Origin: Acidobacteria bacterium RIFCSPLOWO2_12_FULL_65_11
GTDB taxonomy: Bacteria > Acidobacteriota > Vicinamibacteria > Vicinamibacterales > CAVVIG01
NCBI GenBank assembly: GCA_001767495.1
Contig: MELA01000096.1
Span: 1-44,450, forward strand
Length of the DNA: 44,450 nt
Reading direction: 5' to 3'
Under the pieces are notes generated by a model that saw only the letters and a list, made by a program, of their open reading frames with translations, had not been told where the DNA came from and made no database searches. Positions 1 through 44,450 of this stretch are shown in pieces. Position 1 is the stretch's first letter. Each line of letters opens with the position of its first letter. Made by a program: the position numbers and the translations under genes.

Positions 1-144
1 CCAAGACCATGCGGCGGTCTTTGCCGTGGACACGGTCGAATGCCTCGGCGGCAGTGTGCCCAAGGCACAGCACCAAGACCATGCGGCGGTCTTTGCCGTG
101 GACACGGTCGAATGCCTCGGCGGCAGTGTGCCCAAGGCACAGCA
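1..144. repeat. 72-bp tandem duplication, two copies
   Basis: Bases 1-72 and 73-144 appear identical. The period of 72 is a multiple of three, so the repeat adds 24 residues in frame to the DUF4160-like protein. The first copy touches the window edge, so an assembly artefact at a contig end cannot be excluded. Confidence 0.9.
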
Positions 145-250
145 ACGGCTCGTGGAGGCCTGGGCGGAGATTCACCGAGAGGAACTGCGGCGTGATTGGG
201 ATCTCTTGCAATCGGGCCAGCCGCCGGTCAAGATCGAACCACTCAGGTAG
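2..250 (+). CDS. DUF4160 family protein, C-terminal part (5' end outside window)
   Basis: The reading frame is open from the window edge and ends at 250. The last 35 residues (RLVEAWAEIHREELRRDW, then a stretch ending KIEPLR) match the conserved C-terminus of DUF4160 proteins as I know them, small proteins usually encoded directly before a DUF2442 gene, as here (3-bp gap). The pair is often treated as a putative toxin-antitoxin module, but the biochemistry is not established. The segment HQDHAAVFAVDTVECLGG to VPKAQ is present twice because of the 72-bp tandem duplication; a normal family member has one copy, so this product may be misfolded. The first internal ATG is at 26, but the homologous frame runs upstream of it, so I treat the gene as truncated by the window. 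Confidence 0.7.
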   Translation, partial: QDHAAVFAVDTVECLGGSVPKAQHQDHAAVFAVDTVECLGGSVPKAQQRLVEAWAEIHREELRRDWDLLQSGQPPVKIEPLR

Positions 251-253
251 TCC

Positions 254-589
254 ATGACCCATCCCATCCATCGCGTCGCGCGGTTCGAAATCGTCGGTCC
301 GTACACGCTGTCCGTGGCCTTCACGGACGGAACCACGCAAGAGATCGACTTCCGGCCCGTACTGCACGGCGTACTCTTCGGCCCACTGCGGGACCTGGAG
401 GTGTTCAACGCCGTGATTCTCGATCAGGAAGTGGGTACGCTCACGTGGCCGAACGGCGCAGACTTCGATCCGGCGACGCTCCACGAGTGGCCACGCGTGC
501 GGGCCGAACTCGCCGCGCGGGCTCAAGCGTGGGCCGAACCGAACTACGAACAGCGGGCCAACACGCGAATGGAGCCGACGCGCCGCTGA
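254..589 (+). CDS. DUF2442 domain protein
   Basis: 111 residues. Residues 1-78 carry the DUF2442 pattern: a start of the type HRVARFEIVGPYTLSVAF, then DGTTQEIDF, then GTLTWPNGADFDP followed by LHEW. DUF2442 proteins are small, often next to DUF4160, and may be nucleic-acid-binding partners in a two-gene module; function unproven. The ATG lies 3 bp after the DUF4160 stop, so the two are probably co-translated. The last residues (RANTRMEPTRR) are not part of the domain: they are a translation of the following attC-like hairpin (556-625), which means the native stop was lost or supplied by the site. Confidence 0.75.
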   Translation: MTHPIHRVARFEIVGPYTLSVAFTDGTTQEIDFRPVLHGVLFGPLRDLEVFNAVILDQEVGTLTWPNGADFDPATLHEWPRVRAELAARAQAWAEPNYEQRANTRMEPTRR

Positions 590-625
590 ACTGCGACGGC
601 GCACGGCTCAGCGCGCACGTTGCCA
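556..625 (+). other. attC-like recombination site 1
   Basis: Left box GGCCAAC (556-562) and right box GTTGCCA (619-625) pair at five of seven positions. Between them GAGCCG-AC-GCGCCG pairs with CGGCGC-A-CGGCTC around a short loop. The 14-mer GGAGCCGACGCGCC is shared exactly with site 2. The right box departs from the GTTRRRY consensus, so this is the weakest but one of the four sites. Confidence 0.55.
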
Positions 626-668
626 TTCTGAATAATGTAAGTTGACTCGACGAGGGTAAGATCAACAC

Positions 669-1010
669 GTGCTGCTGCCCAATGCTCATCTGGCGGAAAT
701 CGATCCCCAGAAGTTGCATGGGTACCTCCTTTCCACTACCCATCCAGTTGGTCGATCCAAAGCTCGGTTTGTCGGGGCTTTGGGATACACGGCCCAAGGC
801 TGGCAAGAACTTGAAGCCGACCTCCGGATACAACACCTCACTCAAGACGCGCAACCAGGCGAGTCATGGGCGGAGGGGCGACTCTTCACGATTCGGGCTA
901 TCCTGAAGAGACCCAACGGACAATCGGCGATTGTACGGAGCGTCTGGTTCGTCGCGGCGGGTCACGAGACACCACGTTTCGTCACCGCCTATCCGGGAGG
1001 CGCCAAGTGA
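669..1010 (+). CDS. DUF6883 domain protein
   Basis: 113 residues from GTG 669, with a weak GAGGGT purine run about 15 bases upstream. The sequence has the DUF6883 hallmarks: IDPQKLHGYLLSTTHPVGRSK near residue 10, an aromatic-rich W-x2-LEADLR segment, and a C-terminal WFVAAG then PRFVTAYPG. The family is of unknown function and is frequently encoded beside DUF4926, as here. The gene is first in its cassette, starting about 50 bp after attC-like site 1, and its stop codon overlaps the GTG of the next gene (GTGA), implying translational coupling. A toxin or effector role is a guess from context only. Confidence 0.7.
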   Translation: MLLPNAHLAEIDPQKLHGYLLSTTHPVGRSKARFVGALGYTAQGWQELEADLRIQHLTQDAQPGESWAEGRLFTIRAILKRPNGQSAIVRSVWFVAAGHETPRFVTAYPGGAK

Positions 1011-1252
1011 CTGTTCGGCCGCTCGATGTCGTCGTATTAACACATGATGTACCGGCCCATGGATTGCGGCGAGGCGATCTAGGTGCCGTGGTCGAGGTCT
1101 ATGGGTCGAATTCGATCGGGGTCGAGTTTGTGGCGGCTTCCGGTCGAACCCAGGCGCTGGTCACGTTGTCTCCCAACGACATTCGGCCAGTCGCTGATGA
1201 TGATCTGATGGCGGTTCGCCCTGCTGGTTCAGCAAATCAACGGGATGGCTAA
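1007..1252 (+). CDS. DUF4926 domain protein
   Basis: 81 residues from GTG 1007, chosen because it overlaps the DUF6883 stop by four bases. The first 60 residues fit DUF4926: LDVVVLTHDVPAHGLRRGDL, then GAVVEVY, VEFV and a TQALVTL strand, predicting a small SH3-like beta barrel. DUF4926 partners with DUF6883 in many genomes, suggesting an antidote or accessory role, which is inference. The TAA stop (1250-1252) lies inside the left core box of attC-like site 2 (GGCTAAC), so the recombination site provides the stop codon. Confidence 0.7.
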   Translation: MTVRPLDVVVLTHDVPAHGLRRGDLGAVVEVYGSNSIGVEFVAASGRTQALVTLSPNDIRPVADDDLMAVRPAGSANQRDG

Positions 1253-1327
1253 CTCGGCTTGGAGCCGACGCGCCAATCCATGCGATCCTGTCGCTGTTGG
1301 CGCGCGGCTCAAGCCGCACGTCTAGAC
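1247..1327 (+). other. attC-like recombination site 2
   Basis: Left box GGCTAAC at 1247-1253. The arm CGGCTTGGAGCCG pairs with CGGCTCAAGCCG except for one unpaired G, the extrahelical base typical of attC; an inner arm GCGCC pairs with GGCGC. The right box reads GTCTAGAC, which becomes a consensus GTTAGAC if one C is an insertion, so the site may be inactive. Confidence 0.6.
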
Positions 1328-1361
1328 GGCTGATAGAACCTGATTACCGGAAACTTGATTC

Positions 1362-1601
1362 TTGGGAAACGCGTTCACGAAGCTTCAAGGTCAGTACTTG
1401 GCGTTCATCGTGGCGTACATGAAATTGAACCGGCGCGCTCCAGCAGAAGCGGACTTTCAGCGCTACTTCGAGGTGACACCGCCTTCAATTCACAGCATGA
1501 TTGTCACGCTGGAACGGCGTGGCTTGATCAGACGGACACCGGGTCGGTCTCGCTCGATCGAGGTTTTGGTGCCGATCAACGAGGTTCCTCCCCTCGACTG
1601 A
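1362..1601 (+). CDS. winged-helix DNA-binding protein, LexA/MarR-like
   Basis: 79 residues from TTG 1362; no ATG or GTG precedes FTKLQGQYLAF in frame. The body (QGQYLAFIVAYMKLN, then a helix, then VTPPSIHSMIVTLERRGLI and RTPGRSRSI) is a compact winged helix like the LexA N-terminal DNA-binding domain, with the recognition helix at PPSIHSMIVTLERRG and the wing at RTPGRSR. There is no peptidase domain, so it can bind DNA but not self-cleave. It is the first gene of its cassette and is followed after about 10 bp by a nucleotidyltransferase-like gene, so the two are likely one transcript. It may regulate that pair. Confidence 0.65.
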   Translation: MGNAFTKLQGQYLAFIVAYMKLNRRAPAEADFQRYFEVTPPSIHSMIVTLERRGLIRRTPGRSRSIEVLVPINEVPPLD

Positions 1602-1611
1602 GGTGTCAACG

Positions 1612-1956
1612 ATGAACGCCACCTCCGAGGATCATCGCAAACACCTGCTCGACGGGCTGCGCCGGTTCCTGCCGTCCGTCCGACAAATGGCTGGCGTCAG
1701 ACGGATTGCCATCTTGGGCTCGATCGTGACCACCAAGCCGGATCCCAAAGATATCGACATCCTCGTGGTGGTGGCCGACGATGCGGATCTGGCGCCGCTG
1801 GCCACGTGCGCGCGGCGCCTTCAGGGCCACGCCCAGAGCTTCAATCGGGGCACTGACGTGTTTCTCGCCGACGAGCGGGGCACGTACATCGGACGGACAT
1901 GCCACTGGAAGAATTGTCGCCCTGGTGTTCGGCTCGCGTTAGTCAGACGAAACTAA
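1612..1956 (+). CDS. minimal nucleotidyltransferase-like protein
   Basis: 114 residues from ATG 1612; GTG 1603 in frame is an alternative. The pol-beta-type nucleotidyltransferase signature is visible: ILGSIVTTKPDPKDIDILVV, with the GS pair followed by the D-x-D of the metal site. Relatives I recall continue past the CHWKNCRPG region into a further conserved tail; here the frame ends LALVRRN just before attC-like site 3, so the C-terminus may be shortened or frameshifted. Nucleotidyltransferases of this type act as toxins in MNT/HEPN-type and related systems, but no HEPN partner is seen; the partner here is a winged-helix protein. Confidence 0.65.
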   Translation: MNATSEDHRKHLLDGLRRFLPSVRQMAGVRRIAILGSIVTTKPDPKDIDILVVVADDADLAPLATCARRLQGHAQSFNRGTDVFLADERGTYIGRTCHWKNCRPGVRLALVRRN

Positions 1957-1965
1957 TTTCAATGC

Positions 1966-2038
1966 GCATAACAAGCGCTGCACCCGACGGCCGCTGGTGC
2001 GATCGCGAGCGGCCGCGGGTGAGCGCTGGCCGTTGAGA
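1966..2038 (+). other. attC-like recombination site 3
   Basis: Left box GCATAAC (1966-1972), right box GTTGAGA (2032-2038). The arm AGCGCTGCACCCG pairs perfectly with CGGGTGAGCGCT apart from one unpaired G, the hallmark extrahelical base of attC. The inner arm GCGGCCG-type stem closes a short terminal loop. One of the two best sites by structure. Confidence 0.75.
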
Positions 2039-2082
2039 TGGCAGCCTGGGCACGCCGACCAAACAAGACATACACTGATTCC

Positions 2083-2370
2083 GTGACATTCGCTTGGGAT
2101 CCGAAGAAGGCGAAAAAGAATTTAGAGAAGCACAAGGTCGACTTCCGGGAGGCGGCAACCGTTTTCGACGATTCGTTCTCAACGACGTTTGCTGACGATG
2201 ACCATTCATCGGGCGAGCGGCGATTTCTCATCATCGGGATGTCGGTGCGTAGTCGAATCCTCGTGGTATCGCATACTGAGAAGGGCGATACAATTCGAAT
2301 CATCAACGCGAGAATAGCCACACGGCAAGAGCGAAGGTTTTATGAAGAAGACGAATCAAATCCCAGCTGA
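2083..2370 (+). CDS. brnT: BrnT family toxin
   Basis: 95 residues from GTG 2083, chosen because BrnT proteins start with a motif like the FAWDPKKAKKNLEKHKVDF seen here. ATG 2038 is in frame upstream but sits in the attC right box. Conserved features: W-D-x-x-K-A-x2-N-x2-K-H, F-x-E-A, the stretch ERRFLIIG, then ILVVSHTEKGD and RIINARIATRQERRFYEE. BrnT is a RelE-fold ribonuclease toxin that cleaves mRNA and is neutralised by its partner. The next gene starts inside this one (2342, 29-bp overlap), the usual toxin-first order of BrnTA. Confidence 0.85.
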   Translation: MTFAWDPKKAKKNLEKHKVDFREAATVFDDSFSTTFADDDHSSGERRFLIIGMSVRSRILVVSHTEKGDTIRIINARIATRQERRFYEEDESNPS

Positions 2371-2650
2371 CGACATGCGTCCCGAGTACGACTTTGCATC
2401 AATGAAGGGCGGCGTCCGTGGCAAGTACGCAGGACGGGCGCGCGAGGGCACAAACATCGTGCTCATCGAACCAGAGGTTACGGACGCGTTTCCCACCGAG
2501 CAGGCCGTCAACGAGGCGCTCAAGGGTGTTCTCAATACAACACGAGCCGTCCGAAATACAGGCGGGCTGCCTAACAAGGCGCTGCGGCCGACGAGTCGCG
2601 CGCGACGCAAGGCCAAATCGCGAAAGCGATCCCACGCGGCTCGCGGCTGA
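2342..2650 (+). CDS. antitoxin partner of BrnT
   Basis: 102 residues from ATG 2342, overlapping brnT. The N-terminal part, DMRPEYDFASMKGGVRGKYA then EGTNIVLIEPEVTDAFPTE and AVNEALKGVL, resembles short antitoxins found after BrnT genes; it is not the classical BrnA helix-rich form. Such proteins bind the toxin and repress their own promoter. From about residue 78 (PNKALRPTSR onward) the protein is a translation of attC-like site 4, so the last 25 residues (K/R-rich) are likely non-native. Confidence 0.7.
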   Translation: MKKTNQIPADDMRPEYDFASMKGGVRGKYAGRAREGTNIVLIEPEVTDAFPTEQAVNEALKGVLNTTRAVRNTGGLPNKALRPTSRARRKAKSRKRSHAARG

Positions 2651-2666
2651 GCGCCGATCGTTGGGC
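2569..2666 (+). other. attC-like recombination site 4
   Basis: The clearest site: left box GCCTAAC (2569-2575) and right box GTTGGGC (2660-2666) fit RYYYAAC and GTTRRRY, and pair at six of seven positions. The arm GGCGCTGCGGCCG pairs with CGGCTGAGCGCC with an unpaired G and one G-T wobble. Length 98 bp. Confidence 0.85.
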
Positions 2667-2757
2667 CGTCTTCCGATCGGCAGGGCTTTCGGCGAGGTCT
2701 GACCCTTGTCGAGCGCGGTTGCCTTCTTACACACGCAACTGCACGATAAAATGAACC

Positions 2758-3008
2758 GTGGTCGATTGGCGTCGGGTTACTCCATCGGATTTCGAGTATG
2801 ACTTCGAACGGGACGAACTCGCTCCGCATGGCGTGACGTTCGATGAAGCGGTTGAGTGCTTCTTTTCGGACTTTCAGATTCGCCGAAACAAGAAATATCG
2901 CGATCGTCATCAGTTGCTCGGCCGACTCTTGGCGGAAGGAAGCTCAAGATCATCTTTCAGATCAAGCCGCGCAACGTCGTTCGCATCATTACCGGGTGGC
3001 CATTATGA
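2758..3008 (+). pseudogene. frameshifted BrnT-like toxin gene
   Basis: From GTG 2758 the frame gives VDWRRVTPSDFEYDFERDEL, then HGVTFDEAVECFF, RRNKKYRDRHQLLGR, matching a second BrnT/RelE-like toxin lineage. At about 2923 homology moves to another frame that reads KLKIIFQIKPRN then VVRIITGWP and stops at TGA 3006-3008. One missing base explains the break. The restored stop overlaps the ATG of the next gene (ATGA), the normal toxin/antitoxin coupling. Either a real inactivating mutation or a sequencing error. Confidence 0.7.
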
Positions 3009-3319
3009 AGAAGCGCCGAAACACAACCCCCTTAAAGCCGAAACTGACTCAGGATCAAGTCGATCGACTTGTCACCGCCCAAGCCGATGAGGACTCCGCT
3101 TGGCAGAAGGCGATAGTAGTCAGGCGACCGAAATCCGCGTCCTTGTCCATTCACCACGTCGACGACGCGCCGCACATTCCGCACTTCGGGGGAAAAGTGG
3201 CGATCGAAGCGGCGATCAGGAAGTCGGGGATCGACTACACGATCCTGCGGCCGAACAACTTCTACCAGAACGATGACGGGCTCAAGGACACGGGCGGCGC
3301 GCGACCTCCGACGAGCTGA
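3005..3319 (+). CDS. antitoxin N-terminus fused in frame to an NmrA-family fragment
   Basis: 104 residues from ATG 3005. Residues 1-49 (MKKRRNTTPLKPKLTQDQ, then VDRLVTAQADEDSAW and VRRPKSASLSI) look like the start of an antitoxin paired with BrnT-like toxins. Residues about 50-90 (HHVDDAPHIPHFGGKVAIEA, then YTILRPNNFYQND) instead match the middle of NmrA-like NAD(P)-binding proteins. The two halves join in frame near 3150 where both sequences could read S-x-H-H. The antitoxin dimer/toxin-binding tail is replaced, so it is probably not a working antitoxin. Possibly only a genomic scar. Confidence 0.6.
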   Translation: MKKRRNTTPLKPKLTQDQVDRLVTAQADEDSAWQKAIVVRRPKSASLSIHHVDDAPHIPHFGGKVAIEAAIRKSGIDYTILRPNNFYQNDDGLKDTGGARPPTS

Positions 3320-3399
3320 AGACGCTCGAAACGCTGCTGGGGCACGCACCTCGCAGCTTCGACGCGTTGGTGGGCGAAATGGTCGCGCCCCGGTCCTGA
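3149..3399 (+). pseudogene. remnants of an NmrA-like NAD(P)-binding protein
   Basis: Two pieces remain. The first (3149-3290) encodes the motif HIPHFGGKVAIEAA then ILRPNNFYQND. The second, in another frame (3301-3399), encodes TSDELKTLETLLGHAPRS then FDALVGEMV, the usual C-terminus of this family. The N-terminal Rossmann motif and roughly a hundred residues between the pieces are missing. The gene was therefore lost by at least two events, one of which joined it to the cassette array. Confidence 0.65.
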
Positions 3400-3503
3400 T
3401 GGTAGAGGCTAAACGGCTTTCTTCAAACGACGCGCGCACCAAGACACGGACGTGGCGGTCCAACTGCGTGCGTGGTTCTCGATGCCGCGAGCACAGCCAC
3501 TAA

Positions 3504-4592
3504 TTATTTCCTGGTCTTCTGATGCACGTATCGCGCCAGGGCCTGGACGTGTTCGAGCGGCGTCATGGGCAGGATGCCGTGCCCGAGGTTGAAGATGTGC
3601 CCTGGACGTTCGCCCCCACGCTCCAGCACTTCGTCTGCGGCGGCAAGCATCCGGTCGATCGGTCCAAGGAGCAGCGTCGGATCCAGATTGCCCTGGATGG
3701 CCCGATCGAAGCCGATGCGGTCCCAGGCGACGTCGAGCGGCAGGCGCCAGTCGACGCCGATGACGTCGCCGCCGGCCTCGCGCAACTCGCCCAGAATCGC
3801 GCTCGTGCCGACGCCGAAGTGGATCGTTGGCACGCCGAGCGGCGCGACGGCCTCGAAAAGCCGCCGGGTATGCGGCAACACGAACTCGCGATAGTCGCGC
3901 GCGTCGAGCACGCCGACCCACGAATCGAACACCTGGACCGCGTCGACGCCGGCCTCCACCTGCGCGACCAGATACTCGCCGATCAGATCGGCGGCCATCT
4001 CACAGAATCGGTGCCACGTGGCCGGGGCGCCGTACATCAGTGCCTTGGTATGCGCAAACGAGCTGGAATGGCCCCCCTCGATGGCATAGGAGGCCAGCGT
4101 GAAGGGCGCTCCAGCGAATCCGATGAGCGGCAGGTGCCCCGCGAGCTCCCGCTTGATCTGTCCGATCGCCTCGAGCACGTACGCGAGCTCCTCGCGAGGG
4201 TCGAAACGCCGCAGGCGCGCAAAGTCGGCCTCGTGCCGCAGCGGCTGATCGATCACCGGTCCTTCGCCACCGACAAAGTCGAACCCGATGCCCATCGGCC
4301 CGAGCGGAAGGAGCAGGTCGGAAAAGAGAATCGCGGCATCGAGGTCGATAGAGCGCACCGGCTGCAGTGTGACTTCGGTCGCCAGATCGGGTGTTCGACA
4401 CAGATCGAGAAGCGAGTAGCGCTGGCGCAGCGCCCGATACTCCTTCATGTAGCGGCCAGCCTGACGCATGAACCACACAGGTGTGGCATCGACCGGTTGA
4501 CGCCGGCACGCGTTCAAGAAACGGCCGCCACCCTCGGTCAGTGGGTCACTCCGAGAAGGTTGCGGGCGAGGCCGACCAGATCGTCCAGCCAC
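3504..4592 (-). CDS. hemE: uroporphyrinogen decarboxylase
   Basis: HemE removes four carboxyl groups from uroporphyrinogen III to give coproporphyrinogen III in cytosolic haem synthesis. The family signature PVWFMRQAGRYMKEYR (residues about 38-53) contains the substrate-binding Arg residues; DAAILFSDLLLP, GFAGAPFTLASYAIEGG and FDSWVG follow in the expected order, and the C-terminal FNLGHGILP is present. 362 residues, slightly longer than usual. The GTG at 4592 gives a 15-20 residue extension overlapping the receiver gene by 55 bp; no better ATG/GTG exists before the conserved region. Likely co-transcribed with the upstream receiver gene. Confidence 0.95.
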   Translation of the reverse strand: MAGRSGRPRPQPSRSDPLTEGGGRFLNACRRQPVDATPVWFMRQAGRYMKEYRALRQRYSLLDLCRTPDLATEVTLQPVRSIDLDAAILFSDLLLPLGPMGIGFDFVGGEGPVIDQPLRHEADFARLRRFDPREELAYVLEAIGQIKRELAGHLPLIGFAGAPFTLASYAIEGGHSSSFAHTKALMYGAPATWHRFCEMAADLIGEYLVAQVEAGVDAVQVFDSWVGVLDARDYREFVLPHTRRLFEAVAPLGVPTIHFGVGTSAILGELREAGGDVIGVDWRLPLDVAWDRIGFDRAIQGNLDPTLLLGPIDRMLAAADEVLERGGERPGHIFNLGHGILPMTPLEHVQALARYVHQKTRK

Positions 4593-4939
4593 ATGGGCTT
4601 GAACCGCAGTTCGGCACCGAGCTCGTGCAGCTCGGCTGATACGGCCTCGTCGAGGAAGTAGTCGCCAGTGACAATGGCGACCGGAATCCGGCGGTGTGCA
4701 GTGGCGGCTCGAAGACGGCGAAGAAAGCCGAGTCCGTCAAGGATCGGCATGTGCAAATCGAGAATGATGGCGTCCGGGTTGCCTTCCGTGGCTTCCTGCA
4801 GGCCGGCTTCAGCGTTCACCGCCGTTCGCACGTGATATCCCTTGAGCCGGAGCATTCGCGCGAAGGTCTGCGTCACCCCCTCATCGTCATCCACGATAAG
4901 GATCTTCGCGGAGTTCGGCTCGGGTCTCGCCGCCTGCAC
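4538..4939 (-). CDS. single-domain response regulator (receiver protein)
   Basis: 133 residues, only a CheY-like receiver domain: acidic pocket VDDDE (residues 16-20), phosphoacceptor Asp in ILDLHMP (about residue 61), the conserved Thr in AIVTGDY and Lys in RFKPM. There is no output domain, so it would act by protein-protein contact, relay a phosphate, or titrate a kinase. No histidine kinase is nearby. GTG start at 4939. It overlaps hemE by 55 bp and is divergent from the gene at 5074. Function unknown beyond phosphorelay. Confidence 0.9.
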   Translation of the reverse strand: MQAARPEPNSAKILIVDDDEGVTQTFARMLRLKGYHVRTAVNAEAGLQEATEGNPDAIILDLHMPILDGLGFLRRLRAATAHRRIPVAIVTGDYFLDEAVSAELHELGAELRFKPMWLDDLVGLARNLLGVTH

Positions 4940-5024
4940 TGTCAGCCATTCTATGCGAGGTGATCGGCGTACGGCACGCGACCAAGCGGCGCACCTGGCA
5001 CCCGGATCTGTGACGGATTCATGC

Positions 5025-5066
5025 TAGAATTACCGATTTACTCTCGACTATCCAACTAGTTGGAGG
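5025..5066 (+). promoter_or_regulatory. promoter-like box, palindrome and RBS before the 5074 gene
   Basis: TGC-TAGAAT (5022-5030) resembles an extended -10 element. CCAACTAGTTGG (5052-5063) is a perfect 12-bp palindrome that runs into the ribosome binding site GGAGG (5062-5066), eight bases before GTG 5074. A repressor bound there would block both transcription elongation and translation; this is inference. Confidence 0.45.
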
Positions 5067-5073
5067 CGCTGAA

Positions 5074-5640
5074 GTGAGCCCGATTCTGGTGCGGCCGGTC
5101 CGCGAGCAGCTCGAGCACGACCGTGTGATCCGCCTGCTGCAGGCCAAGAGCCGACGCCGCTACGAAGCCGGGATCAACCCGGGAGGCGAACAGATCGCGG
5201 GGGTCGGCAGGGGCACCTCGCTTGTGTATCCCGACCTGGTCCTGCAGTCACAGGAGCGCGGGCATCGACTTCAGGCCGTCGTCGAAGTGGAGACGGGCGA
5301 GTCGGTCAACCACCTCGAGGCGCTCGCGGAGTGGGCGCGCTTTGCAGAGCTGCGTGTGCCGTTTCACCTCTACGTGCCGGCCGGTATGGTCGATGTGGCG
5401 CGGCGGCTGTGTGAGGACAATCGGATCCACGTCAGCGAGATTTGGAGCTTCCATTCCATCGGCGATCAGGTGCGCTTCACGCTCGTCCACAGGAGCCGCG
5501 AGCCGCTTTCTTCTTCACGGACCGTGCGAGGGCGGCGCGCTCAGGCGTCGTCCCGCAAGGAGGCGCCGCGCGCCAAGGCGCGTCAGCCGCGTCGCACCAA
5601 AGGCGCGAAGAAGACGGCGCGGCCCGCGAGGCGGAAATAG
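5074..5640 (+). CDS. PD-(D/E)XK nuclease-like protein with a basic C-terminal tail
   Basis: 188 residues. Residues 45-105 have the core of a PD-(D/E)XK-type fold: YPDLVL (Asp54), then AVVEVETGES (Glu71, Glu73), helix HLEALAEWARFAEL, and strand PFHLYVPA. The usual final Lys of the motif is not seen in the canonical place, so catalytic activity is uncertain. Residues about 148-188 are rich in Arg, Lys and Ala, resembling histone-H1-like tails, and probably bind nucleic acid. GTG start with a good GGAGG. The next gene (5677) is 36 bp downstream and likely in the same operon. I recognise no named family. Confidence 0.6.
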   Translation: MSPILVRPVREQLEHDRVIRLLQAKSRRRYEAGINPGGEQIAGVGRGTSLVYPDLVLQSQERGHRLQAVVEVETGESVNHLEALAEWARFAELRVPFHLYVPAGMVDVARRLCEDNRIHVSEIWSFHSIGDQVRFTLVHRSREPLSSSRTVRGRRAQASSRKEAPRAKARQPRRTKGAKKTARPARRK

Positions 5641-5676
5641 CGGCGGCGACCAACCGCGCTGCGAAGACAGCCGTCA

Positions 5677-6270
5677 ATGGCGTTTTTGAGATTCTCTCGC
5701 GACAAGCGCGGTTACGAGCACGTGTACCTTGTCCGGCCGCCGGGCCATCGCGGCAAGTCTGCGCCGCGCATCCTCTACTGGTTTCGCACGCCGCCCAACG
5801 TCAGGGTGGGTCGCGAGCCGTTTGACGAGAGCGTGCGCCGCGCGCTTGAAGCCCAGCATCGCGACGTCGCGTTCAACTGGCCAAGGCTGCTCGCCACACC
5901 GATGCCGCCGCCCGATGCCGAGAGATGGCGCGAACGCCGACGCGCAGAGCGCGCTGCCAGGCGAGTCGTCGAAGCGGAGGTCGACGTAGATCTTGTGAAC
6001 GCGGCGAACTCTCCTGGCCTTGTGACCCCCGTGAACCCCGAGCCGTCCGTGAGCCTTGATGGGGACGGGGAACCAGCCGCGGGTGACGAGGCGAGGCCTC
6101 CCGATCGGAACGAGCCGTCGTCTGCGGCCGTCGTGGTCGACCCTCGGACTGGCCGGCGGCGGCGCCGCCGGCGACGGCGAGGGCGTGGGGGAGGCAGCGG
6201 CGTCGCGCCGGCGTCCACTGCGGCGGAAACCAACGCGCCGGATCGCGGTCGATCGGAAGACGGGAAGTGA
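5677..6270 (+). CDS. hypothetical protein with Arg-rich low-complexity C-terminus
   Basis: 197 residues. The N-terminal 90 residues look structured (FSRDKRGYEHVYLV, then APRILYWFRTPPNVRVGREP, then NWPRLL), followed by an acidic/proline linker and a run of nine Arg residues (about 160-168) in a Gly/Arg-rich tail. I do not recognise the family; the N-terminal pattern is probably lineage-specific. The Arg run suggests RNA or DNA binding. It follows the nuclease-like gene closely on the same strand. No signal peptide. Confidence 0.65.
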   Translation: MAFLRFSRDKRGYEHVYLVRPPGHRGKSAPRILYWFRTPPNVRVGREPFDESVRRALEAQHRDVAFNWPRLLATPMPPPDAERWRERRRAERAARRVVEAEVDVDLVNAANSPGLVTPVNPEPSVSLDGDGEPAAGDEARPPDRNEPSSAAVVVDPRTGRRRRRRRRRGRGGGSGVAPASTAAETNAPDRGRSEDGK

Positions 6271-6295
6271 GCGGGCGGCAGGATCAGAACCAGCG

Positions 6296-6301
6296 TATAA
6301 T
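6296..6301 (+). promoter_or_regulatory. -10 box TATAAT close to the VWFA start codon
   Basis: A perfect TATAAT ends 9 nt before ATG 6311, so a transcript would have almost no leader. No clear -35 box and no Shine-Dalgarno sequence are present between box and ATG. Confidence 0.55.
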
Positions 6302-6310
6302 TTCTGCCGT

Positions 6311-7618
6311 ATGCGTTTGAACCGGTCCGGCGTCTGGACCACTGTCTGGTTGGTGGCTCTCACGGCGGGATTGTGCGCCCAGAGCGCTGCGCCGGCGGTC
6401 CGGCCGTCCCAGGCTGCGAGCCAGGTGCCGACCTTCAGACTTCAGATCGACTTGGTCCGTTCAGACATCGTCGTGCGTGACGACAGGGGCAATTTCGTTT
6501 CCGACCTGACCAAAGACGAGTTCGAGATCTTCGAAGACGGGGTCAAGCAGGCCGTTGTGTCGATGACGATGAGCCACGGCGGGCGAGTGACCAACCTGCT
6601 GGCGCCGCCCCCCGCGCCGCCGCCCGAAGGCATCATCCTGCCGCCGACGCGTCGGACCAACGATGTGTCAGGGCGCATCTTCGTGTTCCTGGTCGACGAC
6701 CTGCATCTGCAGTTCCACAATACGGTTCGAGTGCGGGAGATCTTCAAGAAGATCTCGAAGACCCTCATCCACGACGGCGACCAGTTTGCGATCGTCTCGA
6801 CGGGCACCTCATCGATTGCCGTCGGGTTGACTTACGACAGGAAGCGCCTCGACGAATCGATCGAGAAGATCATCGGCGGCGAGCTGCGTCCGAGCGACAT
6901 CATTGATGGGCCGGCAAACTCCGATGGACCGACCGAGGTCCGCCACCGTGCGCACGTTGCCTTTGCGACGGTCTACGACGTGCTGTTACACCTCGAGCAG
7001 GTGCGCGACCGTCGCAAAGCGTTCGTGTACGTGAGCGACGGGTACCATTTCAATCCGTTCAGCGACGCCCGGATGGGCCTGATGGATCCGAACTCCCCCT
7101 TCCTTCAGAACTCCATGCTGCGGACGATCAACGACCTGGACAAGAGCGACGGGAACACGATCCTCGGCCAGGATCCGGTGGCGCGGTATCAGGCGAGAGA
7201 GTCGGGCGTGTTTGCGGATGCCGATCTGGCGAGGGAGCTCGGAGAGGTGACCCGTGCGGCGAACCGGGCGAATACGACGATCTATACGATCGACCCTCGC
7301 GGGCTCATCGGACAACCCGATATCGACCAGGCAGTCGATCCGCAGCAATGGAACAACTTCGTCCGCACGACGCAGGACAGCTTGCGCGTTCTCGCCGAGG
7401 AAACCGGCGGGATCGCGATTGTCAACATGAACGACTTCGACAAAGGCCTGAAGCAGATTGACGCGGACACGAGCGACTACTACGTCCTGGGGTACTATTC
7501 ATCGAATCCCGACCCGCTCAGGCGCCAGCGGAAGATTGATGTGCGGGTGAGACGTCCCGGCATGAGCGTCTTTTTCAGAAAAGATTACGTGTTCAGGCCC
7601 GTGTTGACACAGCGATAG
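6311..7618 (+). CDS. VWFA-related acidobacterial domain protein, secreted
   Basis: 435 residues. ATG 6311 gives a signal peptide (residues 1-23, VWTTVWLVALTAGLCAQ). Then comes the family opening FRLQIDLVRSDIVVRD and LTKDEFEIFEDGVKQ, a Pro-rich linker, and a von Willebrand factor A-like region starting GRIFVFLVDDLHLQF with a DDLH in place of a classic D-x-S-x-S MIDAS, then the strand KAFVYVSDGY and TIYTIDPRGL. The C-terminus SDYYVLGYYSSNPDP is typical. This family is abundant in Acidobacteriota; the role is unknown, probably periplasmic or surface protein interaction. The longer upstream frame is rejected because it lacks a signal peptide. Confidence 0.9.
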   Translation: MRLNRSGVWTTVWLVALTAGLCAQSAAPAVRPSQAASQVPTFRLQIDLVRSDIVVRDDRGNFVSDLTKDEFEIFEDGVKQAVVSMTMSHGGRVTNLLAPPPAPPPEGIILPPTRRTNDVSGRIFVFLVDDLHLQFHNTVRVREIFKKISKTLIHDGDQFAIVSTGTSSIAVGLTYDRKRLDESIEKIIGGELRPSDIIDGPANSDGPTEVRHRAHVAFATVYDVLLHLEQVRDRRKAFVYVSDGYHFNPFSDARMGLMDPNSPFLQNSMLRTINDLDKSDGNTILGQDPVARYQARESGVFADADLARELGEVTRAANRANTTIYTIDPRGLIGQPDIDQAVDPQQWNNFVRTTQDSLRVLAEETGGIAIVNMNDFDKGLKQIDADTSDYYVLGYYSSNPDPLRRQRKIDVRVRRPGMSVFFRKDYVFRPVLTQR

Positions 7619-7635
7619 CTGCGACCCAGCCGGGT

Positions 7636-8583
7636 CTACCTGCCAGCTGCCAGCCTCTGCCTGCGAAGCGTCGCCTTCCGCATTCGTGCCTCGCCCCGTC
7701 CTGGCAGCTTCTGGGTGTGCCGATCATCTGCGACCGCCCCTGTCCGCTCGACCGCTACAGCCAGGTACGATTCGTCGATCTCGGCCCCGATGAAGCTGAT
7801 GCCGAGCCTTGCGCAGGCCACCGCGGTGCTGCCAAGCCCGGCAAACGGATCCATGGCGACCTGAATGCGCGACAGGCCGTGGAGCCGCAGGCACTGCTCG
7901 GGCAGCTGGGAAGGAAACGTCGCCGGGTGCGGCCGATCGCGATCGCGCCGCTGGATGGTTTCGTAGGGGATGAACCAGGTGTTGCCCCGGCAGCGCACGC
8001 CGGATGCGCCCGCACGCCAGCGACCCACGTTGGATTGATCCTGGTACGGCACGCCGAGGGCGCGCCGATCGAGGCTCGTCTTTCCGCGCGGCGTGAAGTG
8101 AAAGATGAATTCGTGACAGTCGTTGAGGAACCGATCGCTGTTGATCGGTTTGTAATGCCCCACGGCGAGGTCGCGTACGAGCCCAGCCGCCGCGCCCGCC
8201 GATGCTCGATCGATGGCGATCGATTTGATCCAGTGGACGACGTTCTGCAGCTGTAGGTGCGGACGGGCGGCTTGCGCCACGTTGAACGCCGTCCAGGGAT
8301 CGCTCGGCTTACTTCCGACGTTGAGAAAGAGCGAACCGTCCGGCCTGAGCACGCGCCTGGCCGCACTAATCCATGTCCCGGTCCAGTCGAGATAGTCGGC
8401 TGGCGACAGCGTGTCGCGGTAGCGGGCGTACTGAATGCCGAGGTTGTAGGGCGGCGAGGTCACGATGATATCGATGCTTTGGGCCGGGAGCTGTCGGAAG
8501 ACGTCGAGGCAGTCAGCCAGGTAGAAGCGGCTGGTCGCCGGACCCGTCTCGACCCGAGCGTATGGCTTCAGGAGCAGCGGCAT
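7636..8583 (-). CDS. beta-class DNA methyltransferase (N6-adenine or N4-cytosine), orphan
   Basis: 315 residues from ATG 8583 (MPLLLKPYARV), preferred over the 28-residue upstream extension. Motif IV TSPPYN lies near residue 45 and motif I DPFAGLGST near the C-terminus, i.e. class beta order, as in YhdJ and CcrM relatives. The enzyme uses SAM to methylate an exocyclic amino group in DNA; TSPPY more often marks N4-cytosine enzymes and DPPY N6-adenine, so N4-C is slightly favoured. No restriction endonuclease gene is adjacent, so it may act in regulation or phage defence as a solitary enzyme. Confidence 0.9.
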   Translation of the reverse strand: MPLLLKPYARVETGPATSRFYLADCLDVFRQLPAQSIDIIVTSPPYNLGIQYARYRDTLSPADYLDWTGTWISAARRVLRPDGSLFLNVGSKPSDPWTAFNVAQAARPHLQLQNVVHWIKSIAIDRASAGAAAGLVRDLAVGHYKPINSDRFLNDCHEFIFHFTPRGKTSLDRRALGVPYQDQSNVGRWRAGASGVRCRGNTWFIPYETIQRRDRDRPHPATFPSQLPEQCLRLHGLSRIQVAMDPFAGLGSTAVACARLGISFIGAEIDESYLAVAVERTGAVADDRHTQKLPGRGEARMRKATLRRQRLAAGR

Positions 8584-8720
8584 GTGAACTGTGCTGGCCT
8601 TGTTCTCGGCCGGGTATCGAGGGGGCGTTAGGGGAGGGCCGCATTCGGTGGTGCTCTGTGGCCTCACCGATGTGGCTGGGTGGCCAGCTCTCGGCCACGC
8701 TCGAGGTGACAGGAGGCCGG

Positions 8721-8930
8721 TTACGAGGCTCTGGTGGCAACCGCGAGAGGCGAGACCGTGGCCAGACGATCGAGCGCAATTGTGTGATTACGTCGGTGCC
8801 CGTAACTGCCGCAGGCCTTGCCTTTTTCCTCGAGGTAACTCACTTCACGGCTGGTGGCCAGCTCGCGGTAGCGACCCACCAGACAGCCACAGGCGAGAGT
8901 GGTGAAGCCGAGCAGCCGAACAAAACTCAT
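8721..8930 (-). CDS. small conserved-looking protein of unknown function
   Basis: 69 residues from ATG 8930 with a strong upstream GGGAGGA. Sequence begins MSFVRLLGFTTLACGCLVG and continues with YRELATSREVSYLEEKG, ACG and HRRNH. The Cys-Gly-Cys and later Cys-x-His pattern hints at a small metal-binding fold; that is inference. No signal-peptide cleavage site is evident. It stands alone in a gene-poor stretch (8590-9560) otherwise holding only a decayed gene and no other coding signal. Confidence 0.55.
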   Translation of the reverse strand: MSFVRLLGFTTLACGCLVGRYRELATSREVSYLEEKGKACGSYGHRRNHTIALDRLATVSPLAVATRAS

Positions 8931-9079
8931 GGCGTCCTCCCGCGGCCCAGTACAGCAATACCTGTGCCGCGACCTGGCTGCAGTCCGCTGGCGTGCCACG
9001 AAGCCGGCATCCACGGACGCATCGCCAGCACTCGCGGTTTCTCCGTCGGACCGTTAACTTTTGTCGGCCCTGTCGGCCT

Positions 9080-9395
9080 TCATCGAGGAGCGGGATCGGG
9101 ACGAGCCGATTTGATCTGCCGGAAGCGTTCGAGGTCTGCCGGACGCTGGCGCGCCGCCGAACGCCGTGCGCTCACGATGCGAGCGAGCATCAGAGCGTGC
9201 GCGGCGCCGCCGACGCCTAACTCGATGCCCGTCGCGCCGGCGGACACATCCGTTGTGAAATTGAACAACATCGCAAACGCGAACGGGAGGGCCTAGACGC
9301 TCAGCCCAGCCAGGAACGTCCACGATCTCGCCGTGCCGCGGTCACGGATGGTGGCGCGGAACGCCCTGTATTCCTCTCGTTCACACGATGTTCAT
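9080..9395 (-). pseudogene. decayed membrane-protein-like gene with in-frame TAG
   Basis: On the minus strand one frame reads REEYRAFRATIRDRGTARSW, then TFLAGLSV, a TAG stop (about 9293-9295), then ALPFAFAMLFNFTTD and a C-terminus GVGGAAHALMLARIV then ARQRPADLERFR. The two halves look like N- and C-terminal parts of one acidobacterial hypothetical membrane protein with the middle deleted. No start codon is available upstream. From 9271 an ATG could still express the last 63 residues. Confidence 0.5.
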
Positions 9396-9539
9396 ACGCC
9401 CTCCCACTGAAGCCGGTTGGCAGGCCCTGTGCACCGACGTCCCGTTCTGAATAGCGTGTGGGCGACCTTGTCACAAGATCCGAAGGAAATTCTGCGATCG
9501 GGGCGCTGGGGCGGGCAAGGGCACGTGCCGATAAAAGAC

Positions 9540-9569
9540 TTGAAGTCTCATAATTGAACTGTTTACAAT
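9540..9569 (+). promoter_or_regulatory. promoter-like pair TTGAAG / TACAAT at the carboxypeptidase start
   Basis: TTGAAG (9540-9545) and TACAAT (9564-9569) are 18 bp apart. The -10 box overlaps ATG 9568, so if real the transcript begins near 9577 and translation must start at TTG 9592 or GTG 9601. Confidence 0.45.
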
Positions 9570-10674
9570 GCCGGGTCGTTTCCGAAGCGTCTTGAGCCAC
9601 GTGACGAAAACAGCACTCTTCTGGGTCGGTCCGCTCGTGCTCGTGAGCCTCGTCGATGCTGGTGCGGGTCCAGCCGGCGCGGCGCAGGGAGCCGCCGCGA
9701 AGCAAGCGGCGCCCTCCGGCACGACCAGGACGCGCACGGCCCCGGCTAAGTCCAGCACTGCGACGAGTTCAGCCCCGCGGCCGCCCGCACGGAGCACGAG
9801 ACTGGCGCGGGCGCGGGCCGCCGCGGCGGCACGAGCCCGCGATCTCGCGCTGCCGCATTACAGGCTCGACGCGAGTGGTGATCTCGTGCCCGATCTCCGC
9901 GCGGCGGCGGCGATCATTTACGACCCCGAGACGAATGAAGTCCTCTGGGAAGAGAACTCTCAATCCCAGCGCTCGATTGCCAGCTTGACGAAGATGATGA
10001 CAGCGGCGGTCGTTCTCGAGAGCGACCCCGACCTGACGCAGGCGGTCACCGTCATCCGGCCCGACGTCTACCGGGCCTCGACGACCAAACTCCGTTCGGG
10101 CGATCGGGTGACGACCGACGATCTCCTGCACCTGTTGCTCATCGGATCGGACAACGCCGCGGCGCGCGCTCTCGCGCGTGTCTCACCGTACGGCTCGCAA
10201 GGATTCGTGCGTCGCATGAACGAGAAGGCCGCCGAGCTAGGGCTCGAGAACACCAGATACACCGAGCCATCGGGCCTGCTGTCGGGCAACCTGTCGTCGG
10301 CCTACGATATGGCGCGACTCATCGCGATGGCCTCGAGCGACGAGCGTATCGGGTCGATCATGCGCACGCCCCAGTACACGATCCGCACCGCGAAGCGCCG
10401 CCTGATCTCCGTCCATACGACCAACCAGCTGCTCGGTCGTCCTGACGTCGACGTCCGCGCCGGCAAGACCGGATTCATCACGAGCTCCGGCTACTGTCTG
10501 GCGACGCTGCTGCGGCTGCCGCAGGGCGGTCAGGAAGTCGCCGTCGTGGTGCTTGGGGCGCGGTCCAACGCCGGCCGCTTCGTAGAAACCCGTAACCTGT
10601 TTACGTGGATGTCGACGAAGGTGTCGGTCCTGTTTGGCGCCGAGCCACCGCTCGCGCCCCAGTTGCTGCAGTAA
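9568..10674 (+). CDS. D-alanyl-D-alanine carboxypeptidase, peptidase S11
   Basis: 368 residues. Low-molecular-weight penicillin-binding protein that trims the terminal D-Ala of peptidoglycan stem peptides in the periplasm. Catalytic motifs: SLTK (nucleophile Ser and Lys), SDN, and KTG in RAGKTGFITSSGYC. A hydrophobic signal (TALFWVGPLVLVSLV) is followed by an Ala/Pro/Arg-rich linker to about residue 85, then the S11 domain from DLRAAAAIIYDPETNEVLW. Ends soon after the domain; no long C-terminal beta domain. ATG 9568 is given, but GTG 9601 would make a more normal signal peptide and agrees with the promoter position. Confidence 0.92.
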   Translation: MPGRFRSVLSHVTKTALFWVGPLVLVSLVDAGAGPAGAAQGAAAKQAAPSGTTRTRTAPAKSSTATSSAPRPPARSTRLARARAAAAARARDLALPHYRLDASGDLVPDLRAAAAIIYDPETNEVLWEENSQSQRSIASLTKMMTAAVVLESDPDLTQAVTVIRPDVYRASTTKLRSGDRVTTDDLLHLLLIGSDNAAARALARVSPYGSQGFVRRMNEKAAELGLENTRYTEPSGLLSGNLSSAYDMARLIAMASSDERIGSIMRTPQYTIRTAKRRLISVHTTNQLLGRPDVDVRAGKTGFITSSGYCLATLLRLPQGGQEVAVVVLGARSNAGRFVETRNLFTWMSTKVSVLFGAEPPLAPQLLQ

Positions 10675-10679
10675 GTCTT

Positions 10680-10709
10680 CGAATCCCAAATCCCAAATCC
10701 CAAATCCCG
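10680..10709. repeat. CCCAAAT heptamer run
   Basis: Four tandem ATCCCAA-type heptamers between the convergent carboxypeptidase and fdhE-like genes. It is the reverse-strand kin of the GGGATTC/GGGATTT runs at 13212 and 17127. Confidence 0.75.
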
Positions 10710-10712
10710 GTT

Positions 10713-11597
10713 CTACCCGACGTACCCGCGCTGCATGGCTGCGGCGTCGAGCGGAAGCGTCGCCACGAGATCCACTGACATCATGACCGGCCGCGGCGCG
10801 TGTCTGCCGTCGTACGCCTTCAGGTAGCGGCGGCAGACATCGCAGGCGTACACGCGGTAGCGGCCGTCACGCGTGGCAAAGGAGGTGATGCGGGCGCGGT
10901 CGTCGTTTGCGCAAAATGGACACGTGAGCGGCGGGTACGGCCATTGGGCCGCGCAACGTCCGCAGATCAGGCGACGCTCGGCGCTCGGGGTGATCACCGC
11001 CAAATCGGGCTCCCAGCCGCAGAACGGGCATCGACCGCGGTTCCACTGGCTGAGGTCCATACGCGACGTCAATACCTCCGCACAGCGCGACAGGAAGGGC
11101 CGCAGCGCGAGCACCAGCACCTGGTCGAGGTCCCGCGGTGCGTCTGCCGGCGTTCCCACGCGGCTATCGGGGCCATCAACGCCCGACGTTGCGGCGTACC
11201 ACTGCGCCACCACGGGCTCGAGCGCGTGGCCCTCGCGTGTCAGCGCGAGAATCTTATCGTGATCCGCCGGATCGAGGGCGTCGTGTCGCTGCAGGATGTC
11301 GGCGGTCTGACGCAAAATCAAACGGAAGTCCGTCCAGTCGAGGGGGATATCGACGAATCGCACGACTGGGCGACCGGCCGCCAGCTGCGTCCGCAACCAG
11401 TCGGCGTCGGTCTGCATCCAGGGCAGCGGTACGCGCGACTGTACGCGGCGCTGCATGTCGATGAGCGCCAGTTGCATGTCGACGGCGCTCGAGAGCTCCG
11501 GCTGGTCGATCCTGAGCTGTTTGAGCTCGGCCACCTCGCGTGGCTCGAGACGCGACGGGCGCTGGACCTGAGGTTCGGGCTGGGGCTGGTCGGTCAC
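10713..11597 (-). CDS. fdhE: FdhE-like formate dehydrogenase accessory protein
   Basis: 294 residues from GTG 11597 (VTDQPQPEPQVQ); the longer ATG 11651 start runs into a 98-bp dispersed repeat and is rejected. The C-terminal half has four CxxC pairs of a rubredoxin-like fold: CPFCGWEPD, ICGRCAAQWPY, CPFCANDD, CDVCRRYLK. FdhE assists assembly or activation of respiratory formate dehydrogenases and binds iron or zinc through these cysteines. No formate dehydrogenase or Sec/selenium gene is in the window, so the target enzyme lies elsewhere, or this protein matures another molybdo-enzyme. Confidence 0.82.
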   Translation of the reverse strand: MTDQPQPEPQVQRPSRLEPREVAELKQLRIDQPELSSAVDMQLALIDMQRRVQSRVPLPWMQTDADWLRTQLAAGRPVVRFVDIPLDWTDFRLILRQTADILQRHDALDPADHDKILALTREGHALEPVVAQWYAATSGVDGPDSRVGTPADAPRDLDQVLVLALRPFLSRCAEVLTSRMDLSQWNRGRCPFCGWEPDLAVITPSAERRLICGRCAAQWPYPPLTCPFCANDDRARITSFATRDGRYRVYACDVCRRYLKAYDGRHAPRPVMMSVDLVATLPLDAAAMQRGYVG

Positions 11598-11618
11598 GCG
11601 CTGATTGTACCCGGTGAG

Positions 11619-11716
11619 CGCCTGCGGCCATGCCGAGCCGCGGCCATGCAACGCCGCGGCGAGGCATCAGCGTAAGTTCGCGCTGGGGGTGGGGCCCCAG
11701 CGCTGGTGAATAATGT
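11619..11716 (-). repeat. 98-bp dispersed repeat, copy A
   Basis: Matches the copy at 19233-19330 in inverted orientation with four mismatches in 98 bases by eye. It fills the space between fdhE and glgA and contains the annotated glgA ATG at its edge. It holds GGGGCCCC and nested palindromes around CCGCGGC. Confidence 0.85.
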
Positions 11717-13254
11717 TGTCGATGCCGTCTCGCAAGAAGCCTGGTTCAGTTCTCATCATCGGCTCAGAGGCCGTGCCGTTCGCCAAGACCGGCGGCTTGG
11801 CTGACGTGCTCGGCACCCTGCCGCAGGCGCTGGCGCGGCTCGGCTGGGACGTCACGCTGGCGCTGCCCAGGTATCGCGGCGTCGACGAGGGATCGCTCGC
11901 CGCACGGTTTCCGCTGACCGTCGGCGGCTATACGCGCGAGGTCGGCATCTTCGAGGTCTCTCTTGCAGGCGGCTCGCGCGCGTGGCTCGTTGACTGTCCC
12001 GATGTGTTCGACCGCGAGGGAATCTATGGCCCTGGCGGCGGGGAGTACTCGGACAACCCTCGTCGATTTGCCATGCTCGTGCGCGCCGCGCTGGAGTTCG
12101 CGGCGCTCCGCGGGGCCCGCCCTTCGGTGGTGCACGCCCACGACTGGCAGGCAGGTCTGGCGCCCGTCTATCTCAAGACGCGGTACGCGACACACTCGGT
12201 CCTCGGCGGGATACCGAGCGTCTTTACGATTCACAATCTTGCGTATCAGGGTTTGTTCGACGCCGACTGGCTCCCGCGGCTCGACCTCGGCTGGGATCTC
12301 TTCTCGATCGATCGTCTCGAGTACTGGGGTCGCATCAGCTTGCTCAAGGGCGGCATCAACGAGGCCGAGGTCGTCACGGCCGTTAGTCCCAGGTATGCCG
12401 AGGAGATCCAGACGCCGGAGTTCGGCTTCGGCTTCGACGGCATTCTGCGTCGGCGCCGCGCGGATCTTGCCGGCGTGCTCAACGGCATCGACGTCGAGCG
12501 GTGGGACCCCGAACACGATCCGTTCCTGCCCCGGCCTTACAGCGCGGACGATCTCTCGGGGAAGGATTCGGCCAAAGCCGAAGTGCTCGTGCGCTATCGG
12601 CTCGCGACCGACGGGGCAACGCTCAAGCGCCCGCTCGTGGCCATGATCTCCCGCATGATCGATCAGAAAGGATTCGATCTGATGGCCGCGCTGGCCGACG
12701 AGCTGCCGCGACTCGAGGCGACGTTCATCGTGCTCGGCACGGGCGAAACGCGGTATCAGGACCTGTGGACGGGCTTGGCTGCCCGTCATCCAGATCGCAT
12801 CGGCGCACACATCGGCTTTGACGAAGCGCTTGCGCATCTCATCGAGGCGGGCGCAGACATCTTCCTCATGCCGTCACGTTTTGAGCCCTGCGGCCTCAGT
12901 CAGATGTACAGCCTGAGATACGGCACCGTGCCGGTGGTGCGGGCGGTCGGCGGACTTGCGGACACGGTCGTTGATTACGCGCCTTCGCGCCGCTTCGGTG
13001 GTGCAAGCTCTTCGGGGCACAAGAAGTCAACTGGGTTCGTATTCCAGGAGTACACGCCGCAAGGTGTGCTTGAGGCCTTGAACCGGGCGCTGGCGCTCTA
13101 CGCCGACCCAAAGCGCTGGAAGGCGCTCCAGCGCGCTGGCATGGCGCAGGATCATTCCTGGGACCGTTCGGCCCGAGAGTACGTCAGAATATACGAGCGC
13201 GCCATTAAGAAGGGATTCGGGATTCGGGATTCGGGATTTGGGGTTAGGGGTTAG
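11713..13254 (+). CDS. glgA: glycogen synthase (ADP-glucose, GT5)
   Basis: 513 residues. Transfers glucose from ADP-glucose to the alpha-1,4-glucan chain. The N-terminal KTGGLADV ADP-glucose motif, HAHDWQAGL, TIHNLAYQG, AVSPRYAEEI, GVLNGID, ISRMIDQKGFDL and RFEPCGLSQMYSLRYG are all in order across the two Rossmann domains. ATG 11713 or ATG 11722 are both possible; the first lies on the dispersed repeat. The final residues GFGIRDSGFGVRG encode the heptamer repeat at 13212 and are not part of the enzyme. No glgB/glgC nearby, so it is separate from a glycogen operon. Confidence 0.95.
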   Translation: MLSMPSRKKPGSVLIIGSEAVPFAKTGGLADVLGTLPQALARLGWDVTLALPRYRGVDEGSLAARFPLTVGGYTREVGIFEVSLAGGSRAWLVDCPDVFDREGIYGPGGGEYSDNPRRFAMLVRAALEFAALRGARPSVVHAHDWQAGLAPVYLKTRYATHSVLGGIPSVFTIHNLAYQGLFDADWLPRLDLGWDLFSIDRLEYWGRISLLKGGINEAEVVTAVSPRYAEEIQTPEFGFGFDGILRRRRADLAGVLNGIDVERWDPEHDPFLPRPYSADDLSGKDSAKAEVLVRYRLATDGATLKRPLVAMISRMIDQKGFDLMAALADELPRLEATFIVLGTGETRYQDLWTGLAARHPDRIGAHIGFDEALAHLIEAGADIFLMPSRFEPCGLSQMYSLRYGTVPVVRAVGGLADTVVDYAPSRRFGGASSSGHKKSTGFVFQEYTPQGVLEALNRALALYADPKRWKALQRAGMAQDHSWDRSAREYVRIYERAIKKGFGIRDSGFGVRG

Positions 13255-13259
13255 GGGTT
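13212..13259. repeat. GGGATTC heptamer run merging into GGGGTTA repeats
   Basis: Three GGGATTC units, one GGGATTT and then GGGGTTA units. The first part is translated as the C-terminal tail of GlgA and the run supplies its TAG stop. Confidence 0.8.
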
Positions 13260-13284
13260 CGATTGGCGACCGAAAGAGAGACAC

Positions 13285-13614
13285 ATGGCAGCAGACAACG
13301 TGCAGACTTTGACTGACGGCAATTTTGACGAAACAGTTCTCAAATCCGGCGGCCCGGTGCTCGTCGACTTCTGGGCCGAATGGTGCGGGCCGTGCAAGCG
13401 TCTGGCGCCGACGATCGACGCGCTGGCGGGCGATTATGCCGGCAGGGTGACCATCGGCAAGCTGAACGTCGACGAGAATCCCAACACCGCGTTCAAGTTC
13501 AACGTCCGCGGTATCCCGGCTCTCCTCCTGTTCAAGGGCGGCCAGTTGGTCGATCAGGTCGTCGGCCTGCAGCCGAAAGAGAACATCAAGCAGGTCATCG
13601 ACCGGCATCTCTGA
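13285..13614 (+). CDS. trxA: thioredoxin
   Basis: 109 residues, cytosolic disulfide reductase. The active site WAEWCGPCKRL is at about residues 30-40, followed by the conserved GKLNVDENPN and cis-Pro loop VRGIPALLLFKGG. Normal length for the family. GAAAGAGAG upstream serves as RBS. The reductase gene starts one base after its stop, so electron donor and acceptor are made together: NADPH to TrxB to TrxA to target proteins. Confidence 0.97.
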   Translation: MAADNVQTLTDGNFDETVLKSGGPVLVDFWAEWCGPCKRLAPTIDALAGDYAGRVTIGKLNVDENPNTAFKFNVRGIPALLLFKGGQLVDQVVGLQPKENIKQVIDRHL

Positions 13615-13615
13615 G

Positions 13616-14536
13616 GTGAGCACCCGTCACGTTGTCATCGTGGGATCCGGCCCGGCCGGACTGACCGCGGCGCTCTACGCCGCGCGCGCCAATCTGCAGC
13701 CGCTCGTCATCGAAGGCCTCGAAGCGGGTGGTCAGCTGATGCTGACGACGATGGTCGAGAACTTTCCTGGATATCGCGACGGCGTCCTGGGCCCCGACCT
13801 GATGGCTGAGATGCGCGCGCAAGCCGGAAGGTTTGGCGCGGAAATCGTCCAAGGGAATGTCACGCTCGTCGACACGCGCGTACGGCCGTTCGTCGTTCGC
13901 ACGTCGGAGGCCGAATACTCGGCGCGCGCGCTCATCATCGCGACCGGGGCGTCGGCGCGCATGCTTGGCCTGCCGTCGGAACGAACGCTGATGGGGCACG
14001 GCGTCTCGACGTGTGCGACCTGCGACGGATATTTCTTCCGAGGTCAGGAGATCGCCGTCGTTGGCGGCGGAGATTCGGCGATGGAAGAAGCCATCTTCCT
14101 GACGAAGTTCGCGAGCAAGGTCACCGTTGTTCATCGTCGCGACGCGCTGCGGGCGTCCAAGATCATGCAGGACAAGGCCCGGGCCAACAGCAACATCGCG
14201 TGGCTGTTGGACACCGAGGTCGAGGAGATTCAGGATACCGGCAAGGGAGCAGTGACGGCGATGGTCGTGCGGAACAGCAAGACCGGCGCCCGCGCGGTCG
14301 TGCCCGTCAGTGGCGTATTTGTCGCCATCGGCCACACCCCGAACACGTCACTCCTTAAAGGCCAGCTCGAGATGGACGCCAACGGCTACATCGTCACGCA
14401 TGACGGCGTGCAGACGACCGTCCCTGGCGTGTTTGCGTGCGGCGACGTGCAGGATCACGTCTACCGGCAGGCGATCACGGCGGCGGGCACTGGGTGCATG
14501 GCCGCGCTCGACGCGGAACGTTACCTCGAAACTTAA
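13616..14536 (+). CDS. trxB: thioredoxin reductase
   Basis: 306 residues, FAD- and NADPH-dependent. GSGPAGLTAALYAARA is the FAD site, CATCDGYFF holds the redox CxxC, VGGGDSAMEEA is the NADPH site, and FACGDVQD is the C-terminal FAD motif. GTG 13616 immediately follows trxA (one-base gap) and shares its upstream AGGTG-rich sequence. Length is typical of the bacterial low-molecular-weight type. Confidence 0.97.
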   Translation: MSTRHVVIVGSGPAGLTAALYAARANLQPLVIEGLEAGGQLMLTTMVENFPGYRDGVLGPDLMAEMRAQAGRFGAEIVQGNVTLVDTRVRPFVVRTSEAEYSARALIIATGASARMLGLPSERTLMGHGVSTCATCDGYFFRGQEIAVVGGGDSAMEEAIFLTKFASKVTVVHRRDALRASKIMQDKARANSNIAWLLDTEVEEIQDTGKGAVTAMVVRNSKTGARAVVPVSGVFVAIGHTPNTSLLKGQLEMDANGYIVTHDGVQTTVPGVFACGDVQDHVYRQAITAAGTGCMAALDAERYLET

Positions 14537-14641
14537 AAGCGAAAACTGAAAAGTTAAAAGGACGCAGTCGTAGTGTCCGCCTTCAGGCGGACGTCCGGCT
14601 GAAGCCGGACACTACTTTTAAGTTTTCACTTTTAACTTCTT
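14536..14641. repeat. AT-rich inverted repeat enclosing a REP-like pair
   Basis: AAAAGCGAAAACTGAAAAGT with a run of A-rich bases on the left is mirrored by CTTTTAAGTTTTCACTTTT on the right, between the convergent trxB and kinase genes. It could form a long stem and end transcription from both sides. Similar AT-rich sequence recurs at 41457-41545. Confidence 0.6.
14570..14615. repeat. REP-like hairpin pair, outward GTAG feet
   Basis: Two hairpins back to back: GTCCGCC-TTCA-GGCGGAC followed by GTCCGGCTGAAGCCGGAC, bounded by GTAGT and ACTAC. The first stem differs from the family by a compensated pair (C-G for G-C), so pairing is kept. Confidence 0.85.
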
Positions 14642-17399
14642 ACTTCCGAAGGGTAGCCGCCCAGTTGACGACGAGGCTGATCGGTGGGACTGAGGTGGGT
14701 TGCTCCTGCCGCCTGATGACGAGAAACCGCTGGCCGTCTGGTGAGACGTCGTAGAAATACCGAGCTCCTCCTGGACGCAGGTCGAACAGCGACTTCACCG
14801 GGCCGACCTCGAAGTTTGCACCTTGGCCGTTCACGGTAGCTGCCATGAGCTTATTGTCGGGCGCCACATAGAAGATCTCTGTGCCGTTGCGGCGCCATCG
14901 CGGCCAATGTCCTCCGGCAGTTGAAATTAGCACCTTCCCACCCGGTCCCGGAAACGGCGTCACGTAGACTTCATAGCGCCCGGATTCGTCAGAAGGAAAC
15001 GCGACCCACCGTCCGTCCGGAGAGAACTTGCCGACGTCCTCGTTAAAGCGACTTTGCAGAAACGGGTAGGGCTTCCGATCGCCAAAGAGCGGCAGGACCC
15101 ACAAATCGCTGCTGCGTGTCGCTGGATTCACGCCGATGGCATAGAGAATGAACCGGCCGTCTGAGGACCAACTCTCCGGATACTTGACCGAGGCATCGTC
15201 CAGTAGCACGTCCTCGTTGCCGGCTCCATTGGACGCCTTCCGGTAAAGGTCAAATCCCGTTCTTGGGCGAGCTCGGTTGAAGGCGACGCGGCTGCCGTCA
15301 GGGGACCAAGCCGACGTGATTTCGCTGGCTGGGTCGGATGTGAAGCGCGTTCGCAAACGGCGCGCCACATCGACGATCCAGATGTCGCTCGAGCGGTTTG
15401 CGGCCGCGGGGTCGATGACGCTGACGGCCGCGCGGGTTCCGTCCGGAGACACCTCGAGGTCGCCGTTGGCCCCTTGATCTCCGAGGACGCCGATTTGCGC
15501 GCCGACGCGGTCGAACCAGACGAGCGGCGATGTTGTCGACGGTGAAGCAGTCGCGTAAACGAGGGCGCCCGTGTCTGAGACTGAAAATGCGCCGGCTCGA
15601 AATACGCCAGTGCCAGTGACCACCCCTTCCGCCACGGGTGTCGGTTCGCCCGTCAACGTCAGACCATCGGCGTCAAACGGCTGGGCCATCAGGGTGGCCT
15701 CGCGCATAAACAGCAGAAAGCCTTGTGCGTATTTCGCGTTGCCACCGCCGCTCATCAGGCGTGTCCGATCCATCGAATCGAGCGAGCCGACGTACACGGC
15801 GCTCTCATTTCGAGCAGAGGCCGTATAGAGAAAGTGCCGGCCGTCTGGCAGAAAAGACGGCAACCGGTGGCTGTCTTCACCGACCCTATCGTCCAGCGCC
15901 GTGACGGCAGATGATGTTCCACCGGCTGCCGATACACCGTAAATCGGGCCCCCTGTCGGCTTGAAGAGGATGACGTCATCTCGATTCCAGGTGCCGCCAT
16001 CAACTCCGGCCGTATCGGCGAGCGTGCGGGCCGAACCGCCCGACACGTCAATTCTCTTGAGCTTGCCACCCGCGGTGAACGCGATGAAGCGACTGTCCGG
16101 CGACCAGAAGGGCCCGCCGGCACCCTCCGTGCCGGCCAGCGGTTGTGCCGTGAGGCCGTCGAGCACGCGTACCCACAAGACGACGTGTCCGTTTGCGTCC
16201 GGTGCGACAAATACCAAACTCCGACCGTCAGGTGAGATCGCCAGGCGAAGGGGCGGGATACCGCTCAGCTCCGCTGGCGGCAAGATCGTGCTGCGGTAGA
16301 CGTTCGGGTCCACGGGCGAACGACCGAGATACATTCGGCCACCAAGCGTCAGCGTCGTGACGAAGAACACGGCAGCTGCAACCCAGGGTGCCCACTTGTG
16401 GGGGCCGGTCTTCAGACCGGCCCGTCCCTGCGACGCGACGGCGGGCGCATTCGGCTGCGAGCCAGATTCAGCGATCCACTTCAGCTCGTCATGCAAGTCC
16501 TTCGCGCTCTGCCAGCGCTCGTCCGGTTCCTTCGCCAGACATTTCTGCACGACCCGATCGAGCGCGGCCGGCGTCAGTGGCTGCAGGCTCGCCATCGGCG
16601 GCGGGTCGACGCCCATGATGGCGTGAATCAGGCTCGCCTGGCTCTTGCCCTCGAACGCCCTCTTCCCGGTCACCATCTCGTAAAGGACGGCGCCAAACGC
16701 GAAGATGTCCGTGCGCGCGTCGGCGTCGTGACCTTCGAGCTGTTCCGGAGCCATGTACTGAAAGGTGCCGAGGATTGTTCCCTGTGCCGTCAGAGACGCG
16801 CTCATCGTCGGTATCGCCGAAGGGTCCGGCTGAAGCCGGACACTACGATCCCCAGCGGGGACTCGTGGCCGTACGTAGTGTCCGGCTTTAGCCGGACCTG
16901 TTTTCGCCAGTCCAAAGTCAAGGAGCTTGGACCCCGCCTTCGTCAACATAACGTTGCCGGGTTTCACGTCGCGATGCGTAATGCCCGCGCGGTCGGCCGC
17001 GGAAAGCGCGTCGGCCATCTCGATCGCAATTCGTAGCGCTTGCTCGATCGGGAGCGCGCCCTTCTTCAGGCGCTCGGCGAGCGTCTCGCCCTCGAGGTAT
17101 TCCATCACAAGGAAGCGAATCGACTCGGGATGCGGGACTTGGGATTCGGGATTCGGCACTTCGCCGATGTCGTACAGAGTGCAGATGTGCGGGTGATTGA
17201 GCTGGGAAATTGCCTTCGCTTCGCGCGTGAAGCGCTCGCGGAACACGGGATCGCCCGCGAGAGCGGCAGGCAGGACCTTGATCGCGACCGTGCGCCCGAG
17301 CCGCGTGTCGCGCGCCTTGTAGACCTCGCCCATCCCGCCCGCGCCGATGGCGTTGAGGATTTCGTACGGGCCGAGGCGATTACCTGGCTGGAGTGCCAT
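14640..17399 (-). CDS. Ser/Thr protein kinase with C-terminal PD40/WD40-like beta-propeller
   Basis: 919 residues. Kinase domain 12-310: glycine loop GAGGMGEV, Lys41 (VAIK), Glu60, HRD at 143-145, DFG at 161-163, APE at 217-219. A transmembrane helix follows (WVAAAVFFVTTLTLGG), then an extracytoplasmic propeller with many SPDG/SPDSRF repeats. Likely a membrane sensor kinase phosphorylating proteins on Ser/Thr. Three repeat-derived insertions stand out: residues 82-93 from a heptamer run, about 167-192 from two REP-like hairpins inside the activation segment, and RAGLKTGPHK before the membrane helix from another hairpin. The frame stays open through all of them. Monocistronic, convergent with trxB. 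Confidence 0.93.
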   Translation of the reverse strand: MALQPGNRLGPYEILNAIGAGGMGEVYKARDTRLGRTVAIKVLPAALAGDPVFRERFTREAKAISQLNHPHICTLYDIGEVPNPESQVPHPESIRFLVMEYLEGETLAERLKKGALPIEQALRIAIEMADALSAADRAGITHRDVKPGNVMLTKAGSKLLDFGLAKTGPAKAGHYVRPRVPAGDRSVRLQPDPSAIPTMSASLTAQGTILGTFQYMAPEQLEGHDADARTDIFAFGAVLYEMVTGKRAFEGKSQASLIHAIMGVDPPPMASLQPLTPAALDRVVQKCLAKEPDERWQSAKDLHDELKWIAESGSQPNAPAVASQGRAGLKTGPHKWAPWVAAAVFFVTTLTLGGRMYLGRSPVDPNVYRSTILPPAELSGIPPLRLAISPDGRSLVFVAPDANGHVVLWVRVLDGLTAQPLAGTEGAGGPFWSPDSRFIAFTAGGKLKRIDVSGGSARTLADTAGVDGGTWNRDDVILFKPTGGPIYGVSAAGGTSSAVTALDDRVGEDSHRLPSFLPDGRHFLYTASARNESAVYVGSLDSMDRTRLMSGGGNAKYAQGFLLFMREATLMAQPFDADGLTLTGEPTPVAEGVVTGTGVFRAGAFSVSDTGALVYATASPSTTSPLVWFDRVGAQIGVLGDQGANGDLEVSPDGTRAAVSVIDPAAANRSSDIWIVDVARRLRTRFTSDPASEITSAWSPDGSRVAFNRARPRTGFDLYRKASNGAGNEDVLLDDASVKYPESWSSDGRFILYAIGVNPATRSSDLWVLPLFGDRKPYPFLQSRFNEDVGKFSPDGRWVAFPSDESGRYEVYVTPFPGPGGKVLISTAGGHWPRWRRNGTEIFYVAPDNKLMAATVNGQGANFEVGPVKSLFDLRPGGARYFYDVSPDGQRFLVIRRQEQPTSVPPISLVVNWAATLRK
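16402..16423. repeat. second-class hairpin (GGTCTTCAGACC core)
   Basis: GGGCCGGTC-TTCA-GACCGGCCC is a perfect 9-bp stem within the kinase gene, just before its transmembrane helix. A relative lies at 40829-40850. Confidence 0.75.
16824..16897. repeat. REP-like hairpin pair inside the kinase gene
   Basis: Hairpin GTCCGGCTGAAGCCGGAC plus ACTAC (16824-16846) and GTAGT plus GTCCGGCTTTAGCCGGAC-type hairpin (16875-16897), with feet facing inward and a 28-bp spacer. The whole unit is read in frame as part of the activation segment. Confidence 0.9.
17127..17157. repeat. GGGATTC heptamer run inside the kinase gene
   Basis: Heptamers GGGATGC, GGGACTT, GGGATTC, GGGATTC are read on the minus strand as NPESQVPHPES, a surface-loop insertion in the kinase N-lobe between YDIGE and IRFLVMEYLEG. 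Confidence 0.75.
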
Positions 17400-17440
17400 C
17401 GGCTTACTCCGGGATTGGCTCGGGAGTCATCATTGATCTA

Positions 17441-17600
17441 TAGCGTGGGGCCCCACCCCCACGCTTGGCCGCGACTTCGCTGTCGCTCGGCCTCGAGCGT
17501 AGACTCTCGGCCTCGCGTGAGACGTACGGAACCCCCCCCGCCGCGAACTGACGCGGATGCCTCGCCGCGGCTTCACATGGCCGCGACTCGGCCGCGGGCG
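17441..17600 (+). repeat. dispersed repeat, diverged copy C
   Basis: Left part GTGGGGCCCCACCCCCACGC and right part GATGCCTCGCCGCGGCTT match copies A and B, but about 85 bp of other sequence separates them. The surrounding 17400-17812 has no convincing gene; a TGGAGTGA/TCACTCCA hairpin lies at 17626-17651. Confidence 0.6.
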
Positions 17601-17812
17601 CGTCGTCAGCGTCATCGCACTGCAATGGAGTGAGGTGCGAAGGTCACTCCACGTCGGATTCTCTCAATTGCAGAGTCTGCAATGAATCCCGCACGAACGC
17701 TCGCGATATTTTCAATAGCGCGAAGTCGGCCGAGCGATTTCAGGCCTATTCGGTGCTCATTGCTGTCGGCATGTATTTCGCCACAGGACTCGCCAACTCT
17801 GGCGAGGTGACG

Positions 17813-18010
17813 ATGGTAAGATTCAACGACCGGCAACGAGGAGTACTTATTGACAAGTTGCCCGACACGGCGAACGTGGTGTTGGCCGGACTCCTGTTCG
17901 GGCAGGCGTTGAGCGGGCGGATTGTCGCAGTCGCTTTGGCCTCGGTAGGCATCGTCGGTTGGGCGGCGCTTGTCGCGTGGAGCATGTTCCTCGCACGGGA
18001 GAAGGAATGA
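17813..18010 (+). CDS. small membrane protein of unknown function
   Basis: 65 residues from ATG 17813 with GAGGTG six bases upstream. It starts MVRFNDRQRGVLIDKLPDTA, then has two hydrophobic segments, NVVLAGLLFGQALSG and VAVALASVGIVGWAALVAW. The pattern of a basic soluble start, a DKLPDTAN motif and two helices recurs, as far as I recall, in small bacterial membrane proteins encoded before an even smaller one. It overlaps the next ORF by four bases (ATGA). No function known. Confidence 0.65.
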   Translation: MVRFNDRQRGVLIDKLPDTANVVLAGLLFGQALSGRIVAVALASVGIVGWAALVAWSMFLAREKE

Positions 18011-18126
18011 TGGCGGGCTACTACATCCTGATTGGTGGCGTTGTGCTCTTTGCAACGGTAGTGGGCGTGTGGGACTTGCTATCGAGGCGTCAGAACCAGT
18101 CACGCCAGCACAAGAAATCAGCGTGA
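18007..18126 (+). CDS. 39-residue single-helix membrane protein
   Basis: ATG 18007 (or 18010) overlaps the previous stop. The product is MMAGYYILIGGVVLFATVVG then VWDLLSRRQNQSRQHKKSA: one transmembrane helix with an Arg/Lys-rich C-terminal end, predicted N-out, C-in. Tight overlap with the preceding two-helix protein suggests that they form a complex. Too short for default gene callers. It ends 13 bp before the convergent mnmA stop. Confidence 0.55.
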   Translation: MMAGYYILIGGVVLFATVVGVWDLLSRRQNQSRQHKKSA

Positions 18127-18138
18127 CGAACGCGCCAC

Positions 18139-19209
18139 CTACTCGATCCACCCTCCGCCGACCACCACATCATCCTGATAGAAGACGACCGCCTGTCCTG
18201 GCGTGATCGCGATCTGCGGCGCGTCGAAGACCACGTGGGCGCGTCCATCACCAATCGATCGGACCGTGCAGTGCGCCGGGCGATGACGATGGCGAATCTG
18301 CGCCGAGACGCGAAGCGGGGAAGTCGGCTCGCCGACGATCCAGTTCACGCCTGAGGCGGTGAGTGTCGTCCGATCGAGCGACGACTTCGGACCGACCACA
18401 ACGTGTCTGTCGACCGGTCTGAGCGCAAGGACGTAGAGCGGCGTGCCAGTCGACGAGGATCCCAAGCCGAGGCCCTTGCGCTGTCCGACCGTAAAGTGAT
18501 GGATGCCGTCGTGGCCGCCGAGTTTGCGGCCGCTCTCATCGACAATGGCCCCCGCGCGAGCCGTGTCCGGCGAGCGAGCGGTGACGAAGGCCGCGTAGTC
18601 GTTGTCTAGGATGAAGCAGATCTCCTGGCTGTCTGGCTTGTCCGCCACCGGCAGGTTGTGGATGCGCGCGTACTCGCGCACGACGTCCTTCGGGCGGTCG
18701 CCGACCGGAAATACGGCCCGCGCAAGCTGATCCTGCGTCAGCGAAAAGAGGAAGTACGACTGATCCTTGGCCGGGTCGGCGCCGCGTTTGAGGAGCACCT
18801 TTCCGGTCGACTCGTCTCGCTCCACGCGAGCGTAGTGGCCCGTGGCAACAGCATCGGCGCCGAGACCACGGGCGCGGTCGAGCAAGGTCGCGAACTTCAG
18901 GTCGCTGTTACAGTGCGCGCAGGGCAGCGGCGTGCGACCTGATGTGTACTCGCGGACGAAGTTCGAGACGACGTGCTCGTCGAACTGTCGCTCGAAGTTC
19001 AGAATGTAGTGGGGGATGTTGAGGGCCGTCGCCACGCGCCGCGCGTCGTACAGGTCGTCGAGCGTGCAGCAGCTCCCGAAGCTCCGGTTCGGATCGGACT
19101 GATCGTAGAGCTGCATGGACAGACCGATGACGGCGTGACCCTGCTCGGCAAGCAGGGCCGCGGCCACCGACGAATCCACGCCGCCCGACATCGCCACGAC
19201 AATCTTCAT
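18139..19209 (-). CDS. mnmA: tRNA-specific 2-thiouridylase
   Basis: 356 residues. Installs the 2-thio group on U34 of tRNAs for Lys, Glu and Gln using ATP and sulfur relayed from a cysteine desulfurase. PP-loop MSGGVDSSVAAALL at residues 7-20, PCAHCNSDLKF with the first catalytic Cys region near 95, and DSQEICFI with the second catalytic Cys near 195. C-terminal GQRKGLG and beta-barrel present. Upstream on the same strand lies the cysteine desulfurase gene, the logical sulfur donor, though 142 bp with a dispersed repeat lie between them. Confidence 0.97.
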   Translation of the reverse strand: MKIVVAMSGGVDSSVAAALLAEQGHAVIGLSMQLYDQSDPNRSFGSCCTLDDLYDARRVATALNIPHYILNFERQFDEHVVSNFVREYTSGRTPLPCAHCNSDLKFATLLDRARGLGADAVATGHYARVERDESTGKVLLKRGADPAKDQSYFLFSLTQDQLARAVFPVGDRPKDVVREYARIHNLPVADKPDSQEICFILDNDYAAFVTARSPDTARAGAIVDESGRKLGGHDGIHHFTVGQRKGLGLGSSSTGTPLYVLALRPVDRHVVVGPKSSLDRTTLTASGVNWIVGEPTSPLRVSAQIRHRHRPAHCTVRSIGDGRAHVVFDAPQIAITPGQAVVFYQDDVVVGGGWIE

Positions 19210-19232
19210 TTATTACTCTGTCGTGGGGCCCC

Positions 19233-19330
19233 ACATTATTCACTAGCGCTGGAGCCCCACCCCCAGCGCGAACTTACGCTGATGCCTCGCCGCGGCTTTA
19301 CATGGCCGCGGCTCGGCATGGCCGCAGGCG
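19233..19330 (+). repeat. 98-bp dispersed repeat, copy B
   Basis: Nearly identical (four mismatches) to copy A at 11619-11716, in the opposite orientation. It occupies the gap between the cysteine desulfurase and mnmA, preceded by a GTGGGGCCCCAC palindrome at 19223-19234. Confidence 0.85.
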
Positions 19331-19351
19331 CTTCTCACTTCTCACTAGCCA

Positions 19352-20521
19352 CTAGCCCCCAGCCACGACTGCCTTCCTCGTAAGCCCCCGTAGCTTTTCG
19401 ACCAGCCGCGGCAGGACCTCAATCACCCGATCGACCTCGGCCTCGGTCGAATACAACCCCAGGCTGAAGCGCAGCGAGTTCTGCGTCCGGTGCGGTGGAA
19501 AGCCCATCGCGCGCAACACGTGCGAGGGCTCGAGCGTGCCCGACGAGCAGGCCGAACCGGTCGAGACCGCGATGCCCTCGAGATCGAGCGCGATGAGCAG
19601 GCTTTCGGCCTCGACGTGATCGAAGCTGATGTTGGTCGTGTTCGGCACCCGCATCCCACGTGTGCCATTGACGACCGTTCCGGGAACAGTGCGCAGAATC
19701 CCGCTTTCCAGCCGGTCGCGCAGTCCGCCGACGCGTGTGGCCTCCGCCCCCATCTTGGCCGAGGCCAGCCGCGCGGCGACACCCATGCCGGCGAGGGCGG
19801 GGACGTTCTCTGTGCCCGCACGTCGATTACGCTCGTGCTTGCCCCCGGTCAGGATCGGCTGCATCCGCGTGCCTCGCTTGATCCACAGAGCCCCGGCGCC
19901 TTTCGGGCCGTTGAACTTATGGGCCGAAAGAGACAACAGGTCAACGCCAAGCGCCCGCACGTCGACGGCAATCTTCCCAACCGACTGGACCGCGTCGGTG
20001 TGCATCAGCGCGCCCCGCTCGTGCGCGACGCGCGCCAGATCCGCAACGGGCTGAATCGTCCCGATCTCGTTGTTGGCGTGCATCACCGAGACGAGCGCCG
20101 TGTCGTCCGTCATGAGCTCGCGCAGGCGATCGGGAGAAGCGACGCCGGACTGATCCACAGGAAGAAGGGTCGTGCGCCAGCCGCGACGGGCGAGCGCTCT
20201 GAGGGTGTTCAGCACCGCCTCGTGCTCGATAGCGCTTGCAATCAGGTGCCGCCGGCCCGTCGGCTCCAATGCCTCGGCCGCCCCGCGGATAGCGAAGTTG
20301 TCCGATTCTGTTCCACCGCTCGTGAACACGACCTCGGAAAGGTCGGCGCCGATCAGCCCGGCCACGGCCGATCGCCCTTCGTCCAGCAGCGCCTTGGCTT
20401 GTTGCCCAAAATGGTGAATGCTTGATGCGTTACCAAATTGTTCCCGGGTCGTCCGGGCGACCGCCTCAACGACCTCTGGCGAGGGCGGTGTCGTCGCGTT
20501 GTAGTCGAAGTACACGCGCAT
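19352..20521 (-). CDS. iscS: cysteine desulfurase (IscS/NifS type)
   Basis: 389 residues. PLP enzyme that converts cysteine to alanine and holds persulfide sulfur for FeS clusters and tRNA thiolation. MRVYFDYNATTPPSPEV is the standard start; the PLP Lys is in SLSAHKFNGPKGAG, the His stacking on PLP in EHEAVL, and the catalytic Cys in TGSACSSGTLEPSHVL. The group I loop around the Cys (SACSSGTLEPSHVLRAMG) is full length. Close to mnmA on the same strand. No iscU or iscR nearby, so a tRNA role is favoured by context. Confidence 0.95.
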   Translation of the reverse strand: MRVYFDYNATTPPSPEVVEAVARTTREQFGNASSIHHFGQQAKALLDEGRSAVAGLIGADLSEVVFTSGGTESDNFAIRGAAEALEPTGRRHLIASAIEHEAVLNTLRALARRGWRTTLLPVDQSGVASPDRLRELMTDDTALVSVMHANNEIGTIQPVADLARVAHERGALMHTDAVQSVGKIAVDVRALGVDLLSLSAHKFNGPKGAGALWIKRGTRMQPILTGGKHERNRRAGTENVPALAGMGVAARLASAKMGAEATRVGGLRDRLESGILRTVPGTVVNGTRGMRVPNTTNISFDHVEAESLLIALDLEGIAVSTGSACSSGTLEPSHVLRAMGFPPHRTQNSLRFSLGLYSTEAEVDRVIEVLPRLVEKLRGLTRKAVVAGG

Positions 20522-20677
20522 GGCGAATCCCGCATTGTACCATTCCGCCTAACCCGTAGCAGTAGAAGGACTAGACAATGCCAGTGGGCCTTCCGTATAC
20601 TCCGAGAACGTTCGATCCGATATTCACCTCATGGCGAACCCCGGCGCCACGGCAATCTAGAAGAGGTGGAGGACGAC

Positions 20678-21220
20678 ATGTGGAAACGCGATGAAGGCGT
20701 CCGACCGACAGCCGGACACACGATTGGACCCCAGCCAGTCCCACCGGTTCCAGGGGGAGCCTCGGCTCCGCGGCAAGAGGCCAGACAACAGATGGAGAAG
20801 GACATCGTGAATATCGGCAAATCAGTGGTGATCAAGGGCGAACTCACCGGTAGCGAGGACCTCACCATCGAGGGGCATGTCGAGGGCACGATTCAACTTA
20901 AGGAGTACGTCCTGACGATCGGCCCCAACGGCCGGATCAAGGCCCAGATCTTCGCCAAGTCGGTCGTCGTGCTGGGCGAGGTGACAGGGAATGTCACGGC
21001 AAGCGAAAAGGTCGACATTCGGGACAACGGTTCGGTCGATGGCGACCTGATTGCGCCTCGCATTGCGATTGCCGAGGGCGCGCACTTCCGAGGCAGCGTG
21101 GACATGCAGCGCAAGGGCGGCCCGGGGCAGGCCAAAGTCGAGTTGAAACCGACATCGGTTGCTGTTCCTCAGCCGCAGGCCGCGCCTGCGCCCGCTGCTC
21201 AACAGCGCGTCGGGGCGTAA
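20678..21220 (+). CDS. bactofilin
   Basis: 180 residues from ATG 20678 with GTGGAGGA upstream. Residues about 45-150 form the bactofilin beta-helix: IGKSVVIKGELTGSEDL, TIEGHVEGTI, GRIKAQIFAKSVVVLGEVTG, then NGSVDGDLIAPRIAIAEG and FRGSVDM. Both ends are disordered (Pro/Gln-rich N-terminus, Pro/Ala C-terminus), usual for this polymer-forming cytoskeletal protein involved in cell shape and localisation of wall enzymes. Divergent from the cysteine desulfurase; 155 bp between them hold the promoters. Confidence 0.93.
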   Translation: MWKRDEGVRPTAGHTIGPQPVPPVPGGASAPRQEARQQMEKDIVNIGKSVVIKGELTGSEDLTIEGHVEGTIQLKEYVLTIGPNGRIKAQIFAKSVVVLGEVTGNVTASEKVDIRDNGSVDGDLIAPRIAIAEGAHFRGSVDMQRKGGPGQAKVELKPTSVAVPQPQAAPAPAAQQRVGA

Positions 21221-21241
21221 CGTCAACCAGGGGTTCTAGGG

Positions 21242-21859
21242 GTGCTGAAGGTTCCAGGGGTTCTGGCGGAGGCATCTCCCGCACCTCTCGATCCCGTATT
21301 TCCCACCAAGGCCCTGCCGAAGTTTCTCGCCTGCCTCACGTCGTGCGAATCGCCGGTCTTGGTCGATCTCGGACCAGTGATCCCCAGCAACGTGAGCTTC
21401 TTCTGCGAGCAACTCGGCTGCAAGGTCTTCGTCGAGGACATCTGCGCGGAGGTCGAGCGACACGTCCGCCAAGGGCGGCGCGACGCGCTGCCTGAGTTCC
21501 TCAGGGCGCGGTTTTCCCGTCCAGCCGAGAGCGTCGACGGCGTCCTATGCTGGGATGTCATCGACTATCTGGAGAAGCCGGCGGCACAGGCGCTCGCCGC
21601 TGAGTTGATGAGGGTGCTCAGACCAAACGGTGCGCTGCTCGGGTCCTTCGGCAACCTGCGGGAGGGTAAAACGCATTACACGAAATACATCGTGGCCGAC
21701 GAAGCACACCTGAGACACCGGGCGTATGCCGCCACCTGCGGGCGCCAGGCGAGCTGGCCCAACCGCGACATCATCAGGCTGTTTGCCGGCCTGCGGGTGT
21801 CGGACTCGTTTCTGCTGAAGAACAACCAACGAGAGATGCTGTTCCGCAAGCCCGCATAG
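21242..21859 (+). CDS. class I SAM-dependent methyltransferase
   Basis: 205 residues. The pattern VLVDLGPVIPSNVSFFCEQL is a degenerate motif I (D-x-G then P instead of G-x-G), followed by VFVEDI, GVLCWDVIDYLEKPA and VLRPNGALLGSF. Substrate unknown. GTG 21242 lies in a GGGGTTC-like repetitive stretch (21228-21260), so the true start may be further in. It follows the bactofilin gene by 21 bp and may be in the same operon. Confidence 0.75.
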   Translation: MLKVPGVLAEASPAPLDPVFPTKALPKFLACLTSCESPVLVDLGPVIPSNVSFFCEQLGCKVFVEDICAEVERHVRQGRRDALPEFLRARFSRPAESVDGVLCWDVIDYLEKPAAQALAAELMRVLRPNGALLGSFGNLREGKTHYTKYIVADEAHLRHRAYAATCGRQASWPNRDIIRLFAGLRVSDSFLLKNNQREMLFRKPA

Positions 21860-22034
21860 ACATTGCAGGATCGCCGAAGGGCAGGATGGCAGAAAGGATC
21901 TAACGAATCCTTGATGCCTCCAGCGGCTTCCTGTTGAGTCCCATTACTTCTGCTGGGCCTGATTCCTGATGTACTCGAAGATCGCCTTGTGACCTTCCGG
22001 CAGGGTTCCTGCAATTCTGCAATACGATAAGACC

Positions 22035-22826
22035 ATGCCGCGCCCAGTCATCGCCCTGCTCACGGATTTTGGCCTGTGCGATCACTACGCCGGCACGCTC
22101 AAGGGTGTGATCCTGGGGATCTGTCCGGACGTCACGCTGGTTGACATCTCGCACGATGTGCCGCCGCATGACGTGCTGGCCGGCGCGCTCGAGCTCACCG
22201 CGTCGTATCGCTATTTTCCGGCGGGAACGATCTTTCTGGTCGTGGTGGATCCGGGCGTCGGATCGGCGCGACGCGGCATTGCCGCCGAGGCAGGAGAGTA
22301 CCGCTTCGTCGGGCCCGACAACGGGGTGCTCGGCCCCGTCCTCGACGAGCATCTCCCCAAGCGCGTCGTCGAGCTGAGCGACCGCCGCTACGCGCGGCCG
22401 ACCATCAGCCGGACGTTCGAAGGAAGAGATCGGTTCGCCCCCGCGGCTGCGTGGCTCGCCAAGGGGACTGATGTCGGCGCTCTCGGCCGCCCGGCGGGCG
22501 CGATCCAGAGACTCGAGATTCCTCGGCCGGAGATTGACGCCAATCGAGTTGTGGGCCAGGTGCTCCGCGTCGACAGATTCGGCAATCTCGTCACGAACAT
22601 CGATCGCCGGACGTTCGAGCGGCTCGCGGATCGGACGCTCGACATCCGGATCGGGACGCATCCGGTGTCGAAGGTGGTCTCGACGTATGCGGACATCGCG
22701 CCCGGTGAGGTGTGCGCGTTGTTTGGGAGCACCGATCACCTCGAGATCGCCGCCAGCGGCGCGAGCGCCGCGAGCCTGCTCGGTGTGGGCCGCGGCACGC
22801 AGGTGCACGTGTCCGGCCGCGCGTGA
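22035..22826 (+). CDS. SAM hydroxide adenosyltransferase (DUF62 family)
   Basis: 263 residues. This family hydrolyses S-adenosylmethionine to adenosine and methionine; fluorinases and chlorinases are specialised relatives. Visible motifs: [17 protein letters not shown] (residues 8-24), [33 protein letters not shown] and, at the C-terminal domain, [12 protein letters not shown]. The conserved D-R-H triad positions appear filled. Physiological role is unclear, possibly SAM homeostasis. A TACGAT box ends 6 nt before the ATG. Followed 17 bp later by glpX. The preceding 175 bp (21860-22034) has no clear gene. Confidence 0.9.
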
Positions 22827-22843
22827 TAGGATTGCCCGCTTTT

Positions 22844-23842
22844 ATGAATTCGGATCTTTCACTCGAGTTCTTGAGGGTCGTCGAGCAGGCAGCCATTGCC
22901 TGCGCCCACACGATGGGACAGGGCGACCGCTACAAATCCGATCAAGTCGCCGTCGAGGCCATGCGCAGGGTCATGGACACGGTGCCCATCGACGGCACGA
23001 TTGTCATCGGCGAGGGCGAGCGCGATGAGGCGCCGATGCTCTTCATCGGCGAAAAGGTCGGGAGCACTCACGCCAAAGGCGCTGCAGGTTCTCGGGCGGT
23101 GCATGTCACGGAGGTCGACATCGCCGTCGATCCGCTCGAAGGGACCAATCTATGTGCGACGGGCGCGGCCAACGCGATTGCGGTGCTGGCCGCGTCCGAG
23201 CGCGGGGGCCTGCTCCACGCGCCCGACCTCTACATGGAAAAGCTCGTCGTCGGGCCGAGCTCGAAGGATCATGTCAGCTTCGACGCGCCTGTTGCCGACA
23301 ATCTCAAGGCGATAGCGGGTTGCCTGGGCCGCCGTGTCGACGATCTCGTGGTCATCGTGCTGGATCGGCCGCGCCACGAGCAGCTCATCGCCGACATTCG
23401 CGCCACCGGCGCGCGCATCCGGCTCATTGGTGACGGCGACCTCTCAGCGGGGATTGCGGCGGCGGTGGTCGGATCCGGCGTGCACGCGGTGATGGGCACG
23501 GGCGGAGCGCCCGAAGGCGTGCTGACGGCAGCGGCAATGCGGTGCCTCAACGGCGAGATCTTCGCGCGGCTGGTGGTCACTAAGCCCGAGCACGAAACCC
23601 GCTGCCGCGCGATGGGGATCAGCGATTTCAAGAGAGTCTATCGGGCGAAAGACCTGGCACCAGGCCGACACATCATTTTTGCGGCAACCGGCGTCACCGA
23701 CGGCTCCCTGATGCGCGGTGTCCGGTTTTTCGGTGACGGCATCCGCACGAGCTCGGTCATCATGCAGAACGATCCGCACCAGATTCGCTTCATCGACAGC
23801 ATTCACGTCGCCTCGACGGGCAACGTCAAGATCAGGTTTTGA
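22844..23842 (+). CDS. glpX: fructose-1,6-bisphosphatase class II
   Basis: 332 residues. Removes the C1 phosphate of fructose-1,6-bisphosphate in gluconeogenesis; some members also use sedoheptulose-1,7-bisphosphate. [18 protein letters not shown] and [10 protein letters not shown] carry the metal ligands, and [38 protein letters not shown] are the GlpX signature. ATG 22844 follows a TAGGAT box by 11 nt without a clear RBS. Full length. Confidence 0.96.
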
Positions 23843-23930
23843 GGATCGTCCTCGGCGCCTGGTCCTTCGGTCTTCGTCCGTCCGGGTCCAGTCCGGCTCG
23901 ATCCCGTCACTGCGGCCATAATGGGGGCTG

Positions 23931-24566
23931 ATGCGCCGAGTGTTGGTCGATCCTGAAGCGCCGCAGCGCGACGCGCTTCAGGAGGCGGCGAAGTGGATTC
24001 TCGTCGGCGGCATCGTGGCGCTGCCGACGGACACCTTTTACGGCTTGGCCGCCGATCCGTTTCGGCCTGGCGCCATCTCACGCCTCGTGGCCATCAAGGG
24101 CCGCCCGGAGGGGCGCGCGCTTCCGCTCATCGGCGCAGACCTCCGCCAGATCTCGACGAGCCTTGGTCCGCTCTCACGCGTGGGCCAGCGCCTCGCGGGT
24201 CGCTTCTGGCCTGGTCCATTGACCTTGCTTCTGTCAGCGCCGCCGAGTCTGGCTCGCGGGGTCGCGGCCGGGACCGGCCGCGTGGGCGTGCGGGTACCCG
24301 CAAGCGGCATCGCACGCGCCATCTGCCTGGCGTCCCGCATCCCGGTCACCGCGACGAGTGCGAATCTCAGCGGCCAGCCCGCCACCGCCGACCCCGACGA
24401 GGTCGAACGCACGCTCGGCGCGGCGGTCGATCTGCTGATTGACGCAGGACCCACGCCTGGGGGCGCTCCGTCGACCGTTGTCGACGTGACGGATGAACGC
24501 CCGCGGCTCGTGCGCGCAGGGGCCATTTCCTGGGAGGAGATCCAGGCGTGGCTCAACCTGTCGTGA
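23931..24566 (+). CDS. tsaC: threonylcarbamoyl-AMP synthase (YrdC/Sua5)
   Basis: 211 residues. Makes threonylcarbamoyl-AMP from Thr, bicarbonate and ATP for t6A37 modification of ANN-decoding tRNAs. GGIVALPTDTFYGLAADPF, AIKGRPEGRALPLI (the KxR motif) and TATSANLSGQPA are the YrdC motifs. Single-domain form, no Sua5 C-terminal domain. CATAAT (23917-23922) lies 8 nt before the ATG. It overlaps hflX by 19 bp. Confidence 0.95.
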   Translation: MRRVLVDPEAPQRDALQEAAKWILVGGIVALPTDTFYGLAADPFRPGAISRLVAIKGRPEGRALPLIGADLRQISTSLGPLSRVGQRLAGRFWPGPLTLLLSAPPSLARGVAAGTGRVGVRVPASGIARAICLASRIPVTATSANLSGQPATADPDEVERTLGAAVDLLIDAGPTPGGAPSTVVDVTDERPRLVRAGAISWEEIQAWLNLS

Positions 24567-25813
24567 CTCGCGAACGCGCCGCGCTCGTCGGACTGATCGC
24601 CGGACGATCGCGCCGCCTCGAGGCCGAGCGCTCGCTCGATGAGATGGCGGGTCTCGCCGAGGCGGCCGGTGCCCAGGTTGTGCTGCGGATGCTGCAAGAG
24701 CGGCCCAAACCGGATCCATCGACGTTTCTGGGCGCGGGCAAGCTGGTCACGCTTGCGGCCTCGTGTGCCGAAACCGGCGTGAACGTGGTGATGTTCGACA
24801 GCGAGCTGACGCCCGCTCAGCTTCGGCACATCGAGGAGGAGGTCGGGCGAAAGATCATCGATCGGACGCAGCTCATTCTCGACATCTTCGCCCGCCGCGC
24901 GCGCACGCGCGAAGGCAAGCTGCAGGTCGAGCTCGCCCAACTGAAGTATCTGCTGCCCAGGCTCGTGGGGGCGTCCAACGCCTTGTCGCGCCTGGGCGGC
25001 GGCATCGGGACGCGAGGTCCAGGCGAAACGAAGCTCGAGACCGATCGACGCCGGATTCGGGCACGTCTGCACGCCATCTCTGAGGCGATCGAACACGTCC
25101 GCCGCCGTCGAGCCCAGCTCCGGGAGCGGCGTCGCAAGGCCTCGGTGCCGACCGTCGCGCTCGTCGGCTATACCAACGCCGGGAAGACGACGCTCTTTAA
25201 TACCCTGACGAGGGCGGAGGCCGAAGCGTCGAACGCACTGTTTGTGACCCTCGATCCGCTGGTCCGCCAGGTCCGGTTGCCCGACAACCGCCAGCTGCTG
25301 GTGTCGGACACGGTCGGGTTCATCGATCGGCTGCCGCACACGCTGGTGGCGGCATTTCGTGCGACCCTCGAGGAGGTCGCCGAGGCCGATCTGATCCTGC
25401 ACGTGATTGACGCCGCGGCACCGGACCGCGAGCGGCGCCTCTCGGCCGTGCGGCGGGTGTTGGAGGAGGTCGACGCGACAGATGTGCCGCTCGTCGAGGT
25501 GTACAACAAGTGCGACATGCTCACCTCCGACGAGCTGCGCCGCCTGCAGGAACAGAACCCGTCCGCCTGGTGCGTGTCGGCTCTCACGCGGCAGGGAGTC
25601 GATAACCTGGTCGAAGCGGTCGCGTCGCGCCTCGCGCTCGACGTGCGGCGCGTCACGCTCGTCTTCGATCCGGACGACCCCGGGGACCGCGAGCGCATGG
25701 CCCGCCTGTACCGCCACGCCCGGGTTTTGACGCACGAGACGCGTGACGGGCGCGTGTCAATTGTGGCCGACGTGCCGGGTCGCCTTGTTGGTCAGCTCGA
25801 CCCCGCGAAGTAG
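24548..25813 (+). CDS. hflX: ribosome-associated GTPase HflX
   Basis: 421 residues. HflX splits or rescues stalled ribosomes and has an N-terminal HflX domain (STFLGAGKLVTLA, VMFDSELTPAQLRHIEE), a linker with the glycine-rich GGGIGTRGPGETKLETDRR, and a GTPase domain: G1 GYTNAGKTTLFN, G2 FVTLDPLVRQVRLPD, G3 DTVGF, G4 NKCDM. GTG 24548 lies inside tsaC, implying coupled translation. The C-terminal domain ends at the usual place. Confidence 0.96.
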   Translation: MAQPVVTRERAALVGLIAGRSRRLEAERSLDEMAGLAEAAGAQVVLRMLQERPKPDPSTFLGAGKLVTLAASCAETGVNVVMFDSELTPAQLRHIEEEVGRKIIDRTQLILDIFARRARTREGKLQVELAQLKYLLPRLVGASNALSRLGGGIGTRGPGETKLETDRRRIRARLHAISEAIEHVRRRRAQLRERRRKASVPTVALVGYTNAGKTTLFNTLTRAEAEASNALFVTLDPLVRQVRLPDNRQLLVSDTVGFIDRLPHTLVAAFRATLEEVAEADLILHVIDAAAPDRERRLSAVRRVLEEVDATDVPLVEVYNKCDMLTSDELRRLQEQNPSAWCVSALTRQGVDNLVEAVASRLALDVRRVTLVFDPDDPGDRERMARLYRHARVLTHETRDGRVSIVADVPGRLVGQLDPAK

Positions 25814-25816
25814 AAT
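25811..25816 (+). promoter_or_regulatory. -10-like TAGAAT before the pgsA leader ORF
   Basis: TAGAAT begins on the last base triplet of hflX (its TAG stop) and ends 8 nt before ATG 25825. A transcript from here would be nearly leaderless. Confidence 0.4.
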
Positions 25817-25824
25817 TTCGTCCG

Positions 25825-25875
25825 ATGCTCCAGATGCTCGCCAGCAGTGTGATGCGAGGCGGTGGAAGGCCATGA
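25825..25875 (+). CDS. possible 16-residue leader peptide before pgsA
   Basis: ATG CTC CAG to TGA encodes MLQMLASSVMRGGGRP. Its stop overlaps the pgsA start (ATGA), which would couple pgsA translation to that of the peptide. No homology is claimed. It could also be chance sequence in a 58-bp gap. Confidence 0.3.
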   Translation: MLQMLASSVMRGGGRP

Positions 25876-26444
25876 CCGTGCTGACGCTCGCCAATCAGAT
25901 GACGCTGCTCCGCATGCTGCTGATTCCGGCGTTCGTCATCCTGGTCGTGTACGGGTATCTGGGCTGGGCGCTCGGGGTGTTCGTGACGGCCGGCATTACC
26001 GACGGCCTCGACGGCCTGCTCGCACGTCGCGCCGGGCAGAAGACGAGCCTGGGCGCATGGCTCGATCCGATGGCCGACAAGCTGCTCCTCGTGAGCACGT
26101 TCGTCGTGCTGACGGTGCCGGGGCTTGGGCTCCAGAACCGCCTGCCTATCTGGCTGACCGTGCTCATCATCAGCCGGGACATCGTGATCGTGATGACGGT
26201 GGCGATCGTGAATCTCGCCATCGGGCGCCGCACGTTCCAGCCCTCAATCTTCGGCAAGATCGCCACGGCCATCTACATTCTCACGGCCGTCGTGGCCATG
26301 CTGTTCAACTACCTCGGTTACCATTCACGCGTCTTCGACGTGTTCGTGTGGGCCTCGCTCGGAATCACCCTCATCTCGAGCCTCCATTACATCTGGCACG
26401 CCGCCCGGATCATCGACGCGCCTCAGCGGACATCTCTGCCATGA
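25872..26444 (+). CDS. pgsA: CDP-diacylglycerol-glycerol-3-phosphate phosphatidyltransferase
   Basis: 190 residues, integral membrane protein of phospholipid synthesis that makes phosphatidylglycerol phosphate. The CDP-alcohol phosphotransferase motif is complete: DGLLARRAGQKTSLGAWLD then PMADK (D-G-x2-A-R-x8-G-x3-D-x3-D). About five to six hydrophobic helices. ATG 25872 chosen because the product then begins MTVLTLANQMTLLRMLLIP, the normal family start; the longer frame to 25743 is hflX shadow. It overlaps the cyclophilin gene by four bases. Confidence 0.93.
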   Translation: MTVLTLANQMTLLRMLLIPAFVILVVYGYLGWALGVFVTAGITDGLDGLLARRAGQKTSLGAWLDPMADKLLLVSTFVVLTVPGLGLQNRLPIWLTVLIISRDIVIVMTVAIVNLAIGRRTFQPSIFGKIATAIYILTAVVAMLFNYLGYHSRVFDVFVWASLGITLISSLHYIWHAARIIDAPQRTSLP

Positions 26445-27640
26445 AGCGAATGTTGATCTGCTGTGTGTTGTTGTTGATCACGGTCCGGCTGAAGCCGGAC
26501 GCCACGTCTGGGGTTGTCGTGTCTGGGGTTGTCGTGTCTGGGGTTGTCGTATCTGGGGTTGTAGTGTCCGGCTTTAGCCGGACCGTCGGGTACGTAGTGT
26601 CCGGCTTCAGCCGGACCGTGTACGCCCAGACGCCGCCCAAGCAGGCTGTCGTCGAGACCACTGCTGGGACATTCGTCATCGACCTGACGGTCGAGACCGC
26701 GCCGAATCAGACGACCTACTTCATGAAGGTCGCGGGCGAGGGTGGGTACGACGGCACGATCTTTCACCGCATGATCAGGCGCGGTGTTGTCCAGGGCGGG
26801 GATCCGTTGACGAAAGACCCCTCGAAGCGAGCGTCGTACGGCAGTGGCGGTCTGAACGCCGTGAAGGCGGAAGCGCGGGCGCCAAGGGTCACGCGCGGTT
26901 CGGTGGCCGCCGTCACGGTTCCGGGGATGCCCGACAGCGCGGGGTCCCAGTTTTTCGTCGCCCTGGCGGACCAGCCGGCACTCGACGGTCAGTACACGGT
27001 CTTTGGGCGCATCTCCGACGGCATGGAAGTCCTGTTCAAGATCTCTGAGACGCCTGTGGACGCGACCGGGCTTGCCGTTGAGCGGGTCGAAATCACACGA
27101 GTGACGATCCGCGATACGCCGCCCGAACCGTTTGTGACCGAGACGGTCCAGGAACTGGGCGGGTACCGCGCCGTGCTCGAGACCGCGGCCGGACCGATCA
27201 CGGTTGAATTCTTCGTCGACAAGGCGCCGGCGACCGTCCGCCAGTTCATGCGACTGGCCGCCGCCGGCGTCTACGACGGCATGGCGTTTCACCGTGTGGC
27301 GCCGGGGTTCGTGATTCAGACCGGCTTCATCGGAAGCCGGGCGACACCCCTCACTGAGAAGCAGCAGACACTGGTCCGCAATCTGCCGCCGGAATTCAAC
27401 GACACTCGGCACGTAAAGGGCATCCTGTCGATGGCGCGCGGGGAAGATCCGGCGAGTGCGACGACGTCGTTCTTCATTGTCACCGCCCCGTCGGCAGCGC
27501 TCGACGGCCAGTACACCGCGTTTGGCCGCGTGGTCGACGGCCTGGCGGCCGTCGACGCGATCGAGGCAACGCCTCGCAATGGCGAGACGCCGACAAGTCG
27601 GATTGAACTGAAGACCGTGCGGATCGAGAAAAAGCAGTAG
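26441..27640 (+). CDS. double cyclophilin-type peptidyl-prolyl isomerase, exported
   Basis: 399 residues. After a short hydrophobic leader (MKRMLICCVLLLIT) comes a repeat-derived segment to about residue 60, then YAQTPPKQ where a signal peptide would normally end. Domain 1 (about 68-225) has FHRMIRRGVVQGGDP and SQFFVALADQPALDGQYTVFG; domain 2 (about 240-395) has FHRVAPGFVIQTG, GILSMARG and TSFFIVTAPSAALDG. Each folds proteins by Pro isomerisation, probably in the periplasm. The insert (VRLKPDAT, four VVVSG units, two SGFSRT units) sits between the hydrophobic core and the presumed cleavage site. Start overlaps pgsA (ATGA). Confidence 0.9.
   Translation: MKRMLICCVLLLITVRLKPDATSGVVVSGVVVSGVVVSGVVVSGFSRTVGYVVSGFSRTVYAQTPPKQAVVETTAGTFVIDLTVETAPNQTTYFMKVAGEGGYDGTIFHRMIRRGVVQGGDPLTKDPSKRASYGSGGLNAVKAEARAPRVTRGSVAAVTVPGMPDSAGSQFFVALADQPALDGQYTVFGRISDGMEVLFKISETPVDATGLAVERVEITRVTIRDTPPEPFVTETVQELGGYRAVLETAAGPITVEFFVDKAPATVRQFMRLAAAGVYDGMAFHRVAPGFVIQTGFIGSRATPLTEKQQTLVRNLPPEFNDTRHVKGILSMARGEDPASATTSFFIVTAPSAALDGQYTAFGRVVDGLAAVDAIEATPRNGETPTSRIELKTVRIEKKQ
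26483..26616. repeat. REP-like cluster and 15-bp tandem array in the cyclophilin leader
   Basis: Hairpins at 26483-26500, 26561-26583 and 26594-26616 surround four copies of a 15-bp unit (GTCTGGGGTTGTCGT) at 26506-26565. All keep the reading frame open. The 15-bp unit may have arisen from a degraded REP foot. Confidence 0.9.
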
Positions 27641-27647
27641 ACGAGAA

Positions 27648-27670
27648 GTAGTGTCCGGCTTCAGCCGGAC
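27648..27670. repeat. REP-like hairpin, single copy
   Basis: GTAGT plus GTCCGGCTTCAGCCGGAC in the gap between the convergent cyclophilin gene and the gene ending at 27679; it may act as a transcription terminator. Confidence 0.88.
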
Positions 27671-27678
27671 GGCGGGTG

Positions 27679-27909
27679 CTACCCTGGCAAGCGCGTCACC
27701 TTGACGACGACGCCGACGAGGTACTCGACCTGAATGCGATCGCCGGGTTCGAGCGTGTGGCCGGCGATGGCCTCGGGCCCCACGCGCGCGGCATTCAATT
27801 GCTCCTCGGGATCGTCGAGATGAGTGAAGACGATCTCCCACGAGGGCTGCCCGTGAATGCTGATCGCCTGAATCCTCTTCAGCACCGCGTCGCGCGTACC
27901 TTTTAACAT
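27679..27909 (-). CDS. hypothetical protein downstream of dinB
   Basis: 76 residues from ATG 27909, which overlaps the dinB stop (ATGA). Sequence: LKGTRDAVLKRIQAISIHGQ, then WEIVFTHLDD and GHTLEPGDRIQVEYLVGVVV KVTRLPG at the end, suggesting a small beta-rich fold. No family recognised. Tight coupling suggests co-expression with DNA polymerase IV, but a functional link is only contextual. Confidence 0.6.
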   Translation of the reverse strand: MLKGTRDAVLKRIQAISIHGQPSWEIVFTHLDDPEEQLNAARVGPEAIAGHTLEPGDRIQVEYLVGVVVKVTRLPG

Positions 27910-28994
27910 CACTCCGATCCTAGCACTTGGCCGTCGAAGGGGAGCCGATCGAGTGACGTTAGATCGGCAGGGGTGCAGAAGTTATGGACGCTCACGCCGA
28001 GCAGGCGCACCGGCCGGCGTCCGGCCTCCGTCTTGTCGAGCAGGCGCACCGCGCGATCGACGAGGGCGGCCTCCTCCCGAGTCGGAGGCGCCGAGTGGCT
28101 GCGCGTAATGGTGGTGAAATCACCGTAGCGGACTTTGATTGTCACGGTCCGTGCCAGGAACTGCTTGCGTGCGAGCCAAAGGGCGGCGTCGGCGGCCATG
28201 TTCGAGATTTCCTCGCGGATCGTCGACGTATCGGCGAGATCCTTCGGATAGGTGTTTTCGGAGCCTGAAGATTTCGCCTCGCGGTTCGGCGTGACCGGAC
28301 GCTCGTCGACGCCATGGGCGAGTTGACGCAGCCAGTCGGCGAGGCTCCCGACCGCCTCTCGCAGCACATCCGGATCGGCGGCGCGCACGTCGACAAGACG
28401 TTCGATACCCCGAGCCCGCAGCTTGCGCGCGGTCACCGGCCCGACACCCCAGAGCGCGTCGACCGACAGCTGCTGCAGGAACGGCTCCACGCGACCCGGG
28501 CTGATGACCGTCAGGCCGTCCGGCTTCTTCCAACCAGACGCGATCTTGGCGAGAAACTTGTTGGGCGCAACGCCAGCCGACGCGGTCAGCCGGGTCTCGG
28601 CGCGGATGCGCTCTTTGAGGTGCTCCGCGACGCGCGTCGCGATTGGCTCATGCCAGGCATTCTCGGTGACGTCGAGGTAGGCCTCGTCGAGCGAGAGCGG
28701 CTCGACGAGCGGCGTCACCTCGCGGAAGATCCCGAAGACGGCGGTCGATACGGCCTTGTACCGTGCAAAGTCTGGCGGCACGATGACCAGCGACGGGCAT
28801 AGGCGGACTGCCCGTGCCATCGACATCGCCGAATGCACGCCGAAATCGCGGGCCTCGTAGCTGGCAGCCGCGACCACGCCGCGACGGGTCGGCTGACCGC
28901 CGACGGCCACAGGCTTTCCGCGAAGCGTCGGATCGTCACGCTGTTCGACCGACGCGTAGAAGGCATCCATGTCTACGTGAAGAATCCGCCTCAC
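27909..28994 (-). CDS. dinB: DNA polymerase IV (Y family)
   Basis: 361 residues from GTG 28994 ([17 protein letters not shown]). Error-prone translesion polymerase. Catalytic acidic residues are in [12 protein letters not shown] and [11 protein letters not shown]; the palm, thumb ([15 protein letters not shown], a helix-hairpin-helix) and little-finger regions ([12 protein letters not shown] onward) are all present. The ORF extends far upstream but that part is antisense to ettA. Divergent from ettA with only 24 bp between start codons, so the two promoters must overlap. Confidence 0.95.
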
Positions 28995-28996
28995 GG

Positions 28997-29011
28997 CATG
29001 TACAATACATG
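28997..29011. promoter_or_regulatory. CATGTA-CAA-TACATG palindrome between dinB and ettA
   Basis: A perfect 6-bp inverted repeat with 3-bp spacer fills most of the 24-bp divergent gap. It contains TACAAT (29001-29006), usable as a -10 box for ettA, and TATTGT on the other strand for dinB. A dimeric regulator could control both genes; inference. Confidence 0.5.
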
Positions 29012-29018
29012 TTTCCCT

Positions 29019-30692
29019 ATGCCGCAATTTATCTACACGATGAAGGGCCTCGGGAAGGTCTATCCTCCCGACGTCAAAGTTCTCGACGACATCTGGCTGT
29101 CGTTCCTGCCCGGCGCGAAGATCGGCGTGCTCGGCGCGAACGGCGCGGGGAAGAGCTCGCTGCTCCGAATCATGGCCGGCGAGGATCACCAGTTCCTCGG
29201 CGAGGCCTTTCCCGCCGACGGCATCTCGGTCGGATTCCTGCCCCAGGAGCCGCGCCTTGATGCCTCGAAGAACGTGCTTGGCAACGTCGAGGAGGGCGTA
29301 GCTGAGATTCGGGCGCTGCTGACCCGCTACGATGACGTCAACGCGAAGCTCGGCGAGGACCTCTCGCCCGAGGCCATGGAGAAGGTGCTCGAGGAGCAGG
29401 CGAGGATTCAGGACCGCATTGACGCGGTGAACGCGTGGGACCTCGATTCGCGCCTCGATCTGGCGATGGATGCTCTGCGGCTGCCGCCGGCCGACGTCGA
29501 GGTGACCACGCTCTCAGGCGGCGAGCGGCGCCGGGTCGCCCTGTGTCGACTGCTGCTCCAGTCGCCCGACCTGCTGCTGCTCGACGAGCCGACCAACCAT
29601 CTTGATGCCGAGTCGGTCGCCTGGCTCGAACGGTTTCTCAAGGACTACGCGGGCACGGTTGTGGCGGTCACCCACGATCGGTACTTCCTCGACAACGTCG
29701 CCGGCTGGATCCTCGAGCTCGACCGCGGCCGAGGCATCCCCTGGGAGGGGAACTATTCCTCGTGGCTCGAGCAGAAGCAGCAGCGGCTGCAGATCGAGGA
29801 GAAAGCCGAGAGCAGACGTCAGCGGACGCTCGAGCGCGAGCTCGAGTGGATCCGCATGTCGCCCCGCGCGCGGCAGGCCAAAGGCAAGGCGCGCCTGAAC
29901 GCCTACGAGGATCTGCTGCGCGAGGAGACGGCGCAGAAACTGGAGACCGCTGAAATCTACATTGCGCCTGGCCCCCGACTCGGTGACGTGGTCGTCGAGG
30001 CGCGAAATCTTCGCAAGGGCTATGCCGACAACCTGCTGATCGAGGGCCTGAGCTTCACCCTTCCGCGCGGAGGCATCGTCGGGGTGATTGGACCAAATGG
30101 GGCGGGGAAGACGACGCTCTTCCGGATGATCACCGGCCAGGAGAAGCCGGATGCCGGCACGCTGAAGATCGGCGAGACCGTGAAGATTGGCTACGTCGAT
30201 CAAAGCCGGGAAGCCCTCGATGCGAACAAGACCGTCTGGGAGGAGATTTCTGGCGGAGACGACGAGATCGAGCTTGGCAAACGCAAGGTGGCCTCGCGTG
30301 CCTACGTGTCGTGGTTCAACTTCAAGGGTGCGGCGCAGCAGCGGAAGGTCGGGGCGCTCTCGGGCGGCGAGCGCAACCGCCTGCACCTGGCGAAGTTGCT
30401 ACGGCGCGGCAGCAACCTGCTGCTGCTTGACGAGCCCACCAACGACCTTGACGTCGACACGCTGCGGGCGCTCGAAGAGGCGCTGCTGGGCTTTGCCGGC
30501 TGCGCGGTCCTCATCAGCCACGATCGGTGGTTCCTCGACCGGATCGCCACCCACATGCTCGCCTTCGAGGGCGACAGCGAGGTCGTGTGGTTCGAGGGCA
30601 ACTACCAGGACTACGAAGCGGACCGCAAACGGCGCCTCGGTGCCGAGGCCGACCAGCCCCACCGCATCAAGTACCGCAAGCTCACGCGATAA
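29019..30692 (+). CDS. ettA: energy-dependent translational throttle EttA (ABC-F)
   Basis: 557 residues. Cytosolic ABC-F ATPase that binds the ribosomal E site and gates the first elongation step according to ATP/ADP ratio. Two ABC domains: Walker [10 protein letters not shown] and GPNGAGKTT, signatures LSGGERRR and LSGGERNR, Walker [13 protein letters not shown] and [12 protein letters not shown]. Between them the linker contains the ABC-F P-site tRNA interaction region ([20 protein letters not shown]). ATG 29019 gives the standard EttA start [17 protein letters not shown]. No transmembrane part. Confidence 0.96.
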
Positions 30693-30693
30693 C

Positions 30694-30780
30694 GTCCGGC
30701 TAAGGCCGGACACTACGTACGTCGGTGACGTGAGTCGGTGATGCCACACACGGTGGTGTAGTGTCCGGCTTCAGCCGGAC
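30694..30780. repeat. REP-like inverted pair, feet inward
   Basis: Hairpins at 30694-30716 (starts one base after the ettA stop) and 30758-30780 flank a 41-bp spacer, between convergent ettA and the UXS-like gene. Confidence 0.9.
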
Positions 30781-30785
30781 CGTTC

Positions 30786-31721
30786 TTAGGCGAGCTTCGT
30801 CCGAAAGTACTCGATGGTCTTGACGAGGCCTTCCTCGAGCGACACCTTCGGCTCCCACTTGAGGAGCGTCCGCGCGCGGGTGATGTCGGGCTGACGAACC
30901 TTGGGATCGTCGGTGGGAAGCGGCTTATAGACGATCCGGCTCTTCGCGCCCGTCATCCTGATGATGGTGCGCGCGATTTCCTCGATGGTCGTCTCTCGCG
31001 GGTTGCCGATGTTCACCGGATCGTTCACGCTGGAGAGCATCAGCTTGATGATGCCGTCGACAAGATCGGTGATGTACGTGAAGCTGCGCGTCTGTGTGCC
31101 GTCACCAAACACCGTGACGTCTTCGTTGCGCAGGGCCTGCGAGATGAAGGCCGGCACGGCACGACCATCGTTGATGCGCATGCGAGGGCCGTAGGTATTG
31201 AAGATCCGGACGATCTTCGTGTCCAGCCCGTGAAACCGATGGTAGGCGACCGTGATCGCCTCGGCGAAGCGCTTGGCTTCGTCGTACACGCCGCGCGGAC
31301 CGACGGGGTTGACGTTGCCCCAATACGTCTCCTTCTGCGGGTGCTCGAGCGGATCCCCATACACCTCGGAGGTCGACGCCAGAACAAACGTCGCTCGCTT
31401 CTCTTTGGCCAGGCCCAGCGCCTTGTGCGTGCCGAGCGCGCCGACCTTGAGGGTCTGGATCGGCAGCTCCAGGTAGTCGATGGGACTGGCCGGACTGGCC
31501 CAGTGCAGGACGTAGTCGATCGGACCTTCGATGAAGAGGTAGTTGGTGACGTCGTGCTTGATGAACGTGAAGTCGCGGTTGACGAGATGCGCAATGTTGG
31601 CCGTGCTGCCCGTCAGCAGGTTGTCGACGCCGACGACCGCGTAATCGCGATCGAGGAGTGCCTCGGCCAGGTGCGACCCGATGAAGCCCGCTGCTCCCGT
31701 AATGACCACGCGTGTTTTCAT
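30786..31721 (-). CDS. UDP-glucuronate decarboxylase-like epimerase (UDP-xylose synthase)
   Basis: 311 residues, extended short-chain dehydrogenase. [15 protein letters not shown] is the NAD site; [14 protein letters not shown] and [10 protein letters not shown] supply the catalytic Ser/Glu/Tyr/Lys; [16 protein letters not shown] and [13 protein letters not shown] fit UXS family members. It would decarboxylate UDP-glucuronate, made by ugd at 32951, to UDP-xylose. Another sugar-nucleotide epimerase activity is possible. Upstream on the same strand is the GT4 gene, separated by 96 bp with a REP-like hairpin. Confidence 0.85.
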
Positions 31722-31738
31722 GAGTGTGTGTCCAACAG

Positions 31739-31756
31739 GTCCGGCTCAAGCCGGAC
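31739..31756. repeat. REP-like hairpin without clear foot
   Basis: GTCCGGCTCAAGCCGGAC between the UXS-like and GT4 genes, followed by TCTGCGTAC instead of ACTAC, so the foot is degraded. Confidence 0.8.
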
Positions 31757-31817
31757 TCTGCGTACGGACAGGAAGTATTTGTGGATCGTACTCGATGCGC
31801 CCGCCTCGTGTCGCGGC

Positions 31818-32927
31818 TCACGCGGCTGCCAGGTCGTAGATGTCTCGAATGCGGCGGACGGACCGCTCCCACGAGAACTGGCTGGCGCGCGCGAAGCCCT
31901 TTGCTCGCAACTCGCACCGCAAGCGCTCGTCACACAGCACGCGACGAATACCGTCGGCGATTGACTGCGGATCGCGAGGCTCGACAAAGAGCGCCGCATC
32001 GCCGAGGACTTCGGGCAGCGACGAGACGTTGGAGGCCACGACCGGCGTGCCGCTGGCCATGGCTTCGAGCGGAGGCAGCCAGAATCCCTCGTACAGCGAT
32101 GGAAACACGAAGACGCGGGCCAGCCGGTACATGATCGCCAGCGTGTCTTCGGACTGGTAACCGAGGAACCGGACGTACCTGTGCAGCTGGTGCGCGTGCA
32201 CGGCGCGCCGAAGCGCCGTGTACTTCGAGATCTGGTCGCCGATAAGGACCAGCTTGAGGTGGTCGAGACCGCTGCGGCGGACGAGATCGAACGCCTCGAT
32301 GAGCCGGACAAGATTCTTGTGCGGCTTGACGTTGCCCGCGTAGAGCACGAAGTCGTCCTGGAGCTGATACCGCTCGCGCACGCGGTCGACGTCCTCCTGG
32401 CGCGGCTCGAGGCCGAACCGCTCGTCGTACGCGTTGTAGATGACGTCGATCTTGTCGGCAGCCACGTCGACGAAGCGCAGAATGTCGCGCTTACTGCTCT
32501 CGGAGACCGTCAGTACGCGCGTGGCGCGCCGTGCCGCGAGCGTGAGCGACGCGCGGGCGTAGAGGGGCATGAGCCGGTTCGGCAGATACTGCGGGAACAT
32601 CAGGTGGAGGCAGTCGTGAATCGTCACGACCGATCGACATGGGACGAGCGGGGGCAGCACGTAGTGCGGCGCATGGAAGAGCGTCACGCGCTCGCGCTTG
32701 AGCGCGAGCGGGATCGTGAGCTGCTCGGCCATCGAGTACGTGCGCGCGTGTTCCGGCACCGCGCGGAAATTCTCGCCGAGCGCGCCGAGCGCGTCGCGGT
32801 CTTCCGGGCGGCACAGCACGACAAACTCGCTCTGACCGTCGAGGCGGGCGAGCTGCCGCAGGAGATTTCTGATGTAAGTGCCGATGCCGAAATCGTGCAG
32901 CTTGCGGGCGTCGACCCCTATGCGCAC
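31818..32927 (-). CDS. glycosyltransferase family 4 (GT-B)
   Basis: 369 residues. MRIGVDARKLHDFGIGTYIRNL is the acceptor-domain start with the glycine-rich loop; the nucleotide-sugar domain has LYAGNVKPHKNLVRLIEAF, VLIGDQ, FLGYQSEDTL and the E-x7-E element in PSLYEGFWLPPLEAMASGTP. Retaining mannosyl/glucosyl-type transferase, cytosolic or membrane-peripheral. Donor and acceptor unknown. Divergent from ugd (23-bp gap), so both probably serve the same surface glycan. Confidence 0.9.
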   Translation of the reverse strand: MRIGVDARKLHDFGIGTYIRNLLRQLARLDGQSEFVVLCRPEDRDALGALGENFRAVPEHARTYSMAEQLTIPLALKRERVTLFHAPHYVLPPLVPCRSVVTIHDCLHLMFPQYLPNRLMPLYARASLTLAARRATRVLTVSESSKRDILRFVDVAADKIDVIYNAYDERFGLEPRQEDVDRVRERYQLQDDFVLYAGNVKPHKNLVRLIEAFDLVRRSGLDHLKLVLIGDQISKYTALRRAVHAHQLHRYVRFLGYQSEDTLAIMYRLARVFVFPSLYEGFWLPPLEAMASGTPVVASNVSSLPEVLGDAALFVEPRDPQSIADGIRRVLCDERLRCELRAKGFARASQFSWERSVRRIRDIYDLAAA

Positions 32928-32950
32928 GGCGTGATGATATCCTGTCCCGC

Positions 32951-34246
32951 ATGAAAATTGCGGTCGTCGGGACGGGGTACGTCGGGCTGGTCGTGGGTGC
33001 CTGTTTGGCGGAAAATGGAAACACCGTCATATGCGTGGACAAGGAGGCGTCCAAGATTGCGACCCTCAATGACGGCAAGATGCCGATCTACGAGCCCGGG
33101 CTCGAGGAGATCGTCCGCCGCAACCGCCACGAGGAACGGCTGAGCTTCACGACCGATCTGACCGGCGCGGTCAACGCGGCCGAGATCGTGTTTATTGCGG
33201 TCGGCACGCCGCAGGACGAGGACGGCTCGGCCGACCTTCAGCATGTGCTCGCGGTCGCGCGTGAGGTGGGGCGCGCGATGAACAAGTACACCGTCGTCGT
33301 CGACAAGAGCACCGTGCCGGTCGGCACGGCAGCCCGGGTGCGCGACGCCATCGGCCGCGAGACCACGCAAGCGTTCAGCGTCGTCAGCAATCCTGAGTTC
33401 CTGAAACAGGGCGCGGCTGTCGAAGACTTTATGAAACCCGATCGCGTGGTGATTGGCATTGACGATGCGCGCGCGCAGGAGGTGATGAGAGAGCTGTACC
33501 GGCCGTTCACCCGCACCGGCGCCCCGATCATGTTCATGGACACGGCCAGTGCGGAGCTCTCCAAGTACGCGGCGAACGCGCTGCTGGCGACACGGATCTC
33601 GTTTATGAACGAGATCGCCAACGTCTGCGAACTGGTGGGCGCCGACGTCGACCAGGTGCGCAGGGCGATTGGCGCCGATCGCCGGATCGGCACGTCGTTT
33701 CTCTTTCCGGGTGTTGGCTACGGCGGCAGTTGCTTCCCGAAGGACGTGAAAGCGCTCGTCAGGGCCGCGGCGGACAAGGGCTACGCGTTTGACATCCTGC
33801 GCGCGGTGGAGGCCGTGAATCAGTCGCAGAAGACGCGGCTCGTGGAGAAGATGGAGAGTTATTTCAAGGGCCTCAAGGGGCGATCCATCGCGCTGTGGGG
33901 GCTGGCGTTCAAGCCGCGGACAGACGACATGCGCGAGGCGCCGGCCATTGCGATTATCGAGCGCCTGCTCGCCAAGGGTGCCACCGTGCGCGCCTACGAT
34001 CCGGAGGCAGCGTCCACGGCGCGGTCGCTCTTCGGCAACCGCATCACGATCTGCGAGAAGGGCTACGATGCGCTCAGTGGCGTCGACGCGCTGGCCGTGG
34101 TGACGGAATGGAACGAGTTCCGGGAGCCCGATTTCGACAGGATGCGCACGCTGATGAAATCGCCGGTCGTCTTCGACGGCCGGAACATCTACTCGCCCGG
34201 GCAGATGCAATCGCTCGGCTTCACCTACTTCTCCATTGGGCGCTAG
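32951..34246 (+). CDS. ugd: UDP-glucose 6-dehydrogenase
   Basis: 431 residues. Oxidises UDP-glucose to UDP-glucuronate with two NAD. GTGYVGLVVGACLAENG is the Rossmann site, the catalytic Cys is in GVGYGGSCFPKDVKAL (about residue 261), and the C-terminal LWGLAFKPRTDDMREAPA is the UDP-binding domain. Its product is the substrate of the UXS-like enzyme nearby. Start ATG 32951 is 23 bp from the divergent GT4 gene; the stop overlaps the galE start. Confidence 0.96.
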   Translation: MKIAVVGTGYVGLVVGACLAENGNTVICVDKEASKIATLNDGKMPIYEPGLEEIVRRNRHEERLSFTTDLTGAVNAAEIVFIAVGTPQDEDGSADLQHVLAVAREVGRAMNKYTVVVDKSTVPVGTAARVRDAIGRETTQAFSVVSNPEFLKQGAAVEDFMKPDRVVIGIDDARAQEVMRELYRPFTRTGAPIMFMDTASAELSKYAANALLATRISFMNEIANVCELVGADVDQVRRAIGADRRIGTSFLFPGVGYGGSCFPKDVKALVRAAADKGYAFDILRAVEAVNQSQKTRLVEKMESYFKGLKGRSIALWGLAFKPRTDDMREAPAIAIIERLLAKGATVRAYDPEAASTARSLFGNRITICEKGYDALSGVDALAVVTEWNEFREPDFDRMRTLMKSPVVFDGRNIYSPGQMQSLGFTYFSIGR

Positions 34247-35237
34247 GCCGCGAGCGGTGCTCGTCACCGGCGGCGCCGGCTATATCGGCAGCCATGCGGC
34301 CAAGGCGCTTTGCCGGGCGGGCTACCGCGTCGTCGTGTACGACAACCTCAGCGCGGGCCATCGAGGCGCCGTGCGATACGGGCCGCTCGTCGAGGGCGAG
34401 ATTGGCGACGTGAGAGCGGTGCGGGAGGTGCTTCGGCACCACGGGATCTTCGCAGTCATGCACTTTGCCGCGTTTCTCGACGTCGGTGAATCGGTGCGCG
34501 ATCCCGGCCGCTACTATCGTAACAATGTGGTCGGCACGCTCGGCGTTCTCGACGCCATGGCGGCGGAGTCGGTCCGGTACTTCGTGCTGTCGTCGACCTG
34601 CGCCACCTACGGCGACCCGGTCGAGACCCCGATGACCGAGATGCATCCGCAGCGGCCGATCAACAGCTACGGCGAGACCAAGCTCGCTGTCGAACGCGCG
34701 CTGCCCCATTTTCTGCGTGCGCACGGGCTGCGCTCGGTCGCCTTGCGGTACTTCAACGCGGCCGGCGCGGATCCCGAGGGGGAGATCGGCGAGGATCATC
34801 GACCTGAGATCCATCTGATTCCGCGCGCGATCGGCGCGGCCTCTGGCGGCGGTGGTCTTCAGGTGTTCGGCGACGATTACTCGACGCCAGACGGCACCTG
34901 CCTGCGCGACTACGTCCACGTGGCCGATCTGGCGGATGCCCACCTGCGTGCGCTCGAGGCTATGGTCGAGGGGAAGGGGTCGGACGCCTACAACCTTGGC
35001 ACCGGTCGCCCGCACTCGGTGCGAGAGGTGATTGCGAGCGTCGAGCGGGTGACGGGTCGAACGGTGCCATGGACGCTCGCACCGAGACGGCCCGGCGATC
35101 CCGCGACGCTGTATGCTGCACCGGACCGGGCGCGCGGCGAGCTTGGCTGGGCACCGCGGTTCATGGATCTCGATGCGATCGTCTCGACCGCGTGGAACTG
35201 GCATCGCGCGCACCCCCACGGGTACGAAGGGGTGTGA
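34236..35237 (+). CDS. galE: UDP-glucose 4-epimerase
   Basis: 333 residues. Interconverts UDP-glucose and UDP-galactose. [18 protein letters not shown] binds [18 protein letters not shown] and [10 protein letters not shown] carry the catalytic Ser/Thr and Tyr-x3-Lys, and [17 protein letters not shown] is the GalE signature. TTG 34236 overlaps the ugd stop by 11 bp; GTG 34257 would also give a complete Rossmann start, so the first residues are uncertain. Stop overlaps the next ATG. Confidence 0.93.
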
Positions 35238-35950
35238 TGGGCGGCCGTTCCAGCACGGCGCTCGTCGATCCGCTGGTGTCGGTCGTCATGGCCGCCTACA
35301 ACGAGCGCGACACCATCGAAGAGATCGTCCGGCGTGTGCTTGCCGTCCCGCTGCGCATCGAGCTTGTCGTCGTCGACGATGGATCGACCGACGGGACACG
35401 CGACCTCCTGCGGGCGCTTCGGCAAAATCTGGAGTTCACGCTGGTGCTCCAGCCCCAGAATCGGGGCAAGGGGGCGGCGCTAAGGGCCGGCTTCGCCGAG
35501 GTGAAAGGCGAGGTGGTGATCGTCCAGGATGCCGACCTGGAGTACTCGCCGGAAGAGTATCCCCAGCTCATCGATCTGATCTGCGCCGGGAGCGCGGACG
35601 TGGTCTACGGATCCCGGTTCATCGGCCGCCACCGGGTGTTCCTGTTCACGCACTATGCCGGCAACTGGGCGATCAACCTGCTGGCCAACGTGTTGTACAA
35701 CACGACACTGACGGACCTCGAGACCTGCTATAAGGCGATGCGCATCGAGGTGCTCCGTTCGATGGCGCTCAAGTCCGATGGATTCGACATCGAGCCCGAG
35801 CTGACGGCCAAGATCTTCAAGCGTGGTTTTCGTGTGTACGAAATGCCGATCACGTACAACGGGCGCGGGTACGACGAAGGAAAGAAGATCACCTGGAGAG
35901 ACGGTGTGGTGGCGATCTGGACGCTCGTGAAGTATCGGTTCACCGAGTGA
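35237..35950 (+). CDS. glycosyltransferase family 2, dolichyl-phosphate mannosyltransferase-like
   Basis: 237 residues. [60 protein letters not shown] (DxD metal site) and [10 protein letters not shown] define the GT-A fold. It resembles enzymes that load a sugar on polyprenyl phosphate; no C-terminal membrane helices are obvious, so it is the soluble DPM type. ATG overlaps the galE stop (ATGA) and its own stop overlaps the exporter ATG, placing it in a four-gene operon from ugd. Confidence 0.9.
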
Positions 35951-37704
35951 TGCATCCGCTCGAACGCCTGTTCCGCTACGCGACGCCGTACAGAGGCCGC
36001 TTGGTGGCGGCCGTGTGCGGGATGCTCGTGTACGCGGTCGGGTCGGCCGGTCTTGCCGCGCTCATCCGGCCCATCTTCGACAGCGTGCTGCCGAGCCGCC
36101 AGGGTCTGGCAGTCACCGCCTGGGCCATCGTTGGCCTGTACTTCCTGAAGGGTGCCGGCTCGTACGCGTCGTCTTACTTGATGGCCGACGTCGGCCAGCG
36201 CGTCGTGATGGATGTGCGCAACGCGCTCTACCGGCACATCCTCGGGCAGTCGGCGGCGTTTTTCACAGAGCGGACCTCGGGCCAGCTGATGTCGCGGATC
36301 ACGAGCGACGTCGGGCAGGTCCAGCAGACAGTGTCCGAAACGGTCGGGGATCTCGCCCGCGAATCCATCGCGCTCGTCGGCTACACGGCGCTGCTGTTCT
36401 ACTACGATGCGCGCCTGGCGATCGTCTGCCTCACGACGGCGCCGCTCATCGTGTATCCGCTGATGAAGCTCGGAAGCCGCGTGCGGCAGACGACGAGGCG
36501 CAGTCACGAGGCCACCGAGCACATTGCGCACATCACGGTGGAGGCGCTCACCGGGCATCGGATCGTGAAAGCCTTTGGCGCCGAGGCGCACGAAGCCGAC
36601 AAGTTCGCGCGCGCCGCCTATCACCTGTTTCGCACGAACATGAAGGTGACGGCGGCGCTGTCCAGTCTGCCGCCCTTGATGGAGCTTGTCGGGGGCGCCG
36701 GTCTCGCGGCGGCGCTGTGGTACGGCAGCAGTCAAATTGCCCTTGGCCGGCTGACGCCGGGCGAGTTCGCTTTGTTCATCGGCACGCTGTTTCTGATGTA
36801 CGGGCCGGCGAAGAAGCTCAGCCGCGTGAATGCGAGCGTGCAGCAGACGATCGCCGCGTCGGAGCGGATCTTCGAGATGCTTGATACGCACACCGAGATG
36901 CGAGAGGAGCCGGGCGCGCCGGCCCTCGCGCCGTTGTGCCGTGCCATCGAGTTCCGCGACGTGGGCTTTGGGTACGAGGCCGCGTCGGGCTGGATGCTGA
37001 GGGGCGTGTCCTGCACGGTAGGCGCCGGCCAGATGGTGGCCATTGTCGGCCGGAGCGGCGCGGGCAAGACGACGCTGGTCAATCTGCTGCCGCGTTTCTA
37101 TGATGTGAGCGCGGGCGCGATTCTCATCGACGGCGTGGACATCCGGCGCGTCACGCTCGCCTCGCTCCGGCGCCAGATTGGCATCGTGACCCAGGAGACG
37201 GTCCTTTTTGACGACACGGTCGGCAGCAACATCGCGTATGGATCGCCACAGGCCACCCCCGCCGAGATCGAGGCGGCGGCGCGCGCGGCCAACGCGCACG
37301 AGTTCATCGTGGCGCTGCCGAAGGGCTATCAGACGACGATCGGAGAACGCGGCCAGCGGCTCTCCGGCGGGCAGCGCCAGCGGCTGGCGATCGCGCGCGC
37401 GTTGCTCAAGGACGCGCCAATCCTCGTGCTCGACGAAGCGACCTCGGCGCTCGATACCGAATCGGAGCGCCTGGTCCAGGAGGCGCTCGCCAACCTGTTG
37501 CTCAATCGGACGTCGTTTGTCATCGCCCATCGCATGTCGACGATTCGCCGCGCCGACGCGATCGTTGTGCTGGAGCGGGGCCGGGTCGTGGAGACCGGCC
37601 GGCACGACGAACTGGTCGCACGCGTCGGCGGCACGTACGCGACCTTGTACCAGGCGCAACGGCTCGAGGGCCGCCGCGCCGAGCGCCGGATGGTGCCCTC
37701 ATGA
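35950..37704 (+). CDS. MsbA-like ABC exporter (lipid/glycolipid flippase)
   Basis: 584 residues, a half-transporter with N-terminal six-helix membrane domain (about 20-310) and C-terminal ATPase: Walker A GRSGAGKTTLVNLLPRFYD, Q-loop GIVTQETVLF, signature LSGGQRQRLAIARALL, Walker B ILVLDEATSALD, H-loop FVIAHRMSTI. Works as a homodimer at the inner membrane. Similarity is to MsbA/lipid A exporters; the coupled GT2, galE and ugd genes make a glycolipid or lipid-linked glycan the likely cargo. ATG 35950 preferred over GTG 35947. Confidence 0.92.
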   Translation: MHPLERLFRYATPYRGRLVAAVCGMLVYAVGSAGLAALIRPIFDSVLPSRQGLAVTAWAIVGLYFLKGAGSYASSYLMADVGQRVVMDVRNALYRHILGQSAAFFTERTSGQLMSRITSDVGQVQQTVSETVGDLARESIALVGYTALLFYYDARLAIVCLTTAPLIVYPLMKLGSRVRQTTRRSHEATEHIAHITVEALTGHRIVKAFGAEAHEADKFARAAYHLFRTNMKVTAALSSLPPLMELVGGAGLAAALWYGSSQIALGRLTPGEFALFIGTLFLMYGPAKKLSRVNASVQQTIAASERIFEMLDTHTEMREEPGAPALAPLCRAIEFRDVGFGYEAASGWMLRGVSCTVGAGQMVAIVGRSGAGKTTLVNLLPRFYDVSAGAILIDGVDIRRVTLASLRRQIGIVTQETVLFDDTVGSNIAYGSPQATPAEIEAAARAANAHEFIVALPKGYQTTIGERGQRLSGGQRQRLAIARALLKDAPILVLDEATSALDTESERLVQEALANLLLNRTSFVIAHRMSTIRRADAIVVLERGRVVETGRHDELVARVGGTYATLYQAQRLEGRRAERRMVPS

Positions 37705-37745
37705 CATGCTCAACTATGGGGGCCACGGAAAACGCAGAGTGAATG

Positions 37746-37832
37746 AACCACAGAGGCACAGGGACACGGAGGCGCCGCATCGAGCGCGACGGCCAGAGGT
37801 CCGTCACTCCGTGCCTCGGTGGCTCTGTGGTT
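37746..37832. repeat. imperfect 26-bp inverted repeat
   Basis: Left arm AACCACAGAGGCACAGGGAC then ACGGAG (37746-37771) matches the reverse complement of the right arm at 37807-37832 at about 21 of 26 positions with a 35-bp loop. Its CACAGAGGCACRGG words look like another repeat family; it may terminate the exporter operon. Confidence 0.7.
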
Positions 37833-37874
37833 ACTATCCTCTGTGAGGCTCCGTGTCCCGGTGGTGAAGCTCTT

Positions 37875-38768
37875 ATGATCAAGTCGATGACGGGGTTCGC
37901 GTCGGTCACTCTTGAGGACGACCGTGCGGCGGTGGCGGTGACGATTCGATCGCTCAACCACCGCTATCTGGATCTGCAGCTGCGCATCCCGCAATCGCTC
38001 GGTGCGATCGAGAGCGACGTGCGCGCGCTGGCAGCCCGCCGCGTCGCCCGCGGCCGGCTCGAGGTGAGCCTGTCGCTGCAGGTGCGGCAGTCGCCTGGCG
38101 TCGAGGTCGAGTTCAACGTCGAGTTCGGGCGCGCGCTCGATGCGGCGCTCGACCAGGCGCGTGCGCGGGGCCTGGTGGCGGGCGCGTTGACGCCCGGCGA
38201 TCTGCTGCGACTGCCGCAGGCCCTGACGATCCGCGAGCGGCAGTCCGAGGCGGACCAAGCGGCCGCACTCGCGATTGCGGGCCGGGCGCGCGAGGCCATC
38301 GAGCGGGCGCTCGTCGCCTTGGACGCCATGCGATCGCGGGAGGGCGACGACCTGCGCGCCGACCTGGAAGGGCGGCGCGCGTCGGTCGCCGATCTCGTGG
38401 AGCGGATCGCGGCCGCCGCCGATGAGGGGCGCGGCGCGGTGGAGCGGCGGCTCGCCGAGCGCGTCCGCGAGCTGCGGGCCGATCTGCAGGCCGACGAGGT
38501 GGCCGTGGCGCAGGAGATCGTGCGGCTCGCGGCGCGGTCCGATATCAGCGAGGAAGTCGCGCGGTTTCGCGCGCACGTGCGGCACTGGGCAACGCTCGCC
38601 GACAGCGCCGAGCCCTGCGGCCGCAAGCTCGACTTTCTGCTCCAGGAGATGAACCGCGAGGTGAATACCATGGGGTCGAAGGCCGACGGACTCGCGGTCT
38701 CCGCGCTCATTATCGCGGCCAAGGCCGAGCTCGAGAAGATGCGCGAGCAGGTGCAGAATGTCGAATAG
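37875..38768 (+). CDS. yicC: YicC/YloC family endoribonuclease
   Basis: 297 residues. MIKSMTGFASVTLEDDRAAV is the family start; SLNHRYLDLQLRIP and GRLEVSL follow, and the C-terminal domain has EEVARFRAHVRHW, GRKLDFLLQEMNREVNTMGSK and SALIIAAKAELEKMREQVQN. YicC is a metal-dependent RNase that can destabilise small RNAs; the family often lies before gmk. Overlaps gmk by 11 bp. Confidence 0.95.
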   Translation: MIKSMTGFASVTLEDDRAAVAVTIRSLNHRYLDLQLRIPQSLGAIESDVRALAARRVARGRLEVSLSLQVRQSPGVEVEFNVEFGRALDAALDQARARGLVAGALTPGDLLRLPQALTIRERQSEADQAAALAIAGRAREAIERALVALDAMRSREGDDLRADLEGRRASVADLVERIAAAADEGRGAVERRLAERVRELRADLQADEVAVAQEIVRLAARSDISEEVARFRAHVRHWATLADSAEPCGRKLDFLLQEMNREVNTMGSKADGLAVSALIIAAKAELEKMREQVQNVE

Positions 38769-39375
38769 GCGAGGCCTGCTGTTCGTCGTGTCGGCCCCCT
38801 CAGGCGCCGGCAAGACGACGCTCGTCGAGCGGCTGGTCGGGCAGTTGACGGGGCTGACGATCTCGCGCTCGTACACGTCTCGAGCCGCGCGCGAGGGCGA
38901 GATCGACGGCGTCGACTATAATTTTGTGACACGCGAGAGGTTCGAGGCCATGGCCGCCGACGGCGAGTTCCTCGAATGGGCGGATGTGTTCGGCAACCTC
39001 TATGGCACCTCGGCCCTCGATACCGACCGCCTGCTCGAATCGGGGCTTGATGCCGTCCTCGTGATCGACGTCCAGGGCGCCCGCGCGGTCCGCCGGCGTG
39101 GCATGGAGACGACGGCGATCTTCGTCATGCCGCCGTCCATGGAAGTCCTGGAGCGACGATTGCGGGGCCGCAGCAAGGACAGCGAGGCCGCCATCAAGGA
39201 ACGGCTGCGCGTCGCCCGGCAGGAGGTCGCGTCGTACGCGGAATACGACTTTGTGGTGGTCAACGACGAACTGACCCCGACGCTCGACGGGTTGCGGAGC
39301 ATCATCCTGGCCGAGCGTGCGAGGCTGGTGCGAATGCGCGGCGAGGCCGAAAAGATAGCCAGGACGTTTGTCTAA
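38758..39375 (+). CDS. gmk: guanylate kinase
   Basis: 205 residues. Phosphorylates GMP to GDP with ATP. P-loop SAPSGAGKTTLVERL, GMP-binding SRSYTSRAAREGEIDGVDYNF and FLEWADVFGNLYGT, lid RLRGRSKDSEAAIKERL, and DFVVVNDEL are complete. Coupled to yicC upstream; stop codon is directly followed by the coaBC ATG. The small rpoZ gene commonly found between gmk and coaBC is absent. Confidence 0.97.
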   Translation: MSNRRGLLFVVSAPSGAGKTTLVERLVGQLTGLTISRSYTSRAAREGEIDGVDYNFVTRERFEAMAADGEFLEWADVFGNLYGTSALDTDRLLESGLDAVLVIDVQGARAVRRRGMETTAIFVMPPSMEVLERRLRGRSKDSEAAIKERLRVARQEVASYAEYDFVVVNDELTPTLDGLRSIILAERARLVRMRGEAEKIARTFV

Positions 39376-40614
39376 ATGCTAATTGCCCTTGGGGTATGCG
39401 GCGGGATTGGCGCGTATAAGGCCGTCGAGGTGGCCCGCGGACTTCAGAAGCGCGGCCACGATGTCATTACCGTCATGACCCAGTCGGCGGCCAGATTCGT
39501 CGGGCCGATCACCTTCGAGGCGATCACCAGACGGCGCGTCATCACGAATCAGTTCGATCCGGGCGTCAACGCCGACATCGAGCACATCAGCGTGGCGTCC
39601 TCGATCGATCTCCTGCTCATTGCCCCCGCCACCGCGAACATCATCGGCAAGATCGCCAACGGCATCGCCGACGATGCGCTGTCGACGTTGTTTGTCGCCA
39701 CGCGCGCGCCGGTGCTTGTGGCGCCGGCCATGAACACGCAGATGTTCGCCAACGAGGCGGTGCGGCGCAATCTCGACACGCTCGTCTCGCGCGGCGTTCG
39801 GTTTGTCGAGCCGGGTGAGGGCTACCTCGCGTGCGGGTGGATCGGCAAGGGCCGGCTGGCCGAGTCTGACGAGATCGTGGCGGCGGCCGAAGCGATGCTG
39901 CGCCCGCAAGGTCCTCTGCGCGGTCTGCGGCTGCTTGTCACCGCGGGTCCCACCTTTGAGGACGTCGATCCCGTCCGGTACATCGGCAACCGATCGAGCG
40001 GCCGCATGGGCTTTGCCATCGCGGGAGAGGCGGCGCGTCGCGGCGCTGCCGTCACGCTCGTGGCCGGTCCGACCTCCGTGGAGCCGCCGCCGGTCGCCGA
40101 CGTGGTTCGCGTGCGGTCGGCGGCCGAGATGCACCAGGCCGTACTGGCCATGGCCGATGAGCAGCAGGTCGTCATCATGGCGGCCGCGGTCGCCGACTAC
40201 GCGCCGGTCGAGCGTCAGGCCCAGAAGATGACGAAGGACAACGAATCGCTGACGATCGTCTTGAAGAAGACGCCGGACATTCTCGGCGAGCTTGGCCAGC
40301 GGCGGATCGCGACGGGTGGCGGCCCGCTGCTCGTGGGATTTGCGGCCGAGACCGAGGATGTCGTTCGCCGGGCGAGTGCCAAGCGCGAGCAGAAGCACGT
40401 CGATCTGATCGTCGCCAACGACGTCTCGCGCGCTGACGCCGGCTTTGACGTGGACACCAATGCCGTCACGTTTGTCGGGCCGGAGGGCACCGAGACGCTG
40501 CCGCTGCAGAGCAAGACGCGCGTGGCGTCAGCGATCCTCGATCGCGTCGAGAAGCTTTTTGTCGAACGTGCGGCTGAACGTCCGGCTAAAGCCGGACACT
40601 ACGACGGCAGGTAG
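39376..40614 (+). CDS. coaBC: bifunctional phosphopantothenoylcysteine decarboxylase/synthetase
   Basis: 412 residues. Two consecutive steps of coenzyme A synthesis. CoaC part: GVCGGIGAYKAVEVARGL (FMN), HISVASSIDLLLIAPATAN with the catalytic His, PAMNTQMF, and GYLACGWIGKGRLAE with the catalytic Cys. CoaB part: VTAGPTFEDVDPVRYIGNRS, AAAVADYAP, KMTKDN. The last eleven or so residues (ERPAKAGHYDGR) are a translation of a REP-like hairpin and not family sequence. Confidence 0.95.
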   Translation: MLIALGVCGGIGAYKAVEVARGLQKRGHDVITVMTQSAARFVGPITFEAITRRRVITNQFDPGVNADIEHISVASSIDLLLIAPATANIIGKIANGIADDALSTLFVATRAPVLVAPAMNTQMFANEAVRRNLDTLVSRGVRFVEPGEGYLACGWIGKGRLAESDEIVAAAEAMLRPQGPLRGLRLLVTAGPTFEDVDPVRYIGNRSSGRMGFAIAGEAARRGAAVTLVAGPTSVEPPPVADVVRVRSAAEMHQAVLAMADEQQVVIMAAAVADYAPVERQAQKMTKDNESLTIVLKKTPDILGELGQRRIATGGGPLLVGFAAETEDVVRRASAKREQKHVDLIVANDVSRADAGFDVDTNAVTFVGPEGTETLPLQSKTRVASAILDRVEKLFVERAAERPAKAGHYDGR

Positions 40615-40701
40615 AGCGCCGGACACGACGACAGCGAAGCAGCCAGGATGCTTGTGGGCAGAATCTCCCGGACGGAACGTAGTGTCCGGCTTTAGCCGGA
40701 C
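40580..40701. repeat. REP-like inverted pair between coaBC and the glycosylase gene
   Basis: Hairpin GTCCGGCTAAAGCCGGAC plus ACTAC (40580-40602, inside coaBC) and GTAGT plus hairpin (40679-40701), feet inward with a 76-bp spacer. The second ends 6 bp before the next ATG. Confidence 0.9.
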
Positions 40702-40707
40702 CGTGTC

Positions 40708-41457
40708 ATGGATCGCGATCAAGTCGCCGAACATCTTAAATTCGCTTCGGAGCTCGGCGTGGCCGGCGTCAGCCGCGATCCCGCCTGGCGCGAACGAGGT
40801 GTCGGGAGGGAGCGCCCCGGCCCGGTAGGGGACGGTCTTCAGACCGTCCCGACGCAGGGGACCGTCCCACCGCCGGGGGCCTTCCCGCTGCACATGTCGC
40901 CCTCGCCTGCAGAAGGATTGACGGCCGTTAGAACTGAGATTGGCGACTGCACGCGCTGCAAGCTCCACGGTCTCGGCCGGCGTCAGATTGTGTTCGGCGT
41001 CGGCAGTCCGACGGCCGACCTCATGTTCGTCGGCGAGGCGCCGGGGCACGATGAAGACGTCCAAGGCATTCCCTTCGTCGGCCGGGCCGGACAGCTCCTG
41101 ACGAAGATCATCGAAGCGATCGGGTTGAAGCGCGAGGATGTCTACATTGCCAACGTGATCAAATGCCGTCCTCCCGAGAACCGCAATCCCGAACGGGACG
41201 AAGTCGAGACCTGCGAACCATTTCTCTTCCAGCAGATCGACATCATCAAGCCGAAGGTCATCGTTGCGCTCGGCAAATTCGGCGCCCAGACGTTATTGAG
41301 GACGCTCGACCCCATCTCCCGTCTGCGTGGCCGCGTGTACGAGTATCGTGGCGCCAAGCTGGTCCCAACCTTCCATCCGGCCTACCTGCTGCGCAACCCC
41401 TCGTCCAAGCGCGAGGTGTGGGAAGACATGAAGCTGGTAAGAACACTGCTAAAGTAA
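40708..41457 (+). CDS. type-4 uracil-DNA glycosylase, 4Fe-4S
   Basis: 249 residues. Removes uracil from DNA. Four cluster cysteines: CTRC near residue 80, one in [12 protein letters not shown], one in ETCEPF. Catalytic motif GEAPGHDED and C-terminal [11 protein letters not shown] are intact. Residues about 25-65 ([18 protein letters not shown] onward) are low in homology and encode a GGTCTTCAGACC-type hairpin. ATG 40708 sits 6 bp after a REP-like hairpin, with no evident RBS. Confidence 0.93.
40829..40850. repeat. second-class hairpin in the glycosylase gene
   Basis: GGGACGGTC-TTCA-GACCGTCCC, 9-bp stem, preceded by GTAG (40825-40828). Same loop and core as 16402-16423 with covarying outer stem bases (GGGCC versus GGGAC). 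Confidence 0.75.
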
Positions 41458-41545
41458 AAAGTGAAAAGTTAGAACTTAAAAGTAGAGAGAATAAAGGCTC
41501 AGTCCTGGCTCAGTCCTTTTAAGTTTTCAATTCTAAGTTTTCACT
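41457..41545. repeat. AT-rich inverted repeat
   Basis: AGTGAAAAGTTAGAACTTAA on the left and TTTTAAGTTTTCAATTCTAA plus GTTTTCACT on the right frame a short loop with a CTCAGTCCTGGCTCAGTCC direct repeat. Same kind as the element at 14536-14641. The priA TTG start lies at its right end. Confidence 0.65.
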
Positions 41546-43764
41546 TGCTGATAAGCGTCGCCGTTCCCGTCCCCCAGCTCGACCTGTTGACGTACCGCGT
41601 TCCCGACGGCATGACCAGGCCCGTCGTCGGCGCGCGCGTCGTCGTCCCTCTGGGACCGCGGACCGTCACCGGCATCGTCGTTGACTGCAATCCGGTCCTC
41701 GATGTGGCCGAGGCCGACGTCAAACCGGTTCGTCAGGTGCTGGATCACGAGGCATTCGTACCCACTGAGGTAGTGGAACTCGCGACGTGGACGGCCGAGT
41801 ACTACGCGGCCGGTCAGGGCGAGACGATCACGGCCGTCCTTCCCCCGAAGACGCGCGGCGCGCGCGCCGACGCACACAAGACCGTACGTGTGGCCTCGAT
41901 TACGGCGGCCGGCATTGAGGCGCTGACGGGCGCCGCGTCGCTGACACCACGGCAGCGCGACGCCCTGGAACTGGTCGCCGGCACCGCGGTGGGTCTGCCA
42001 ACGCCGACGCTCGTCGCGCGAGGTGTCGGCGCGGACGCCATCGGACGGCTGGCGCGCCGCGGGCTGGTGGGCCTGCGCCTCGAGCGCGTCGAGCGCGACC
42101 CGTTTTTGGCGACGCTCGTGCGCCTGGTGTCGGACGAACAGGATCGGCAGTTAACGAAGGAGCAGGTGCGCGCGCTCGGCCGGCTGCAGGATCTGGCCGG
42201 CGCAGGAGAGTTTCGCGTCGCGCTTCTGCAAGGTGTGACCGGCAGCGGCAAGACGGAGGTCTACTTGCGGCTGGCCTCGGCGGTGCAGCGTGCGGGTCGC
42301 CGCGTGCTGATGCTCGTGCCGGAGATCGCGCTCACGCCCGCCATGGCGTCGCTCTTCCGCCAGACCTTCGGCGACCGTCTGGCCATCCAGCACAGTGGAC
42401 TCTCCGACGGTGAGCGCCACGATCAGTGGCAGCGGATCCGCCGCGGCGAGATCGACGCGGTGGTCGGCACGAGGTCGGCGGTGTTTGCGCCGCTCTCCGA
42501 CATTGGCCTGATTGTGGTAGACGAGGAGCACGACGGGTCGTACAAGCAGGAGGAGAGTCCCCGCTATAACGGCCGCGATGTCGCGATCGTGCGCGCCCAG
42601 CGCGCCGGCGCGCTGGTCGTCCTCGGCTCGGCCACGCCGTCCCTGGAATCCAGCTACAACGCGCGTGCCGGCAAGTACGAGCGGCTCTTGCTCGAGCGCC
42701 GCGTACTCGATCGGCCGCTTGCCGCGGTGAGCATCGTGGACATGCGCGAAGAGTACGCAACCGTCGGTCCCGACGTCGTGCTCAGTCGTGCCCTGACCCA
42801 GGCCATCGCCGCACGGCTCGAGCGGAAAGAGCAGTCGCTCATCCTTCTCAACCGGCGTGGATTCGCGACATCTGTGTTCTGCCGCCAGTGCGGCGGCACG
42901 CTCGAGTGCCCGAACTGCAGCGTGTCGCTCGTCGTTCATGGCGAAGGATCAGCCCGGCGCGGGCGCTGCCATTACTGCAACTACTCGGTTCGCGTGCCCA
43001 AGGCGTGTCCGTCGTGCGCCGGACCGTACCTCGAGCAAAGCGGCTTTGGCACCGAGCGCGTCGAGGCCGAGGTCAAGCGGGCGCATCCAGGTGCCCGGGT
43101 GGCGCGCCTCGATCGCGACGCGATTGGCCGCCGAGGCGCGCTCGGCCGCCTGCTCTCGCGGTTCCGCGACGGAGACATCGACGTCCTGGTTGGCACCCAG
43201 ATGATTGCCAAGGGTCACGATTTTCCACGCGTGACGCTTGTGGGCGTCATTTCCGCGGACGTGGGGCTGGGTCTGGCGGACTTTCGCGCCTCCGAGCGGA
43301 CGTTTCAGCTGTTGACCCAGGTGGCCGGCCGCGCCGGGCGCGGCGAGCGGCCCGGCGACGCCATCGTCCAGACGCTCTTTCCGGATCACTACAGCATTCA
43401 GCTCGCCTGCCGGCAGGACTATGACGCGTTCTACGAGCACGAGCTGAAGTTCCGCCGCGCGATGCGGTATCCGCCGCTCGTCTCGCTCGTCAACTTCGTC
43501 GTTCGCTCAAGGACGTTTGCCGGCGCCATGGGCGATGCGGCGGACTTCGCGCAGAACCTGAGACAGGAGAGTCGGGACGCCTTCCGCGTCCTGGGCCCGG
43601 CGCCGGCGCCCCTTGGCAGGCTCCGGGGCGAATACCGCGCGCAGATATTAATCAAGGGTACGAATCGGAAGCGGATGCGTGAGGCGGTGCGGTCAGTGAT
43701 CGCCGGTCGACATGACTTGGCGAGGCGGACGATCGTCGACGTGGATCCCTTCAACGTGCTGTGA
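41545..43764 (+). CDS. priA: primosomal replication protein N' (helicase PriA)
   Basis: 739 residues. Restarts stalled replication forks by loading the replicative helicase. N-terminal DNA-binding domain (VAVPVPQLDLLTYRVPDGM), helicase Walker A TGSGKTEVYLRL, DEEHD box VVDEEHDGSYKQEE, and eight zinc-binding cysteines in CRQCGGTLECPNC, CHYCNYS, CPSCAG. Motifs LVGTQMIAKGHDFPRV and QVAGRAGRGERPG follow. TTG 41545 is the only start that includes the complete first strand. Confidence 0.95.
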   Translation: MLISVAVPVPQLDLLTYRVPDGMTRPVVGARVVVPLGPRTVTGIVVDCNPVLDVAEADVKPVRQVLDHEAFVPTEVVELATWTAEYYAAGQGETITAVLPPKTRGARADAHKTVRVASITAAGIEALTGAASLTPRQRDALELVAGTAVGLPTPTLVARGVGADAIGRLARRGLVGLRLERVERDPFLATLVRLVSDEQDRQLTKEQVRALGRLQDLAGAGEFRVALLQGVTGSGKTEVYLRLASAVQRAGRRVLMLVPEIALTPAMASLFRQTFGDRLAIQHSGLSDGERHDQWQRIRRGEIDAVVGTRSAVFAPLSDIGLIVVDEEHDGSYKQEESPRYNGRDVAIVRAQRAGALVVLGSATPSLESSYNARAGKYERLLLERRVLDRPLAAVSIVDMREEYATVGPDVVLSRALTQAIAARLERKEQSLILLNRRGFATSVFCRQCGGTLECPNCSVSLVVHGEGSARRGRCHYCNYSVRVPKACPSCAGPYLEQSGFGTERVEAEVKRAHPGARVARLDRDAIGRRGALGRLLSRFRDGDIDVLVGTQMIAKGHDFPRVTLVGVISADVGLGLADFRASERTFQLLTQVAGRAGRGERPGDAIVQTLFPDHYSIQLACRQDYDAFYEHELKFRRAMRYPPLVSLVNFVVRSRTFAGAMGDAADFAQNLRQESRDAFRVLGPAPAPLGRLRGEYRAQILIKGTNRKRMREAVRSVIAGRHDLARRTIVDVDPFNVL

Positions 43765-43871
43765 ATTGTTGATTGATGATTGTTGATTGTTGATTGCGGA
43801 ATAGAGAATTGCCGATTGCTGATTGACTGCGCGCCCTTCCAATCAGCAATCAACAATCCGCAATCAGCAAT
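43765..43871. repeat. TTGATTG-type repeats forming an inverted repeat
   Basis: Left half has TTGTTGATTG units, right half has CAATCAGCAATCAACAAT units, i.e. the reverse complement. It separates the convergent priA and M50 genes and could terminate both. Low GC against the surrounding sequence. Confidence 0.75.
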
Positions 43872-44450
43872 TCACCGTCCGATGAGTTCGATGGGCCGGA
43901 TGGGCGCTGGCGTGAAACAGAGCACGAACATGGCGAGTGCGAGGAGGGCGAGGATGAGACGCGTGCGGTCGAGGGGGACGTGTTCGTCGAAGACGCGAGG
44001 GTGGCGCGGACCGAACATGACGAGCATGCCAATCATCAACACCGTCCAGACCAGCCAGCTCGTCGAGAAGAACGTCAGGCCGACCGCGACGCCGATCATC
44101 GCGAGCGTGACGTAGGTCGAGCGTCGCCCCAGGACGGCGTACGAGATGTGCCCGCCGTCGAGCTGGCCGACAGGAAACAGGTTGAGCGACGTGGCCAGCA
44201 GGCCGAACCACGCGGCAAATGCTACCGGATGCAGGTTGAGCGAATACCCGTCTGGCGTCGGGCCCCACAGCATCCAGGCGGCCGCCTGAAAGAGCAGCGG
44301 TTCACCCAGCTCGAGCCCCGGAAAGTCGGCCGGGACGCGCACGACACGCGACATCGACAGGCCGATGAAGAGCGCGGGCACGGCGACCAGGAACCCGGCG
44401 ATCGGACCCGCGATGCCGATGTCGAACAGCATGCGCTTGCTCGGAATAGG
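43872..44450 (-). CDS. M50 site-2 protease family protein, C-terminal part (5' end outside window)
   Basis: The frame is open to the window edge (PIPSKRMLFDIGIAGPIAGF), so the ATG at 44432 is internal and the gene continues beyond 44450. Several hydrophobic helices and the third zinc-ligand motif SLNLFPVGQLDGGHISYA identify an intramembrane metalloprotease; the HExxH helix must lie in the missing part. SRP-type short C-terminus (IRPIELIGR). Regulated intramembrane proteolysis or membrane protein quality control are the likely roles. Confidence 0.88.
   Translation of the reverse strand, partial: PIPSKRMLFDIGIAGPIAGFLVAVPALFIGLSMSRVVRVPADFPGLELGEPLLFQAAAWMLWGPTPDGYSLNLHPVAFAAWFGLLATSLNLFPVGQLDGGHISYAVLGRRSTYVTLAMIGVAVGLTFFSTSWLVWTVLMIGMLVMFGPRHPRVFDEHVPLDRTRLILALLALAMFVLCFTPAPIRPIELIGR

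Follow-up and report, generated by a model that had tools for sequence, protein, structure and literature searches.

GTAG-tagged REP palindromes of a RAYT-associated family in the putative signal peptide of a cyclophilin from Vicinamibacterales

The window (the whole stretch of 44,450 nt that was analysed, from Acidobacteria bacterium RIFCSPLOWO2_12_FULL_65_11) carries a gene encoding a two-domain cyclophilin with a cluster of repeats near its 5' end (Table 1). The protein matches PF00160 over two domains (E value of 1e-76 for the whole protein), the first of which covers residues 71 to 222. Its six best organism-named matches (47–71% identity) belong to two Vicinamibacterales, three Acidobacteria and one entry labelled Acidimicrobiia. 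The upstream gene overlapped by the start codon (ATGA) encodes a CDP-alcohol phosphatidyltransferase. From the ATG, the frame reads MKRMLICCVLLLIT-VRLKPDATSG-(VVVSG)x4, passes through the whole cluster and continues into both cyclophilin domains. The resulting leader is 62 residues long, the Gln of YAQ being residue 63. According to a sequence-only reading of this DNA, three REP-like hairpins and VVVSG units in frame lie behind the hydrophobic core and ahead of the likely cleavage site. Both the sequence and the frame bear this out, and the span that it gave for the cluster (26483–26616) is exact, as the outermost exact palindromes lie at 26483–26500 and 26599–26616.

Table 1. Features of the cyclophilin gene and of its repeat cluster (positions in the window)
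Feature	Position	Strand	Remarks
Two-domain cyclophilin (peptidyl-prolyl isomerase), 399 aa, REP-bearing leader	26441–27640	+	Translation, PF00160
Start codon, n-region MKR, hydrophobic core MLICCVLLLIT	26441–26482	+	ATG shares bases with the TGA that ends the upstream gene
Outer inverted repeat, 29-nt arms, 93% complementary	26479–26620	+	Could fold the cluster into a single mRNA hairpin
REP 1, perfect palindrome GTCCGGCTNNAGCCGGAC	26483–26500	-	Translated VRLKPD
15-bp array, 4.2 copies, encodes (VVVSG)4	26506–26568	+	Last unit runs into REP 2
REP 2, GTAG tag (GTAGT + palindrome)	26561–26583	+	Translated VVSGFSRT; palindrome 26566–26583
REP 3, GTAG tag	26594–26616	+	Translated VVSGFSRT; palindrome 26599–26616
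Cleavage-type motif VYA↓Q, downstream of the insert	26618–26629	+	Gln is residue 63; putative cleavage site
Fourth tagged REP	27648–27670	+	Exact palindrome 27653–27670; just 3' of the stop codon, an ordinary 3' intergenic place

The palindromes of REPs 1, 2 and 3 are all exact copies of the same 18-bp sequence. With up to three mismatches, this sequence has 17 matches in the window, whereas 100 shuffles average 0.67 and never give as many. For REP 1 the scan itself gave no direction; it is read as facing backwards on account of the degenerate tag (GCCAC) that comes after its palindrome. REP 1 and REP 2 then face each other tag to tag. REP 3 comes next, with 10 nt between its end and the Gln codon, and is the copy that aligns with the REP remnants of other genera described below. 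Tandem Repeats Finder (TRF) gives the 15-bp array 93% matches and a score of 112, the second highest in the window, and a 30-mer of two units has no other occurrence in the genome with up to three mismatches. The highest score belongs to a 72-bp sequence duplicated perfectly in tandem at the edge of the contig (1–144), possibly an assembly effect. The RNA of 26441–26640 has a predicted folding energy of -92.5 kcal/mol (z-score of -4.2), and 1 of 200 shuffles folds as stably. No Rfam family matched 26300–27750 at an E value of 0.1. Several heptamer (7-bp) arrays are also found in the window (10682–10708, 13212–13261, 14535–14560, 14614–14638, 43765–43796 and 43840–43871), two of which flank a REP pair at 14575–14610.

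We then looked for this palindrome in the source genome (G000; 3.55 Mb in 153 contigs; Vicinamibacterales), where 383 exact copies were found, against none for the pattern read backwards as a control. From a sample of 1,021,074 bases (the window and 60 further stretches), whose REP density is not unbiased because contigs were picked among those with listed REPs, 199 copies with up to two mismatches were identified: 141 intergenic, 12 at gene edges and 46 within genes. Gene boundaries were taken from a codon-score caller written for this analysis, with about 16% of the sample non-coding. An exact GTAG tag lies on one side of 171 of these 199 palindromes, no side being assigned to the other 28, and 181 carry the tag with at least four of the five bases of GTAGT. 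At one stem pair, 119 copies of the same sample are canonical, 54 show the paired change GTCCGCCT..AGGCGGAC and 1 a one-sided change, as predicted by selection for the hairpin. A second stem pair gave one compensated and one one-sided change. The genome has a single gene encoding a Y1 transposase. It passes the NCBIfam model REP_Tyr_transpos (NF047646) with 90.5 bits (cut-off of 80), and its best PDB match is TnpA-REP (4er8; E value of 1.5e-5). This RAYT gene (locus L001) is flanked by tagged REPs, direct upstream (1366 and 1401) and inverted downstream (1941 and 1976), with two more REPs beside it (2011 and 2062) to which no direction was assigned. The hallmarks of REP/RAYT systems described in the available text of Nunvar 2010 (PMC2817692) and Di Nocera 2013 (PMC3733652) are a GTAG head, a short palindrome and a RAYT gene flanked by inverted REPs. 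By its tag, copy number, stem changes and RAYT gene, our palindrome is a GTAG-tagged REP of a RAYT-associated family. Among 30 RAYT loci of relatives (2–3.3 kb each), this REP was found on both sides of the gene in G010, without an assigned direction, on one side in G013 and in none of the other 28. At least one exact copy of the palindrome occurs in 31 out of 60 genomes, G000 counted, single copies meaning little because the reversed control also matches once or twice in six genomes. Some whole REPs of the source genome form tandem arrays with a BIME-like period of 32–38 bp (L162:5916–6073, L144:1947–2068, L169:502–658 and L138:12714–12813).

The leaders of orthologous cyclophilins were also compared. 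From the source genome and 59 others, none of which belongs to its genus, 59 out of 60 genomes had cyclophilin matches, and we kept 30 loci, the best matches with one per genome, G000 included. A REP was found in 6 of the 30 leaders, from five genera (G000, G017, G026, G016, G023 and G012). These six match the REP at 21–26 out of 26 positions, with two loop positions left free, and for each of them none of 200 codon shuffles reaches the score. The other 24 leaders do not show a REP, with scores of 17/26 at most that are equalled by at least 34 of 200 codon shuffles; they include that of G024, a congener of G026 and G016. In the alignment, the last REP of G000 stands opposite those of G012, G023, G017 and G026. 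Moreover, 10 nt separate the end of the palindrome, or of its remnant, from the Gln codon in five of the six leaders (G000, G017, G026, G016 and G012), G023 being the exception. The remnants of these five leaders are all in one reading frame (VSGF-SRT in G000), and the leaders end with SRTVYA↓Q (G000), SRTAVA↓Q (G017), SRTVAA↓Q (G026), SLAVRT↓Q (G016) and SQTMAA↓Q (G012). The site of G016 is not canonical, since Thr and not Ala precedes Gln, and its stem is broken, yet its peptide is still hydrophobic. Of the 30 leaders, 22 have an A-Q motif, with or without a REP. The leader of G023 (L021:1501–1700) carries its own in-frame array after the REP, with units of about 24 bp of the GTCCGGGG type encoding SGxVAGxM, and a short half-stem duplication can be read by eye in that of G012.

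To return to the array of the window, its unit (GTTGTCGTGTCTGGG) shares 12 of 15 bases, in register, with the edge of the REP (GTTGTAGTGTCCGGC; P = 0.015 by unit shuffles) and lies directly ahead of the REP. This array is thus probably, from its sequence, a duplication of the REP edge. For array units in general, the resemblance to the REP edge is weak and suggestive (P = 0.006 with, and 0.07 without, the arrays that overlap a palindrome). Short arrays (period of 5–25) are 2–3 times commoner beside REPs than expected in the sampled part of the source genome: of 178 such arrays in the 1.02-Mb sample, 20 (including two from the window itself) are no more than 15 bp away from a REP. Placements matched for coding and intergenic DNA give an expectation of 6.9–8.6, and none of 1000 nulls reaches 20. 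Matched placement superseded an earlier test in which arrays were placed uniformly at random (26 of 184 arrays near a REP against 3.5 expected), since intergenic DNA is favoured by REPs and arrays alike and since some of the arrays had whole REPs inside them. In small samples of relatives with few REPs, the excess is not significant: 2 arrays near a REP against 1.7 expected in G023, none against 0.3 in G021, and 1 against 0.05 in G038, where 52 of 1000 nulls are as high. Contacts between arrays and REPs fall on the tag side in 18 cases and on the other side in 4, no side being assigned in 3. REPs form 28 tag-to-tag pairs, with spacers of 18–140 nt, and 21 tail-to-tail pairs, with spacers mostly of 5–10 nt. 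The VVVSG array would most likely have arisen within a tag-to-tag pair, the edge of the REP (linker, tag and first stem half) having been duplicated in tandem. Its growth is what would be expected from a copying strand that slipped at the hairpin, selection for the frame having kept the 15-bp unit. If slippage did cause the array, a locus that remains prone to it is plausible, the 15-bp units allowing changes without a frameshift. Outside called genes, tag-to-tag pairs with an array as spacer, different at each site, were seen at L185:2320–2421, L156:10129–10213, L158:12865–13040 and L188:14906–14997.

REPs were also found in the leaders of other genes. In the source genome, a gene with 5'-nucleotidase C-terminal and metallophosphatase domains (L162:321–1955) has the leader MKRLAAVAILAAIL-GPAEAGHY-VRH-GPAEAGHY, followed by an array of six 12-bp units before LHAQ. 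A related ORF of G017 reads GPAHAGHH..YVTSGLSRTLYAQ, with the frame and the 10-nt spacing of the cyclophilin leaders. No Pfam family matches this ORF at 1e-5, and the apparent breaks in its homology suggest that it may be disrupted or the product of misassembly. A search of 27 family genomes for REP codons of the VSGF type with the x-A-Q pattern gave three matches, namely two cyclophilins and the leader of an M28 peptidase (G010); as the pattern forces the spacing, these matches are no independent test of it. Among 31 in-gene REP clusters of the G000 sample (1.02 Mb), 25 lie in gene bodies, 3 at N-termini and 3 at starts. The three N-terminal clusters are in or just after N-termini that resemble signal peptides, one of them being that of the cyclophilin of the window. 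Since signal-peptide windows make up about 4% of the coding sequence, about 1.1 of 28 in-gene clusters would be expected there, and this sample gives no significant excess of REPs in signal peptides. The three N-terminal cases of relatives are not independent, because the stretches included contigs chosen for known matches.

How these observations are read depends on whether the leader is translated and on what it does. A start at a GTG within or after the cluster (26564, 26597 or 26618) would leave the cluster untranslated and turn its REPs into ordinary 5' extragenic repeats. Our codon-score gene caller did put the start at GTG 26564, and the available text of Di Nocera 2013 (PMC3733652) cautions that many N-terminal REPs may be extragenic. 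Such a start would, however, discard a hydrophobic export signal that is present in orthologues. The ATGA overlap with a homologous upstream gene recurs in four genera (G000, G017 at L018, G023 at L021 and G012 at L022), although it was not found at the G026 and G016 loci. The MKR-hydrophobic N-terminus likewise recurs in four genera, and the frame and spacing are kept among the REP-containing leaders. In addition, codons 5–94 of the ORF hold no in-frame ATG, the next one being codon 95, within the first domain. A downstream start, which the sequence-only reading had named as the outcome that would overturn it, is therefore disfavoured; we consider it very unlikely, and translation of the leader, as deduced from its start context, is well supported. 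At this locus, the translation context and the keeping of the frame across genera argue against the caution about N-terminal REPs. The same reading had also suggested that the leader may have become a membrane anchor, i.e. that (VVVSG)4 left it uncleaved and the cyclophilin tethered in the source species. Its hydrophobicity would be sufficient: the best 19-residue Kyte-Doolittle mean is 2.44 (residues 24–42), the highest of the 10 leaders computed, and 22 mostly hydrophobic residues in a run should be enough to span a membrane. Against an anchor, VYA↓Q comes after the array, REP 3 adds a short hydrophobic VVSGF and a six-residue c-region ahead of it, the spacing is kept in five of the six REP-bearing leaders, and orthologue leaders have A-Q regardless of the REP. 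An anchor is possible but rather unlikely, and a long cleavable signal peptide is favoured by these motifs. Read directly, the leader contains MKR, MLICCVLLLIT and VYA↓Q as candidates for the positive n-region, the hydrophobic core and the small residues at -3/-1 of a Sec signal peptide, but it is 62 residues long, and the charge of its internal RLKPD, with a hydrophobic stretch on either side, is unusual for such a peptide. The reading that we hold to be probable is that GTAG-REPs of the RAYT-linked family, presumably brought by transposition, are translated in frame within a leader that stays a cleavable Sec signal peptide. In the frame V-V-S-G-F-S-R-T, VVSGF would form the end of the hydrophobic core and SRT the polar start of the c-region, so that the leader would remain cleavable despite its length, with REP codons directly before V-Y-A↓Q, and the array would derive from duplication of the REP edge. 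As the remnants end exactly 10 nt before the codon of the post-cleavage Gln in five of six leaders, the REP most likely serves as core end and c-region. The family of the REPs, their remnants at the same spot in related genera and the resemblance of the array unit to the REP edge had no place in the sequence-only reading.

The history of the REP leaders is a separate matter, and either course is compatible with a translated, cleavable signal peptide. The REPs may have entered the leader once, in an ancestor, or repeatedly, through a hot spot or repeated selection of VVSGFSRT. On the cyclophilin gene tree, the REP leaders do not form one clade: parsimony requires five changes, at least three of them forced by well-supported branches, and a count as low is obtained in 187 of 500 label shuffles. 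A single old insertion thus needs several losses, and the tree does not support an origin in one clade, yet the identical spacing still speaks for it. Repeated entry would account for the scatter on the tree and for the REP leaders of the 5'-nucleotidase of G000, the related ORF of G017 and the M28 peptidase of G010. On the other hand, the same 10-nt spacing in G000, G017, G026, G016 and G012 is easier to obtain from one insertion followed by loss or decay, and because leaders evolve fast, the absence of a REP may itself be decay. We regard repeated entry as quite possible, though somewhat short of probable.

Selfish palindromes have mostly been described from intergenic DNA or as baggage that proteins tolerate. 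Here, a translated palindrome appears to act as the tail of a signal peptide, at one spot in five genera, and may have seeded the adjoining hydrophobic repeat. Since related genera keep remnants of the palindrome at this very spot, a working export signal seems to have incorporated DNA of a genomic parasite, and the exaptation of REPs into signals for protein targeting can be put to a direct test. A tentative and rather doubtful generalization is that REPs are recurrent raw material for signal peptides: VVSGF-SRT would by chance make a core end and a c-region, selection would keep the copies with the 10-nt spacing in unrelated secreted enzymes (cyclophilin, 5'-nucleotidase and M28 peptidase), and tag-to-tag pairs would then seed in-frame arrays. 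If this were true, the seeded arrays would let the length and hydrophobicity of the leader vary rapidly, possibly tuning export or tethering.

The family resembles GTAG-REP/RAYT systems (REPtrons, REPINs and BIMEs) as described in the available text of PMC2817692, PMC3116915 (Bertels and Rainey 2011, for REPINs), PMC3733652 and PMC8266576 (for the biochemistry of TnpA-REP), with a GTAG head, a short palindrome, hundreds of mostly extragenic copies, a RAYT gene flanked by inverted REPs, paired copies and some copies within ORFs. It differs from them by its host, a member of Vicinamibacterales (Acidobacteriota), and by tag-to-tag pairs that often enclose short tandem arrays, which we did not meet in the available parts of these descriptions. 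Where its text was available, Di Nocera 2013 (PMC3733652) names Acidobacteria only for TIR-type transposases, and a 2025 REP survey (PMC12306157) includes three Acidobacteriota genomes, the word Vicinamibacter being absent from the accessible text. Among the matches listed in open-access literature, none dealt with REPs of Vicinamibacterales or with these REP-encoded peptides. A GTAG-REP/RAYT pair is added for Acidobacteriota. The Rickettsia palindromic elements (RPEs), in the available text of PMC2229807, are likewise in-frame palindromic repeats of conserved proteins, and one of them has been shown to be translated. RPEs are, however, 105–146 bp long, whereas the units described here are RAYT-linked, of 18–23 bp, and lie at the junction between core and c-region of a signal peptide. 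According to the same source, the YPAL/RU-2 repeat in YPO1552 of Yersinia also supplies codons for part of a predicted signal peptide, but as a 168-bp element in one putative new exported protein, unlike the leader of a conserved enzyme with a position common to several genera. The BrickBuilt MITE of Porphyromonas gingivalis (PMC4596501, available text) shares a tandem array within inverted-repeat ends; its 23-nt units are always intergenic, whereas the arrays described here vary by site and that of the window is coding.

In-frame REPs and RPEs within genes are already known (PMC3733652 and PMC2229807, as far as their text was available). Other in-frame REPs were observed in the source genome. 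In the window, an ORF of 920 aa (14640–17399, minus strand), in which protein kinase and PD40 domains were recognized, contains an in-frame tag-to-tag REP pair within the stretch that matches the kinase. In-frame REPs also lie in an AICARFT/IMPCHase (PurH-type) gene (L146:6273–7886, minus strand) and in an ABC transporter gene (L148:12398–14143, minus strand).
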